From positions 1-50,385 of the IMG/VR virus record IMGVR_UViG_3300020416_000012: DNA of 50,385 nucleotides, one strand, 5' to 3'. The notes below the pieces were generated by a model. That model ran no database searches. It saw nothing but the letters and a program-made list of their open reading frames with translations, and was not told the origin of the DNA. A program made the translations under genes and the position numbers. Source of the DNA: a virus. Shown here piece after piece: positions 1 to 50,385 of the stretch. Every line of letters begins with the position of its first letter. Position 1 is the first letter of the stretch.

Positions 1-1093
1 CATTTGATTTAAGAGTTTCGATTTCTGATTTAAGATCTTTGATTGCCTGTACTAACACAGGGATGAGCTTACCGTAGGCAGCTTCAAGACGATCTGGATT
101 TTCATCCATAACCATTTTCAGGTAATCAGCATTAGATGTGGACTGGGCAGATTGCAGATCTTGAGCAATAAAACCAGCTTCGTAAGAACCGTCTTTAATG
201 TTGCCATCTCGCGTATTCCATTTAAATTTAATGGGACGTAGAGTGTCAATAAAGTCTAGACCAAGAGGTAGATCTTCTACTTCAATCTTGTCACGACCAT
301 CAGACAAAGAGCTAATGGATTGAGTATTGCATCGGAAAGTGTTAATACTGCTGTTGCCTATGGTTAGTTCATTGCTAACTGTCGTTGAGCTTGCATCAGA
401 AGCATTTCCAATAATAATATTATTAGAACCGCTTGTTAGAGCGTCACCAGCTTCGTGGCCAATTGCAACGTTGAAATTTCCAAGTGCAAGCGATACAAGT
501 GCTTGTCTGCCAACAACAGTATTACTATTACCTAAAGTTAAAGACGAACCAGAGTTGTATCCAATAATTGTATTTTCATCTCCATCAGTTAACTTCCAGG
601 CAGCATAAGAGCCAATGCATGTATTTTGACTGCCATCGAGAATTTTCTTACCTGCTGCAGCACCGATACCAGTATTAAATTGACCTGAAGTAAGGTCAGT
701 TAAGGCATCATCACCTAGGGCTGTGTTGTAGTTTCCGCTGGTTTCAGAATTTAAGGCATTAGGTCCAAGACCAAAACTATCAGCACCGGTGCTGTTGTCA
801 GTTACACCACCCGCACTGAGACCAGTTAAGTTTGAACCATCAATTGCAGGAAGTGCTCCAGTTAATTTTGATGCGGTTAACGTAGATATTCTTGCATCAG
901 CAACTGTTCCTGTTAATTGACCAGCAGGTATATTTGTTAAATTCACACCACTGATAGCTGGTAGTGTTCCTGTTAAATTACTTGCATCAACCGAACCACT
1001 AAATGATGTGGCAGTTATGACACCCAAATTAAGACTACTAGGTGGAACTCCAATCGCTGTTGTAAATCCTGCTAAGTTACTTGCCCTTGACAT
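1..1093 (-). CDS. Tail fibre protein with YadA-like repeats and C-terminal S74 chaperone domain (3' end outside window)
   Basis: The frame opens at ATG 1091-1093 and stays open to the window edge, giving 364 codons without a stop. I translated it by hand. Residues about 35-95 carry repeats of the type NLTGTLPAI..NLT. Residues about 105-230 carry repeated N-x-x-x-G-x-x-A units (NTALGDDAL, NTGIGAAAG, NVAIGHEAG), the pattern of the left-handed beta-roll in YadA/Hia trimeric heads. From about residue 258 the sequence matches the intramolecular chaperone (peptidase S74) domain of phage fibres, with SDGRDKIEVEDLPLGLDFI followed by LRPIKFKWN and the GFIAQDLQ block. The C-terminal helix starts at the left edge. 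In the family this domain trimerises the fibre and cuts itself off before the conserved Ser. The gene is probably receptor-binding or a structural fibre. A late-promoter-like motif lies 20 nt upstream. The start is supported by this spacing and the lack of an earlier in-frame start; the ribosome site is weak. Confidence 0.88.
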   Translation of the reverse strand, partial: MSRASNLAGFTTAIGVPPSSLNLGVITATSFSGSVDASNLTGTLPAISGVNLTNIPAGQLTGTVADARISTLTASKLTGALPAIDGSNLTGLSAGGVTDNSTGADSFGLGPNALNSETSGNYNTALGDDALTDLTSGQFNTGIGAAAGKKILDGSQNTCIGSYAAWKLTDGDENTIIGYNSGSSLTLGNSNTVVGRQALVSLALGNFNVAIGHEAGDALTSGSNNIIIGNASDASSTTVSNELTIGNSSINTFRCNTQSISSLSDGRDKIEVEDLPLGLDFIDTLRPIKFKWNTRDGNIKDGSYEAGFIAQDLQSAQSTSNADYLKMVMDENPDRLEAAYGKLIPVLVQAIKDLKSEIETLKSN

Positions 1094-1112
1094 CGATCAA
1101 AGATACTTTTGA

Positions 1113-1658
1113 TTATTTATCACAACCCTTGATGGTTGTTGCAATCTCACCACCAATCTGTGATCCTATATCCTGACCAAACATTACTGCCCAACCAGAA
1201 GCCAACCATCCAACATAAGGAATACCTGTAAGTAAAGGTGCAAATCCTGTAGCAACACTAGCGCCTACGAGGGCACCGTTCGATTCTCCGCCACCTTCCG
1301 CCTTGATGCACTCTTCTGATCTCACAATCTTTTTTCCGTCTGCATCCACTCCTTCACCAGTTCTACCAGGTACATACTGGTTAGATCTAGTGGTTGTTGA
1401 TCTTCCACCAATACCAAAGACACCATTGGATGTATCAACGTAAGTGTCTGAATTTAATACTGTGGGATCATGTCCTTTGTAGGTAATAGAGTAACTACCA
1501 TTAGGATACATGGTAATTTCATATGAACTTAAATCACCTACTGGTGGATAATTTATTGATACAGGAGGTCTCCTCATACTGTTACCAACAAATGCACCCA
1601 CATTCAATACACTTATCAATGCCACCACTCCCCAGAGAGTCTTGTTTTTATATTTCAT
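1113..1658 (-). CDS. Membrane-anchored glycine-rich protein of unknown function
   Basis: A 181-residue protein starting at ATG 1656-1658. Residues 1-7 are basic and residues about 8-26 form a hydrophobic segment (LWGVVALISVLNVGAFVG), which looks like an uncleaved signal anchor or signal peptide. The middle is polar, with Tyr/Ser/Gly-rich text and one Cys (SEECIKAEGGG). Residues about 127-175 form a Gly/Ala-rich hydrophobic stretch (GALVGASVATGFAPLL, then IGSQIGGEIATTIKG) that resembles a glycine zipper or second membrane segment. The protein ends GCDK. An exact TATAAATA motif lies 21 nt upstream. I do not recognise the family. Its place between gp23 and a fibre, and the membrane features, allow a role in virion entry or lysis, but neither is shown. 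Confidence 0.75.
   Translation of the reverse strand: MKYKNKTLWGVVALISVLNVGAFVGNSMRRPPVSINYPPVGDLSSYEITMYPNGSYSITYKGHDPTVLNSDTYVDTSNGVFGIGGRSTTTRSNQYVPGRTGEGVDADGKKIVRSEECIKAEGGGESNGALVGASVATGFAPLLTGIPYVGWLASGWAVMFGQDIGSQIGGEIATTIKGCDK
1114..1121 (-). promoter_or_regulatory. Late-promoter-like motif GATAAATA before the left-edge fibre gene
   Basis: The minus strand reads GATAAATA, one base from the T4 late consensus TATAAATA. It overlaps the stop codon of the 181-residue gene and leaves 20 nt to the fibre start. Phage late promoters of this type are read by a gp55-like sigma factor; that assignment is inference. Confidence 0.6.
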
Positions 1659-1679
1659 AGTAAGAATGGTCAGTGTAGA

Positions 1680-1687
1680 TATTTATA
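1680..1687 (-). promoter_or_regulatory. Late promoter, exact TATAAATA
   Basis: An exact match to the T4 late promoter box on the minus strand, 21 nt before the 181-residue gene. It overlaps the stop codon (1683-1685) of the 36-residue membrane peptide. Confidence 0.75.
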
Positions 1688-1793
1688 ACATACCTGCTAG
1701 CATTATTAAAAAACAGATAATAACAAATGCAAGAAGTATTGAACAAGTTATGATCAGTTGTTTCCACGGTGTGTTGTCTGAATGTTCAGTCAT
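1683..1793 (-). CDS. Small single-pass membrane peptide (36 residues)
   Basis: ATG at 1791-1793, stop TAA at 1683-1685. The peptide starts MTEHSDNTPWKQ, which is polar, and continues with a hydrophobic run of about 22 residues (LIITCSILLAFVIICFLIML) to the C terminus, so it would be a single transmembrane segment with a short polar N terminus. No clear Shine-Dalgarno is visible and no late-promoter motif lies directly upstream. It would have to be reached by read-through of the gp23 terminator 28 nt upstream. The clean membrane profile and the fit into the gap between two real genes are the only evidence. It could be a chance frame. Confidence 0.5.
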   Translation of the reverse strand: MTEHSDNTPWKQLIITCSILLAFVIICFLIMLAGML

Positions 1794-1820
1794 GGCATAT
1801 AGTTTTCTATATCATACCAT

Positions 1821-1845
1821 AAAAAAAGGGTCCCGAAGGACCCTT
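1821..1845 (-). terminator. Intrinsic terminator after the major capsid gene, UUCG tetraloop
   Basis: Read on the minus strand, AAGGGTCC-TTCG-GGACCCTT forms a perfect 8-bp stem closed by a UUCG tetraloop and runs into a seven-T tract at 1827-1821. It begins 20 bp after the gp23 stop codon. This is a textbook rho-independent terminator and would also protect the 3' end of an abundant gp23 mRNA. Confidence 0.93.
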
Positions 1846-1864
1846 GTGATCTGTGTGACCAATA

Positions 1865-3295
1865 TCACATCAGGTTCTTAACAGCTACACGTCTGTAGTA
1901 GCGGTTGCTGTTGACTCTCAGGCGACCCAGACCTTGAGTGGTTCCTTCTGCGAAGGGGTTTGCTACGATACCGTAGCGGGTCTTGAAGCCGATCTTGGGC
2001 TGGAAGGTGTTCTCCCCAACGGCGCGAACCATCTGGAGGGGAACATAAGGACAGTAGAACAGACCAGCGTCATAAGGTGAAGTACCCTTATAACCGACAA
2101 CATAGTACTGGTTACCACCGTTGGTTGCAGCGTTAGCAGCCGACAGGTTAGCCGAATATGGGTCGATGTAGACACGGAACTTACCGTTGATGGTACCAGC
2201 AAAGGTGTTACCGGTGTCGTCAACGTTAAGGTTGGAGTTAAGAGCAGGGGTATAGTCGAGAATACCAGCCATGGTCAGTGCAGATGCAACATCAGCAGAG
2301 CACATGATCATGTTGCCCTTCCCTCTACGAGTTCTTTGAGCAATCGCGTTAGCGTCTCTCTCGATTTGGAAAAGGAGTCCCTTAAACTTCTCAACAGACC
2401 AACGACCGTTAGAGTCGATGTCAAGGTCGAATACACCAGCAGTTGCGGTGTTAGAAACGGCACCTTGCTCAGCAATCTTGTAGATGGTTCTGATAACTTC
2501 ACGGTTGATCTCAGCCAGGATCTCAGTAGAGAGAATGTTGGCGAGTTCCGCTTCAGCGTTCAGACCATGGATTGCCTTGAGGTCTTGTGCCAGTTCCAGG
2601 CTGTACTCAGCCTTCAGCGCTCTTGACTTGGCGGTTACGGTGACTTTCTCGATCGAGAAGGCCATCTGGTTGAAGTGATCACCAGTACCTGAACCCAGGT
2701 TCTCAGCGTCACCAGTTACCATACCCTGACCTACGTTGTAGGCAGTGGAGGTAGCGGTACCGACAGGGTTGAGGATAGAGGGGTTATCACCATTCTGACC
2801 GGTGGTACCCAGACCAACGTTAGCGTCAGACTCACCAGCAGTAAGGTTACGGCCGTCGTCGTTACCGGAGAAGGAGGTATCTGCCTCGTTGAACAGTGCC
2901 TCGTCGCCTTCCTGATTCGTGAAGCGTGAACGCATCGCGAAGATCAGTCCGGTAGGACCATTCATAGGCTGAACGCCAGCCAGGTCATATGCGACCAGGT
3001 TAGGCATTGCACGTCTGATCAGGGAGATCAGTACGGGGTCGAAACCAGCGGTTGGGCCGGCGTCGGGTGAGTTAGCACCGAAACCACCAGATGCACCAGC
3101 GTTATTGGCGTGGTTGGTGGGGGTTTCCATCAGGTTGATACCTGACTGGAATGCTTGCTCCTCACGGAGGAATTTTTCTTGGTTTTCGAGCAGGACTGCG
3201 GTTACAGCTCTACGATGAGAATCTTTGATGGGATCAAGACCTTCATAGTCGAGAAGTGGACTCCACTTTTCCTGCAGATGTTCTGATTGAAACAT
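1865..3295 (-). CDS. 23: Major capsid protein precursor, gp23
   Basis: A 476-residue protein (T4 gp23 has 521) that forms the hexamers of the prohead and, after cleavage, of the mature capsid. The assignment rests on its position after gp20-21-22, its length, and T4-family text such as the region around residues 95-125 (LISLIRRAMPNLVAYDLAGVQ, PTGLIFAMRSRF) and AFSIEKVTVTAKSRALKAEY in the middle. The gp21 protease family cuts after Leu/Ile-x-Glu. The best candidate is L55-M56-E57, which would remove a helical, charged propeptide; L43-R44-E45 is an alternative. The gene is clearly richer in G+C than the rest (36 of 60 bases at 1921-1980), probably a codon-use effect of very high expression. No late-promoter motif lies in the 41 bp before it, so it may be transcribed from upstream promoters. 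A strong terminator follows. Confidence 0.97.
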   Translation of the reverse strand: MFQSEHLQEKWSPLLDYEGLDPIKDSHRRAVTAVLLENQEKFLREEQAFQSGINLMETPTNHANNAGASGGFGANSPDAGPTAGFDPVLISLIRRAMPNLVAYDLAGVQPMNGPTGLIFAMRSRFTNQEGDEALFNEADTSFSGNDDGRNLTAGESDANVGLGTTGQNGDNPSILNPVGTATSTAYNVGQGMVTGDAENLGSGTGDHFNQMAFSIEKVTVTAKSRALKAEYSLELAQDLKAIHGLNAEAELANILSTEILAEINREVIRTIYKIAEQGAVSNTATAGVFDLDIDSNGRWSVEKFKGLLFQIERDANAIAQRTRRGKGNMIMCSADVASALTMAGILDYTPALNSNLNVDDTGNTFAGTINGKFRVYIDPYSANLSAANAATNGGNQYYVVGYKGTSPYDAGLFYCPYVPLQMVRAVGENTFQPKIGFKTRYGIVANPFAEGTTQGLGRLRVNSNRYYRRVAVKNLM

Positions 3296-3336
3296 TTGCT
3301 TAACTTAATAGGTTTAGGTTTGAATGAATGTTAAAT

Positions 3337-4398
3337 TCACTTTTTGAAGGCACCCAGGCTTCTGAGATAGGCTTCCATGTTGTTTCCAACAGGAGCGGGT
3401 GTTGAATCAACACTCTCAGACAGTGTTTGAGGTGCTTCGGACTTTGCAGCAGGAGCCTTGGAGAAATACGATTCCTTCAGGGTTTCCAGCTTTTCACGAT
3501 ATTCTTCTTCACTTTCAAACTCTACGCTTTCAGCGAGTGAAGCAAGCTTCTCTTTCTGGGTCTCAGCAAGACCTTCAGAGACGATATTCAGTACACCATC
3601 TGCAGTTGACTCGGCGAGTCTCTTATTCAGACCAATGTTCTTATCGATTTGCTCGTTGAGTTTTGTCTCCATATCATCAAGTTTTTCTACCATGCTCTCA
3701 AGTACATCATACTTATCTTCAGGGATTGTTACATAATGTTCTTCAAAAAGACCCTTCATGCCAGACAGGAAGGATTCAGTCATTTCGGTCTTGAGACCAT
3801 GTTCGATAGCCAACTCATTCTCGGACATCCACTCTTGGCAGACGTACTCAAGATATGCGTCAACTCTTTCGGTAAGAGTTCCCTTAAGGGCTTCTCTTTC
3901 CTCATCCAGACGCTCGGCGTACTGGACCTCCAGGGATTCCTGGATTTCTTTGATTTTAGAGGTCAATGCGGCTTCAAAGATGACTCTCGCCTTCTCTTTG
4001 AATTCTTCGGAAAGATCTTCGCCACCGAGGAGGGCATTTACGTCCTCATCGATATCGATAGACTCTTCAGTAACTTCTTCGGATTCGGAAACAATTTCTT
4101 CCTCTTCCAGGACTTCCTCTTCAACTTCGGCTTCTTCTTTAGCCATACCCTTCATAGGATCAGCAGCCTTAGCACCCTTATTTACTACATCCTTGACGGT
4201 AGCGATCTTAGGCTCTTTGAGCTTTGCAGAGTCGTTATCAGGTTTGTAGTTCTCAGGGGTAGGACCACCAAGATCTTCGTAAGAAGTTTGCAGGCCTTCG
4301 CCGGCATTGGAAAGCTTACCCATACCCTCGGCAGGTTTGGCGTTAGCATTCACAGCAGTTTTAGATTGCTCCATTTCTTGTAAATCTCCAAGAGACAT
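3337..4398 (-). CDS. 22: Prohead scaffolding core protein, gp22
   Basis: A 353-residue protein (T4 gp22 has 269) between the gp21 protease and gp23, as in T4. The composition is highly charged and helical. A Glu-rich block spans about residues 85-120 (KEEAEVEEEVLEEEEIVSE). Coiled-coil-like helices follow (FKEKARVIFEAALTSKIKEI, then the region around LESMVEKLDDMETKL). In the family it forms the internal core on which gp23 assembles and is then digested by gp21 to small peptides. The N-terminal 80 residues are rich in Lys/Pro/Ala and look disordered. The start ATG at 4396-4398 has GGAG nine bases upstream, and an exact TATAAATA lies 37 nt upstream, so this gene and gp23 can be transcribed from their own promoter. 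Confidence 0.93.
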   Translation of the reverse strand: MSLGDLQEMEQSKTAVNANAKPAEGMGKLSNAGEGLQTSYEDLGGPTPENYKPDNDSAKLKEPKIATVKDVVNKGAKAADPMKGMAKEEAEVEEEVLEEEEIVSESEEVTEESIDIDEDVNALLGGEDLSEEFKEKARVIFEAALTSKIKEIQESLEVQYAERLDEEREALKGTLTERVDAYLEYVCQEWMSENELAIEHGLKTEMTESFLSGMKGLFEEHYVTIPEDKYDVLESMVEKLDDMETKLNEQIDKNIGLNKRLAESTADGVLNIVSEGLAETQKEKLASLAESVEFESEEEYREKLETLKESYFSKAPAAKSEAPQTLSESVDSTPAPVGNNMEAYLRSLGAFKK

Positions 4399-4435
4399 TT
4401 TAAGTTACTCCGATTAACCTTTTTTAATCTATATT

Positions 4436-4443
4436 TATTTATA
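4436..4443 (-). promoter_or_regulatory. Late promoter, exact TATAAATA, upstream of gp22
   Basis: The minus strand reads TATAAATA within TTATAAATAAATAT, 37 nt before the gp22 start. It would drive gp22 and, by read-through, gp23. A weak 6-bp inverted repeat (GATTAA/TTAATC, 4412-4429) lies between the box and the ribosome site. Confidence 0.75.
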
Positions 4444-4465
4444 ATTTGTATATTTCAATAACTTA

Positions 4466-5116
4466 TCAGAGGTTACTGAGGAAGTTATTGAACAGGTCGA
4501 GCTTTTGCTCGTCAAGTTGTTTTTGATCAACCAGAGTGTTGATCTCTTTGTAGGTTCTAGCAGCAGCTGCTTCACGCAAAATACCACCATCCCATACCCA
4601 CTCTTTACCTTCCATGATACCTTCGACGAAAGCATCAGGAGCAGAGGGGTCGGCTACGATGTCAGCTGCAGTGGCCAACATAAAATCGGGTCCTACAACA
4701 TTGACACCTTCTTTGGTTTGCATCAGAGATCCGATACCTCTAGAAGAAACACCCAGTTTGACTCCTTCGCCAATGAGAGATTCTGCAATCTTACCCATTG
4801 GAGTAGAAAGGATTTTTGCCTTACCAATAAAATTGGTACCGCTCTCCTTGAGCGACACGATCTTGTGACTGACGCGATCCAGATTAACAGTTGGGCCATC
4901 TGGATGTCCGAGTTCTCCAAGAGCCCTCCCAGATTGAATGTGGTTTTCGTTATATCTTTGGACTTCCTTTCTCAAGGTATCCATCTGATACATTCTACCA
5001 TTTCGATTGCAGATATCTCCCTGGAGGAAAATACCTTCAATAAACATTGACTTCTTACCGTTCTTTTCTTCGACGATAAAATCAACTGATTCGATTTCTT
5101 CTCTGATTAGTTTCAT
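4466..5116 (-). CDS. 21: Prohead core scaffold protein and maturation protease, gp21
   Basis: A 216-residue serine protease of the T4 prohead type (T4 gp21 has 212), which cleaves gp22, gp67 and gp23 during head maturation. The visible family signatures are GRALGELGHPDGPTVNL, with the likely catalytic His at residue 71, and LGVSSRGIGS, with the likely catalytic Ser at 124 or 125. N-terminal text GIFLQGDICNRNGRMY is also typical. The C terminus (residues about 180-216) is helical and charged, as expected for a scaffold-interacting tail. ATG 5114-5116 starts five bases after the stop of the upstream gene, and that gene's end (CCTGAGAACA) provides only a poor ribosome site, so translational coupling is likely. 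Confidence 0.95.
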   Translation of the reverse strand: MKLIREEIESVDFIVEEKNGKKSMFIEGIFLQGDICNRNGRMYQMDTLRKEVQRYNENHIQSGRALGELGHPDGPTVNLDRVSHKIVSLKESGTNFIGKAKILSTPMGKIAESLIGEGVKLGVSSRGIGSLMQTKEGVNVVGPDFMLATAADIVADPSAPDAFVEGIMEGKEWVWDGGILREAAAARTYKEINTLVDQKQLDEQKLDLFNNFLSNL

Positions 5117-5121
5117 TGTTC

Positions 5122-5670
5122 TCAGGATGCTTGTACTTGTTGAATGTATGCCTTGCCAGTTCCGGCTTCAGTCTTAACGGCAACTTTGAAAGACTTTCTC
5201 AACGTTGCATCGGGATCAGCAAATGTTCCAGATACTCCAGAAGAGTTGTAGCTAACAGTAATTCTAGTACCGAAGAATCCTCCAACACCAGATGATCTGT
5301 CAACTGCAGTAACTGTTTGATGACTGAAATCAAACGCGGATTGACTTGGTGCAGTCAGAGATACAGTATCACCCACATCAAAAGGACTACCAGTTCCTTC
5401 GGGAAAATCAATGATTGTAGATGATCCCTTGGTAACACCTACAACTTTCTGTGCAGAAACAGGACCCAGAGAGATCTTAAGATCGTCACTGGTTCCAACG
5501 TAGATGTTTTCATTTGTTGCAGTCGGATTAGATCCGTAATTCACATATACACCAACACTTTCAGCAACAACTCTCAACGTATCAGACTGTTGCGAAATTG
5601 CAGAGGTCTGAGCAGAGGATGTACTGGTGCTTACAGTGCTATTAATTCCAACAGGTCTGGTAGCGCTCAT
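5122..5670 (-). CDS. Conserved virion-type protein of unknown function between gp67-like and gp21
   Basis: I choose ATG 5668-5670 (182 residues, MSATRPVGINSTVSTST). A TTG nine bases further upstream is in frame but less likely. The N terminus is Ser/Thr/Gln-rich and probably flexible. Residues about 35-182 look like beta strands (LRVVAESVGVYVNYG, then RITVSYNSSGVSG, then FKVAVKTEAGTGKAYIQ). No catalytic motif, membrane segment or cysteine pair is visible. A near-consensus late promoter (AATAAATA) lies 24 nt upstream. T4 has no gene of this kind in its 20-67-68-21 interval apart from gp68, and I see no real likeness to the helical gp68. A head decoration or structural role is possible from position only. 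Confidence 0.8.
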   Translation of the reverse strand: MSATRPVGINSTVSTSTSSAQTSAISQQSDTLRVVAESVGVYVNYGSNPTATNENIYVGTSDDLKISLGPVSAQKVVGVTKGSSTIIDFPEGTGSPFDVGDTVSLTAPSQSAFDFSHQTVTAVDRSSGVGGFFGTRITVSYNSSGVSGTFADPDATLRKSFKVAVKTEAGTGKAYIQQVQAS

Positions 5671-5694
5671 TATTTTCAATAGTTCTATAATACT

Positions 5695-5702
5695 TATTTA
5701 TT
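5695..5702 (-). promoter_or_regulatory. Late-promoter-like motif AATAAATA before the 182-residue gene
   Basis: AATAAATA on the minus strand, 24 nt before the ATG at 5670. It overlaps the stop codon of the gp67-like gene. Confidence 0.55.
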
Positions 5703-5940
5703 ATTCTTCTTCCTCATCCTCTGTTTCTTCGATTGATGCCTCTACCTCATCAACAACATCTTCCTCTGTTTCGGTATCTTCTACCTCAGCAGTAGGATCA
5801 TCGAATACCGATGCTGCTACATTAGGTCTGATAGTTTCAATCTCTTGAGCGCTCTTTTGAAAGAGAATGTCTTTAATTTTGTCACTGATTTGTGAAGCGT
5901 TTGCGTCGTCTTTGACGAGCAAATCCATAAGTTCGTCCAT
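5701..5940 (-). CDS. 67: Prohead core protein, gp67-like
   Basis: A 79-residue acidic protein directly downstream of the portal gene; T4 gp67 has 80 residues and the same place. The N-terminal half is helical (MDELMDLLVKDDANASQISD) and the second half becomes almost entirely Glu/Asp/Val/Thr, ending ETEDEEEE. T4 gp67 has the same helix-plus-acidic-tail design. It is an essential core component that is cut by gp21 to small internal peptides. The identification rests on synteny, size and composition rather than on residue identity. A promoter-like TCTAAATA lies 24 nt upstream, across the gp20 stop. Confidence 0.85.
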   Translation of the reverse strand: MDELMDLLVKDDANASQISDKIKDILFQKSAQEIETIRPNVAASVFDDPTAEVEDTETEEDVVDEVEASIEETEDEEEE

Positions 5941-5964
5941 AAAAATAGTTAGTTCTACAAAGGG

Positions 5965-5972
5965 TATTTAGA
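5965..5972 (-). promoter_or_regulatory. Late-promoter-like motif TCTAAATA before the gp67-like gene
   Basis: TCTAAATA on the minus strand. The TAA in it is the gp20 stop codon (5968-5970). 24 nt separate it from the gp67-like start. Confidence 0.6.
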
Positions 5973-7671
5973 TTTCACCACCAGGGGGTCTCTTGGTAGC
6001 AGGTGGAGTTTCAATTGGTTTCTCATCAATTTCTGGAGCTTGAGGTGTTGCTCCCAACAATCCGCCAGTGGTATCACCAGGAACAGGTGCAGGTGCTCCA
6101 GCAGGGGGAGCCATACCAGTTGCAGGATCAACCATTGCATTTGGATCAGGAATCACACCGTTCTCAATCTCTTTTTCGATCAGTTCATCCTGTTCAATAA
6201 TCTCCTCGTCAGTTTGTCGGAGAATATTACGTCTAATATAATCTGCGGAGTAATACTTACCGACATAAGGTTCAGCCAAAGCTGCAAGATTCAATCTTTC
6301 GGTTGTCAGTTCTGCATCCTTAAGTTCTGCGAAGTGGTTGTCATACAGGAAGTCATACTGAATATGATCAGCCATATACTCCCAGTCTTCAGGAGTAACA
6401 ACATTCTTAAGAAGAAGTTGAGTCTTCAACATGTCATTGAACATTGCTGAGAATCTTTTTCTCATTCTGCCGACAAACTTGGAGAACTTAATCTCGTCTC
6501 TCAGGATTTCAGAGGAACGACCCAGTGAGAAACCTTCCTCTCCACCAATTCTGGTTTCAGGAACATTCAAAGCTTTGTAGAGTTTTCTTTGGAAGTAGTT
6601 GATGTCAGTAATCTCACCAAGATTCTGACCACCAGGTAGTGTAGTAATTTCAGTACCACGACCACCCTCACGACGAGGGAGCCAGAAGTCTTCCATCATG
6701 GACATAAACTTCTTGTCATCTCTCATCTCACCAGTGTTTGCATCATAGACCATCTTGTTTCTATAACGCATCATGACATCACGCAGGTATTGTTCTGCCT
6801 TTACCTTAGGAAGATTACCAACGTCAATGTAGAAGATTCTACGTTCTGGTGCTCTTGACAATCTATAGATAACCAGCGAATCCTCAATCATCATCAACTG
6901 ATTGAGAGGTTTGATTGCTTTATGCATCCAGGACAATGTGAGTCCTTTGTTTCTATCTACCAGACCAGAGGTACAATACGTGACAGAATCACGGGTAAGT
7001 TTAATACCTTTTTGTGCATTACCTGCGTATCCACCACGGGCAGTACCCATATCTGGTGTGTACATGAAGTATTCTTCAATCTCTGGGAAATTATATGCAG
7101 TGGGATTGGCAGATCTACCAAAATCATCCCTCACATTACCTACAGTTTTATCTTGCTTCTTGAGTTTTCTTACGTATCTACATTTAGAAGCGTCAATATA
7201 TCTTAGTTCTTGAATACCCTCTTGAGGATTCTTCTGGTCAATAACTTTATTGTAATATAGTCTTCCGTCAATGTACCAGTTACGGAAGATTTCGTGAGCT
7301 TTCTTATCAAAATCTAAAAGTTCAAGGATATATTTGAACTCTTCTCTAACAATTTTTTTAATATTATCACTTGCATTGAGATTAGACAACTCAATGGCTA
7401 CAGGTGAGTCGTTCGTATCTGCTACAATTGCTTCGTTTACAACATCTTCAATTGCACTATCACACTCAGGATAGAGTGCCATTGTTCTGTATCTTCTAAT
7501 TAAATCTGTCTCATTACGGTAGAGACCTTCAATGTCTAAATTATAACTACCAAAAAATCCACTACTGGAGAAGGCCTCCGCTCCATCCTGATTAGAAGGA
7601 GGGATCGGAGAAACTACGCCAGGTGGATTCTTCTCGTTATCTTCAATTGAAAAACCAAATAATCTGGTCAT
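5968..7671 (-). CDS. 20: Portal vertex protein, gp20
   Basis: A 567-residue protein (T4 gp20 has 524), the dodecameric portal through which gp17 pumps DNA and on which prohead assembly starts. Characteristic stretches are LIRRYRTMALYPECDSAIED near residue 58, then VNEAIVAD, then the central EEFKYILELLDFDKKAHEIF and YNKVIDQKNPQEGI..LRYIDASKCRYVRK, and the clip-to-stem region with APERRIFYIDVGNLPK and MVYDANTGEMRDDKKFMSM, followed by GGQNLGEITDINYF and VPETRIGGEEGFSLGRSSEI. The last 70 residues are Pro/Gly/Ala-rich and probably disordered, which explains the extra length. A promoter-like GATAAATA and a small inverted repeat precede the gene. This gene is the usual marker for cyanomyovirus diversity. 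Confidence 0.97.
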   Translation of the reverse strand: MTRLFGFSIEDNEKNPPGVVSPIPPSNQDGAEAFSSSGFFGSYNLDIEGLYRNETDLIRRYRTMALYPECDSAIEDVVNEAIVADTNDSPVAIELSNLNASDNIKKIVREEFKYILELLDFDKKAHEIFRNWYIDGRLYYNKVIDQKNPQEGIQELRYIDASKCRYVRKLKKQDKTVGNVRDDFGRSANPTAYNFPEIEEYFMYTPDMGTARGGYAGNAQKGIKLTRDSVTYCTSGLVDRNKGLTLSWMHKAIKPLNQLMMIEDSLVIYRLSRAPERRIFYIDVGNLPKVKAEQYLRDVMMRYRNKMVYDANTGEMRDDKKFMSMMEDFWLPRREGGRGTEITTLPGGQNLGEITDINYFQRKLYKALNVPETRIGGEEGFSLGRSSEILRDEIKFSKFVGRMRKRFSAMFNDMLKTQLLLKNVVTPEDWEYMADHIQYDFLYDNHFAELKDAELTTERLNLAALAEPYVGKYYSADYIRRNILRQTDEEIIEQDELIEKEIENGVIPDPNAMVDPATGMAPPAGAPAPVPGDTTGGLLGATPQAPEIDEKPIETPPATKRPPGGEI

Positions 7672-7679
7672 TATGAGTT

Positions 7680-7698
7680 ACTAGACTGCTTGTCTAGT
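7680..7698. repeat. Inverted repeat in the gp20 leader
   Basis: ACTAGAC-TGCTT-GTCTAGT, a perfect 7-bp stem with a 5-base loop between the promoter motif and the gp20 start (ATG at 7669-7671). No T tract follows, so it is not a convincing terminator. It could be an mRNA leader hairpin or an operator. Confidence 0.5.
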
Positions 7699-7706
7699 TA
7701 TTTATC
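7699..7706 (-). promoter_or_regulatory. Late-promoter-like motif GATAAATA before gp20
   Basis: GATAAATA on the minus strand, overlapping the TGA stop of gp19 (7705-7707), 27 nt before the gp20 start. Confidence 0.62.
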
Positions 7707-8337
7707 ACGTAATCAGAACTTCGCCAGAATTAGCTCCGGTAGACTGAGTTGCATTACCGATGGTGTAGAACTGGATGTCGAAGGTGACATCAAATTCTTC
7801 CAGGGTATCGCCGCTATCATAGCTCAACTGAATCTCACTAACCGTGGTTGGGAAGATGTCAATAAACTTGTAAGTTCTAAGAATAGCAGACTCACCACCT
7901 TCATTGGTGGTTGCAAACTTTTCAGAACCTCTACCAAGTTGTTGAACGTAAGCATCACACATGTAAGATGCGGGGTTGGTAACACCAGTAGCATCGTCGA
8001 GCTTACTGATTACGTTTGCCCATCTTTCAAATGCTGTTCTGAGTTGGAAGTCCTCATCATTAATGACGGTGACGGTCCAAGGATCGAAGGTTCTATCACC
8101 AGCAACCTTCAAGTTTCTACCTCTAAAAGGTACCTGGAATGAAGGTGTATTGGATGCTGGGAGAACTGCAGCCTTACAAAGGAACTTAAACGTTCCGTTT
8201 TCAGACTGGTCTCCACTTCCCCATGCATCAGTGATAGAGGTGGGGAAGGAAGGAATCGAGACTTCAAATAGATTGGGGCGGGCCCCTCCGCCCGCTAGTC
8301 TCGATTTAAATTGTGAAAGGGTTCTTGTTTCTGCCAT
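7705..8337 (-). CDS. 19: Tail tube protein, gp19
   Basis: A 210-residue protein (T4 gp19 has 163) that stacks as hexameric rings to form the inner tube of the contractile tail. The N terminus (LSQFKSRLAGGGARPNLFEV) is the family start, followed by FLCKAAVLPASNTPSFQVPF and RGRNLKVAGDRTFDPWTVTV, the two most recognisable tube-family blocks, and later FIDIFPTTVSEIQLSYDSGD. It lies directly after gp18, as in T4. The start has an ideal ribosome site (AAGGAGG eight bases before the ATG), the strongest in the window, which fits a product needed in many copies. The extra length is mostly at the C-terminal end and in loops. Confidence 0.96.
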   Translation of the reverse strand: MAETRTLSQFKSRLAGGGARPNLFEVSIPSFPTSITDAWGSGDQSENGTFKFLCKAAVLPASNTPSFQVPFRGRNLKVAGDRTFDPWTVTVINDEDFQLRTAFERWANVISKLDDATGVTNPASYMCDAYVQQLGRGSEKFATTNEGGESAILRTYKFIDIFPTTVSEIQLSYDSGDTLEEFDVTFDIQFYTIGNATQSTGANSGEVLIT

Positions 8338-8355
8338 TGGTTAAGCCTCCTTAGT

Positions 8356-8363
8356 TATTTAAT
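8356..8363 (-). promoter_or_regulatory. Weak late-promoter-like motif ATTAAATA before gp19
   Basis: ATTAAATA on the minus strand, 18 nt before the gp19 start, followed by the AAGGAGG ribosome site. Two bases differ from TATAAATA, so it is less certain than most of the others. Confidence 0.4.
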
Positions 8364-8367
8364 AAAA

Positions 8368-10791
8368 TCAAACAGTTCCTACAACTTCCTGGAAGTCAAC
8401 ACCAGTTCTGGTGGCAACAAATGTCAGGGTGATGAAGTTGATAGACTTGGATGGCTTAAGGAAGATGTCTGCCCTAAACTCATTGTTGTCAATTACATCA
8501 GGAGTGTTGTTTGTCTCGTCGCAAACTACGAGGAAGTCAATCAGACCTCTCTTAGCTTGTACATCCCTCAAGAAGGGTTCGACGATATTGACAAAGTTCG
8601 CTCTTGTATTTGAATCGTTGAGTTCAAACAGCTGTGAATTAGCAGCATTTTGAAGTGATTGCTCAACAGTCAGGAACAGTCGTCTTACGTTGATTCTATC
8701 GAATGCAGAGGCGTAACCCAGAGCAGTCTTGTCACCGAATAGAACAATACCAGCACCTCTTTGAGTGATGATGGAGTTAATTCTAGATCCGTAAAGGACA
8801 TCTCTTTGAGCCTTAGATGGATTGTATGCCATCTTAATTGCATTGTTGATGATACCTCTTTGGATACCTGCAGGTGAGAACCAAGGATATGCTTGAATTG
8901 CTGTTCTTACCATCAAACCAGCAACGTCACCGTTGGTTGGTACGAATCTAAACACGTTATTGAATCTATCAAACATGTACTTGTAACCAGTGTCAAGTAC
9001 AGCAAACGAGGAGGATGAAATAGGTGCGTAGAATTGAAGAACGTTGGTCGTCTGAGTTGCAGGATTAGAAACGTTAACAACGTTAGCTCTGTGTGGAGAG
9101 ATGGTTGCTACACAATCCTTTCTACCATTTGCAACAGAGATGAGGTAGTTGGCCTTAGCCTGAGACTGACTCTCAACTTCCAAACCAGGACCCATCAAGA
9201 GGAAATCTACATCGATTTCATCTTTATTATCGAACAGTCCATAAGCGGTTACAAGGTTCGACAGGTCAGCGGACATACCACCGTTTGCCTGATAGTCAGC
9301 ACCACCCTTGAGTGCGTAAGATACAGAACCAAGTGAAGCAAAGTTATTATTCAGTGCTACTTGACCCCACAGACCTTGTGCTACAGTGAATGGTGTATTA
9401 CCAGACGAGAAACCTGATGCAATTGGGATTGTGTTATGGAAGGTATCTTCCTTCTGAGAAGGATTGTAACCTGCAAAGATGAACTTGGAGTTCAGTGCAA
9501 TAAAGTCCTTATAGAAGGTCTTAGTTGGATTATCGGCGTCAGCCTCACCATCAGATGCCTTAGACAAGGAGATGAATGACTCAAGGATATTTCCTTGTAC
9601 TCCAGTTACACTTCCGGTGTCATCGACTACAACAACGTGGATTGCGTCGTTCTTACCCTTTCTTTGAGTTACATACTGATTATCAACTGGTCTTGGAGCA
9701 ATGCTCTTCCAGAAGATAGTGGAGTTTGCAAGACTCAGGGTCTGATCGTCATACCAGTCTTTGACAGCTCCAGCAGTTACAGTACCATGTGCTGTAGTAG
9801 CATCCTTGACGAACAGAACATCACTCTCCTTGAATGAAGCAGCGTCATTAAATTGCTGATAATTTACATCAGTTACAGTACCTGCCGTTGATACAATAGT
9901 CTGATAGGTAATACCTGCACCAACTGTAGGAAGTGAAGCAGCAATTCCTGTGTTAAGAGTAACCGAAGTGTTAGCAACGAAACTAGCGATCTTGATGCCA
10001 CTATTATTAGGTGACAGGAAAACAGTTCCGGTAGTAATACCAGAGGTACTGTTCACGTTAATCGTTGTTGCACCTGCAGCAGCTGCTGAAGAGATAGTCG
10101 TTACACCAAGGTTTTGGATATCCTGAACCTCAGGGAAGTTTCTACTCAGAACTCTAACTTCGATAGAACTGTTACTGTTCTGTGCATCGGTATTTACACC
10201 AGTGATGATACCCTTAAGGGCACCATTAAACGTGTTAACAGCACCTGCACCAGGGATGTTAGTAGCAATTCTAGAGGTTGATACAGCAGTACCGACAACA
10301 AGATTTAATGCGCCAGGATTTGTATGTGCAATACCAATAATCTGATCTGCCTTATTGTCAATAGTACAGACTTTCAGATCGGTTCCCCACTCACCGGGGT
10401 TTCTTGCTGCCCAGTAATAGGAAGTATCATTGGTGTGATTCAGATCGTAATCATCAACATTTTCAATTACGACAGTGGTCGATGCAGTACCAACAGCAGC
10501 ATTTGCGTTGTTGAGGTTGTTACCAGTAACTCGTACAACCTTAAGTACTCCACCATATGAGAGGAAAGAGTTTCCAGTCATCCAGTATTCATACTGTCTG
10601 TCAGTTCCAATTGGCTTACCAAAAGTATCCAGGAATTGTTGTTGCGTTTCAATAGTAATTGGCTCATTTACGGGTCCGATTGGAAATGGTCCGCAGATGG
10701 CGCCAATGTTGTCAAGAACGTTCTCAGCTCTTCCAACAGTTAAGTCAACTTCCCTGACTAATACTCCTGGAGATAATTGAGGAGTAGCCAT
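8368..10791 (-). CDS. 18: Contractile tail sheath protein, gp18
   Basis: An 807-residue protein (T4 gp18 has 659). The N terminus QLSPGVLVREVDLTVGRAEN and the following GPVNEPITIETQQQFLDTFG are typical sheath-family starts, and the C-terminal third (AIQAYPWFSPAGIQRGIINN, QRGAGIVLFGDKTALGYASA, INVRRLFLTVEQSLQNAANS) is the conserved core. That core contains the hydrophobic and charged surfaces that pack on the tube. The middle (residues about 110-420) is beta-rich and carries extra material relative to T4, probably surface-exposed insert domains. The ATG at 10789-10791 has GGAGAGAG upstream. It acts with gp19 and is stabilised at the top by gp15. Confidence 0.96.
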   Translation of the reverse strand: MATPQLSPGVLVREVDLTVGRAENVLDNIGAICGPFPIGPVNEPITIETQQQFLDTFGKPIGTDRQYEYWMTGNSFLSYGGVLKVVRVTGNNLNNANAAVGTASTTVVIENVDDYDLNHTNDTSYYWAARNPGEWGTDLKVCTIDNKADQIIGIAHTNPGALNLVVGTAVSTSRIATNIPGAGAVNTFNGALKGIITGVNTDAQNSNSSIEVRVLSRNFPEVQDIQNLGVTTISSAAAAGATTINVNSTSGITTGTVFLSPNNSGIKIASFVANTSVTLNTGIAASLPTVGAGITYQTIVSTAGTVTDVNYQQFNDAASFKESDVLFVKDATTAHGTVTAGAVKDWYDDQTLSLANSTIFWKSIAPRPVDNQYVTQRKGKNDAIHVVVVDDTGSVTGVQGNILESFISLSKASDGEADADNPTKTFYKDFIALNSKFIFAGYNPSQKEDTFHNTIPIASGFSSGNTPFTVAQGLWGQVALNNNFASLGSVSYALKGGADYQANGGMSADLSNLVTAYGLFDNKDEIDVDFLLMGPGLEVESQSQAKANYLISVANGRKDCVATISPHRANVVNVSNPATQTTNVLQFYAPISSSSFAVLDTGYKYMFDRFNNVFRFVPTNGDVAGLMVRTAIQAYPWFSPAGIQRGIINNAIKMAYNPSKAQRDVLYGSRINSIITQRGAGIVLFGDKTALGYASAFDRINVRRLFLTVEQSLQNAANSQLFELNDSNTRANFVNIVEPFLRDVQAKRGLIDFLVVCDETNNTPDVIDNNEFRADIFLKPSKSINFITLTFVATRTGVDFQEVVGTV

Positions 10792-10827
10792 GTTTTCTCT
10801 CTCCTATGGTCTCAATTTAACTAATAT

Positions 10828-10835
10828 TATTTAGA
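10828..10835 (-). promoter_or_regulatory. Late-promoter-like motif TCTAAATA before gp18
   Basis: TCTAAATA on the minus strand in the 80-bp gap before gp18, 36 nt before the start codon. Confidence 0.6.
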
Positions 10836-10871
10836 AATTTGACCTTTTTGAAGACGTAAACGTGACGTAAG

Positions 10872-11102
10872 TTACCAGTCTGGGTACTCCCATCTAGACC
10901 TTGGGCACTTATCTTTCTTTTTTTCTCTCACATACTCAATAAAACACTCTTTACACACATATGAGTAAGAAGAAGGGACTGGGCCTCTGTCTTTTCTTGT
11001 CCTATAAAACCCGTCTACAAGGTTCTTGATATCTCCACAACTCTTACACTTTCTATCAGTAAGTAATAGATGATTTAATTCAATCTGCTCATCTAAATTC
11101 AT
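10872..11102 (-). CDS. Small zinc-ribbon protein coupled to the large terminase
   Basis: 76 residues from ATG 11100-11102, which shares its A with the gp17 stop (TGATG). A TTG one codon upstream is also possible. C19-x2-C22 and C50-x2-C53 are set about 27 residues apart (DRKCKSCGDIK, then YVCKECFIEYV), with Lys/Arg-rich text between them and C66 near the end. This is the layout of a small Zn-binding ribbon as seen at the N terminus of some phage nucleases, but no HNH or other catalytic residues follow. Stop/start overlap with gp17 suggests equimolar expression and perhaps a role near packaging. The function is unknown. Confidence 0.82.
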   Translation of the reverse strand: MNLDEQIELNHLLLTDRKCKSCGDIKNLVDGFYRTRKDRGPVPSSYSYVCKECFIEYVREKKKDKCPRSRWEYPDW

Positions 11103-12769
11103 CAATAATTACTCCAGAGTTCCCACCCTCCAGCATTACTACCATATTCATCGTATGGACTTGCCGTGCTCCATCTGTCACCTTGAGAGTCAATAAACGA
11201 ACCCTCATCTAAACCATCATTCATAAAACCAAACGGTGCCATGTCTTGTTCAATCTGGTTCTTCTGTTCTTCATATAATCTCTTACGAACATCCTGGTCT
11301 GTCAGTTCTTTGAAGTAGTCCTGGGCAACCAACCACGCGTAGATAACCAGACACATTGCTAGGTCATCATTACAACCCTCTTCTGCCTCGAAGGAATTGT
11401 TCTTCTGAATAAAGGTAGTCAGTTCAGAGATGATTTCATAGTCATTAAATACAACCTTGTCTCCCTCAATCATTGTCTTTAGGTTGAGTGACCCTACTTT
11501 CTTGACAGTCTTTGACATCTTGACACCTAACTGTGTCTTTGTTCCAGAGAATCCTTGTCCTACAACCTGACCTGCTCTACCTCTCATGGCACACATCAGT
11601 AGGTTCTGATACTCTAGGTCATATTGTAGAATGGAAGCCACCTGGTCTCCCACATCATTGACCTCACATAAGACAAAGGCGTTGTTGTATTGTTTGACAA
11701 CTTCCCAGATGACATTAGGGAACAACATGGGTTTGATTTCATTGTTCCTATACTTAGCCACAATCTTGTGTGGGAAGGTTGTAATATCTGCAACGATGAA
11801 AGCTGAGTAATCATTACCAACACCACGTGCAACGTCAACCGTACACACATAGTCGTGGTCTTTCATGGGTTGTTCATAAACATCCAATCCAGCATTCCTC
11901 TGAAGTGGATTGTCATACACCATGGACTTTAATTTACTTGGTGCAATCAAAGTATCAACAGACCCAAGGAACTCACACTCAAACTCAATCTTGAACTGTT
12001 GTTCAGATGTGTTAGCAATGGTCTGTTCTTTCCAAATATCATCCCTACCTGGCACCTCTGACCAGTGAACATCTGTGGGGATATATTCATTCTTACCCTT
12101 CTCCGCATCATGCCACATACGGTAGAAATGATTCATACCGTGTGGGGTAGAGACGATGATTACCTTCGTGCTTTGACCGGAAGTAATAGTAGGATAAACA
12201 GAGGCAAAGAAGGCATCTGCAATATGGTTTGGAACGAAGGCAAACTCGTCGAGGAAGAGAATGTTAAACGACATGCCTCGGACAGCACTTGCAGACGTAG
12301 AAGCAGCCAGAATCTTTGATCCATTTTCTAATTCGATGTTACCTTTGTTCCATACAAGAACACCCTGTTGCATCCACTTGGGTAAGTTCTCATATGCTGT
12401 GGCTAGTCTTGCGAGAAGTTCTCTAGCCGTCGTAGCTTTGTTTGCTAGGATACCAATATTAACACTATCATTGAAGATAGCGTAGTGTAAAAGATACGAG
12501 ACACAGGTAGTCGATTTACCAGTCTGACGTGGCATCTTACAGATGTTAAATCTGTTCTTATGAAACCTATCAATAAGTTTCTCTTGGAAGTCGTAAGTCT
12601 TGAAAGGCTGAAGACCATGATCCAGAGTAACGATCTGAACATAATTACGAGCAAAATAGATAGGGTCTTCCCTACACTTTAGATACTCCTGAATTTGTTC
12701 TTCAGTAAATTCAATAGCGGTATTCGCCTTCTTAAGAAGGGGATTACCCAAATAAACATCATTTGCCAT
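11102..12769 (-). CDS. 17: Terminase large subunit (ATPase and nuclease), gp17
   Basis: A 555-residue DNA-packaging motor and headful nuclease (T4 gp17 has 610). The ATPase domain shows Walker A MPRQTGKST (residues 79-87, Lys85), Walker B ILFLDE (170-175, Asp174-Glu175) and the coupling motif STPHG (207-211). The RNase-H-fold nuclease domain shows VDVARGVGND (Asp312), CEVND (Glu369) and NDDLAM (Asp468/469), matching the three acidic metal ligands of the T4 enzyme. It packs DNA through gp20 with the small subunit gp16. I see no intron or intein interrupting it. The start follows the 925-residue gene by one base (TAA-T-ATG). Confidence 0.97.
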   Translation of the reverse strand: MANDVYLGNPLLKKANTAIEFTEEQIQEYLKCREDPIYFARNYVQIVTLDHGLQPFKTYDFQEKLIDRFHKNRFNICKMPRQTGKSTTCVSYLLHYAIFNDSVNIGILANKATTARELLARLATAYENLPKWMQQGVLVWNKGNIELENGSKILAASTSASAVRGMSFNILFLDEFAFVPNHIADAFFASVYPTITSGQSTKVIIVSTPHGMNHFYRMWHDAEKGKNEYIPTDVHWSEVPGRDDIWKEQTIANTSEQQFKIEFECEFLGSVDTLIAPSKLKSMVYDNPLQRNAGLDVYEQPMKDHDYVCTVDVARGVGNDYSAFIVADITTFPHKIVAKYRNNEIKPMLFPNVIWEVVKQYNNAFVLCEVNDVGDQVASILQYDLEYQNLLMCAMRGRAGQVVGQGFSGTKTQLGVKMSKTVKKVGSLNLKTMIEGDKVVFNDYEIISELTTFIQKNNSFEAEEGCNDDLAMCLVIYAWLVAQDYFKELTDQDVRKRLYEEQKNQIEQDMAPFGFMNDGLDEGSFIDSQGDRWSTASPYDEYGSNAGGWELWSNY

Positions 12770-12770
12770 A

Positions 12771-15548
12771 TTATACCGTTGCTGAAGTTAGTGCAATTCC
12801 TACGTCTCCACCACCAAAGAAATCATCTTGCATTTGTGCTTGATTATTTGTGGCACCACCTGCTGCCCAACTGATGTATATAGGGTTACCATCTGCATTT
12901 ACATCTTTAGTTGCAATGATATCACTATTTGACTCATCAAAAATATCAACGGTGTTGTTGGAGTGATATCTAATTGAGAACTTAGTGCTACCTGGATTGG
13001 GGTCAGTCCACTTATCAGATGAATAGTTGGAGTTACTAGTGTTAAAAGACCAACCCTTTAGTGCGTCGATTTCTTCACTAGTGTTAGTCTGCCAACTCCA
13101 ATCCCAGAAAGTGTCTAAGTTTTCAACATTTGTCAGACCTGAACTGGCATTAGAGGATGACCACTGACCAATTTGAGAATTAATTTGAGTAGTGGGAAGT
13201 AACCAATGCATCTTATATCCTTGTGGAATACCATCCTTGTGTCTCCACACCTGATCTGCTGCATATGCAAGAACGTTTCCAGTGCTATGAATACCAGGTC
13301 CAACAGAAGTTTGATTTTCGGGGAATCCACCAATTCTCCAGTTCTTCCAAGGATTGTAATAATTTGGTGGTTCGTGAGCAATCTCCCATCCATATACTTC
13401 AACGCCTGTGGTTGATGTAGGAATTCTGGTTGAGTCACCTCCCATGGAGATAAAGACAGGATTACCATCCAAAGCAGAATTAGACACTGCCATAGTCTCC
13501 CTCACACCAGCCCTAACCACATCAAGTTTCAGTTTATTATCACCAGCATCGTACTTCAATCGGCAACTTTGTCCTGAAGTAGCAGTTGTTGAGATACCTG
13601 CCTGAACGGTGACTCCACCATCTTGTAAATCCTGGATCCTCAACTCACCAGTTCTCTTGAAACGGAATCCAACACTGAATCCATCAAAATCAGAATCTAG
13701 AACACCAATAATCATATTGTTTTTGGTAGAACCATTTTGATTGACGGCTAGTTGAGTCCAGATAAATTCTTGTCCAGGTCTCAATTTCTCACCCCAAGTA
13801 ACCTTGCCAGCACCATTGGTAATGTTCTTAAAATTATTAGAAACATCTAGAACCTCTGCTGCTGTCTTCAAAGGCATCGTATTTTGTCTTAAATTCAATA
13901 GAGTATTTTTATTGTTTCCAGAGTTCCAGTCACGGTACTCCACAAACCAGGCTGCTTCATTCCACTCCCAAACAAATTGGAAAATGTGTGATTGATAATT
14001 AGTAACCTCTGTTGCACCAAAGAGATATGGATACATATCAGCACCATCAAGAGCACTATCACCAGAGATAATTACCTCATCAGTGTCCTCATCGAATAGA
14101 TCCCAACTATTATCAGAATTGTATCTCCAAGAGATATTCCTACCAGTTAAATCTAATGTAAGAGTTGTTGATCCAGTATTTCTTGCAGTATAATTTTGAT
14201 TCAGAGTAGCATTTTCTTCATTCTTGAGGACGTTACTACTATTTGATCTCCAAGAACCAGTTGCGTCACTGTATGGATTCAGTGGTCCATCACCATTACC
14301 AGTTGTGCCACCATATCCAACACCCCAGTATTGAAGTTTAGTTTGATCTCCGATAGTTGCCTTCATCTTATGTCCAGGTCTCATTGACCTGGTGGACTTC
14401 CAAACATCATCATCCTCCACACCTTCATAAATTGAATGTCCTGGTCTTGGTGTAGTATTAAATGATTCAAGAGTCCACTCTTGACTTCTTATTTGAGATA
14501 CTGATGGAAGATTTCCTGGTGTTGATGCCTGTGTGCCTTCTTCAGATGAGAAGAAGATATGAGTTTCAGTTGCTCCTACTGCAACATTTGCTGAAGAGAG
14601 TAACCAATCATATGCTGTAGAAATCTCCCAGAGTTGTAATTTTTCTGACTCATAGTCAAATCTGATAGCATATGTTCCGTTCTCAACAACAATATCTTTA
14701 TTCAGTTCAACACCTGTTCCCGCAAATGTACCATTTTTTGCATCCCAATCATCATCTGAGTGATCATAATACCACTTGGTAGACCAGTTTGATTTGTTAT
14801 TTACATTCGTAATACCTGTTACACCAGTACCACCATTCCAAATACCAACATGAAGATCTTCAGCAGGAATTGCAAAGAGCATTTCCTCTCCTCTTCTCAA
14901 CTTTGTTCCATGGAAAACTACACCTCCATCCTTATCATGTTGATTATTGGAAAGTTGAGCACCATTATTAAGGAAGAAGTAGTTTGTAGATGTACCGATT
15001 GATGTAATGGTTCTTAGATTAGTTACATCGATATCAACATTAGTCGAATCTTCTAAGGTGAGTCTCAAAGTTGTATTACCAGTTCCAGTTACAACACCAC
15101 TAGAAACCGGATTACCACCACCAACAATATTAACTGTAGCAACACCACCACTAAGAGTAACAGCTGATACACCTGCACCAGTAAAGTTTACTGTATTACC
15201 ACTACCAACTGCAGATGAATTTCTTTGGAAATCGATATCATTAGCATTCTTGGTTGCCTGACCATTGATATAATCAATAACTTGTGCCAGACTAAAACCA
15301 AGATCATCTACAAGAAACTGTCCGGTTGCGTTCTTCACTCTCACAGGATCAATTCGTTTGAACAGTCTCCTTGGTGTTACTCCATCCTTATTAAACTGGT
15401 CACTTCTAGTAACCCTAATTTTTCCTGGACGATTGGGATTTTCAATTGCTACAACAACACCACCCAGAGGCGCAGGAGGAATTCTAACTCCCTCAAAGAA
15501 GAGAGCACCCTGAGATACATCTGCAAAAATAGTTACTGCTCTTGCCAT
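12771..15548 (-). CDS. Large virion or fibre protein with four repeated beta domains
   Basis: A 925-residue protein between gp16 and gp17. The N terminus (ADVSQGALFFEGVRIPPAPL, then GKIRVTRSDQFNKDG) looks like a conserved attachment domain up to about residue 105. From about residue 215 a domain of about 180-200 residues appears four times. Each opens with an L-R-x-G-x-x-M/F element (KLRRGEEMLF near 216, SMRPGHKMKA near 386, KLRPGQEFIW near 588, GIPQGYKMHW near 778). Each except the first has a strand-rich ALDG/NADG-x-P/M-x-x-Y/F-I-S block towards its end (SALDGADMYPYLFG, SALDGNPVFISMGG, NADGNPIYISWAAG). They are rich in Trp, Asn and Asp, like lectin or SPRY-type sandwiches that bind sugars. 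A role as a fibre or adhesin is inferred. It is one base from the 612-residue gene upstream. Confidence 0.85.
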   Translation of the reverse strand: MARAVTIFADVSQGALFFEGVRIPPAPLGGVVVAIENPNRPGKIRVTRSDQFNKDGVTPRRLFKRIDPVRVKNATGQFLVDDLGFSLAQVIDYINGQATKNANDIDFQRNSSAVGSGNTVNFTGAGVSAVTLSGGVATVNIVGGGNPVSSGVVTGTGNTTLRLTLEDSTNVDIDVTNLRTITSIGTSTNYFFLNNGAQLSNNQHDKDGGVVFHGTKLRRGEEMLFAIPAEDLHVGIWNGGTGVTGITNVNNKSNWSTKWYYDHSDDDWDAKNGTFAGTGVELNKDIVVENGTYAIRFDYESEKLQLWEISTAYDWLLSSANVAVGATETHIFFSSEEGTQASTPGNLPSVSQIRSQEWTLESFNTTPRPGHSIYEGVEDDDVWKSTRSMRPGHKMKATIGDQTKLQYWGVGYGGTTGNGDGPLNPYSDATGSWRSNSSNVLKNEENATLNQNYTARNTGSTTLTLDLTGRNISWRYNSDNSWDLFDEDTDEVIISGDSALDGADMYPYLFGATEVTNYQSHIFQFVWEWNEAAWFVEYRDWNSGNNKNTLLNLRQNTMPLKTAAEVLDVSNNFKNITNGAGKVTWGEKLRPGQEFIWTQLAVNQNGSTKNNMIIGVLDSDFDGFSVGFRFKRTGELRIQDLQDGGVTVQAGISTTATSGQSCRLKYDAGDNKLKLDVVRAGVRETMAVSNSALDGNPVFISMGGDSTRIPTSTTGVEVYGWEIAHEPPNYYNPWKNWRIGGFPENQTSVGPGIHSTGNVLAYAADQVWRHKDGIPQGYKMHWLLPTTQINSQIGQWSSSNASSGLTNVENLDTFWDWSWQTNTSEEIDALKGWSFNTSNSNYSSDKWTDPNPGSTKFSIRYHSNNTVDIFDESNSDIIATKDVNADGNPIYISWAAGGATNNQAQMQDDFFGGGDVGIALTSATV

Positions 15549-15549
15549 C

Positions 15550-17388
15550 TTAAGTCGTTACCGTTACTGTTACTGCTAATACTTCCAAAACACCTTCGTC
15601 ACTTGGAATAACTTCAATATTGAAACTACCTGCATTTGATTGTGTTGTCCCTTCTAGGGTTGATCCTACAAAGAAGGAAAATAGGTTCTCACTTATATAT
15701 TGTTGGTCTGCACCCTCATTCATAATGAGTGCTTGTTCTTTCTTAATTGTAAAGTTAGTCAATCCAGTTCCTTGAGTTGCAGTATTAGTGGTAAACTTCA
15801 ACTGAACATCAAGGTTGGTATTATCAATATCAGGGTTAAATCCAAGTGCTGTTCTGACAAGACAAGAAGCACCGGTACCCAATCCTGCCAGAGAAAATTC
15901 GGTCTGACCGGTTCCTATTGGTGCATCAGTTCCAATATAAGGATTAGTGCTTACACCAGACATGACAGAAGGCATGAACTGATGTACCTCAGCAACCTGA
16001 GGTTGAATCAATGTAGTAACACCTGCACCAATTTCTTGGGTTGTATTTGCTACACCAACAGTATAAAAATCAGTGGTATATGCATAAAAACCTTGAATTG
16101 CATCACGGACGGTTTCAGTGTCTACTCCTCCTCCACCACCACCATCTGCACCAACAAACGTTCCTGTAGATGCCTGATACTTGAGGAACTTACCATCAAC
16201 CAGAGCAGTATCTCTGTCAAGATCGTCAAGGAACTCAAGTCTGGTCTCACCGCCACCACCAAGGGTTGCCAGTTGTTGTTGAATTCGATTCAAGAACAAC
16301 CTGTAATGACTAGACAAGTCATCCAGTGTGGCAAAGTTCTGATCTAGTGGAGTCAGAGGATCTGTATTGTTCTCAGTGGGAGGAACAACCAGGATACTTT
16401 CCTTTAGACCCGCAATCTTTTTATTCAGTTTGTTCTCAAGTACTTCGACTAAATTCTGAACACTCTTGACTGATTGATTTACTTTATCAATCTCTTCATC
16501 ATAATATTTTACTTCAGGAAGTGCTTTTACTTCTTCTCTTAGATTATCGAAATACTTATTGACTTTATCATACTTTGTATCACTTTCATTTAGAACTTCA
16601 CCGATTGTAGATGTAAGAAGTTCATACTGATCATTGATATGAGCCTTGAGTTTTTTATCTTCCGATTTAAATTCTTTGTTTAAGTTCCAAATACGGAGTG
16701 ATGTTTCCCTTAGATTATCATAAATTTTATTTTTAATCTTATTAATATCTTCTCTTATAATCTTATCATTATCTTGGATACGAGAATCTAAATTGACAGA
16801 TACATCACTAACTTTTTCATTGAGATTTTTTGTATCTACATTTCTCTCAAATTTATTGACCTCGATAGTTTCTACAAGATTATTAATCTCAAGATCTAAT
16901 TTTCCTTTTAGCTGAGCAAGAGATGAACTGACACTTTCGTAATCGTCACTGATTGATGAAAAAGACTTACTAATCCATCTAAAGTCTGGAATATCTCTTT
17001 CCTTAACTTCAGTAATTTGCTCTTGTAAATTATCAATCTGTTCGTCGTAATATCTTACTTCAGGAATTTCTGGAAACTCAGGAGGTTCTGGAACAACAGG
17101 AATCTCTTTTCTGACTTCTTCAATGAGTTGAACTAACTCATATAGTTCCTTATCGTAAGACTTTACTTCAGGAATACTATTTCTTACCGACTCAATTAAA
17201 CTTACAATAATTTCTGTATTATCTTGACGCTGTTCTACCTGAGGTTCTACTTCCTCATGTATGATCTCTTCTTTTTGTTCTATAAAATCTTTATAAGAGG
17301 GCAAATTTTCTTCAGTGATTGACTCAATTGAAGAAAAATTTGATCTGTCCTCGATAAAATCATTTACAGAAGGAAGTTCTTCCGACAT
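15550..17388 (-). CDS. Coiled-coil fibre or whisker-like structural protein
   Basis: A 612-residue protein. The N terminus repeats LPSxxDFIE twice (residues 5-13 and 29-37). Residues about 55-330 are heptad-like and highly charged, a long coiled coil with three copies of PEVxxYDxEI/L (IPEVKSYDKELYEL 72-85, IPEVRYYDEQIDNL 108-121, LPEVKYYDEEIDKV about 290-303). Glycine linkers follow (TLGGGGE near 377, GADGGGGGGVD near 413). The last 190 residues are a beta-rich head (TDFYTVGVANTTQEIGAG to the end). This design, anchor peptides then coil then globular tip, is that of a fibrous virion protein. It is adjacent to the 925-residue protein, one base apart, so the two may act together. A GATAAATA motif lies 19 nt upstream. 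Confidence 0.82.
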   Translation of the reverse strand: MSEELPSVNDFIEDRSNFSSIESITEENLPSYKDFIEQKEEIIHEEVEPQVEQRQDNTEIIVSLIESVRNSIPEVKSYDKELYELVQLIEEVRKEIPVVPEPPEFPEIPEVRYYDEQIDNLQEQITEVKERDIPDFRWISKSFSSISDDYESVSSSLAQLKGKLDLEINNLVETIEVNKFERNVDTKNLNEKVSDVSVNLDSRIQDNDKIIREDINKIKNKIYDNLRETSLRIWNLNKEFKSEDKKLKAHINDQYELLTSTIGEVLNESDTKYDKVNKYFDNLREEVKALPEVKYYDEEIDKVNQSVKSVQNLVEVLENKLNKKIAGLKESILVVPPTENNTDPLTPLDQNFATLDDLSSHYRLFLNRIQQQLATLGGGGETRLEFLDDLDRDTALVDGKFLKYQASTGTFVGADGGGGGGVDTETVRDAIQGFYAYTTDFYTVGVANTTQEIGAGVTTLIQPQVAEVHQFMPSVMSGVSTNPYIGTDAPIGTGQTEFSLAGLGTGASCLVRTALGFNPDIDNTNLDVQLKFTTNTATQGTGLTNFTIKKEQALIMNEGADQQYISENLFSFFVGSTLEGTTQSNAGSFNIEVIPSDEGVLEVLAVTVTVTT

Positions 17389-17407
17389 TATAATATGGGT
17401 TTTTTAG

Positions 17408-17415
17408 TATTTATC
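17408..17415 (-). promoter_or_regulatory. Late-promoter-like motif GATAAATA before the 612-residue gene
   Basis: GATAAATA on the minus strand in CCCGATAAATACT, 19 nt before the ATG and 5 nt after the stop of the upstream gene. It could serve the 612-, 925-residue and gp17 genes together. Confidence 0.65.
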
Positions 17416-17420
17416 GGGGC

Positions 17421-18896
17421 TCAGCACTTCCATTTTCTTAGAGCCAAAGCCTTACGGGTAGGTGACCCATCAGGCTTCTTCATTGGTCCCTTGACTCCAC
17501 CCATTCTTGCACAGAAGGATCTTTTTCTAGGACCCCCTTCAGGTTGAGGAGCCTTGAGATCAGAACCAGGATTCTCGCGTTCGTAAGATTTGCGTCCCTT
17601 CTCATTTAGACCACCAGTTTTGTTTTTACCTTCCTTTCTCTGCCATGCAGCAGACTTCTCATCTAGTTGTTCAGTCTCTTCTTTAACACCCATATTCAAC
17701 ATGGGTTCGCCAGGCTTGTAAGGAACAATATCAAATCTTTGTACCACACATCCTGGATAGATTTTATCAAGTGCTTCTTGTACTTCTTTCCTAGAAGGCT
17801 TTTTAACTTCAGGGAAGAACAATCTCATCATCATGTATCTGGACTTCCAGTTGAATCCTACCAGATAGATGTTTCCATACTGTTGAGGAATTCTTGCAGC
17901 CTCGGACATTGTAATTCCAAGATCCTCATTAGTGACCACATCGATCACTTCAGCGAACTTTTTTCCGTCTGCATCCTCCAACTCAACACTCTCACTTCTC
18001 AGAGCTTCAAGAACTCTTTGTCTTTCAGATACCTCTACCTCTTCGTTTTTGGGAACACAATTAGGAACCATCTTCCCACCTTTTTTCTTCATCCCTACTT
18101 GCTTATGAGTATCCCAGCAAGGATCTCCATCTGCCTTTCCTTCAGATACACCAGCAGCTCTAAGTCTTTTAGCTTGACCCTTGTGCATCTCAACAGCCTT
18201 ATCCAATTCTTTGGCAATTCCTTTCACACCCTTATCTTTCTTCTCTTCACTTACCTCAACCTCTTCTTTCTTGACGCAGTTTGGATATCTCTTACCAAAC
18301 ATAGTCTTCATACCTTTCTTCTCATATCCCTTCCAGCACTTCTCGTCAAGAACTTCTACTTCAATACCAGCTGCTCTCATACTACTGATCTGAATTTCGG
18401 AGAATTCAGGGAGAGCCATGAACTCTTCATTCTTCTTCGAGTTTCCGTAGTTAGCGGCACCCTTCTTACGACACTGAACCAGACGACCAGAAGCATATGC
18501 TGAAGGCCATACACTTGCAGAGGCTTTAACCTTGTGATAACAGGCATCCTTTTTACCACTACCTTTACCTTTTTTGTCTGACTCTTGGATTTCCATGTCG
18601 AATTCCTCGTTCTTCTTTTTGGGTTTGTCGGTTGCAACGTATGTTGGTTTTGCAGCACCAGATTTTTGTTGTTGATTAGGATCTGCCTTCTTCTTTCTTC
18701 TTTGGGCAGAAAGTCTTTCAGACTTACTCATACTCGCTCTTTTAGATGAGGATACACATTTAGGTGTCCCTTCACCAGGTTTATCACTTGCACAGGTTCC
18801 ACCTGTCACAACGTTGACCCAACCACCTTTACCATCTTTGGACTTGGATCCTTTAAACCACTTATGGAGGTTACCCTCTTTTAGATTTTCCTTCAC
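17421..18896 (-). CDS. Mosaic basic protein built from paired-cysteine modules
   Basis: A 491-residue Lys/Gly/Glu-rich protein. It starts with GTG at 18894-18896, because a TGA lies two codons upstream and the next ATG is 55 codons in. It reads as a chain of small modules. Residues about 9-95 have GWVNVVTGGTC35 and PKC47VSSSKRASMSKSERL. Residues about 117-150 have DAC119YHKVKASASVWPSAYASG then QC142RKKGAA. Two copies of CW-x(3-5)-K-x-G-x-K-x(n)-P-N-CV have exactly 20 residues between their cysteines (C187/C207 and C260/C280). An alpha/beta segment spans about 305-400. The C-terminal module (GGLNEKGRKSYERENPGSDL, then KRSFCARMGGVKG, ending RKWKC) resembles small domains of unknown function in marine phages and bacteria (I associate the ends with DUF5872/DUF6321, unverified). 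Zn binding or DNA/RNA contact is possible. No function is established. Confidence 0.8.
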   Translation of the reverse strand: MKENLKEGNLHKWFKGSKSKDGKGGWVNVVTGGTCASDKPGEGTPKCVSSSKRASMSKSERLSAQRRKKKADPNQQQKSGAAKPTYVATDKPKKKNEEFDMEIQESDKKGKGSGKKDACYHKVKASASVWPSAYASGRLVQCRKKGAANYGNSKKNEEFMALPEFSEIQISSMRAAGIEVEVLDEKCWKGYEKKGMKTMFGKRYPNCVKKEEVEVSEEKKDKGVKGIAKELDKAVEMHKGQAKRLRAAGVSEGKADGDPCWDTHKQVGMKKKGGKMVPNCVPKNEEVEVSERQRVLEALRSESVELEDADGKKFAEVIDVVTNEDLGITMSEAARIPQQYGNIYLVGFNWKSRYMMMRLFFPEVKKPSRKEVQEALDKIYPGCVVQRFDIVPYKPGEPMLNMGVKEETEQLDEKSAAWQRKEGKNKTGGLNEKGRKSYERENPGSDLKAPQPEGGPRKRSFCARMGGVKGPMKKPDGSPTRKALALRKWKC

Positions 18897-18921
18897 GTTT
18901 CAGAAAAGAGCTCTTATGATA

Positions 18922-18929
18922 TATTTAGA
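18922..18929 (-). promoter_or_regulatory. Late-promoter-like motif TCTAAATA before the cysteine-module gene
   Basis: TCTAAATA on the minus strand, whose TAA is the stop of the 110-residue gene. 25 nt separate it from the GTG start. A palindrome AAGAGCTCTT (18906-18915) sits between. Confidence 0.6.
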
Positions 18930-19257
18930 CAGAAGCGGATGGATTGACTATTACACTCCCTTCAAATGCTTTGGTAACAGTACCGACACCAGACGTGATG
19001 ATGATATCGTAGAAGTTTCTTCCATTAGTCAGTTGTGTGGTTACACCGACTGTCATCGACAATCCAATAATTCCTGTTGCCGATGTGATACCAACAGTAA
19101 AACTATGTTGTTTAGTTGCTTCAGGAAACTTTCTGATCTTAGCAACAGCAGAATATCCCGTCAGATTTAATACGGACTGATCGGGATTTTTCATCTCAAA
19201 GTTACGAGAAAAATCAGTTCCCTTATCAATTTGAATATTTACTGATTGAGCTACCAT
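18925..19257 (-). CDS. Small beta-rich virion-type protein, BppU-N-like
   Basis: A 110-residue protein with a run of predicted strands: VNIQIDKGTDFSRNFEMKN, then LNLTGYSAVAKIRKFPE, then HSFTVGITSATGIIGLSMTV, then NFYDIIITSGVGTVTKAFEG. The order charged-start, K/R-G-x-D-F, then L-x-L-T-G-Y and A-K-I-R is the pattern of the N-terminal domain of phage baseplate upper proteins (BppU-type), so a baseplate or fibre-connecting role is a reasonable guess. I cannot confirm it. A GAGA-type ribosome site sits just before the ATG and a TCTAAATA motif 14 nt upstream. It lies between gp16 and the cysteine-module protein, in the block of accessory virion genes. Confidence 0.78.
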   Translation of the reverse strand: MVAQSVNIQIDKGTDFSRNFEMKNPDQSVLNLTGYSAVAKIRKFPEATKQHSFTVGITSATGIIGLSMTVGVTTQLTNGRNFYDIIITSGVGTVTKAFEGSVIVNPSASV

Positions 19258-19266
19258 TTTCTCTTT

Positions 19267-19695
19267 TTAAGTATTTAGATCTTTGTTTACATTCTTCAGC
19301 ATTTTTTGAAGGTCTGCTGTAGAACCTACAAACAATGCGTTATTCGTAACTGAGGATGGTCCCTTCTCTTCTTCCTTATTAACATCTTTCAACTTCTTTT
19401 GCAGATCCATAAGTTTGTCCGTGGCGTCAGACACACTCTTGATCAACTGACCAGCCACCTCGTAAGCACGTGGCATCTCACTCTCTTGTGCTAACTCAAG
19501 GATTCCGTTAATTGCTTCTTGTCCTTTTTCAATGATTGAATATAGATTACCCCTGGTGTATTCATAGTCTTTGCGGATATCTTCATTGGAGTTTTCAAAC
19601 TTGGCCAGTTTGGCATCGAGATCATTGGGTTTTACCTTCTCTATTTCAACGGGTGTCACGTCAAATGTTTCGTTAAGTTTTTCATACTTATCCAT
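19267..19695 (-). CDS. 16: Terminase small subunit, gp16
   Basis: A 142-residue helical protein (T4 gp16 has 164) located directly after gp15, as in T4. The central helix-turn-helix-like coil KDYEYTRGNLYSIIEKGQEA and the following INGILELAQESEMPRAYEVA, then VAGQLIKSVSDATDKLMDLQ, are the family core, which oligomerises into rings and regulates gp17 ATPase and DNA recognition. The C-terminal 30 residues are polar and probably contact gp17. The ATG at 19693-19695 has GAGG about eight bases upstream. In this genome gp16 and gp17 are separated by four accessory genes rather than adjacent, as is common in marine T4-like phages. Confidence 0.94.
   Translation of the reverse strand: MDKYEKLNETFDVTPVEIEKVKPNDLDAKLAKFENSNEDIRKDYEYTRGNLYSIIEKGQEAINGILELAQESEMPRAYEVAGQLIKSVSDATDKLMDLQKKLKDVNKEEEKGPSSVTNNALFVGSTADLQKMLKNVNKDLNT
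19272..19279 (-). promoter_or_regulatory. Late-promoter-like motif TCTAAATA inside the 3' end of gp16
   Basis: TCTAAATA on the minus strand, inside the last codons of gp16, 14 nt before the start of the 110-residue gene. This is one of the shortest spacings in the set. Confidence 0.55.
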
Positions 19696-19704
19696 AGTTT
19701 AACC

Positions 19705-20703
19705 TCAGAACACATTCCCGTCAAATCCAAAGTCATCTCCAACCTCAATCTTGACATTATCTGCCTGATTGATTGTAAAGACTTTAGATCCTAATACATG
19801 ATTTTGAATTGGGGATTTATCTTGCGATCTTCTAACTAGGATCTTGTTACCAGTCACAGTCTCAACATACATCTCTTCTTGATCGATGTAGATATAAGAT
19901 CCTTCTGGAATCTTAGTCCCATCCTCAACATCAATGACTCTTTCAACCATGTCAACATTTTCTGCAAGCAGTGTAGCAACTACACCATCATAGTCCTTAA
20001 TGGCTCTAGGTGTGGCCTGATACGTGATGTCTCTTTCGTATTTGCCAGACTTGGATCCAGCAACATAACCAACAGTAACCTTCTTGACGATATCCTTGGT
20101 AACATCGGTAAGTGGTCCGAACAGCATTGTTTTTGCTGTAAATGTAAATGTATAGATGAGCGCTCTTCTGGTATCGAAGTTGCCCTCATACTCATCGGTC
20201 ATATCAATATTTTCAAGAACAACGGGAGTATTCACAACCTCCTCATAGTCACCTAGAAACTTAATTGGAAGTGTGTATCCTGGTTGAAAGTAGGGTGCAA
20301 TCTGTTCTGTGATTTGAAGCATGTCATCATTCAGTTTTGTATAAACTGAAAGGACAATAGTCATATTATATGGAACAGGTAAAAATGTTTTTCTCTCATC
20401 CTCACCATTTGCGTTGGTGATCACCATGGTTTGAGTCTTGGTTGACTTCCTGGAAGGATCGTATGCAAGATTTGTAAATTCAAATGACATCCTTGGGAGG
20501 GTCATTTGAGTGGGATGATTCAAGTCAGGGTTCTGTTGCAACCTTGCGAGAAACTTTTGTGTGGGTCCATAAGCAAGAGGAACTTTGATGACACTAAAAT
20601 CATCACCACTTTCATCTTTCTTCTTGATTTGGATTCCATTAAAAAGAGAACCGAAACCAATGATTACGGATCTAAAAATCTCGTTGTAAAAATATTCAAA
20701 CAT
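19705..20703 (-). CDS. 15: Tail sheath stabiliser and completion protein, gp15
   Basis: A 332-residue protein (T4 gp15 has 272). The N terminus MFEYFYNEIFRSVIIGFGSL followed by FNGIQIKKKD is nearly the T4 gp15 start (a hydrophobic FxYFYN...LF..IQIKR pattern), and PLAYGPTQKFLARLQQNP and RMSFEFTNLAYDPSRK are the other family blocks. It caps the tail tube and sheath and joins the tail to the neck. The last 60 residues carry an extra module (YIYIDQEEMYVETVTGNKIL then VRRSQDKSPIQNHVLGSKVF) that also occurs in the 2546-residue protein and three times in the 4025-residue protein. The ATG is at 20701-20703, with a GTTAAATA promoter-like motif 21 nt upstream. Confidence 0.94.
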   Translation of the reverse strand: MFEYFYNEIFRSVIIGFGSLFNGIQIKKKDESGDDFSVIKVPLAYGPTQKFLARLQQNPDLNHPTQMTLPRMSFEFTNLAYDPSRKSTKTQTMVITNANGEDERKTFLPVPYNMTIVLSVYTKLNDDMLQITEQIAPYFQPGYTLPIKFLGDYEEVVNTPVVLENIDMTDEYEGNFDTRRALIYTFTFTAKTMLFGPLTDVTKDIVKKVTVGYVAGSKSGKYERDITYQATPRAIKDYDGVVATLLAENVDMVERVIDVEDGTKIPEGSYIYIDQEEMYVETVTGNKILVRRSQDKSPIQNHVLGSKVFTINQADNVKIEVGDDFGFDGNVF

Positions 20704-20724
20704 TATTTTACACTGTTACACCTC

Positions 20725-20732
20725 TATTTAAC
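20725..20732 (-). promoter_or_regulatory. Late-promoter-like motif GTTAAATA before gp15
   Basis: GTTAAATA on the minus strand, 21 nt before the gp15 start. Two bases differ from TATAAATA. GAGGTG follows it. Confidence 0.45.
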
Positions 20733-20741
20733 AGTTTTAAA

Positions 20742-22208
20742 TCAGGGCATTCCAAATGGATTATTAGATGAGAAGTCGATAATTTTATCAGCTGCTATTT
20801 CAATTGTGTCATTATCAGCAAAAGGTGTGACCAAATCATCCTCATTTGCACTACCAATTACATACTTTGCACCAGAGGTTGAACCAGTCAAGAACTCTCC
20901 CTTAATAAATGTTCCATCTATAACACCAACCTCCATTGTATCTGTTACTGTATTCCATTCCTTGACTCGTGCTGTAGTTCCACTAGTTGATCCGGTAACC
21001 ACTTCATTAAATACAAACTCACCACCAACATTTGCACCACCAGATATTGATTTAGGTGGATCGATAAACACAGCGGGAGTAAAGTCATAACCTCTACCAC
21101 CATTAACAATATAAATGGCTGTCACTATTCCAGAAGAATTAATAGTTGCTATACCAACAGCAAATTCATCTAGTATTTGACTACTATTATCAAAGGTGAA
21201 GGATGTAGAATCAAAATGAGCAGTTGTGCTATCAAACCCAACACTAGCACGTTCGCTTCCTATTGCGACCTTAGGAGCGGAAGTGTAACCAGCACCACCA
21301 TCTGTGACAGTAATAGACTGAACTGATCCGTTAGTGGAAATTCCAGTCGTTGCTGCAAATCCTGATCCACCACCACCATTTACAGTTATCATTGGAGGTT
21401 CTGTGTATCCACATCCAGCATTAGTAAGCAGAATTGCAGGGACCACACCACTGGTTCCCTTACACCCAGGATATGAATATGAAACTGATGCTATACCAGC
21501 TGCAGTAGTTCCAGATGGTGCAGAGGAGAATCCAACAGTGGGGGTAGATTTAAAATTCTTACCCATATTGGATATGAAGATCTTATTGATCGCACCTGAC
21601 GCACAGAATCCAGCGGTTGCAGTTGCTGTTCTTCCGGCACCAATCAGATTAAGTGTTTGAATATATCCAATCTGTGCAATCTCATCATCAATAGTCTCGA
21701 TTCCAGTATCGATGACCTCATCTTCGTATCTGTAGAGTTCACACTTCAGTTCATAAACATAGTTCTTCTTGAGTTGGTAGAAAGGTTGTTCGTGTTCTAC
21801 AAACTTGATCTCAAACAATCTGTCTCCCAGAGGGAAATAAATCAAATCCCCTTCCTTTGGTCTGGTGGCCAATTGAATATTTGAGATCTGTTTTGTTAGT
21901 GGTGTGATGTAGTTTTCATATCTTTCTCTTGAGATGACAAGTGTCAGATCATCTCTGTTCTCAATACCAAACTTTGATAGAATGGTTCCCTGACCACCAT
22001 ATCCCTCATAACTATCGACGTAAGCTTCTAGAGGATATGCGTTCTTAAACTCCGATTCAATTACTTCTCTAATGATAGTTTTTGAAGACGCATAAAGTCT
22101 AGGGAGATAAAAAACCTCCACACCATACATCTTTAGTTGTTCGTTGACAAGACTCTGAATCAGGTTTTGTTCAGATGATGTGCCGTTAAGAAAAAATGGA
22201 TTTAACAT
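20742..22208 (-). CDS. 14: Neck protein, gp14 (enlarged)
   Basis: A 488-residue protein; T4 gp14 has 256. The N-terminal 170 residues match the family (FFLNGTSSEQNLIQSLVNEQ, then YGVEVFYLPRLYASSKTI, then GKDLIYFPLGD-like text EGDLIYFPLGDRLFEIKFVE and PFYQLKKNYVYELKCELYRY). T4 gp14 and gp13 form the head-tail neck. Residues from about 180 to 390 are an insertion of beta repeats with the pattern G-x-G-Y/F-x-x-x-P-x-V-x-I (NMGKNFKSTPTVGF, NAGCGYTEPPMITVNGGGG, DGGAGYTSAPKVAI, NGGRGYDFTPAVFIDPP), followed by two GxxxTGSTSG units (VVTGSTSGTTARV, FLTGSTSGAKYVI). Both repeat types recur in the baseplate proteins. The start follows the gp13 stop by six bases, with GGGTGATG as a weak ribosome site. Confidence 0.93.
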   Translation of the reverse strand: MLNPFFLNGTSSEQNLIQSLVNEQLKMYGVEVFYLPRLYASSKTIIREVIESEFKNAYPLEAYVDSYEGYGGQGTILSKFGIENRDDLTLVISRERYENYITPLTKQISNIQLATRPKEGDLIYFPLGDRLFEIKFVEHEQPFYQLKKNYVYELKCELYRYEDEVIDTGIETIDDEIAQIGYIQTLNLIGAGRTATATAGFCASGAINKIFISNMGKNFKSTPTVGFSSAPSGTTAAGIASVSYSYPGCKGTSGVVPAILLTNAGCGYTEPPMITVNGGGGSGFAATTGISTNGSVQSITVTDGGAGYTSAPKVAIGSERASVGFDSTTAHFDSTSFTFDNSSQILDEFAVGIATINSSGIVTAIYIVNGGRGYDFTPAVFIDPPKSISGGANVGGEFVFNEVVTGSTSGTTARVKEWNTVTDTMEVGVIDGTFIKGEFLTGSTSGAKYVIGSANEDDLVTPFADNDTIEIAADKIIDFSSNNPFGMP

Positions 22209-22214
22209 ATATCA

Positions 22215-23081
22215 TCACCCGATAAGGTCAAGGGGTGGTAATTCATATGTACTCAACATGCTCTCCTTGATCCTATCGATTTCTGCCTGGGCATCGTCAT
22301 ATAGTTGTCTTCCATTAAACTCAATACCACCAGGAAGTTTAACACCCTGGAACTTAATTAAGTTCTGACCCCACTGCCTTTTAATAAGTGCTGTGAGATA
22401 TGGTTTCAGGAATGAGTCGTTAAAGACTCTTGGAGAATCATTGGGGTCCAACGCCCTAAAACAATCAATGATCAAGAACTCTCCTGCTCTTAAATTATTC
22501 CAATCAACATCTAGATACATCCTATCTTGTCTTTGGTTAAACCGAATCTGTTTATGAGTATTCAGTAGGAAATTCATTGTCTCAAGATAAGACATTCCCA
22601 TCGAATATGTAAGAAGATTGGTAGCTCCGAAATAGTAGATGTCATTCAAGAACATCTGATATTTGAAACTAAACATGTTTGACATACTCATTGATTGTGA
22701 GTCGTCAAATTGATATACTTTGTTTATTCCAATAACACTTGGTGGAACTTGTATAAAGTTGCTGTTCTCATGAAATGTAAATGTCGTTGCAGTACCGACA
22801 ATTGTAGCATTCGCTGTGGTGGTTGATATACCTGTAGTTCCACTCTCAGTTTGTGTTGCACCAGGTGGTCTGGCTTTACCTCTATTAATATCTGCTTCAG
22901 TAATTTCGTACTTTAGATATACCTGTGATACACCATCAAAATGTCTTTCTTGAAAGTATTGGATTGCATCATCTACCAGATCTTGAACCTGTTCTTCGGC
23001 AACATTGATCTCCAAAACAGGAGCACCTAACTGCCTCAAACAATAGTCAATGAGTTCTTGTCTAGTACTAGGCTGAGCCAT
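22215..23081 (-). CDS. 13: Neck protein, gp13
   Basis: A 288-residue protein (T4 gp13 has 309). The N terminus STRQELIDYCLRQLGAPVLE, then INVAEEQVQDLVDDAIQYFQ and HFDGVSQVYLKYEIT, is the T4-like gp13 signature (helical, binds the portal side of the neck). In the central region GISTTTANATIVGTATTFTF is likely a species-specific loop, and then FKYQMFLNDIYYFG, MGMSYLETMNFLLNTHKQIR and YLDVDWNNLRAGEFLIIDCF follow. It completes the neck with gp14, which follows six bases downstream. An AATAAATA motif lies 24 nt upstream. Confidence 0.96.
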   Translation of the reverse strand: MAQPSTRQELIDYCLRQLGAPVLEINVAEEQVQDLVDDAIQYFQERHFDGVSQVYLKYEITEADINRGKARPPGATQTESGTTGISTTTANATIVGTATTFTFHENSNFIQVPPSVIGINKVYQFDDSQSMSMSNMFSFKYQMFLNDIYYFGATNLLTYSMGMSYLETMNFLLNTHKQIRFNQRQDRMYLDVDWNNLRAGEFLIIDCFRALDPNDSPRVFNDSFLKPYLTALIKRQWGQNLIKFQGVKLPGGIEFNGRQLYDDAQAEIDRIKESMLSTYELPPLDLIG

Positions 23082-23104
23082 TTATAGTGGTCCTATCTAT
23101 AAGT

Positions 23105-23341
23105 CTATTTATTTAATAATTCAGTGATAGAATTGAGCATCGATTTAATTTCGTTCACATCACTCTTAATGTTTACCACCTCAACTTGAAGACTCTCAAA
23201 TTTTTTCTTGTCTTCCGTCATTTTCTTTCTGTTGCTAACGTAGGTGTCATACTCTAGGTTATTTTTGTTTACTATTGCACCAGAATGGATGTCTCTATAA
23301 TAGCCATCCATTCCTTCGACCGGGAGATAGTTGTTCATCAT
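23105..23341 (-). CDS. Small coiled-coil protein coupled to the 2546-residue structural protein
   Basis: A 78-residue protein whose ATG (23339-23341) overlaps the TGA of the upstream gene (ATGA). A second ATG follows immediately. There is no Shine-Dalgarno, so translation is probably coupled. Residues 1-40 have Tyr and Gly in a short pattern (MDGYYRDIHSGAIVNKNNLE), and residues about 45-78 are a heptad coil (FESLQVEVVNIKSDVNEIKS). It could be a trimerisation or assembly factor for the 2546-residue protein, from its position. The family is not recognised. Confidence 0.78.
   Translation of the reverse strand: MMNNYLPVEGMDGYYRDIHSGAIVNKNNLEYDTYVSNRKKMTEDKKKFESLQVEVVNIKSDVNEIKSMLNSITELLNK
23106..23113 (-). 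promoter_or_regulatory. Late-promoter-like motif AATAAATA before gp13
   Basis: AATAAATA on the minus strand, whose end shares bases with the TAG stop of the coiled-coil gene. 24 nt separate it from the gp13 start. Confidence 0.6.
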
Positions 23342-26300
23342 GCGAATGAAAGTGCTCTCAGACTTCTAATAAACGGAGCATTAGCTTGGTTTGTTGATGT
23401 ACCAATGATTTTAATCCTGAAGGATGTAAATGGATTGATGTCATCAACACTAAACTTATACTCTCTGTATTCATTGATAAGTGGTTCGGGGCTGTAGGAA
23501 TCAACCTTGGGAACTTTCTTATCAGGTGTTCCATTATTGTTTGCAATATTAAGAATGGAACCATTGATATCTTTGTTCTTAAATCCGGGGAATGGAACAA
23601 AGATGGTCTCCTGAACAGGACCAGTCTGGTTGAGTGCGTAGAACACTCTGATGTCATTAAAGTTAGAGACGTATGCATCAAGGAGAACCTGAAGTGAAGT
23701 TGCAGGATTCTCAAGTTCTACATTCTTACTTACATAGATGAATCTATCAGGATCTTCCGATACACCATTTACCCTAAAGTTACCCGCATAATCAGTGATA
23801 GGTCTGTTGACTCTATTACTTGTAAATACGATAGCCGCATTATCAAGATCAATGACTGGACTGATACGACGATTACTTGTCAATAGTGTAAAGTTCATAC
23901 TAAATGACTTCTTACCAGGGAAGGTATCGGCATTCAATTGGATTGATTCATTCAAAGGTGATGCAACCATCATCAAATCATCAAAATAATTCTTGTCAAA
24001 GAGAGTTACTTGTTTGAATCCCTTGTCAAGATAAGATTCTTGATTACCAGATACACTAGCAGCAGAGATTGTTCTAGCTTGTGAGATCAGGTTAGTTCCA
24101 AGTGGAGTAATCGTTGTAATCTTCGGTGTAATTAAACTAAATGGGAGGTTGTAAGATCCTTTGACGAAAGGACCACCACCGAGTTTACTCTCTCTGAAGT
24201 AGAGTGGTGGGAATCCAAAACCGTTTGCAGGTGCTCTGTTAACACCATTTGAATTCATCTGGACCTTAACGTAATAGTAATCAAGTCCGATGGGTGCTTC
24301 ATCCAGTTCACTTGCATTTACATTAGCAAGGAGGTGTTCTGTATTGATTCTCCTTAGAGATACACCGTCAAGTTCATATTTGTAAACTAGTTCATTAGCA
24401 TTGTGTGCTGAAATAACTGTGTTATCAACACCTCTTGTGATACCAGTAAGAGTTCTACCGTTTGTTCCAGTGTAGCTGATAATCTCCTCACCAACTTTGA
24501 CGTAGCCAGGATTGGTACCAGCAACACCAATATTTTCAAATGTTTTGTAACCAGTAGCAGCTTTGCTAAGGGTCATGAACGTTGTAGAATTAGCTGGATA
24601 AGCAACAGCAAGAGTTAGTGGGGGTGCATCAGCTCTGATATCACTGAGTGTGACTCTGTTTACATTAGAATAGAGACCATGGTTTCTTTGGAAGACTCTG
24701 ATATAAGTTCCTTCATGGTTGATTCTAATTGGTGATGTTGGAAGAACAGCTCCACCAACACCATTGAGTTCTGTTGTAAATCCAACAGCATTCTCGTAGT
24801 ATAATGGGTAAGACGCGTTTGTAGTAAAGTTTCCTTGAACATTGTCAAGAACCAAGGTATTATTACCGAGAGTTGAATCTACAGAAAGTTGAATACCACT
24901 TCCAAGATTGAGGGATCCGGGCCCGATGGGTGTCAGAACATCCCCAACGACATAACCAGAACCCCCTGCATTAACTGTGGCTGCAATAGCAACCCCACCA
25001 TTAATCGTGATGTCCGCAGTGGCATTAACACCCTTACCAGTAATCGCGGTCAGAGCGACACCGGTGTAGGTAAACCCTAGTGAAGACGGTGTATAACCAA
25101 TACCGGGATTAGTGATTGTAAGGTCTGATGTGGCAGATCCTGCAAACGCTACTAGAGTTCCTTGAGAACCGATACTCAACTGTTTGACAGTTCTACCTTT
25201 TTGAAGACCCGCATCATTTACTAACTTATTCAATCCAAGTCTGATCTGTCTTGACTCCATGGTAAGACCATTAGGATCGATCAGAGAAAGATCGGTAGGT
25301 AGTTCAGGGTTGAACATGGATACGTTACCCTGTGTCTTAAAGTTCGCAACATACATTGTAAACTTAAGGTCTTCATACTGTGAGGGAGTCCAAACAGAAG
25401 CATTCTGTGACTTGAACAATGAACCAAGTAGAGGTTGTTCGGTAACAAGAATTTGTCCAGCCTCTTGATTTGTAGATGTGACATCTGCCTCACCAAGTCT
25501 ACTGATCCAAACACGGTATTCCGTAGAATGTGACAGAAGAACCATTGCATATTCTTTCTGTGGGTTGAGATATACAGGTGCCTTAAGTGTGATGGTTGTA
25601 GCAACAGTACCATCCTCACTGATATTAACATCCTTTGGATCGATTGAAACTGCGGAGAATGGAAGAACATTTGATGTTGGTGTTCCAAGTTTTGTATCTC
25701 TAAGTTCAAATAGAACGGGGATATTATCATCCTTAGATTGGAAGAAGATATCAACCTTAGTTACGAATACACCGCTCAAATCATCCACAAAGAATGTTTG
25801 TGCAAGAGGGTCAATCTGTGGTGGTGGGGGTGGTGGGAATGGCTTAAAGCTTTGATCTATATCAACGTCTGTCGTTGTTTGAGTATCTGTGGACTGAACA
25901 TTAATAGTATTAGAAGTGGCTGTATCACCGATAATCCTTCTCTGTGAACGATCTTCTCTCTTAACAGTAGCATTTCTGAGTGACAGAGTAGCTTCCTGAG
26001 TGACATCGACACTACCTTCGGAGTAGAAAATGGATTCTCCAGCAGTAGATACGATACCTTCAATAGTACTATTGATCTTACTACTTGTAAGTCTGAAGCT
26101 CGATCTACCAGTCTCGAATGATGGGTTGGAAGGATTGTTACCATTAGGAACAAAGTAGGAAGCGATCATCGTTCCAACTCTATCACTTACCATTCTGACA
26201 GCAGTTACCTTTGCCTGAGCACCACTGGTTTGACCAGTGAGGATCATAGACTGTGAGATAAACCCACTAAACTGTGGGAAGTCTTGTGATTGAAGACTAA

Positions 26301-29300
26301 AGGTATCAACGTTAAGAACAGTAGCAGCAGATGAATAAATGGATGCGAATACTGTATCTCTGTTATAAGGATTACTATCGTAGAAATCTGTAGGTACGTT
26401 ATATGGACCATACTTATGGTTGTGTGCAGCAACCCTGAAATCGATTGATGGGATAGTAGCACCGGTGGTTACCTGAGATCCACCGTCATCCATTCTTCCA
26501 GCAACAGTTTCACCAACAACGAATGTTCCTCCAAGCATCTCAATTTCAATGAGTTTGGGAGTCATAAAGTTATTGACATCAACATCATCAAAGAATCCGT
26601 AGACTCTTGTGAATGGTTTGAATCTCGTTCCAATAACACTGATGTTACGAGATCTCATGAAGTTGACAATCTCTCTTCTTACAACCCTATCACCAAGAGA
26701 CTCAGTATCAATTCTCTCATTGACAAAGAACTGTCTTCCAGATCTTGTCTGAGAAAGATTAACAGAAGTGGTTGCTGTAATAGCATTGTTCGTTGTTACA
26801 GTCTTAGTTGTGTTTTTAGTTGTGACTGTGGTTGAAAGTTCACCAGTGCCAATATCCTGATTAGAACTTGACTTGTTAGTATTAGTAGAACTGACAGAAC
26901 TACTAGAGACATTGTTTGAGAGTGAGGTATTTACATCAACTCCAACTGTCTGCCAGGAGTTCCAGGTTACGGGAGATACACCCCTTCTACTTCCATCAGC
27001 TGCAGTTCTTACTTCAGCACCCAAAGCTTGAGCAATACCCTGGAAGGAACCTTCCATCATTACTTCATTAACTTCAAGCCTATTGACATCAATCCATACA
27101 TCAACTTCTGGAATAAGTTCAATATCACCTTGCCAGAACTGAACAAGGAATGGGGTTACATTTTCTACTCTTGTAGCAAAAGGTTGTTCTAACCAGTTTT
27201 CATCTTCATAATCGAGTGTGACAAGTCTATCACTCTTCTTGACATTGACACCTACAATTTCTGCAAAGTCAGCATCCTGATTTGCATTTGAAGTGGTTCC
27301 GATACCAGCAATTGCTGTAGTTCCAAGTTGGAGATTAAGTGCAGTGGTATAGTGAGATGGTCTTAGAACTCCATTCTCTGTATCAATAGAGTTTCTGATA
27401 CCAATAGAACTATCCTGTGGCTCCAGAGATGTGAAGTTATCAACAAAGATACCAGACTTGAATTTGTTTTGACCATTTGCATCCTCAACGAATAGATTGA
27501 GAGTGTTGGTTTCCAGTTGACTCAATGAGGTGTAATATTCAAGATTTTTAATTCTCTGCTCAAGTTTAGAGATATCGCTCATTTGATATCTCTTATGCTC
27601 AACGAATTTAACCTGAGCATCACCTACATCATACAAGTATGCTGGAAGGAATACATTGGCAATGTTCATTACATTGTTGAGACTATCAGGAAGTCTGGGG
27701 AAGTCATCGGGTGTTCCTGCCAGATAACCCAATGCACCATCTTTATCAATGTAAATTCTATCAGCTCTAGGTAGATAGTAGTTGTAGTCTACAGTCAGTG
27801 ATTCATCAGAAGCAATGATATGTCTGGAAGACTGTTTGTTTCCATTTGCTGTACCATCTGTAAAATTTCTTCCGTCAAATTCAAATGGAGATCTTCCACC
27901 CTCTGTCAGAACATAGTCTGCCAATCTAGGTCTCACATCAATAATATCGGAGTTTCTGATACCATCAACACCAGAGATTTCTGTTCCGTAGTTGTAACCA
28001 ACGTAAGAGTTTACAGTGGTGATATCACCTTCATCACCTGCATCGTATGAAGATGATGCAAAATATACACGGATCTTTTTATTTGGAATTTGTGCTTCTG
28101 CATTTCTGATGATTCTAGAGTAATCGTAGAAACTTCCTCTTTGTCCATCAAAGAATTGGAAGTCCTCACTGATTTCTTTAGAACCAAGATTTACATTTGA
28201 TGTAACAGCATTTACAGTAGAGGATGCAAATTTTACAACTTCAGCATTAGCAAATACAGTATCATTCAAATATGTGAAGAAGATAGAGGTATCATCATCC
28301 TTTTGAAGGTAAATGGCTTTAGCACCACTAGTTTGACCAACAATAATCTCACCAACAATAAGGTCATTCGTAGTTGCAGTGACACCATCCATTTGAGAAA
28401 GTGTCATAAAAGGAGATGTGGGGTCATTCTCATCATCTGATTCAAAGATACCATGAATCTTATAGACATCGACGGTGTTCAAAGAGATTTCTCTATCTTG
28501 AACTCTGGTGCCATATGGCCAATTACCCGTAGTCAAACCGTCTCCAAGAGAGGTTGAACCAATACCAGATGCAGTTGTATTAGATTTACTAATAATCAGA
28601 TCTCGAGCTACATTCCTAATTTTTGTCTTTGACTTAACATCAGTTTTTCTGATGGTTGTAATCAATTTGCTATTTACGTCGTTAGCACCAAGTCCATTAA
28701 TCTTAAGTGATTTAGAACCATTGGTGAACTGGAATCTATCTTCGGTCAATGCTTCAGTTCCACCATCAGATCTGATAAGGATGTATCTTTCCTCATCAAA
28801 GGGAAGGAATACTTCCTTGTCTTCAGTATTGATGACAGGTGTTGAATTGTTATTGATTGATGTGTCGTATTGTCTTCTAATAACAATCTCAGAATCAACA
28901 AGATTTACCGCAGATACATTTGCCTTGGGGAATGCACTATATAGTGCTCTGTTGTTAGCTTGATTACCAGAACCAGCAACACTTCCAGTTCCTTTTGTAG
29001 AAAGCAGTTCAAAGTTTTGAACATTAGTAACCACAGCTGGAATAGTTCCATCACAAATACCATTTACACTGGCGACAGCCTCAACAGTAATATTTGTTTT
29101 TGCAACACCAATAACTCTATTCAGAGTGGCAATATCAAATCCGGGTTTAGAATACCTGATAATATTACCAATGGAGGCAATACCTACAAATGAGAATCCG
29201 GGATCAGCTGGAATCGAAATAAGTGATTCGCCACCACCTGCGGCAGATACGTTTGCTGAACCAAAACTACGAACTTTTGATTGGATGGTGTCGGCGGTAA

Positions 29301-30978
29301 AGGTTGCTGCTGAACCAACAATACTAAAGACTGATTTAACATCAGACATTTTATGATTTACATCTTTGACAATAAACCTTGAATTGTCAAGAACACCATT
29401 GAAGAGTAATCTTTCTCCTTTATGGAACTCACCTTGTACGTTTGTCGCTACAATTGAGGTTGAGCTTGCTACATTGGCATTTAGGAAACCTTTTGCACCA
29501 CTTGATTCACCCTCAATATGTGTGGAGGTGTTGAGAGTGACTGCTTCATTAAGAGTGATGGTTGAGAATAACTGAACATCAAACAGTGATAAATCCCAAT
29601 TATTGAGATTTGGGAATGCTGTATCATAAGAACCAGTTTCTAGGGCAAAATCATAAATTCTAGCAACACCAATTTCTTGTCCAGGAGTGGTCAGAGAGTT
29701 TACACCAACCCTTTGATCTCTCAAACTAATCTCAAGGGATGTATTAATACCAATAGTCGGTGATCCAGTGACTCTATTAAGATTGAGAGTAGGTCCAAAA
29801 CCGAAATTGATAGCCTGATCCTCAACCTTTTTGGTGGCTCTAGGCTTTTTAAAATCAATAAGGGTAGGTGCAATTGTCTCTACCTCATATCCTCTACAAT
29901 AAGCTTTACCTGGAGAAACTTTGTAGATACCTATATCATCACTAGGGATATTTCCGGTCGATGTGGTTTGATCTGCATTATAGATTCCTCTATTGCCTTC
30001 ATTATCATTAAGACTATTCTTAACCGAAGTTACAAATTCCTTGACATAATAGTTACCGGACTCATCAAAGGTTCTTCTCGCAAATTCGTCCCCAAGGAAG
30101 TTATAATCAGTATTTTTGTTAATAAGACGAAGAATTCCATCTTTTACCTCCGAGAGTTGAACGAAATTGGACTCGTCAAAGCTTCCGAGAGGCTTTTTAG
30201 AGAGGGTGGTTGAAATTTTAAGTCTATCTGCACCAGGTGCCGTAAAGTTATTAAACCCCTGTGCATTGTCATTCAGTGAAGGGTCAACATCAGAAGATAT
30301 AATCTCTTCAATAACATCTAAACCAACTCTAAAGGATGGTGTATTACTATACTGGTCAAGTATTAGTGTTTGTGAATTGACATTAACAAAATATCCTCTC
30401 AGGAAATAAACACCTTGAGAGATATTAAAAGATGAACCTACAACTGCTGCATTTTGGGGGATGGTTGTTGCGAATCCTTCCCCCTGTGAAATAAATGTCG
30501 TGGCGTAGGTAATATTAGTGGTTGTGGTTAGAATTTCACCGTCAATGAAGGTGCTTACTGCCTCATCGGAAGATGGTGAATTCTCATAGTTTAGATATAG
30601 TGTGAAAGTACCTCTTTCAGACTCTTGATCGGTAATATAAGTTACTACTTTGGCTGTAACACCGGATGTTCTACCAGTGATCTTGGTTCCGACGAGTTGA
30701 TCAAGATAGATTCCAACAGGGATACCAAGAAATTCTGGTTCAATTTGAACACCAAAGAAATTTTGAATATATGTAAGATCACCAGGAATAACCTTTGCAC
30801 CCTCTTTGAAGAAATGGTTTCCCATCTCCTCTACCTGATTCTGAAGAATTGACTGTAGACCAGTCAGCTCTCTAGTTTGAACCGGAAATCCCGGCTTAAA
30901 CAAAATCTTGTAATAGTTTGAGGAGGGATCAAAGTCGTCAAAATAAGGAGCGACATTGAGATTAGTTTCCTGTGGCAT
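23338..30978 (-). CDS. Giant baseplate wedge or tail structural protein (gp9-to-gp12 region), DUF4815-type N terminus
   Basis: A 2546-residue protein between gp8 and gp13, where T4 has gp9 to gp12 and wac. The N terminus (NVAPYFDDFDPSSNYYKILF, KPGFPVQTRELTGLQSIL) is the start I associate with DUF4815 tail proteins, and the family is often annotated gp10-like in cyanophages. A coil lies near residues 1125-1165 (DISKLEQRIKNLEYYTSLSQ). A proline string (FKPFPPPPPPQIDPLAQTF) near 1716 is followed by a strand domain of tail proteins. A TGxTSG module occurs several times, GY-PP-type repeats near 1960 and 2005, and a V-G-E-E-I-I-S-Y-T-G...RGVDNT..AHN module near 2160-2200. The C-terminal FSVDDINPFTSFRIKIIG then FIRSLRAL is a common ending of this family. 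It probably forms the wedge periphery. Confidence 0.85.
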   Translation of the reverse strand: MPQETNLNVAPYFDDFDPSSNYYKILFKPGFPVQTRELTGLQSILQNQVEEMGNHFFKEGAKVIPGDLTYIQNFFGVQIEPEFLGIPVGIYLDQLVGTKITGRTSGVTAKVVTYITDQESERGTFTLYLNYENSPSSDEAVSTFIDGEILTTTTNITYATTFISQGEGFATTIPQNAAVVGSSFNISQGVYFLRGYFVNVNSQTLILDQYSNTPSFRVGLDVIEEIISSDVDPSLNDNAQGFNNFTAPGADRLKISTTLSKKPLGSFDESNFVQLSEVKDGILRLINKNTDYNFLGDEFARRTFDESGNYYVKEFVTSVKNSLNDNEGNRGIYNADQTTSTGNIPSDDIGIYKVSPGKAYCRGYEVETIAPTLIDFKKPRATKKVEDQAINFGFGPTLNLNRVTGSPTIGINTSLEISLRDQRVGVNSLTTPGQEIGVARIYDFALETGSYDTAFPNLNNWDLSLFDVQLFSTITLNEAVTLNTSTHIEGESSGAKGFLNANVASSTSIVATNVQGEFHKGERLLFNGVLDNSRFIVKDVNHKMSDVKSVFSIVGSAATFTADTIQSKVRSFGSANVSAAGGGESLISIPADPGFSFVGIASIGNIIRYSKPGFDIATLNRVIGVAKTNITVEAVASVNGICDGTIPAVVTNVQNFELLSTKGTGSVAGSGNQANNRALYSAFPKANVSAVNLVDSEIVIRRQYDTSINNNSTPVINTEDKEVFLPFDEERYILIRSDGGTEALTEDRFQFTNGSKSLKINGLGANDVNSKLITTIRKTDVKSKTKIRNVARDLIISKSNTTASGIGSTSLGDGLTTGNWPYGTRVQDREISLNTVDVYKIHGIFESDDENDPTSPFMTLSQMDGVTATTNDLIVGEIIVGQTSGAKAIYLQKDDDTSIFFTYLNDTVFANAEVVKFASSTVNAVTSNVNLGSKEISEDFQFFDGQRGSFYDYSRIIRNAEAQIPNKKIRVYFASSSYDAGDEGDITTVNSYVGYNYGTEISGVDGIRNSDIIDVRPRLADYVLTEGGRSPFEFDGRNFTDGTANGNKQSSRHIIASDESLTVDYNYYLPRADRIYIDKDGALGYLAGTPDDFPRLPDSLNNVMNIANVFLPAYLYDVGDAQVKFVEHKRYQMSDISKLEQRIKNLEYYTSLSQLETNTLNLFVEDANGQNKFKSGIFVDNFTSLEPQDSSIGIRNSIDTENGVLRPSHYTTALNLQLGTTAIAGIGTTSNANQDADFAEIVGVNVKKSDRLVTLDYEDENWLEQPFATRVENVTPFLVQFWQGDIELIPEVDVWIDVNRLEVNEVMMEGSFQGIAQALGAEVRTAADGSRRGVSPVTWNSWQTVGVDVNTSLSNNVSSSSVSSTNTNKSSSNQDIGTGELSTTVTTKNTTKTVTTNNAITATTSVNLSQTRSGRQFFVNERIDTESLGDRVVRREIVNFMRSRNISVIGTRFKPFTRVYGFFDDVDVNNFMTPKLIEIEMLGGTFVVGETVAGRMDDGGSQVTTGATIPSIDFRVAAHNHKYGPYNVPTDFYDSNPYNRDTVFASIYSSAATVLNVDTFSLQSQDFPQFSGFISQSMILTGQTSGAQAKVTAVRMVSDRVGTMIASYFVPNGNNPSNPSFETGRSSFRLTSSKINSTIEGIVSTAGESIFYSEGSVDVTQEATLSLRNATVKREDRSQRRIIGDTATSNTINVQSTDTQTTTDVDIDQSFKPFPPPPPPQIDPLAQTFFVDDLSGVFVTKVDIFFQSKDDNIPVLFELRDTKLGTPTSNVLPFSAVSIDPKDVNISEDGTVATTITLKAPVYLNPQKEYAMVLLSHSTEYRVWISRLGEADVTSTNQEAGQILVTEQPLLGSLFKSQNASVWTPSQYEDLKFTMYVANFKTQGNVSMFNPELPTDLSLIDPNGLTMESRQIRLGLNKLVNDAGLQKGRTVKQLSIGSQGTLVAFAGSATSDLTITNPGIGYTPSSLGFTYTGVALTAITGKGVNATADITINGGVAIAATVNAGGSGYVVGDVLTPIGPGSLNLGSGIQLSVDSTLGNNTLVLDNVQGNFTTNASYPLYYENAVGFTTELNGVGGAVLPTSPIRINHEGTYIRVFQRNHGLYSNVNRVTLSDIRADAPPLTLAVAYPANSTTFMTLSKAATGYKTFENIGVAGTNPGYVKVGEEIISYTGTNGRTLTGITRGVDNTVISAHNANELVYKYELDGVSLRRINTEHLLANVNASELDEAPIGLDYYYVKVQMNSNGVNRAPANGFGFPPLYFRESKLGGGPFVKGSYNLPFSLITPKITTITPLGTNLISQARTISAASVSGNQESYLDKGFKQVTLFDKNYFDDLMMVASPLNESIQLNADTFPGKKSFSMNFTLLTSNRRISPVIDLDNAAIVFTSNRVNRPITDYAGNFRVNGVSEDPDRFIYVSKNVELENPATSLQVLLDAYVSNFNDIRVFYALNQTGPVQETIFVPFPGFKNKDINGSILNIANNNGTPDKKVPKVDSYSPEPLINEYREYKFSVDDINPFTSFRIKIIGTSTNQANAPFIRSLRALSFA

Positions 30979-30984
30979 ATCTCT

Positions 30985-32544
30985 TTAGAATTGCAAGATA
31001 ACTTTTACGTCTTCTTTCTGTGAAGATGATCTAGTAACAGAAGGTCTGTTATCAACATAAATGATGTCACCAGAGTATTTTTGAGACTCTGGATTGGAAA
31101 CTCCACTCGTGAATTCCTGACCCAAGAAGTATGTACGACTATTTATTGTCGTAGATACGCCCGAGAATGATTGATCGATCAGAAGGGTATTTCCTGCAGT
31201 TGGATTAATTTGAACACTACCACCTGACGCTGGTGAGGCAGTAAATCTTATTTGCTCAAATCCAAAAACGGGATTTGTATTTGCTGTACCGTCTGTATTG
31301 AAACCAGCAGTTCTTCTATCTTGCCAATACTTCAAAACACCGGTTTGTTGATCGTATGAAACGACTTTACCTACAGCTGTTGAACCCAAACCGACAGTTT
31401 GAGTGAAAGTTGAGTCAGCAGTGAAGACAGCTTCACTAAATCCAGTACCAACAAGCTTCAAACCATAGACTGCGCTGGCCTTATCGGTGGTCAGATTGAT
31501 CGTGGAATTGAAATTTTTGGGATTTTTAACAATTCCGACCTGCGCAAACTGGTTTCCGGTGATAAAATCGGGATTTTGCGTGTCATTTTCAAATCTTGCG
31601 TAAGAAAGCACGTTATTTGCACCTAATTCGCGGTAAATATCGGCTCCATGACCTCCAGGAGGAGGAATAATGACGTTAAAAACGGGATCAACGGTGCCTG
31701 AAGGAACACCACCAGTCAATAAGTCCAAAGTTCCGAAGGAATATCCGTTTCCACCGTTAGAAACGGTCACAGATTCAATTTTTGAGTCATTGTTTACGAC
31801 AACAGTAGCCTCTGCACCCCTTCCATCGCCCAAAATAGGTACTCTGGTGTAGGTAACATTAGCAGTACCAATACCAACACCACGATTTCTAATGGTTACA
31901 ATCTTAATTTGACCACTTGTTCCTGCATTTTCTCTTACAGAAGTGTATGAAGAGTTAGTTTCCCAATCTGTGGGTACCGGAATGAAGTTGGTAGAGTCAA
32001 ATTTGATGATTTGATTTGGCTTAATCGTAAAAAGATACTTCCAAATATAACCATCACCACTGCTTCCAGCCTCTCTGGGCTCCAAATCGGTGAAATTTGG
32101 TTCGTCCAAAGAAGGACCACCTCTAAAACTGTTCTCTGGATTGGCGTTATTGAACAAACAAATATAAATTTTGAACTCACTATTCATTACATAGTAGTTT
32201 GCATCATAAATGTCCAACGCTCCAGAAGGTTGTGATGCATTATTTCTATCAATATCATTTCTCCACATATCATATGTGGTACCTGACTGCCAAGTAATCT
32301 TCTTCACAACCTGGCTTACATCACCAGAGTTGATCTTTTTAAGGGCCAACATGGTGTCCCAATAATAATTTGAATCATCCAAACAATCCTTGGGGGCAGG
32401 AGGATTGGAATTCCAGTCACTCTGGAACTCAGGAGCATCTGGAAGACCAATCCATGCGTAATATGAATTGTTAGAATTCTGTACAGAGTCTACAAAATTC
32501 TTTGCATTCAAGATACGAAGTTGATCAGTAATTATCGCAGCCAT
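30985..32544 (-). CDS. 8: Baseplate wedge protein, gp8 (enlarged)
   Basis: A 519-residue protein; T4 gp8 has 334. The first 200 residues carry the gp8 signature of marine T4-like phages: SYYAWIGLPDAPEFQSDWN near residue 28, then NYYWDTMLALKKINSGDVSQ, KKITWQSGTTYDMWR and FKIYICLFNNANPENSFRG, and SGDGYIWKYLFTIKPNQIIK. From about residue 215 a beta-repeat insert (TIRNRGVGIGTANVTYTRV, TVSNGGNGYSFGTLDLLTGG) accounts for part of the extra length. The C-terminal part (VVSYDQQTGVLKYWQDRRTA, then DIIYVDNRPSVTRSSSQKED) is typical of gp8. In T4 gp8 dimerises in each wedge and links gp7 and gp10. A TCTAAATA motif lies 19 nt upstream. Confidence 0.93.
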   Translation of the reverse strand: MAAIITDQLRILNAKNFVDSVQNSNNSYYAWIGLPDAPEFQSDWNSNPPAPKDCLDDSNYYWDTMLALKKINSGDVSQVVKKITWQSGTTYDMWRNDIDRNNASQPSGALDIYDANYYVMNSEFKIYICLFNNANPENSFRGGPSLDEPNFTDLEPREAGSSGDGYIWKYLFTIKPNQIIKFDSTNFIPVPTDWETNSSYTSVRENAGTSGQIKIVTIRNRGVGIGTANVTYTRVPILGDGRGAEATVVVNNDSKIESVTVSNGGNGYSFGTLDLLTGGVPSGTVDPVFNVIIPPPGGHGADIYRELGANNVLSYARFENDTQNPDFITGNQFAQVGIVKNPKNFNSTINLTTDKASAVYGLKLVGTGFSEAVFTADSTFTQTVGLGSTAVGKVVSYDQQTGVLKYWQDRRTAGFNTDGTANTNPVFGFEQIRFTASPASGGSVQINPTAGNTLLIDQSFSGVSTTINSRTYFLGQEFTSGVSNPESQKYSGDIIYVDNRPSVTRSSSQKEDVKVILQF

Positions 32545-32563
32545 GTTTAGAGGACTTTTTTCT

Positions 32564-32571
32564 TATTTAGA
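32564..32571 (-). promoter_or_regulatory. Late-promoter-like motif TCTAAATA before gp8
   Basis: TCTAAATA on the minus strand, whose TAA (32567-32569) is the stop of the 388-residue gene. 19 nt before the gp8 start. Confidence 0.62.
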
Positions 32572-33733
32572 CGGTAAATCGATCTGGATATACCACTACA
32601 GTTCCACCCATGCCGGCATGATTTGTGCATTGGTAGTATAGTGTATTTGGTGCATCAAACGGAACTTCAAATTTAATTACACCACTAGCGGCCGAATTAT
32701 TGGTCACACCAGTGCTATATGCCGAACCACCATTTGATGTTCTGATCTCGAATGGATGGGAACCACCCGAGTTATTAACAAACTGATAGGTTTGACCTCT
32801 TGCAAGATAAATTACTGGGTCAGATGTACCACTCAGATTTCCTGGACCAGTGAATGTGTAGTGACTAGAACCACTTGCACCTAGTGTCCATTGGGAAGAA
32901 ACAAGATTATTTCCAATAGCAGTGATAAGACCAACATTATATGTTTCAGTCCCTGTGCCAACAGTTCCATCTGATTCTTTATTGACTAATTCTTTCCAAC
33001 CAGCATGTGCGAAATACAATCTACCGGTGTTATGTGCATGAGCAACAGCACCGTGGTATGTGCTTGATGATGGGAATTCACTGTAATTATTATAGTAGAA
33101 TGGGATGACGTTATTGGTATCAGTACCAATCATTCTTCCTTGGAATGTAGATACACCAGCAACAACTAATGTATTTGTGCTTACATTGGCAGTTCCAACA
33201 CCACTAGCTGTTGATGCAATGGTGGTGATACCAGCAGTGGTTGTCACTGTGATGTTACTACCTGCTTGAATCAGAGTGGTGATACCCGTTACACCTGATG
33301 CATTAGCACCAGTGAGTGTTGTTACAACACCAGTAAGACCAGATCCATCAGCACCATTCAAATTTAATGCTGTTAAAACACCAGTTAGAGATGCACCGGA
33401 ACCATTAAAACTTGTTGCGGTGACAATACCACTTACATTGACTGTATTAGCACTTATATTTGCAGTATTAGCAATACCTGTATACGCAATAGTAGAAATT
33501 CCAGCATTTGTTGTTACTGAAATGTTACTACCTGCCTGAATCAGAGTGGTGATACCCGTTACACCTGATGCATCACCTGTATTGGTGACAACACCCACAG
33601 CCAGAGAAGATCCATCACCAAGGAGACTGTATATTTCAGTAAAATTGCTATTAACTTTTATACCACCGGCAAGGAGGGTATCACCAGTGCCATCATTTGG
33701 TGCAGAGCCAGTGTTAATGCCTTGGAATGCCAT
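32567..33733 (-). CDS. Fibre-type virion protein with gp9/gp10-like N terminus and C-terminal cupredoxin domain
   Basis: A 388-residue protein inserted between the gp7-position gene and gp8. Residues 1-43 (INTGSAPNDGTGDTLLAGGI, then KVNSNFTEIYSLLGDG) resemble the N-terminal G-D-x-L-x-x-G-G-x-K-I/V-N-x-N/D-F motif of T4 gp9 and gp10, which docks them to the baseplate. Residues 50-200 are repeats (NLTG-type, and a near-identical 29-residue unit at 55-83 and 145-173). Residues about 205-270 are a tail-needle-like segment. Residues about 300-388 form a cupredoxin: IYLARGQTYQFVNNSGGSHP with His326, then LYYQCTNHAGMGGTVVVY with Cys369, His372 and Met375. This is a full type-1 copper ligand set with the C-x2-H-x2-M spacing of amicyanin. 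Copper binding is inferred; the fold may serve only as a scaffold. An AATAAATA motif lies 24 nt upstream. Confidence 0.88.
   Translation of the reverse strand: MAFQGINTGSAPNDGTGDTLLAGGIKVNSNFTEIYSLLGDGSSLAVGVVTNTGDASGVTGITTLIQAGSNISVTTNAGISTIAYTGIANTANISANTVNVSGIVTATSFNGSGASLTGVLTALNLNGADGSGLTGVVTTLTGANASGVTGITTLIQAGSNITVTTTAGITTIASTASGVGTANVSTNTLVVAGVSTFQGRMIGTDTNNVIPFYYNNYSEFPSSSTYHGAVAHAHNTGRLYFAHAGWKELVNKESDGTVGTGTETYNVGLITAIGNNLVSSQWTLGASGSSHYTFTGPGNLSGTSDPVIYLARGQTYQFVNNSGGSHPFEIRTSNGGSAYSTGVTNNSAASGVIKFEVPFDAPNTLYYQCTNHAGMGGTVVVYPDRFTV
33252..33303. repeat. Direct repeat copy A in the fibre gene
   Basis: The 52 bases here match those at 33522-33573 with one difference (t to c in CCTGCTTGAA/CCTGCCTGAA). 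The copies are 270 bp apart, exactly 90 codons, so the repeat encodes the same peptide in frame. Confidence 0.9.
33522..33573. repeat. Direct repeat copy B in the fibre gene
   Basis: Second copy of the 52-bp unit at 33252-33303, with one mismatch. It encodes ASGVTGITTLIQAGSNI-type sequence. Confidence 0.9.
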
Positions 33734-33757
33734 CTATAGGGGTCCTTTTCTATGTTT

Positions 33758-33765
33758 TATTTATT
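33758..33765 (-). promoter_or_regulatory. Late-promoter-like motif AATAAATA before the cupredoxin fibre gene
   Basis: AATAAATA on the minus strand directly after the TAA stop of the 4025-residue gene, 24 nt before the start of the 388-residue gene, whose ribosome site is the AAAAGGAC preceding it. Confidence 0.6.
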
Positions 33766-36700
33766 TTAATTGGTGTAACCATTAAACTTAAGTGGTCTCA
33801 ATCTCTGAACAAGAACTGATGTTGATAGTCCTGAGTAAGGATTTGGTGTAAATTCGAGAGCAGTGGTAGAAGGTCTACTCTTAAATTCAATCTTACCCCA
33901 TGAGTAAGTACCCCAGAAGTAATCATTATTAATTGTACTAGTTGTACCAATACCAACAGCAGCAACTTCAACTCTCTTGATGGTGGTAGTTCCGATACCT
34001 ACAGAGCTCAAATCTTTTGTTACATTGTATGCCTTAGATACTTGGTATATACCGTCCATGGTTGTGGTGGATATGTTGTTTGAATTGTTAACAACAAAGA
34101 TGTCACCAATGATCAACTGACTCATAGTGATTGCAGCACCAGGACCCATGACCGATTCATCTCTGAGATCAGATGAATCTGGGATGTAGAGTTCTAAAGT
34201 ACCAAGTCCACCAGCAGATTGTGCATAACCAACAATCAGACCTTGATCACCCATGTAAGTAGAAACTCCAAGAGTTTCAGTTCTAACGGTTGGAACTTCA
34301 ATCAATACCCGAGGTGCCTGGGTATATCCAGTTCCAGGATTAGTGATTGTAATTGTAGTGACACCACTTCCAGTTACATTTGCAGTACCTGTTGCTCTGG
34401 TGCCATTAATATCATCAGGAAGTGAGAAGGACACTGTTGGAGTGAAGGTTGAATATCCAGATCCAACGTTTGTGATAGTAACCGAGGTGACTGTTGTACC
34501 AATACCTACAGATGCAATACCAAGAGCTGTTGTGAACTCTCTTTGGTCGATCAATTTAATACGATCTTGATAATCAAGAAGGTTAGTCTCATTTCTACCA
34601 CTAAAGAGTGGTCTAGAAGTATCTGTGTAAGCATAACCACTTGTTATACCAACGTAACTTGTGAGATATGCTGCTGGGAAAATAGATGGTTCCTGATCAA
34701 CTCTATCCTTAGTAATAAACTGACCATTGATAATAATATCTTCAGTCTGTTTGCACCAAGTGACTGGTCTGAGTAGTGATTGGTTGGTCGTAATACCAGG
34801 TCCATCGTAAGCAAATGTTCTTGCAGTATCTAGAGTAGTAATACCTGTTACAGTTCTTTGTTCTTGAGAGAATCTAATTCCTTGACCCGATCCGGGATTA
34901 TTTTTCAGCTGAACAGAGTCGCCAACTTTAATTGTCTCAGTAATATCGACTAAGACAACATCAACATCGGGTGTTCCCTTGTAGAATAAGATCTTAGATT
35001 TATCACCCTTCTTAGGTGCCTCAGTAAATTCAATGACTGCACCACCATTGAACTTGTAAGCCTGATTTGGAACCTGAAGAATATCATTAATTGTAACGAT
35101 CAAACACTGAGCAATATTAATATTTGATCCAGTAGCAACTTCAATGGAGAACTGTTTTCCACTAATCGTGAGATTAAAGTTCTTTTTGAATCCATCGAAA
35201 TCTTCATCTAGAACATCAAAGACATCAAGATCTCCGATAGTAAATCCACTAAAAGAGTCACGGTAGACATCTTGGATAGTGAGTTGGAATTCATCGTAAC
35301 CAGTGGTGGTTTGAATACCAGTTGTTCCTCCAATAGAGGGTCTGACAACCTCACCCTCTTTGTATCCAAATCCTCTACTAGAAAGATCAAAGGAAATAAT
35401 ACTTGATCCTTGACCCACAACAACATCAACTTTAGCACCAGTACCTGTTCCTACTACACCATCGGCATAGACAAGAGGTATTGACTGATATGGAAGTGGA
35501 GCATCAATAACAACACGGGGTGGATGTAAATCATCAAGGTTTGCACCGATGAAGCTAGTAGTGATTGCAACAATCTCGCCATTTTGAACAGTGGCTGTTC
35601 CGATATTAACAACAGTGGTAATACCCGTTGCTGAGACTGCATATCCAACATTGACAGTCTGAATACCGACTCTGTAACCCGAACCAGGATTATTAATCAC
35701 TGTGGAAATGATTGTTCCTGCAGAAGAAACATTTACACTTGCACCAGCCGAGACCAGTGGTTGATAACCAAATCCTGGAGTAGAAGCAGCAGATACGATA
35801 ATACCTCCTCTAGGTATAGTCGCCTTATTAGGATCGTCACCAGATGAAACACTATCACCAAGATATGTAATACTTGATACACCAGCTGTTTCTGATAGAT
35901 TAAAATCACCAACGTTAATCTGACCACCCTGTGGCTCTTGAAGAATGTTAGAGTTCAGAATGATTGCATTGTTGGTAGAGAATCCTGTAATATTAGCACC
36001 ATTCTGTTTCAACGTATAAACTTTCTTCTGACCATTGAATTCAGTTTGTATATTGTCAAAAGTAAGGTTTGTAGAATAAGTATCCACATCACTATCTTCA
36101 ATTCCACTTCTCATGAAGGTTCTTCCTTGGAAAGTAGAGAAGGTTGTAATACCTGTGAAGTCTCTATTGTCTGGACCATCAGTAGAGGTACCGATGGGAA
36201 TAGCACCGTATGGAGCTTGAACAAAGTTGATAGTATTATCAACAATATTATAGTTACCACCCATGAGTTCAACACTTGATCCGTTTGCATGAGTACCGAT
36301 ACCGGTTCCCATTTGAGCTCTCAATACTCTTACTCTGTTAGTAGCTCCAACTCCGATGTCTTGAATGAGCATCATTTCATCATTAATCTTAATAAGATTA
36401 TTAGCTCTCAATGAAGAGATACCACTAACAATGAAATCAACATCAAATATGACATCTTGAGTAAGTGTTGTGGATACATTCACCTCAGTTACAGGTTCCT
36501 GAATCATGTTGTCAATAGCAACCAATGCTCTTGCATTTTGATTAGTGGATGTAATTTGATGGAAGGTACCTACACCAACAGAGGTGATATCTAATGTTGT
36601 GGGTGGTGATGATAGAGCATCAAAAGCACTTGCTGCAAATGCAACATTAACATCATTCAACTTAACTGCAAATACCGTGGAAGGTAGTTTATCCGTTGAA

Positions 36701-39700
36701 ACACCGGAGATTGTGGTAGTGACAATTCCAATAGCGTTAGCAGTAGATGTCAAAGAATTTTCATAACTGTAAATTAGTTTCTCACCGGTAACAAAGAAGT
36801 GATCGGGGACTGAAATAGAGTTGTTTGAAACATTAACGATAGATGGACTATTGCCCTGGAAGCTTCTTGAGAATATTGGTTTTGTATTGTGAGTAAGAGT
36901 AAAGGCTCTCTTCTTATCATTTTCAGTACCAGTGTATCCACCAAACTTAGACCACAGGATATTGTTATTAAGAGTTGAGATTGAGTTGATACCAACGATA
37001 TTATCAAAGTTCTTCAGTCCAATACCAAATGCTCTTACTTCAACATTAATACTTGCGTTTGGAGTATAAACAAGGTTGGTAGTATTGCTGGTTTTAGTAA
37101 CACCAACTGTTCCAAGACCAACATTAGTTGTAACATCACCATACTTGACAATCATGAAATTGTCCGAATCAAGAACATTACACTCAAACATCTCATACTC
37201 ATTATTTGTTGTGTCATGAACAGTAACAACAAAGTATTCAGCTGCGAATGGATTGTCGTAAGTGGCAATCAAATTAGCAGTAGGTGATCCTGAAGATGCG
37301 ATAGACTTATAGTAGGATGATAGGTTGGTAACCTCCATACTGACGGTTCCAACACCAGACGTTCCTGCATTTGTCAATATGGCAGATACGTTTGCAGTAA
37401 CTGCTGTTCCTACTGTGGGAACAATACTGAAGACCAGATTAGATCCAGAGATTTCTGCCTTATATGTTCCAAATGCATCTTGACCGGTCATTCCGGGATT
37501 ATTAGTAACGTCACCATACTGCAGCATCTCTACGTTTGTACCATCATGGAGAAGACTGAACTCAGACATGAAGTAATTACTCTCATTGTCTTGGAGTTGA
37601 ACCAGAAGCTTCGCTGATCTTTCAGATGTTGGAATTGTAAGGAGTGTAGTTTCCGTGGTGACAGGTACAGATACCGAAGATGACGCAATAGATACCAAAT
37701 TACCAATTGCAGTAGATCCGATACCAGTTACGTTGTCAAGTCCGCTGAATTGGAAAGTTGATACATCATAATTGTTGAATACGGATAGGTTGGGTGTAAA
37801 TGTAAGTCCCCACTCACTAGTTCCAATGCTTGTGTGACCAAAGAATCCAAGAGGAGTGGCAGTATCAAGTGTGGAGTATTGACTTACATATCCGTCGTTC
37901 TTATCTTGAATGACGGAAACAATAGCGGATTGTTTTCTATTCCTAAGTTCCTTATCTTGTACCAGAGTAAAGATCTTATTGTATGTAAATGATTCATCGT
38001 AGGTAGTAACCACTGAGAAATTAGTGGATCTAGGATTACTATTGAAAGAAGAGCTGAAATCATCAATTCTCAGAACCCTATTTCCTCTTGATTCAAAATA
38101 ATCGAGAAGAATTGTATTTTCAAATACCACTTCATCGGAAATGACTTTATTTTTACCGATATCAATAGTTCTCTCAGAGGCAAAATCAAAGTCTGGGAAA
38201 CAATTGAGTTTTTCTTCACCAATAAGGTCAATAACAGTTGAAATTTCAGAATCTACCGCTGATACAATACCAACAGCAGAATTATCAATTAGAAGATCGG
38301 CAAATTTCTTAAATCCTGCTGTGTGATTAAGAGAACTTACTGGATCATTCCATGTATCAAAATCAACTCTAGATTTCAGTGAATATGAGAAGTTTTGATA
38401 ATATTCATTATTGGGAAGAACCTGAAGATTATCATTCATGAATCCTGAATTTGATTGCCATCCAGAATTAAATGTCGCACCAACACCCAGTTTGATTGTA
38501 GAGTTAAAATCAATTGTAGAAGTGATACGAGCCTGAGTACCAGTAGTCTCAGATCTTAATATTGATCCAACCTCAAAATCATCTTCAGATGTAACAAATA
38601 GGAACCCACTTACACTGTCAAATCTCTCAACAATTCCAACTCCACCTGGATTTGTAACTCTTTCGCCTGCAACAAAGTCTTTTGTTACAATTCTGGGGTC
38701 AAATATTGGGAAGAATGACTTCGGAGTGACTGAACCGGCAACTAGATTTGTAGTGGTTCCGGGAAATTCTCCAACAGCAAGATTGTTAGTAAGGTCATAC
38801 TCAATATATGAACCTGATCCACCCAAATTGCTGTCAAGACCCGTTACTTCAAATAACTGATAATTATAATCTTCAGAGTTGTAACCCTTACCTGCTGTTC
38901 CAAAACCAACAGCAATGTTTTCTACAAGAACTGATTCACCAACCTTGAATGGCCAGTCCTTTGCATCACTAAAGATGTTGGAGAAGAAAAGACGAACAAT
39001 TTTACTTGTCGAGTTGTAAGTAACAGAACTGATGCTAAATCCATTAGTATTGTTAATAGGAATAATCGAAGGTGATACGTTAAAGAGAGATGAAGTGTTT
39101 TGAACGATCTCCACACTACTGTCATTCAACTCATATCTAAGAAGAACATCAGTAATTTCCTGATCAGTAAATCCATCAAGAATAACGAGATCGGGTGCCT
39201 GACTATAATTTACACCACCAGAAGAAATTCCAATAGATTCAAAACTACCTAATGATTCAAGTTCTAATACAAGAGGTAAGTTTCCTGTAGCGTTAAGTGT
39301 TTTATCAGATGGGTAACCAAAACCAATATTATTAATTTTAGTTGAAATAATATTACCGATTGAAGTGCTATTTGGTTTTAGGAGAGCACCTGATCCTTTC
39401 GCGCTAGAAACAAAGGAGAATCCAGGTAATGACTTATAACCAATACCCTTATTGTCAGATGATACTCTACTGATTGGACCTACGGCCGTTGATGATGCAG
39501 TATCATATTGTATATTTGAATTAGTTGATCCATATGATACAATTGTATCATAATCAAATGGAATATTGTAATCAAAGGTACGTGATGATACACCAACTAC
39601 TTCATAAATTCCGTCAAATTTATTTGGAACCAAGTTAATGGTATTACCACTAGGAACCGTGGTGTCATCCAAGATCTCTTTTTTTACGGCAGGAAGAATA

Positions 39701-42700
39701 TCCAAATTGTCTGGTTCAAATCCATAAAAGAGAACTGAAGGTAAGTTATCACTAACAGCAAGTGTCAAAGATGCAGAGGTATCAACACCAATAACTCCAC
39801 TTCTCACAACTTCAAATATTCTGTTGGTTTTAGTGGTCCAGAACTGATTAATTTTTTGTTCGTCCGCATACAGATACATTTCAAAGGCAGCTGCTGGGAC
39901 ACCAGCATTTGTGAATGACAAAGAAGAATCAGATAAGTCAAACTTGATGTTTTGATTTTTTTGAATTTCTACTTGAGGATTGATACGTGACAATGTTGCA
40001 GTTTTTGCACTACCAACATTGACAAATGTTGGATTCTCACTTAAAAGTTCATTCGCATTACGTACCAGTTTAATTACATCATTTTTCAGATTGTATACAA
40101 AATACATATCAGATGATGTCAGGTTTTCGGATGGATCACCCGACGTGTAAATGACTTTATCACCAGTGTTATACTTGTTGGTAGGAACAGTAAATGTATT
40201 AGAATTTGTATTAATACCTGTTGCTTCTACAATATCGGGATCAAATACAATTCTCCTATTATAGTCGTCATACTTTACTTTAATCGTGGTGGTTGTAGTT
40301 GGATTAACGTCAACAGTAACTCTATCACCACGAAGCATTCCGTGAGTCTGTGCTGTAGATACGGTTACAATATTCTGTGATACTCTACCTTTCAACACAC
40401 CGAGAATATCAGTATTGAAGCTGTGATAACTTCCAATACCTGCACTGGTGAAGTACAACAATCCACCGGCATTTGAATCAATACCGACAAACACACCATT
40501 AGAATTTACACCAACTCTTTGTGTTGCAATTCCGATTACATCATCCGAAAGTGGTACTGCAAATACATTTCTAGTCGCAGTAAGATCATACTTGGGTGAA
40601 CCATCTACACCACTCCAAACTTGAATAGAAGACCCACCACTGTTGGTGAAATACTTCATTGGAGTGTTAAGTTCCAGTTTATGATTAGGGATATGTATCT
40701 GTTGTTGACCCAGATTCAACCTAGTCACTCCAACTCCGGGATTGGAGAATGTGACTGTAGTAATGCCTGAGAACATTACTACTTGAGCAGAACCAAGACC
40801 TACTGATTCATTAGGTTTGAAGTAGAACTGTCTATTAACTTTAAATGATCTATTTGTAGTGATACCAGTAGATGTAAATCTAATCTTTCTAGGATCATCT
40901 CTAACAACCACACCAGCTGCATGTGGGAAACCGAGAGTTCCATCAACTCCTCTCAAAACTCTTATTCTTCCAGATTCTTCATCAACATTTAGAACTTGAA
41001 GTTTTTCTTTTTCAATTCTAAGAATGTCGTTAGTTCTGATGACTTGCTCATCCAAAGAACCAGAAACGTAAATGTATGTCTGAATACCTGTGACAGATTG
41101 TGTCTGAATACCTACAGATACATACCATCTCTCACTTGATACTCCAACAGTATATGCTCCATCAAATCCCTTATAGTATTCGGAGAGATTATCAATAAAG
41201 ACAGTATCTCTAGGAAGGAAGTTATGAGGTGCAGATGTAAATCCAATAAAGTTATTTGGATTGTTTCCACTACCAAATTCTACGTTTTCAATAAAGGTGG
41301 TAGCAAGAGAAACATTATTAACGGTCTTACCTTTAACTTGAGAAACCTTATATCTGATGTTTCTTCCACCTGTACCTTCAGAGTTGAATATAACTCTATC
41401 ATTTACTTTGTAATCTGTTCCGGGATCAAGAATATCCAAAGAATCTACAGAACCTGAAGTAGTCGCAGTAATATCAAGAGATTGATTTCTAACATTGTCT
41501 GAATTATAAACATAATCGTAACCAGCATCTCCACCATTAGTATAGTAGAACTTGGTATTTCTAAACCAAGAATTACCTACAATATCATATTCCTTTTGAT
41601 TGGATGAGGATCTGAAATTAAATGGATTTGGAACTGAATGATATTCATTACCAATTACATAGGGGAATACTGGTCTCTTAAACTTATCGAAAGGACCAGA
41701 TGCATCAATATTATCTGAGATGGTGCAGAAATATGCATATATTCCATTAGGGAAATCTGGTGTTACACAGAACCTACCATTTGACTCATCAAGATCTCCA
41801 TCACCCGCAAAAATGAAATCATTTACAAAGAATCCATTGGGGAATGTTGAATATGATGGTCTATTAAGTCCAGTGATAGCTAGTTTATATCCACTAACCA
41901 TTCTCCGAATACTACCAGTACCATCGATATTACTAAAACCATATGGTCCATAAATCGGATTACCATCATATGCCCAACCTAAAATGGGTGAGTGGAAAAG
42001 ACTATCCGTTTCTTCATTATTACTATTCAAAGTAATATCAAAGAATCCATATCTAATATTATTATTTCCAAAACCACTCAAAGCATTTGTATTTTGTCTA
42101 AGTGGTCTCTGTGCATACAAAGAACTGAATTGGAGAGATTTATTATCGATATTATCAGCGATTGTACAATCATCACCAAGTAGATTGGCAAATTTCTTCT
42201 CGAAAAGATTTACATTCCAGGGTTTGATGTTTGCATTGATTCTTGCACCTAAACCTGCTGCCTTAACGTTGATTGTTACCTTACCTGATTCGTAACCAGC
42301 TCCACCCTTTCTCACAATGACGTTAGAAATTTTACCGTCTGATACTTGTGCAATAAGAACTGCAAAACTACCAGTATCACTTACAACCTCAAGTGTGGGA
42401 GGTGCATTGAAACCAGTTCCACCTTGATTTACGATAACTTCGGATATTTGACCATTATTAATAATTGGTGTCAGTACTGCATTGATACCAGAATTCAAAG
42501 TAATTTCAGGTTGTCTTTGGAAATCGATAATTTCGGAAGATCCATAACCAACACCACCAGAGGTTAAATCGACTGATTCAATACTACCTCTAAAAATAGG
42601 TTGTAATTCTGCCGCATACAGTAAAATATTACCAACAAATGGATCATCACTAATAAGCCAATTAGATTCTCCAGCGATAGCAACAAAGTATGGATCTGTA

Positions 42701-45700
42701 ATTTCAGCTTCGGTATCAGTCCATGCAAGTACATTAGCTGGAGTTGTAATGTCTTCTTCAATTGGAGATTCGATGATATAAAGTTCCTGGAAGTTCGCAA
42801 CAAAACTTTCATCAAAAGCTGCAGCTGGACCTAAGACCTGAATAGTGATAGGAGGATAGTTGAAAGATCCCTTACCTGCATTTCTGAAATCAATACAGAT
42901 ATTGTTATCTACAAAATATTCTCTAGGGACACCAACTCTTCCGACTTCTGCTAACTTAAAGGAATCCTCATTGACTTTAACAACATAATAATCTTTATTT
43001 TCTGAAAGACCTGAAATGGCAGGTGTTCCTTTTGTATATCTTACAATATCTTTGTGATTATAACCATGATTGACAATCTCCACACTGTCGGAAGACGTAT
43101 TGACACCCACTGAAGGAATAGTTCTCTGTTTGTTTTCATATCCTACTCCAGGATTCGTTATAACAACAGATGATACTACCTGTTTGAGATTTTCGGCAAC
43201 AAAAAACTGACTACCATTACCAAATCCAGTCAAACTGACCGTGTTGATACCCGCAAACGCATCAGTTCTTGAATTATGAAGTTGAATACCAGTTTGTGAG
43301 GTTACATTGACGTAATACTTACTTCCTGTTGTAAGACCCACAACAACTTTTGTACTTCTTGGTTCGTATAAAATACCCTCACCGTTTACAAATTTGTGAT
43401 CAGACTTGAAAATGATTTCATTGGTGGCAAGTTTTACTTCGTCGGGTGAATTACCGATAAATGAATTCTCATGCTTGATTGAGAGCATTCTTGGTTCTGC
43501 TGAAGCACCTGAACCATTACCACCTGAGATACTGATGGTGGGGGGATTGATATATCCCATACCAGTATCAATTACTTCAAATCTTACCAGATTACCAAGA
43601 ACATTAGTAATACCTGTTGCACCTGTTCCTACTTCATCCTTTATACTGAGAATAGGAGGATTGATAATGTCATAATCAGAACCACCTGCAGTTACAATCA
43701 GACTTTCAATGTTACCGTAGTAAACATTATTTGATGACTTATAATTTAGAAGTTCAACACCATTAATAAAGATACCTGTGTGACCGGATTCAGTCTTATA
43801 TGATTTATTTCTAACCAATGGTGTGGTAATTTGTCTATAAAGACCTTGTGGTTCGATATTCTTTTTGTAACTCTCAAGAAGAGTGATTGATGCGTTGGTT
43901 ACCGAGCCATTGAATGTAAGATAAGTACCTTTTGCCAGGTCGGCTTTACTTCTTGCGAGTTTGATATTACTTTCATCAACTCTTTCAATAAAATACGTTG
44001 CTGAGGAGATTCCTTGGAACCCATCACCATTTGATTCAAAATAAACCGTCTCACCGGTATACAGACCGTGATCAGGGAGATTAGTGGGATTAGTTGGTAG
44101 TGTCAGTACATCGGTGCTCAACAATGATGCGGAGAATGTGATCTTATTATCAATCGTATTTGTAGCTACTCCATCAAAATTTGGAATGGAGTTAGATGCA
44201 ACCAGAACATCACCATTAAATTTTGTGTAAGTATTCTGTGTATTGGCAACAAAGTTTGAGATATAAGGATATTTTGATGAGTCTCCCTTAAGTAATTCAT
44301 TTTCAATAAAGAACTCCCCACTCAAGGGAAGCTGTTGACTATATTGAATAGTTACATCACTTGCAGAAGATACAGTTTTTACCTCTCCTAGAATAGAAAC
44401 AGTACCATCAAAATTCTCATATCTAACAGAATATCCCTCCTTGAGCAAACTATCTACTAAGAACTTGTGCTGATAGGTAAAATTGTTTGCATCAACTACA
44501 ATAGTTTCTGCAATTTTGAATTTTGACTTTACGTTAGTGAACCAATTATTAGCCTTTTTACCCACAGATTCAAGACCCAGTGACTTAATCTGAATCGTGT
44601 CATCTTTTTTGAAGAAGTATGTTGATTGATCTTGTTTAAAATCCTTTAGTGTGGAGGTAAATCTGACTCTGATTTCTTCAGATGTAGAAATACCAACATA
44701 TGCGAATGAATATGAATCAAATTTTACATCAGCTTTCTTAGGAAGATTATCAAAAACAGTGGTATTAAAGAATTGATTAGCAGTTTTTCCACTATAAGCT
44801 ATACTTACTTCTTCATCATCAACATTATCAACAACAATATTACCAAATTCGGGGAAGTCAATGGTAGAGTCCACGTTTATAACAGTGGCACCTACACTTA
44901 CAGGTTCAAGAAGTCGTGTTAACGGATTTGGTTTAAACTCACCAAAGATAGATCCTGCTACGTCGGTGTCCCTAGAGAAACCACCATCAATACTGATTTG
45001 ATAAAATTGAAACTTATCATAGGGAATAACCTGCACATTGGTGACAGAACCACGTGCCCCGGTCTCTTTTTGGAAAATGGTAAGGTTTTTAAGTTGTAGT
45101 GGATCACCCTGAAGTGATTCAACAACAAAATCTTGAGTTACCCTGTAGTCTGCATTTGACGGTGTGAAAAGAAATTGTGAAGGTTTGATGATTTCTACAT
45201 CTTCACCATACAATGCTCTGAACAAAATTTCATATGACTGATCGGTACCCTTTGAGGAATAGAAACTATCAGAATTGAAAATGAAGTTTCTTGCATCAAG
45301 ACCTTTGAAGAAACTCCTGTCTTGGAAACCTGGAGTAAATTGTGTCTTTAGTTTTGTAAAAAATTGCTGAAGAAATAGAACGTTCAGGTTTTGAACTTTA
45401 GTTCCTGTAATATGTTCATCTACCTCAGTTTGTGAAAAAGTCAGTTCATCAGGAGAACCTGTGGTAACATAAGTTGTGATACCACTAAATCCTCTACTAC
45501 AGTTCTGGAATACGGTATCAGTCTTCGATTCGTAGAATATAATCTCATTGTCAATCTTGATTACACCATTCGTCTCAGAAAATCCTAGTGTGGATTTTAC
45601 AGTTACATCTCTCTCAACATAATCCAGATCCTCGTCAAGAGTTGTTTCAGTTACTAGATTACAAAGTTCCTCTACTTTTACATATTGATCAATATTATTG

Positions 45701-45843
45701 ATGATATCAACAGGACCACCTTGATGTTCTTGAGAAACGTAGTATTGCTCAAGAAAATTTGTTAGAAGAGGAAAATCCTCTCTAACATACCTAGGAATTT
45801 GACTGGATACAATTTCCTGAAACTTGACTCTATCTACTGCCAT
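33766..45843 (-). CDS. 7: Giant structural protein in the gp7 (baseplate wedge initiator) position
   Basis: A 4025-residue open frame between gp6 and the gp9/10-like protein; T4 gp7 has 1032 residues and the same place after gp6. The N terminus (FQEIVSSQIPRYVREDFPLL, then FLEQYYVSQEHQGGPVDIIN) is not recognisably T4 gp7, so the symbol is positional. The body is mostly beta strand. Many units of G-x-G-Y-x-x-P-P-x-I/V-x-I occur (for example GMGYINPPTISISGGNGSG, GGTGFNAPPTLEVVS, GTGYTQAPRVLIEVP). Three copies of the E-x-M/I...RG..GT...H..G module occur, near residues 90-125, 1605-1645 and 3145-3190. Residues about 1285-1405 match a YHYH-type domain (GWAYDGNPIYGPYGF, then DLDESNGRFCVTPDFPNGI with YAYF). 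It is probably a long, modular wedge or fibre-carrying protein. No signal peptide and no enzymatic motif beyond the YHYH-like domain. Confidence 0.75.
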   Translation of the reverse strand: MAVDRVKFQEIVSSQIPRYVREDFPLLTNFLEQYYVSQEHQGGPVDIINNIDQYVKVEELCNLVTETTLDEDLDYVERDVTVKSTLGFSETNGVIKIDNEIIFYESKTDTVFQNCSRGFSGITTYVTTGSPDELTFSQTEVDEHITGTKVQNLNVLFLQQFFTKLKTQFTPGFQDRSFFKGLDARNFIFNSDSFYSSKGTDQSYEILFRALYGEDVEIIKPSQFLFTPSNADYRVTQDFVVESLQGDPLQLKNLTIFQKETGARGSVTNVQVIPYDKFQFYQISIDGGFSRDTDVAGSIFGEFKPNPLTRLLEPVSVGATVINVDSTIDFPEFGNIVVDNVDDEEVSIAYSGKTANQFFNTTVFDNLPKKADVKFDSYSFAYVGISTSEEIRVRFTSTLKDFKQDQSTYFFKKDDTIQIKSLGLESVGKKANNWFTNVKSKFKIAETIVVDANNFTYQHKFLVDSLLKEGYSVRYENFDGTVSILGEVKTVSSASDVTIQYSQQLPLSGEFFIENELLKGDSSKYPYISNFVANTQNTYTKFNGDVLVASNSIPNFDGVATNTIDNKITFSASLLSTDVLTLPTNPTNLPDHGLYTGETVYFESNGDGFQGISSATYFIERVDESNIKLARSKADLAKGTYLTFNGSVTNASITLLESYKKNIEPQGLYRQITTPLVRNKSYKTESGHTGIFINGVELLNYKSSNNVYYGNIESLIVTAGGSDYDIINPPILSIKDEVGTGATGITNVLGNLVRFEVIDTGMGYINPPTISISGGNGSGASAEPRMLSIKHENSFIGNSPDEVKLATNEIIFKSDHKFVNGEGILYEPRSTKVVVGLTTGSKYYVNVTSQTGIQLHNSRTDAFAGINTVSLTGFGNGSQFFVAENLKQVVSSVVITNPGVGYENKQRTIPSVGVNTSSDSVEIVNHGYNHKDIVRYTKGTPAISGLSENKDYYVVKVNEDSFKLAEVGRVGVPREYFVDNNICIDFRNAGKGSFNYPPITIQVLGPAAAFDESFVANFQELYIIESPIEEDITTPANVLAWTDTEAEITDPYFVAIAGESNWLISDDPFVGNILLYAAELQPIFRGSIESVDLTSGGVGYGSSEIIDFQRQPEITLNSGINAVLTPIINNGQISEVIVNQGGTGFNAPPTLEVVSDTGSFAVLIAQVSDGKISNVIVRKGGAGYESGKVTINVKAAGLGARINANIKPWNVNLFEKKFANLLGDDCTIADNIDNKSLQFSSLYAQRPLRQNTNALSGFGNNNIRYGFFDITLNSNNEETDSLFHSPILGWAYDGNPIYGPYGFSNIDGTGSIRRMVSGYKLAITGLNRPSYSTFPNGFFVNDFIFAGDGDLDESNGRFCVTPDFPNGIYAYFCTISDNIDASGPFDKFKRPVFPYVIGNEYHSVPNPFNFRSSSNQKEYDIVGNSWFRNTKFYYTNGGDAGYDYVYNSDNVRNQSLDITATTSGSVDSLDILDPGTDYKVNDRVIFNSEGTGGRNIRYKVSQVKGKTVNNVSLATTFIENVEFGSGNNPNNFIGFTSAPHNFLPRDTVFIDNLSEYYKGFDGAYTVGVSSERWYVSVGIQTQSVTGIQTYIYVSGSLDEQVIRTNDILRIEKEKLQVLNVDEESGRIRVLRGVDGTLGFPHAAGVVVRDDPRKIRFTSTGITTNRSFKVNRQFYFKPNESVGLGSAQVVMFSGITTVTFSNPGVGVTRLNLGQQQIHIPNHKLELNTPMKYFTNSGGSSIQVWSGVDGSPKYDLTATRNVFAVPLSDDVIGIATQRVGVNSNGVFVGIDSNAGGLLYFTSAGIGSYHSFNTDILGVLKGRVSQNIVTVSTAQTHGMLRGDRVTVDVNPTTTTTIKVKYDDYNRRIVFDPDIVEATGINTNSNTFTVPTNKYNTGDKVIYTSGDPSENLTSSDMYFVYNLKNDVIKLVRNANELLSENPTFVNVGSAKTATLSRINPQVEIQKNQNIKFDLSDSSLSFTNAGVPAAAFEMYLYADEQKINQFWTTKTNRIFEVVRSGVIGVDTSASLTLAVSDNLPSVLFYGFEPDNLDILPAVKKEILDDTTVPSGNTINLVPNKFDGIYEVVGVSSRTFDYNIPFDYDTIVSYGSTNSNIQYDTASSTAVGPISRVSSDNKGIGYKSLPGFSFVSSAKGSGALLKPNSTSIGNIISTKINNIGFGYPSDKTLNATGNLPLVLELESLGSFESIGISSGGVNYSQAPDLVILDGFTDQEITDVLLRYELNDSSVEIVQNTSSLFNVSPSIIPINNTNGFSISSVTYNSTSKIVRLFFSNIFSDAKDWPFKVGESVLVENIAVGFGTAGKGYNSEDYNYQLFEVTGLDSNLGGSGSYIEYDLTNNLAVGEFPGTTTNLVAGSVTPKSFFPIFDPRIVTKDFVAGERVTNPGGVGIVERFDSVSGFLFVTSEDDFEVGSILRSETTGTQARITSTIDFNSTIKLGVGATFNSGWQSNSGFMNDNLQVLPNNEYYQNFSYSLKSRVDFDTWNDPVSSLNHTAGFKKFADLLIDNSAVGIVSAVDSEISTVIDLIGEEKLNCFPDFDFASERTIDIGKNKVISDEVVFENTILLDYFESRGNRVLRIDDFSSSFNSNPRSTNFSVVTTYDESFTYNKIFTLVQDKELRNRKQSAIVSVIQDKNDGYVSQYSTLDTATPLGFFGHTSIGTSEWGLTFTPNLSVFNNYDVSTFQFSGLDNVTGIGSTAIGNLVSIASSSVSVPVTTETTLLTIPTSERSAKLLVQLQDNESNYFMSEFSLLHDGTNVEMLQYGDVTNNPGMTGQDAFGTYKAEISGSNLVFSIVPTVGTAVTANVSAILTNAGTSGVGTVSMEVTNLSSYYKSIASSGSPTANLIATYDNPFAAEYFVVTVHDTTNNEYEMFECNVLDSDNFMIVKYGDVTTNVGLGTVGVTKTSNTTNLVYTPNASINVEVRAFGIGLKNFDNIVGINSISTLNNNILWSKFGGYTGTENDKKRAFTLTHNTKPIFSRSFQGNSPSIVNVSNNSISVPDHFFVTGEKLIYSYENSLTSTANAIGIVTTTISGVSTDKLPSTVFAVKLNDVNVAFAASAFDALSSPPTTLDITSVGVGTFHQITSTNQNARALVAIDNMIQEPVTEVNVSTTLTQDVIFDVDFIVSGISSLRANNLIKINDEMMLIQDIGVGATNRVRVLRAQMGTGIGTHANGSSVELMGGNYNIVDNTINFVQAPYGAIPIGTSTDGPDNRDFTGITTFSTFQGRTFMRSGIEDSDVDTYSTNLTFDNIQTEFNGQKKVYTLKQNGANITGFSTNNAIILNSNILQEPQGGQINVGDFNLSETAGVSSITYLGDSVSSGDDPNKATIPRGGIIVSAASTPGFGYQPLVSAGASVNVSSAGTIISTVINNPGSGYRVGIQTVNVGYAVSATGITTVVNIGTATVQNGEIVAITTSFIGANLDDLHPPRVVIDAPLPYQSIPLVYADGVVGTGTGAKVDVVVGQGSSIISFDLSSRGFGYKEGEVVRPSIGGTTGIQTTTGYDEFQLTIQDVYRDSFSGFTIGDLDVFDVLDEDFDGFKKNFNLTISGKQFSIEVATGSNINIAQCLIVTINDILQVPNQAYKFNGGAVIEFTEAPKKGDKSKILFYKGTPDVDVVLVDITETIKVGDSVQLKNNPGSGQGIRFSQEQRTVTGITTLDTARTFAYDGPGITTNQSLLRPVTWCKQTEDIIINGQFITKDRVDQEPSIFPAAYLTSYVGITSGYAYTDTSRPLFSGRNETNLLDYQDRIKLIDQREFTTALGIASVGIGTTVTSVTITNVGSGYSTFTPTVSFSLPDDINGTRATGTANVTGSGVTTITITNPGTGYTQAPRVLIEVPTVRTETLGVSTYMGDQGLIVGYAQSAGGLGTLELYIPDSSDLRDESVMGPGAAITMSQLIIGDIFVVNNSNNISTTTMDGIYQVSKAYNVTKDLSSVGIGTTTIKRVEVAAVGIGTTSTINNDYFWGTYSWGKIEFKSRPSTTALEFTPNPYSGLSTSVLVQRLRPLKFNGYTN

Positions 45844-45855
45844 TTTATATCTGTA

Positions 45856-47955
45856 TTAGTAGGAGGAACTGCTAGATGATGGTGAGGACATGGTGTAAGG
45901 ACTTCCACCACCTGTAGTAGGTGTTGATGGTGTTGATGGTGTTGTACCACTAGTAGGGGTTGAGGTAGTGCCAGAGACCGTTTGAGTGGTGTCTGAGCTA
46001 CCGGAAATGATTGCGGTACCTCTTACCAGTTTGTTAACCCCATAACTTGAGGACACAATGTAATTGGTTCCTGAGATGTCATTTCCTGAAGAAATGTTGT
46101 CAGCAATTACGTTAACTGTTGTATTATTTACATCCAATTGTAGGAAGAGATCTTGGAGACCAATAACATCATTTGATAATGGATTTGCAGAAACTTCAAT
46201 AAGAGGAGCGTTTCTATTAACTACTGTAGAAATGATATTAATAGGATTAAGTTTGATTTCACCTTTCTTGTAATCGATGATACCAATGTTCTGTTTGACG
46301 ATGATTGGTTCAGTTGATGAGGTTAACTTGAAGAGGAAGATAGTTCCAGTTTCAAGATTACCAGCTGGTTTGTCACCCATATACACAGTTCCGCTGATAC
46401 CACTTACAGTGAATCCTGTTGATCTTATATTATATCCAAGTAGATTACCTTGGAAGACGGCTGAGTGACCGTGATTTTTTACGTGAAACTGATTACCAAA
46501 GCACAACTCATACTCAGCGAACTGATTGAGTTTTACTGACATATCTCTTCTCATCTGAACGGTTGTTATATTAGAACAAACCGATTCGTGACTACTGTCA
46601 ACAATTTTCTGAAATTTGGAATATTTAAATCTAGCACCAAATTGATTCAAGTCAGAGGAGTTACCGTAGTTGGCGATATTATTGAATACCACACTCTGAA
46701 CAAAAGATGGTGATGGAGCTTGATTTGAATTGTAGTATGCTTCACAATCAGCTTCAACATATAAGTACTTCAAATCAATAATTTCTGCCCTAATACCGGC
46801 AACAGAGTATTTTTTGACTTGTTGCTGTAGATTCTGTTTGATACCACTTGATAAGAACACACCATTGTATGGCTTGATACTTACAAAAACCTTTCCAAAT
46901 TGTGGAGGTGTTAAGTCTTCACCACCAAAAGCAGAAACTGATTCAGCTTCTGGATAAATCTGCGGAATCAATGCCTCATAGTCGGAAGCTGTTACAGCTC
47001 TGTTCTGTGATGCGTAAATCTGTGGTGCGTATTTCTTGACAGATTCGACAGATTCAATTTCTTTACCACCACCGGAAGCTTCTTCAGTTGCAATGACTGA
47101 AACACCTGAACTAATTGATGCTCCGTTGTTATCTACTAAATTACCAATGAATGAAAAATTGGCTATATTATTTGCCTCGGGCCCATTACATGTAATATAA
47201 CTTGCTTCAATAAAATTACTATTCTCAAGTTTGACACCAAAAATTCCATCACCAAAGAGAAGTTCATATCTTTCTTGACTAATCTCTTGAAGGAAATATG
47301 CTCTAGTGTCTTTAGTTACATCAAAAAGACTTTCAAACATATCAAATTTTCTTGATACGGTAGATCCTGCAGTATCTCTTACAATAACAGAGATGAGATC
47401 CGTATCAATACCAGAGTTTGGTAAGATAAACTTTTGATTAGGGTTATTACTATCTTCGGTAAATGTCTGATTAATGTATGTTCCTTCGTAAATTTTGATA
47501 TTACTGAACGTTGCAGTTCCATCTGATTTTACAGGAGCTGTAATATCATTAGGAATTGAGAAGATAAAATTACGAGTCCTATTAACACCGGTTGATCTTG
47601 ATGTGGTTACAGCACCGGCTTTAAGAACTACTGAAACTGCACTGGTATTACTGACATCTACATCAAACGTAATTCTTGCACTCGCAGATTTTCTTGACCT
47701 CGGTACATACCCAATATTACGCGCCAGAGACACCACGTTCTCCCTGAGCGTGGCCGAATCGATGAATACCTCATTAGATACCATGTTGGCATTATATGAG
47801 GTAATATAAGTGTTATATGCTAAAGTGTCGATGATTGTGGTCAGGTTTGATCCCTCAAAATCATAATCAGTGAAATTTGAGTTAGCACGAAGATAGTCCT
47901 TAATGGACTCCTTTACCTGATCAAAATCTAAGTTACTAAAATTGACTAACGGCAT
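45856..47955 (-). CDS. 6: Baseplate wedge protein, gp6
   Basis: A 699-residue protein (T4 gp6 has 660) whose ATG directly follows the gp25 TAA. Signature text: VNFSNLDFDQVKESIKDYLR, then YDFEGSNLTTIIDTLAYNTY, NANMVSNEVFIDSATLRENV and VVSLARNIGYVPRSRKSASA. In the middle FDMFESLFDVTKDTRAYFL and YELLFGDGIFGVKLEN, then KKYAPQIYASQNRAVTASDYE and QIYPEAESVSAFGGEDL, are the gp6/J-like baseplate core shared with gpJ of Mu and P2. It forms the iris ring of the baseplate and joins neighbouring wedges. The last 55 residues are low-complexity Ser/Thr/Pro/Gly (TTPSTPSTPTTGGGSPYTMS) and probably disordered. Confidence 0.96.
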   Translation of the reverse strand: MPLVNFSNLDFDQVKESIKDYLRANSNFTDYDFEGSNLTTIIDTLAYNTYITSYNANMVSNEVFIDSATLRENVVSLARNIGYVPRSRKSASARITFDVDVSNTSAVSVVLKAGAVTTSRSTGVNRTRNFIFSIPNDITAPVKSDGTATFSNIKIYEGTYINQTFTEDSNNPNQKFILPNSGIDTDLISVIVRDTAGSTVSRKFDMFESLFDVTKDTRAYFLQEISQERYELLFGDGIFGVKLENSNFIEASYITCNGPEANNIANFSFIGNLVDNNGASISSGVSVIATEEASGGGKEIESVESVKKYAPQIYASQNRAVTASDYEALIPQIYPEAESVSAFGGEDLTPPQFGKVFVSIKPYNGVFLSSGIKQNLQQQVKKYSVAGIRAEIIDLKYLYVEADCEAYYNSNQAPSPSFVQSVVFNNIANYGNSSDLNQFGARFKYSKFQKIVDSSHESVCSNITTVQMRRDMSVKLNQFAEYELCFGNQFHVKNHGHSAVFQGNLLGYNIRSTGFTVSGISGTVYMGDKPAGNLETGTIFLFKLTSSTEPIIVKQNIGIIDYKKGEIKLNPINIISTVVNRNAPLIEVSANPLSNDVIGLQDLFLQLDVNNTTVNVIADNISSGNDISGTNYIVSSSYGVNKLVRGTAIISGSSDTTQTVSGTTSTPTSGTTPSTPSTPTTGGGSPYTMSSPSSSSSSY

Positions 47956-48357
47956 TTACCTAGTGGGCTGTAATGCAAAGGTTAATTGTTGTGGTAAAAC
48001 GTCGATACCGACAATTTCATATCGAATTACACAATCAAATTGATTATTATCAATATTTGCAGTTACCTCAACATCAGTTAAGTTAACTCTAGGTTCAAAG
48101 TTATTGACAGTGTATTCAATCTCGGACTTAATTGAACTTGCGGTCAATAAGTCCATATTTTCAAATAACAAAGCAGTTACGTTACTTCCAATAGTAGGTG
48201 CGAAGGGTTTTTCACCAGGGACAGTGAAAATAAGATTACGTATAGAACGAGCAATTGCATTCTCATTCTTCAGGATAATCACATCTGAATTGATGGGATT
48301 AACCTGGAATGTAGCACTTACGTCTTTAAAACCCCGACTGACTCTTTGGACAGGCAC
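47956..48357 (-). CDS. 25: Baseplate wedge subunit, gp25
   Basis: A 133-residue protein (T4 gp25 has 132). Text such as SSIRNLIFTVPGEKPFAPTI with GSNVTALLFENMDLLTASSI, and the final IVGIDVLPQQLTFALQPTR, is the gp25/W-like lysozyme-fold family that connects the wedge to the sheath initiator. The start is GTG at 48355-48357: a TAA is immediately upstream in frame and the only internal ATG would truncate the protein at half length. No Shine-Dalgarno is visible. A TCTAAATA motif lies 26 nt upstream and GTG follows the AT-rich leader, so initiation may depend on leader context. Confidence 0.95.
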   Translation of the reverse strand: MPVQRVSRGFKDVSATFQVNPINSDVIILKNENAIARSIRNLIFTVPGEKPFAPTIGSNVTALLFENMDLLTASSIKSEIEYTVNNFEPRVNLTDVEVTANIDNNQFDCVIRYEIVGIDVLPQQLTFALQPTR

Positions 48358-48383
48358 TTAATTATTATACAACAATTCTCAAG

Positions 48384-48391
48384 TATTTAGA
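48384..48391 (-). promoter_or_regulatory. Late-promoter-like motif TCTAAATA before gp25
   Basis: TCTAAATA on the minus strand, inside GCCGTCTAAATACTTG, 26 nt before the GTG start. The flank CCGTCTAAATA is also found before gp8 (32564-32575). Confidence 0.65.
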
Positions 48392-48404
48392 CGGCAAATG
48401 AAAA

Positions 48405-48560
48405 TTATTCAGTCAACATCTCAGTAGTATCTTCGTTCTCCCAGAAGTCCTTCCAATCCGCCTCACTAGCCTCATAGAAACCATCCTCACGAACCTTTTT
48501 ACGATTCTTGGGTGTTTTCTGATCGTTAGCGATTTCTCTCAAAAAGTTTTGGTTATCCAT
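48405..48560 (-). CDS. Small charged protein upstream of gp25 (51 residues)
   Basis: A 51-residue frame with ATG at 48558-48560 and TAA at 48405-48407. The ribosome site AAAAAGGAT ends directly before the ATG. The product starts MDNQNFLREIANDQKTPKNR and ends in an acidic stretch (ASEADWKDFWENEDTTEML), so it is a short, charged, mainly helical protein with two Trp. It fits exactly between the 243-residue gene and gp25, with late-promoter motifs on both sides (before it at 48573-48580, and after it before gp25). Function is not known. Confidence 0.72.
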   Translation of the reverse strand: MDNQNFLREIANDQKTPKNRKKVREDGFYEASEADWKDFWENEDTTEMLTE

Positions 48561-48572
48561 ATCCTTTTTGAT

Positions 48573-48580
48573 TATTTATT
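48573..48580 (-). promoter_or_regulatory. Late-promoter-like motif AATAAATA before the 51-residue gene
   Basis: AATAAATA on the minus strand, whose TAA (48576-48578) is the stop of the 243-residue gene, 12 nt before the 51-residue gene start. Confidence 0.6.
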
Positions 48581-49307
48581 GCGGATCGGCGTATCTTCCC
48601 TCTTGTGAATGATAGGTATCGATACCTTCACTCATTGAGTTAAAGTAGTTAATATCTTCTCTCTCCTCTTCCTCAGTCCTATAAGCCCACTCATCAGTGT
48701 GTCCTACAGACCACCACTTCGGTTCTACCTCTACAGCATAGTTCTGTGTACAAACCTTGAAATCAGGTTGTTTGAGGTTATCATTATTAATCAGACTATT
48801 ATCCAGGAACACAGTCCTATTATTAGGTTGTGCCGCAAACTGTCCATTATCCAATGCAATCACATTGAAAGTCTTATGTTCAGGATCATGTTCAGAGAAG
48901 TTCACGTCCAGAATCGAACAATCAGGATGTGCAGTATCAATAGTGAATTCATACTCACCAGGATGCATCTTCTTATCCTTACCAAAGAATTGACATCTAC
49001 CAAGGATAGGTTTCTCTACAACTGTAATGTTATAGTCAAAACAATCCCACAGTTCTAATACATCCAAAGGTAGTTGATCATTCCAATCAATGTCCTGCTT
49101 CCACACAAATGCAGACAGTGGTAGTTTATCATAAAGGGCACCATACTCTGTCAGGAGTGTTTCAAAGTATAGTGCCTTTGCCTGAATACTCCTTACAGAG
49201 ATCCAGATACCAGGTGTTAGTTCTCCATGACCCTTCTCCAGGTCATAGAGATATTCTTTCTTGACCCAGACCTGTCTGGGGGGTAGTGGATGAACTAAGT
49301 ATGCCAT
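48576..49307 (-). CDS. Conserved protein of unknown function, 243 residues
   Basis: Starts at ATG 49305-49307, one base after the stop of the 48-residue gene (TAAT-ATG). Aromatic- and acid-rich, with text MAYLVHPLPPRQVWVKKEYL, then ITVVEKPILGRCQFFGKDKK, MHPGEYEFTIDTAHPDCSIL, then FNVIALDNGQFAAQPNNRTV and KWWSVGHTDEWAYRTEEEER. The region about 120-170 has a beta pattern with His and Asp that could bind metal or sugar. No membrane segment, no recognised domain. It sits in the same small cluster as the glycosyltransferase-like gene. I cannot assign a role. Confidence 0.85.
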   Translation of the reverse strand: MAYLVHPLPPRQVWVKKEYLYDLEKGHGELTPGIWISVRSIQAKALYFETLLTEYGALYDKLPLSAFVWKQDIDWNDQLPLDVLELWDCFDYNITVVEKPILGRCQFFGKDKKMHPGEYEFTIDTAHPDCSILDVNFSEHDPEHKTFNVIALDNGQFAAQPNNRTVFLDNSLINNDNLKQPDFKVCTQNYAVEVEPKWWSVGHTDEWAYRTEEEEREDINYFNSMSEGIDTYHSQEGRYADPQ

Positions 49308-49308
49308 A

Positions 49309-49455
49309 TTATCGTCCCTGTCCTCTGTAACGCTTTTTCTTTGGTCTACTTGATGTTGCCGCTAGTTTAGTATGCTTACCCATCCCCTGTCGAGTCTTCT
49401 TCGGCTGAGACTCGATCATTGTATCCCCTGAGAGGGATTTCTTTACCTTGGCCAT
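49309..49455 (-). CDS. Tiny basic protein, 48 residues
   Basis: ATG at 49453-49455, TAA at 49309-49311. A strong ribosome site (TTAGGAG, nine bases from the ATG) supports it. The product MAKVKKSLSGDTMIESQPKK, then TRQGMGKHTKLAATSS, ending RPKKKRYRGQGR is very basic and likely disordered, perhaps nucleic-acid or capsid binding. It overlaps the 3' part of the zinc-finger-like gene by 80 bp in another frame. The 243-residue gene starts one base after its stop. Confidence 0.75.
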   Translation of the reverse strand: MAKVKKSLSGDTMIESQPKKTRQGMGKHTKLAATSSRPKKKRYRGQGR

Positions 49456-49606
49456 TTACTGGTTCTCCTAAACGTTTACATTTTTCACAGTCCGGGCCAT
49501 TACAACCCCAACCATTGTGGCAGTCATTACATCCTTTACCACCACATTCATTACATACCCAATGGTATTCCTTTGAGATATACTTAGATAACACGCATCT
49601 TCTCAT
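49376..49606 (-). CDS. Small cysteine-rich zinc-finger-like protein (76 residues)
   Basis: I choose ATG 49604-49606 because the real start must lie after the longer open frame's junk N terminus, and it overlaps the 259-residue gene by 23 bp. Residues 18-43 carry C18-x2-C21-G-G-K-G-C26-x2-C29-x5-C35-x4-C40-x2-C43 (VCNECGGKGCNDCHNGWG, then CNGPDCEKCKRL), a Gly-rich arrangement like the DnaJ zinc domain. The C-terminal 33 residues are polar and encode the ribosome site of the next gene. No Shine-Dalgarno; translation probably depends on the upstream gene. Function unknown. Confidence 0.72.
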   Translation of the reverse strand: MRRCVLSKYISKEYHWVCNECGGKGCNDCHNGWGCNGPDCEKCKRLGEPVNGQGKEIPLRGYNDRVSAEEDSTGDG

Positions 49607-50363
49607 GACCGACACGAATGCGTGGATCACACCAGATCTCAAATCCAGACTCAATAGCGTCCAGACAGAACGATACGTCCTCACCACACATATCCTGAAC
49701 CGCACCAGATTCAAAGACTTGCATCTTCGGTGCAAACCAAGGATACTTCATACCTTCGTTTTCAAAGACACCCTTCTGAATCATCACCCAACCGAATCCA
49801 GTGTAGTCAACAGTAAAAGGCTTCTTGCGCTTACTGATACCATCAACCATCTCATGATTCATGACACCACCATTGTTCCTGAAGTCATCTTCTTCAAGCC
49901 AATGTGCAACAGAGGTTGTCCGCCCATCTTCTGTACTATACCATCCTGCGACAATCTGCTTCTCTTCTCCTTCAGAGTTTATCGCGAGGTCGCACAGCTG
50001 CCAGAACTTCTCAGTATTAAAAACAATATCAGAGTCAATCCACAACTGATAGTCATACTGAAGTTTTCCATCCCAAGGTACCTGGTCAGGCCCTCTCAAG
50101 ACATTTGCGCCGAGACACTTACACCGTGCGAAGTTCACCATGCTTGAGTAATCCTGACTAATCTGAATACTCATCTGGTTTTGTACGAGGTCGAAGCACA
50201 ACTGTACGAAGTTCTTCATGAATGTATATGAACATCCTCTTCCAGGAAGACAAAATACAATTGCCTTTCCCCTCATTCTTTCTTTGATTGCTTCGTAGTC
50301 CCATTCAGGCCCTTCTGCCTTTTTCTTGGGAGTCGAAGCTTTAACTGTAAAACCTTTAGCCAT
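49584..50363 (-). CDS. GT-A glycosyltransferase-like protein
   Basis: A 259-residue protein starting at ATG 50361-50363. After a Lys-rich N terminus, AIVFCLPGRGCSYTFMKNF opens a Rossmann-like fold. YQLWIDSDIVFNTEKFWQL carries a DSD acidic triad in the place of the DxD metal motif. CGEDVSFCLDAIESGFEIW with CDPRIRVGHEK gives the ED base region and the D-P-x(4)-G-H ending typical of family-2-like GT-A enzymes. YTGFGWVMIQKGVF is also typical of the acceptor loop. The substrate is unknown. It could modify virion protein or host surface sugars. A GGAG lies about 12 bases before the ATG. The region to the right of 50363 is too short to call. Confidence 0.82.
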   Translation of the reverse strand: MAKGFTVKASTPKKKAEGPEWDYEAIKERMRGKAIVFCLPGRGCSYTFMKNFVQLCFDLVQNQMSIQISQDYSSMVNFARCKCLGANVLRGPDQVPWDGKLQYDYQLWIDSDIVFNTEKFWQLCDLAINSEGEEKQIVAGWYSTEDGRTTSVAHWLEEDDFRNNGGVMNHEMVDGISKRKKPFTVDYTGFGWVMIQKGVFENEGMKYPWFAPKMQVFESGAVQDMCGEDVSFCLDAIESGFEIWCDPRIRVGHEKMRVI

Positions 50364-50385
50364 GAATTAGAATCACTCCATTTCA

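Follow-up and report, generated by a model that had tools for sequence, protein, structure and literature searches.

The DNA analysed here (the window, a viral fragment of 50,385 bases) encodes a major head protein, a portal, tail sheath and tube proteins, a terminase and baseplate wedge proteins; judged from its sequence, this gene set is that of a T4-like marine cyanophage. Its gp8 shares 88.8% identity with gp8 of Synechococcus phage RB11-B. Next to gp8 lies the gene considered here, whose 388-amino-acid product carries a predicted cupredoxin domain at its C terminus (Table 1). The best PHROG for this carrier protein is phrog_677, ‘baseplate wedge tail fiber protein connector’ (2.7e-56). 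Its N terminus matches the Pfam family T4_gp9_10_N (PF07880) at 25.4 bits, against a cut-off of 25 (E = 1.7e-5), and solved chains of T4 gp10 match it at 1.6e-8, with gp10 of PDB 5hx2 covering residues 4–92. The carrier belongs in PF07880 both by this N-terminal profile match and by its place in the tail operon adjoining gp8. Because the N terminus is like that of T4 gp9/gp10 and the gene adjoins gp8, we assign the carrier as a baseplate-wedge protein. It shares with T4 gp9 and gp10 the N-terminal region and the operon position; however, its C-terminal domain is a predicted cupredoxin, and T4 gp9/gp10 matched the N terminus only.

Table 1. Features of the cupredoxin-bearing gene and its two neighbours (positions in the window)
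Feature	Position	Strand	Basis or remark
Baseplate-wedge / tail-fibre-connector protein (phrog_677), 388 amino acids, cupredoxin carrier	32567..33733	(-)	ORF
T4 gp9/gp10-like N-terminal region, residues 4–127	33353..33724	(-)	PF07880, PDB 5hx2
His-rich segment, residues 211–246, HxH pair H232/H234 plus H227, H243	32996..33103	(-)	precedes cupredoxin
Predicted cupredoxin domain, residues 282–385 (~104 residues)	32579..32890	(-)	profile, PF00127, AF2
His326 codon, first putative metal ligand, in GGSHPFEI	32756..32758	(-)	
Cys369 codon	32627..32629	(-)	
His372 codon	32618..32620	(-)	
Met375 codon, axial-ligand position	32609..32611	(-)	
Upstream neighbour, 4025-amino-acid baseplate-wedge protein (phrog_2885), YHYH domain	33766..45843	(-)	
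Downstream neighbour, gp8 baseplate wedge subunit (phrog_438, PF09215)	30985..32544	(-)	

The YHYH domain of the upstream neighbour (PF14240, 4e-25) occupies its residues 1279–1377. In a baseplate protein of a separate sequence, L077 (ORF at 2006), residues 331–456 resemble a divergent cupredoxin (NHPLALS ... YFCRYHALMG) that apparently sits within a YHYH-type region. In the window itself, a 243-amino-acid protein (48576–49307, minus strand) matches phrog_3704 at 2.6e-105, annotated as ‘ferredoxin’ in the auxiliary-metabolic category, and a 925-amino-acid protein (12771–15548, minus strand) that adjoins the terminase large subunit has no PHROGs match at 1e-5. In the carrier itself, the His-rich segment ahead of the cupredoxin reads YHGAVAHAHNTGRLYFAHAGW. 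Three of its His positions are kept in 38 of 47 distinct copies and one in 41 of 47, and the segment may be a further metal site, of the HxH type.

It is virtually certain, from sequence and structure model together, that the C-terminal ~104 residues of the carrier form a cupredoxin domain. When isolated, the domain scores 23.3 bits against Copper-bind (PF00127; cut-off 21.2) and is also above the cut-off in the genome search, whereas the whole 388-residue protein falls slightly below it (20.8 bits). A profile made from the domain’s own relatives matches residues 282–385 at E = 1.7e-56; of 39 relatives, 10 reach E ≤ 0.01 with PF00127, and most score below the Pfam model. An AlphaFold2 model of the domain, built with 39 related sequences, is all-beta, a Greek-key sandwich of cupredoxin type (pLDDT 95.5, pTM 0.87). 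All 17 Foldseek matches to the PDB at E ≤ 0.001 belong to copper proteins, namely rusticyanins, plastocyanins, three-domain nitrite reductases and one further cupredoxin; amicyanin follows closely, and the Foldseek TM-scores are moderate (0.44–0.60). VIA-align superposes the model on the N-terminal cupredoxin domain of nitrite reductase 2dv6 with a Z of 10.7 and an r.m.s.d. of 4.4 over 94 residues. Searched against PDB sequences, the domain profile gives weak matches only, kinases among them.

The translation bears out the four residues named in a preliminary description made from the sequence, with Cys369, His372 and Met375 in YYQCTNHAGMGG at the amicyanin-type spacing C-x2-H-x2-M and Cys369 the sole cysteine of the carrier. 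The cupredoxin fold proposed there is likewise recovered by PF00127, the AlphaFold2 model and Foldseek, and the structure prediction that it called for put cupredoxins at the top of the matches. Its C-terminal location of the domain stands, but the domain begins earlier than it supposed, at about residue 282, and extends to about residue 385. In a profile alignment with plastocyanin 1b3i, all four ligands are in register, with His326 on the first His ligand; the putative type-1 copper ligand set, two His, one Cys and an axial Met, thus occupies the corresponding sites. The mononuclear type-1-like metal site predicted for the domain is therefore complete. A chance motif is ruled out by the family match, the structure model and conservation; the window's other in-frame C..H..M/Q matches fall in frames that are unrelated or riddled with stops.

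With the plastocyanin/azurin family (PF00127) the domain has in common the fold and the order and identity of the ligands. Unlike plastocyanin, a soluble carrier, it is embedded in tail proteins, and its ligand loop is shorter (C-x2-H-x2-M, compared with C-x2-H-x4-M). Amicyanin has the same C-x2-H-x2-M loop, but the methylamine dehydrogenase context of amicyanin is absent. The domain falls far beneath the equivalog cut-offs for both plastocyanin (TIGR02656, 19.1 versus 87.85 bits) and amicyanin (TIGR02657, 17.8 versus 110.2 bits) and therefore represents a separate subfamily. We also considered whether a petE gene had been read as part of a tail protein, and this was ruled out: petE, which encodes plastocyanin, is a separate gene of ~110–144 amino acids scoring 66–77 bits to PF00127, found at its own locus in 7 of the 16 phage records examined.

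The first 82 relatives all had the complete set of His, Cys, His and Met (HCHM), but one of the six search patterns that retrieved them contained three of the ligands. A second scan used the stretch between the ligands as the query, which removes ligand bias for its own matches, and it too brought in intact sites only; of the 119 distinct sequences then available, 118 were HCHM and the other was a partial match. Copies lacking the site came to light in a scan of 16 phage genomes, an example being a second copy in RB11-B, in which F, A and V replace H, C and H. Used as a query, this copy retrieved a whole clade of such sequences, and the third scan used the N-terminal half of the domain alone. 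The combined census, aligned to a profile in which the ligand positions had been masked, draws on mixed and partly ligand-blind retrievals. It holds 182 distinct HCHM sequences, 34 sequences in which His, Cys and His are all replaced and Met is kept, 2 cellular sequences with HCH but not Met, and 5 matches in which the domain is incompletely covered or aligned. The proportion of 182 to 34 means little, because the retrievals were non-random and some queries were picked for lacking ligands. The informative part is the absence of intermediates: partial loss of the His/Cys/His triad occurs nowhere in this census. The preliminary description had proposed a search for conservation of the ligands across homologues, and free loss of His, Cys or Met was not seen; loss of the triad is all-or-none.

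The C-x2-H-x2-M spacing recurs in 180 of the 182 ligand-bearing relatives, and the other two have C-x4-H-x2-M. One copy with the longer loop, CTTGGHGGM, is in S-SKS1 (NC_020851.1, 11049–11363). Median identity between sampled pairs of HCHM sequences is 52%. A tree was made from 106 rows that fall below 80% identity, the ligand columns again being masked. Explaining the two states on it takes two changes, and the starred branches force two; many other forks are unresolved. The triad was thus, by this reconstruction, lost in two independent clades. Both keep Met at the axial position. Of the 23 columns with 90% conservation or more in the HCHM set, 16 keep their residue in most members of the larger of these apo clades (0.91 or more), column N64 is split (0.50), and the six conserved columns that change are the three ligands plus Y11, G55 and T63. 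The HCHM and apo profiles align with 99.9% probability in hhalign; retention of the fold in the apo clade rests on this homology because its AlphaFold2 model is poor (pLDDT 50). RB11-B (PV261925.1; 203664–203927, minus strand) has a metal-site copy by gp8 and a copy without His/Cys/His in another tail protein.

Because the ligand set is kept whole across divergent sequences and was lost whole twice, it behaves as one functional unit. Unused ligands would be expected to decay singly, and for this set of ligands the unit that is kept or lost whole would therefore be a metal site. This pattern makes it very likely that the site is kept by selection, and since relatives keep or lose it whole, the cyanophages that carry the domain probably use it.

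A tblastn search with the domain against 50,697 phage records (E ≤ 1e-3) matched 357, of which 349 (~98%) are named for Synechococcus, Prochlorococcus or cyanophages; the remainder are five marine viruses, two Pelagibacter phages and one uncultured record. The neighbouring gp8, searched for comparison, matched 519 records, 458 with cyanophage names, and neither set of counts is independent because many records are near-copies. Carriers of the domain include myoviruses and the podoviruses P-GSP1 and P-SCSP2. Among 16 records examined, 14 have a match at E ≤ 0.01, and S-CAM7 and HTVC008M have none at that threshold. The position of the domain varies: C-terminal in gp9/gp10-like proteins, near the N terminus in podovirus and proximal-tail-fibre proteins, and internal in others. 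Copy number reaches four in one genome, that of P-SSM2. In S-SZBM1, protein SSZBM1_206 ends in the domain (residues 400–500, HCHM complete), and this protein was detected by mass spectrometry in purified S-SZBM1 virions (9 peptides, 24.9% coverage; PMC9146016). The domain is thus, on present sequences, a mobile and mostly phage-borne module that has been placed variously in the adsorption apparatus of marine cyanophages.

These observations redraw the setting sketched in the preliminary description, which envisaged an unusual domain at the tip of a fibre in a phage of a plastocyanin-using host. A phage tail protein it is; the tip of a fibre is not borne out by the gp9/gp10-like N terminus, by the place of the gene between that of the 4025-residue baseplate-wedge protein and gp8, or by relatives, whose domain can be N-terminal, internal or C-terminal. 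A module present in 357 phage records is common in marine cyanophages rather than unusual. The proposed host fits ~98% of these records but not the two Pelagibacter phages, nor a Methylophilales phage with a divergent copy; the link to phages of photosynthetic bacteria is strong but not exclusive.

Cellular relatives are rare in the genomes searched. Two are clear, both HCHM: an exported acidobacterium protein of 160 amino acids with a signal-like N terminus and a membrane tail, and an exported, lipoprotein-like protein of Paraliomyxa. Several other genome matches, which come with tail-fibre-like sequence, look like phage contigs in metagenome-assembled genomes. Origin from a host protein was considered and rejected: 6 of 201 genomes of the Prochlorococcus family have any match, all weak, and matches occur in 3 of 199 genomes of the Acidobacteria phylum. 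One of the weak matches in the Prochlorococcus family is in a single-cell genome (L170, 1–3168). There, a large protein with repeated surface-type sequence, perhaps a cell-surface protein, contains a cupredoxin domain of divergent sequence (NHPLAFY ... YYQCTNHGLMG).

What might the site do? From the ligand set, the metal in the virion is likely to be copper, with zinc possible. Virion assembly takes place in the cytosol, which offers little free copper and in which zinc is the more available metal, and zinc can fill type-1 sites; a structural Zn(II) held by Cys, His, His and Met and loaded in the host cytosol would fit these facts. We nevertheless consider it fairly unlikely, given that both the loop and the set of ligands match copper proteins and that the axial-position Met is invariant even in the apo clades, where another role is required for it. 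The cupredoxin sandwich could instead be an Ig-like decoration that needs no metal, its ligands inherited and unused. Such sandwiches are frequent in phage structural proteins, and two clades did lose His, Cys and His yet retained the domain; for these minority clades, the alternative raised in the preliminary description, a fold kept for adhesion, holds. It fits the ligand-keeping majority poorly: unused ligands should have decayed singly, whereas 182 distinct sequences retain the full set and partial triads are absent from the census, and a lone conserved Cys is otherwise hard to account for. As an account of the domain, we find this reading unlikely.

A redox-active blue copper domain would let the virion trade electrons at adsorption with a surface or periplasmic partner of the host, or with superoxide. 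The ligand set is a complete type-1 set, the most familiar proteins of this fold carry electrons, ligand conservation is strict, and the bias toward phages of photosynthetic hosts is strong. However, no electron partner or route is known, the loop residues near His372 are variable, the domain is displayed outside the host during adsorption, phages that need plastocyanin carry petE as a gene of its own, and the domain is also in Pelagibacter phages, all of which makes electron transfer quite unlikely. Alternatively, a receptor with which the host takes up metal might recognize the loaded domain, a copper counterpart to the ‘Ferrojan horse’ hypothesis, in which fibres carry iron. That hypothesis has been reported together with HxH motifs in cyanophages (PMC11705849), and carriers of the module are mostly phages of a single host group; with no receptor known and with copies in several different tail proteins within one genome, such mimicry is very unlikely. 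That marine cyanophage virions bear genuine type-1 copper centres on their adsorption apparatus and use the copper in infection, by redox chemistry or by metal-dependent docking to a receptor, is on the whole doubtful.

Apo-cupredoxins fold without copper, and a purely structural need for the metal is consequently weak; apoplastocyanin 2pcy is among the Foldseek matches of the domain model. We lean slightly towards a role as a metal-stiffened, Ig-like adhesion module, in which the metal is structural or tunes contact and no electrons are passed. A small module of this kind on baseplate and fibre proteins would help binding to the host surface; its metal would be loaded inside the cell or acquired from seawater after lysis, and would act structurally or tune the contact surface. 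Three things favour this role in adhesion or display: the domain moves among dissimilar tail proteins and positions, tail proteins continue to carry relatives that lack the site, and there is a precedent for metal in phage fibres, the iron held at HxH in the T4 gp37 fibre, as cited in PMC11705849. In gp37 and the Ferrojan horse, too, metal-binding residues belong to a tailed phage's adsorption apparatus (PMC11705849); gp37 differs in fold and ligand set, having inter-chain HxH pairs, whereas each cupredoxin domain has one putative Cys/His/His/Met site. Against the metal-stiffened module we count the apo clades, tail proteins that have the domain without the metal site, together with the low Pfam scores of most relatives and the shortage of free copper where virions assemble. 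Taken as a whole, a mobile cupredoxin module with a selected type-1-like metal site and a metal-stiffened adhesion role is the somewhat probable explanation.

The fold and the type of site were already known; the location, the subfamily and the all-or-none evolution are new here, and the open-licence literature searched yielded no account of a phage-tail cupredoxin. Cyanophages are among the most studied and most abundant marine viruses, and the module is located in their adsorption machinery. If the site in the virion holds copper, phage tails would contain a copper-protein module without a description in that literature, and there would be a testable link between trace-metal chemistry and the infection of Prochlorococcus and Synechococcus, for which relatives that have the domain and have lost the whole site offer a natural control. 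If, further, the copper is used in infection, these virions would be copper proteins and infection would be tied to the availability of copper in the ocean.
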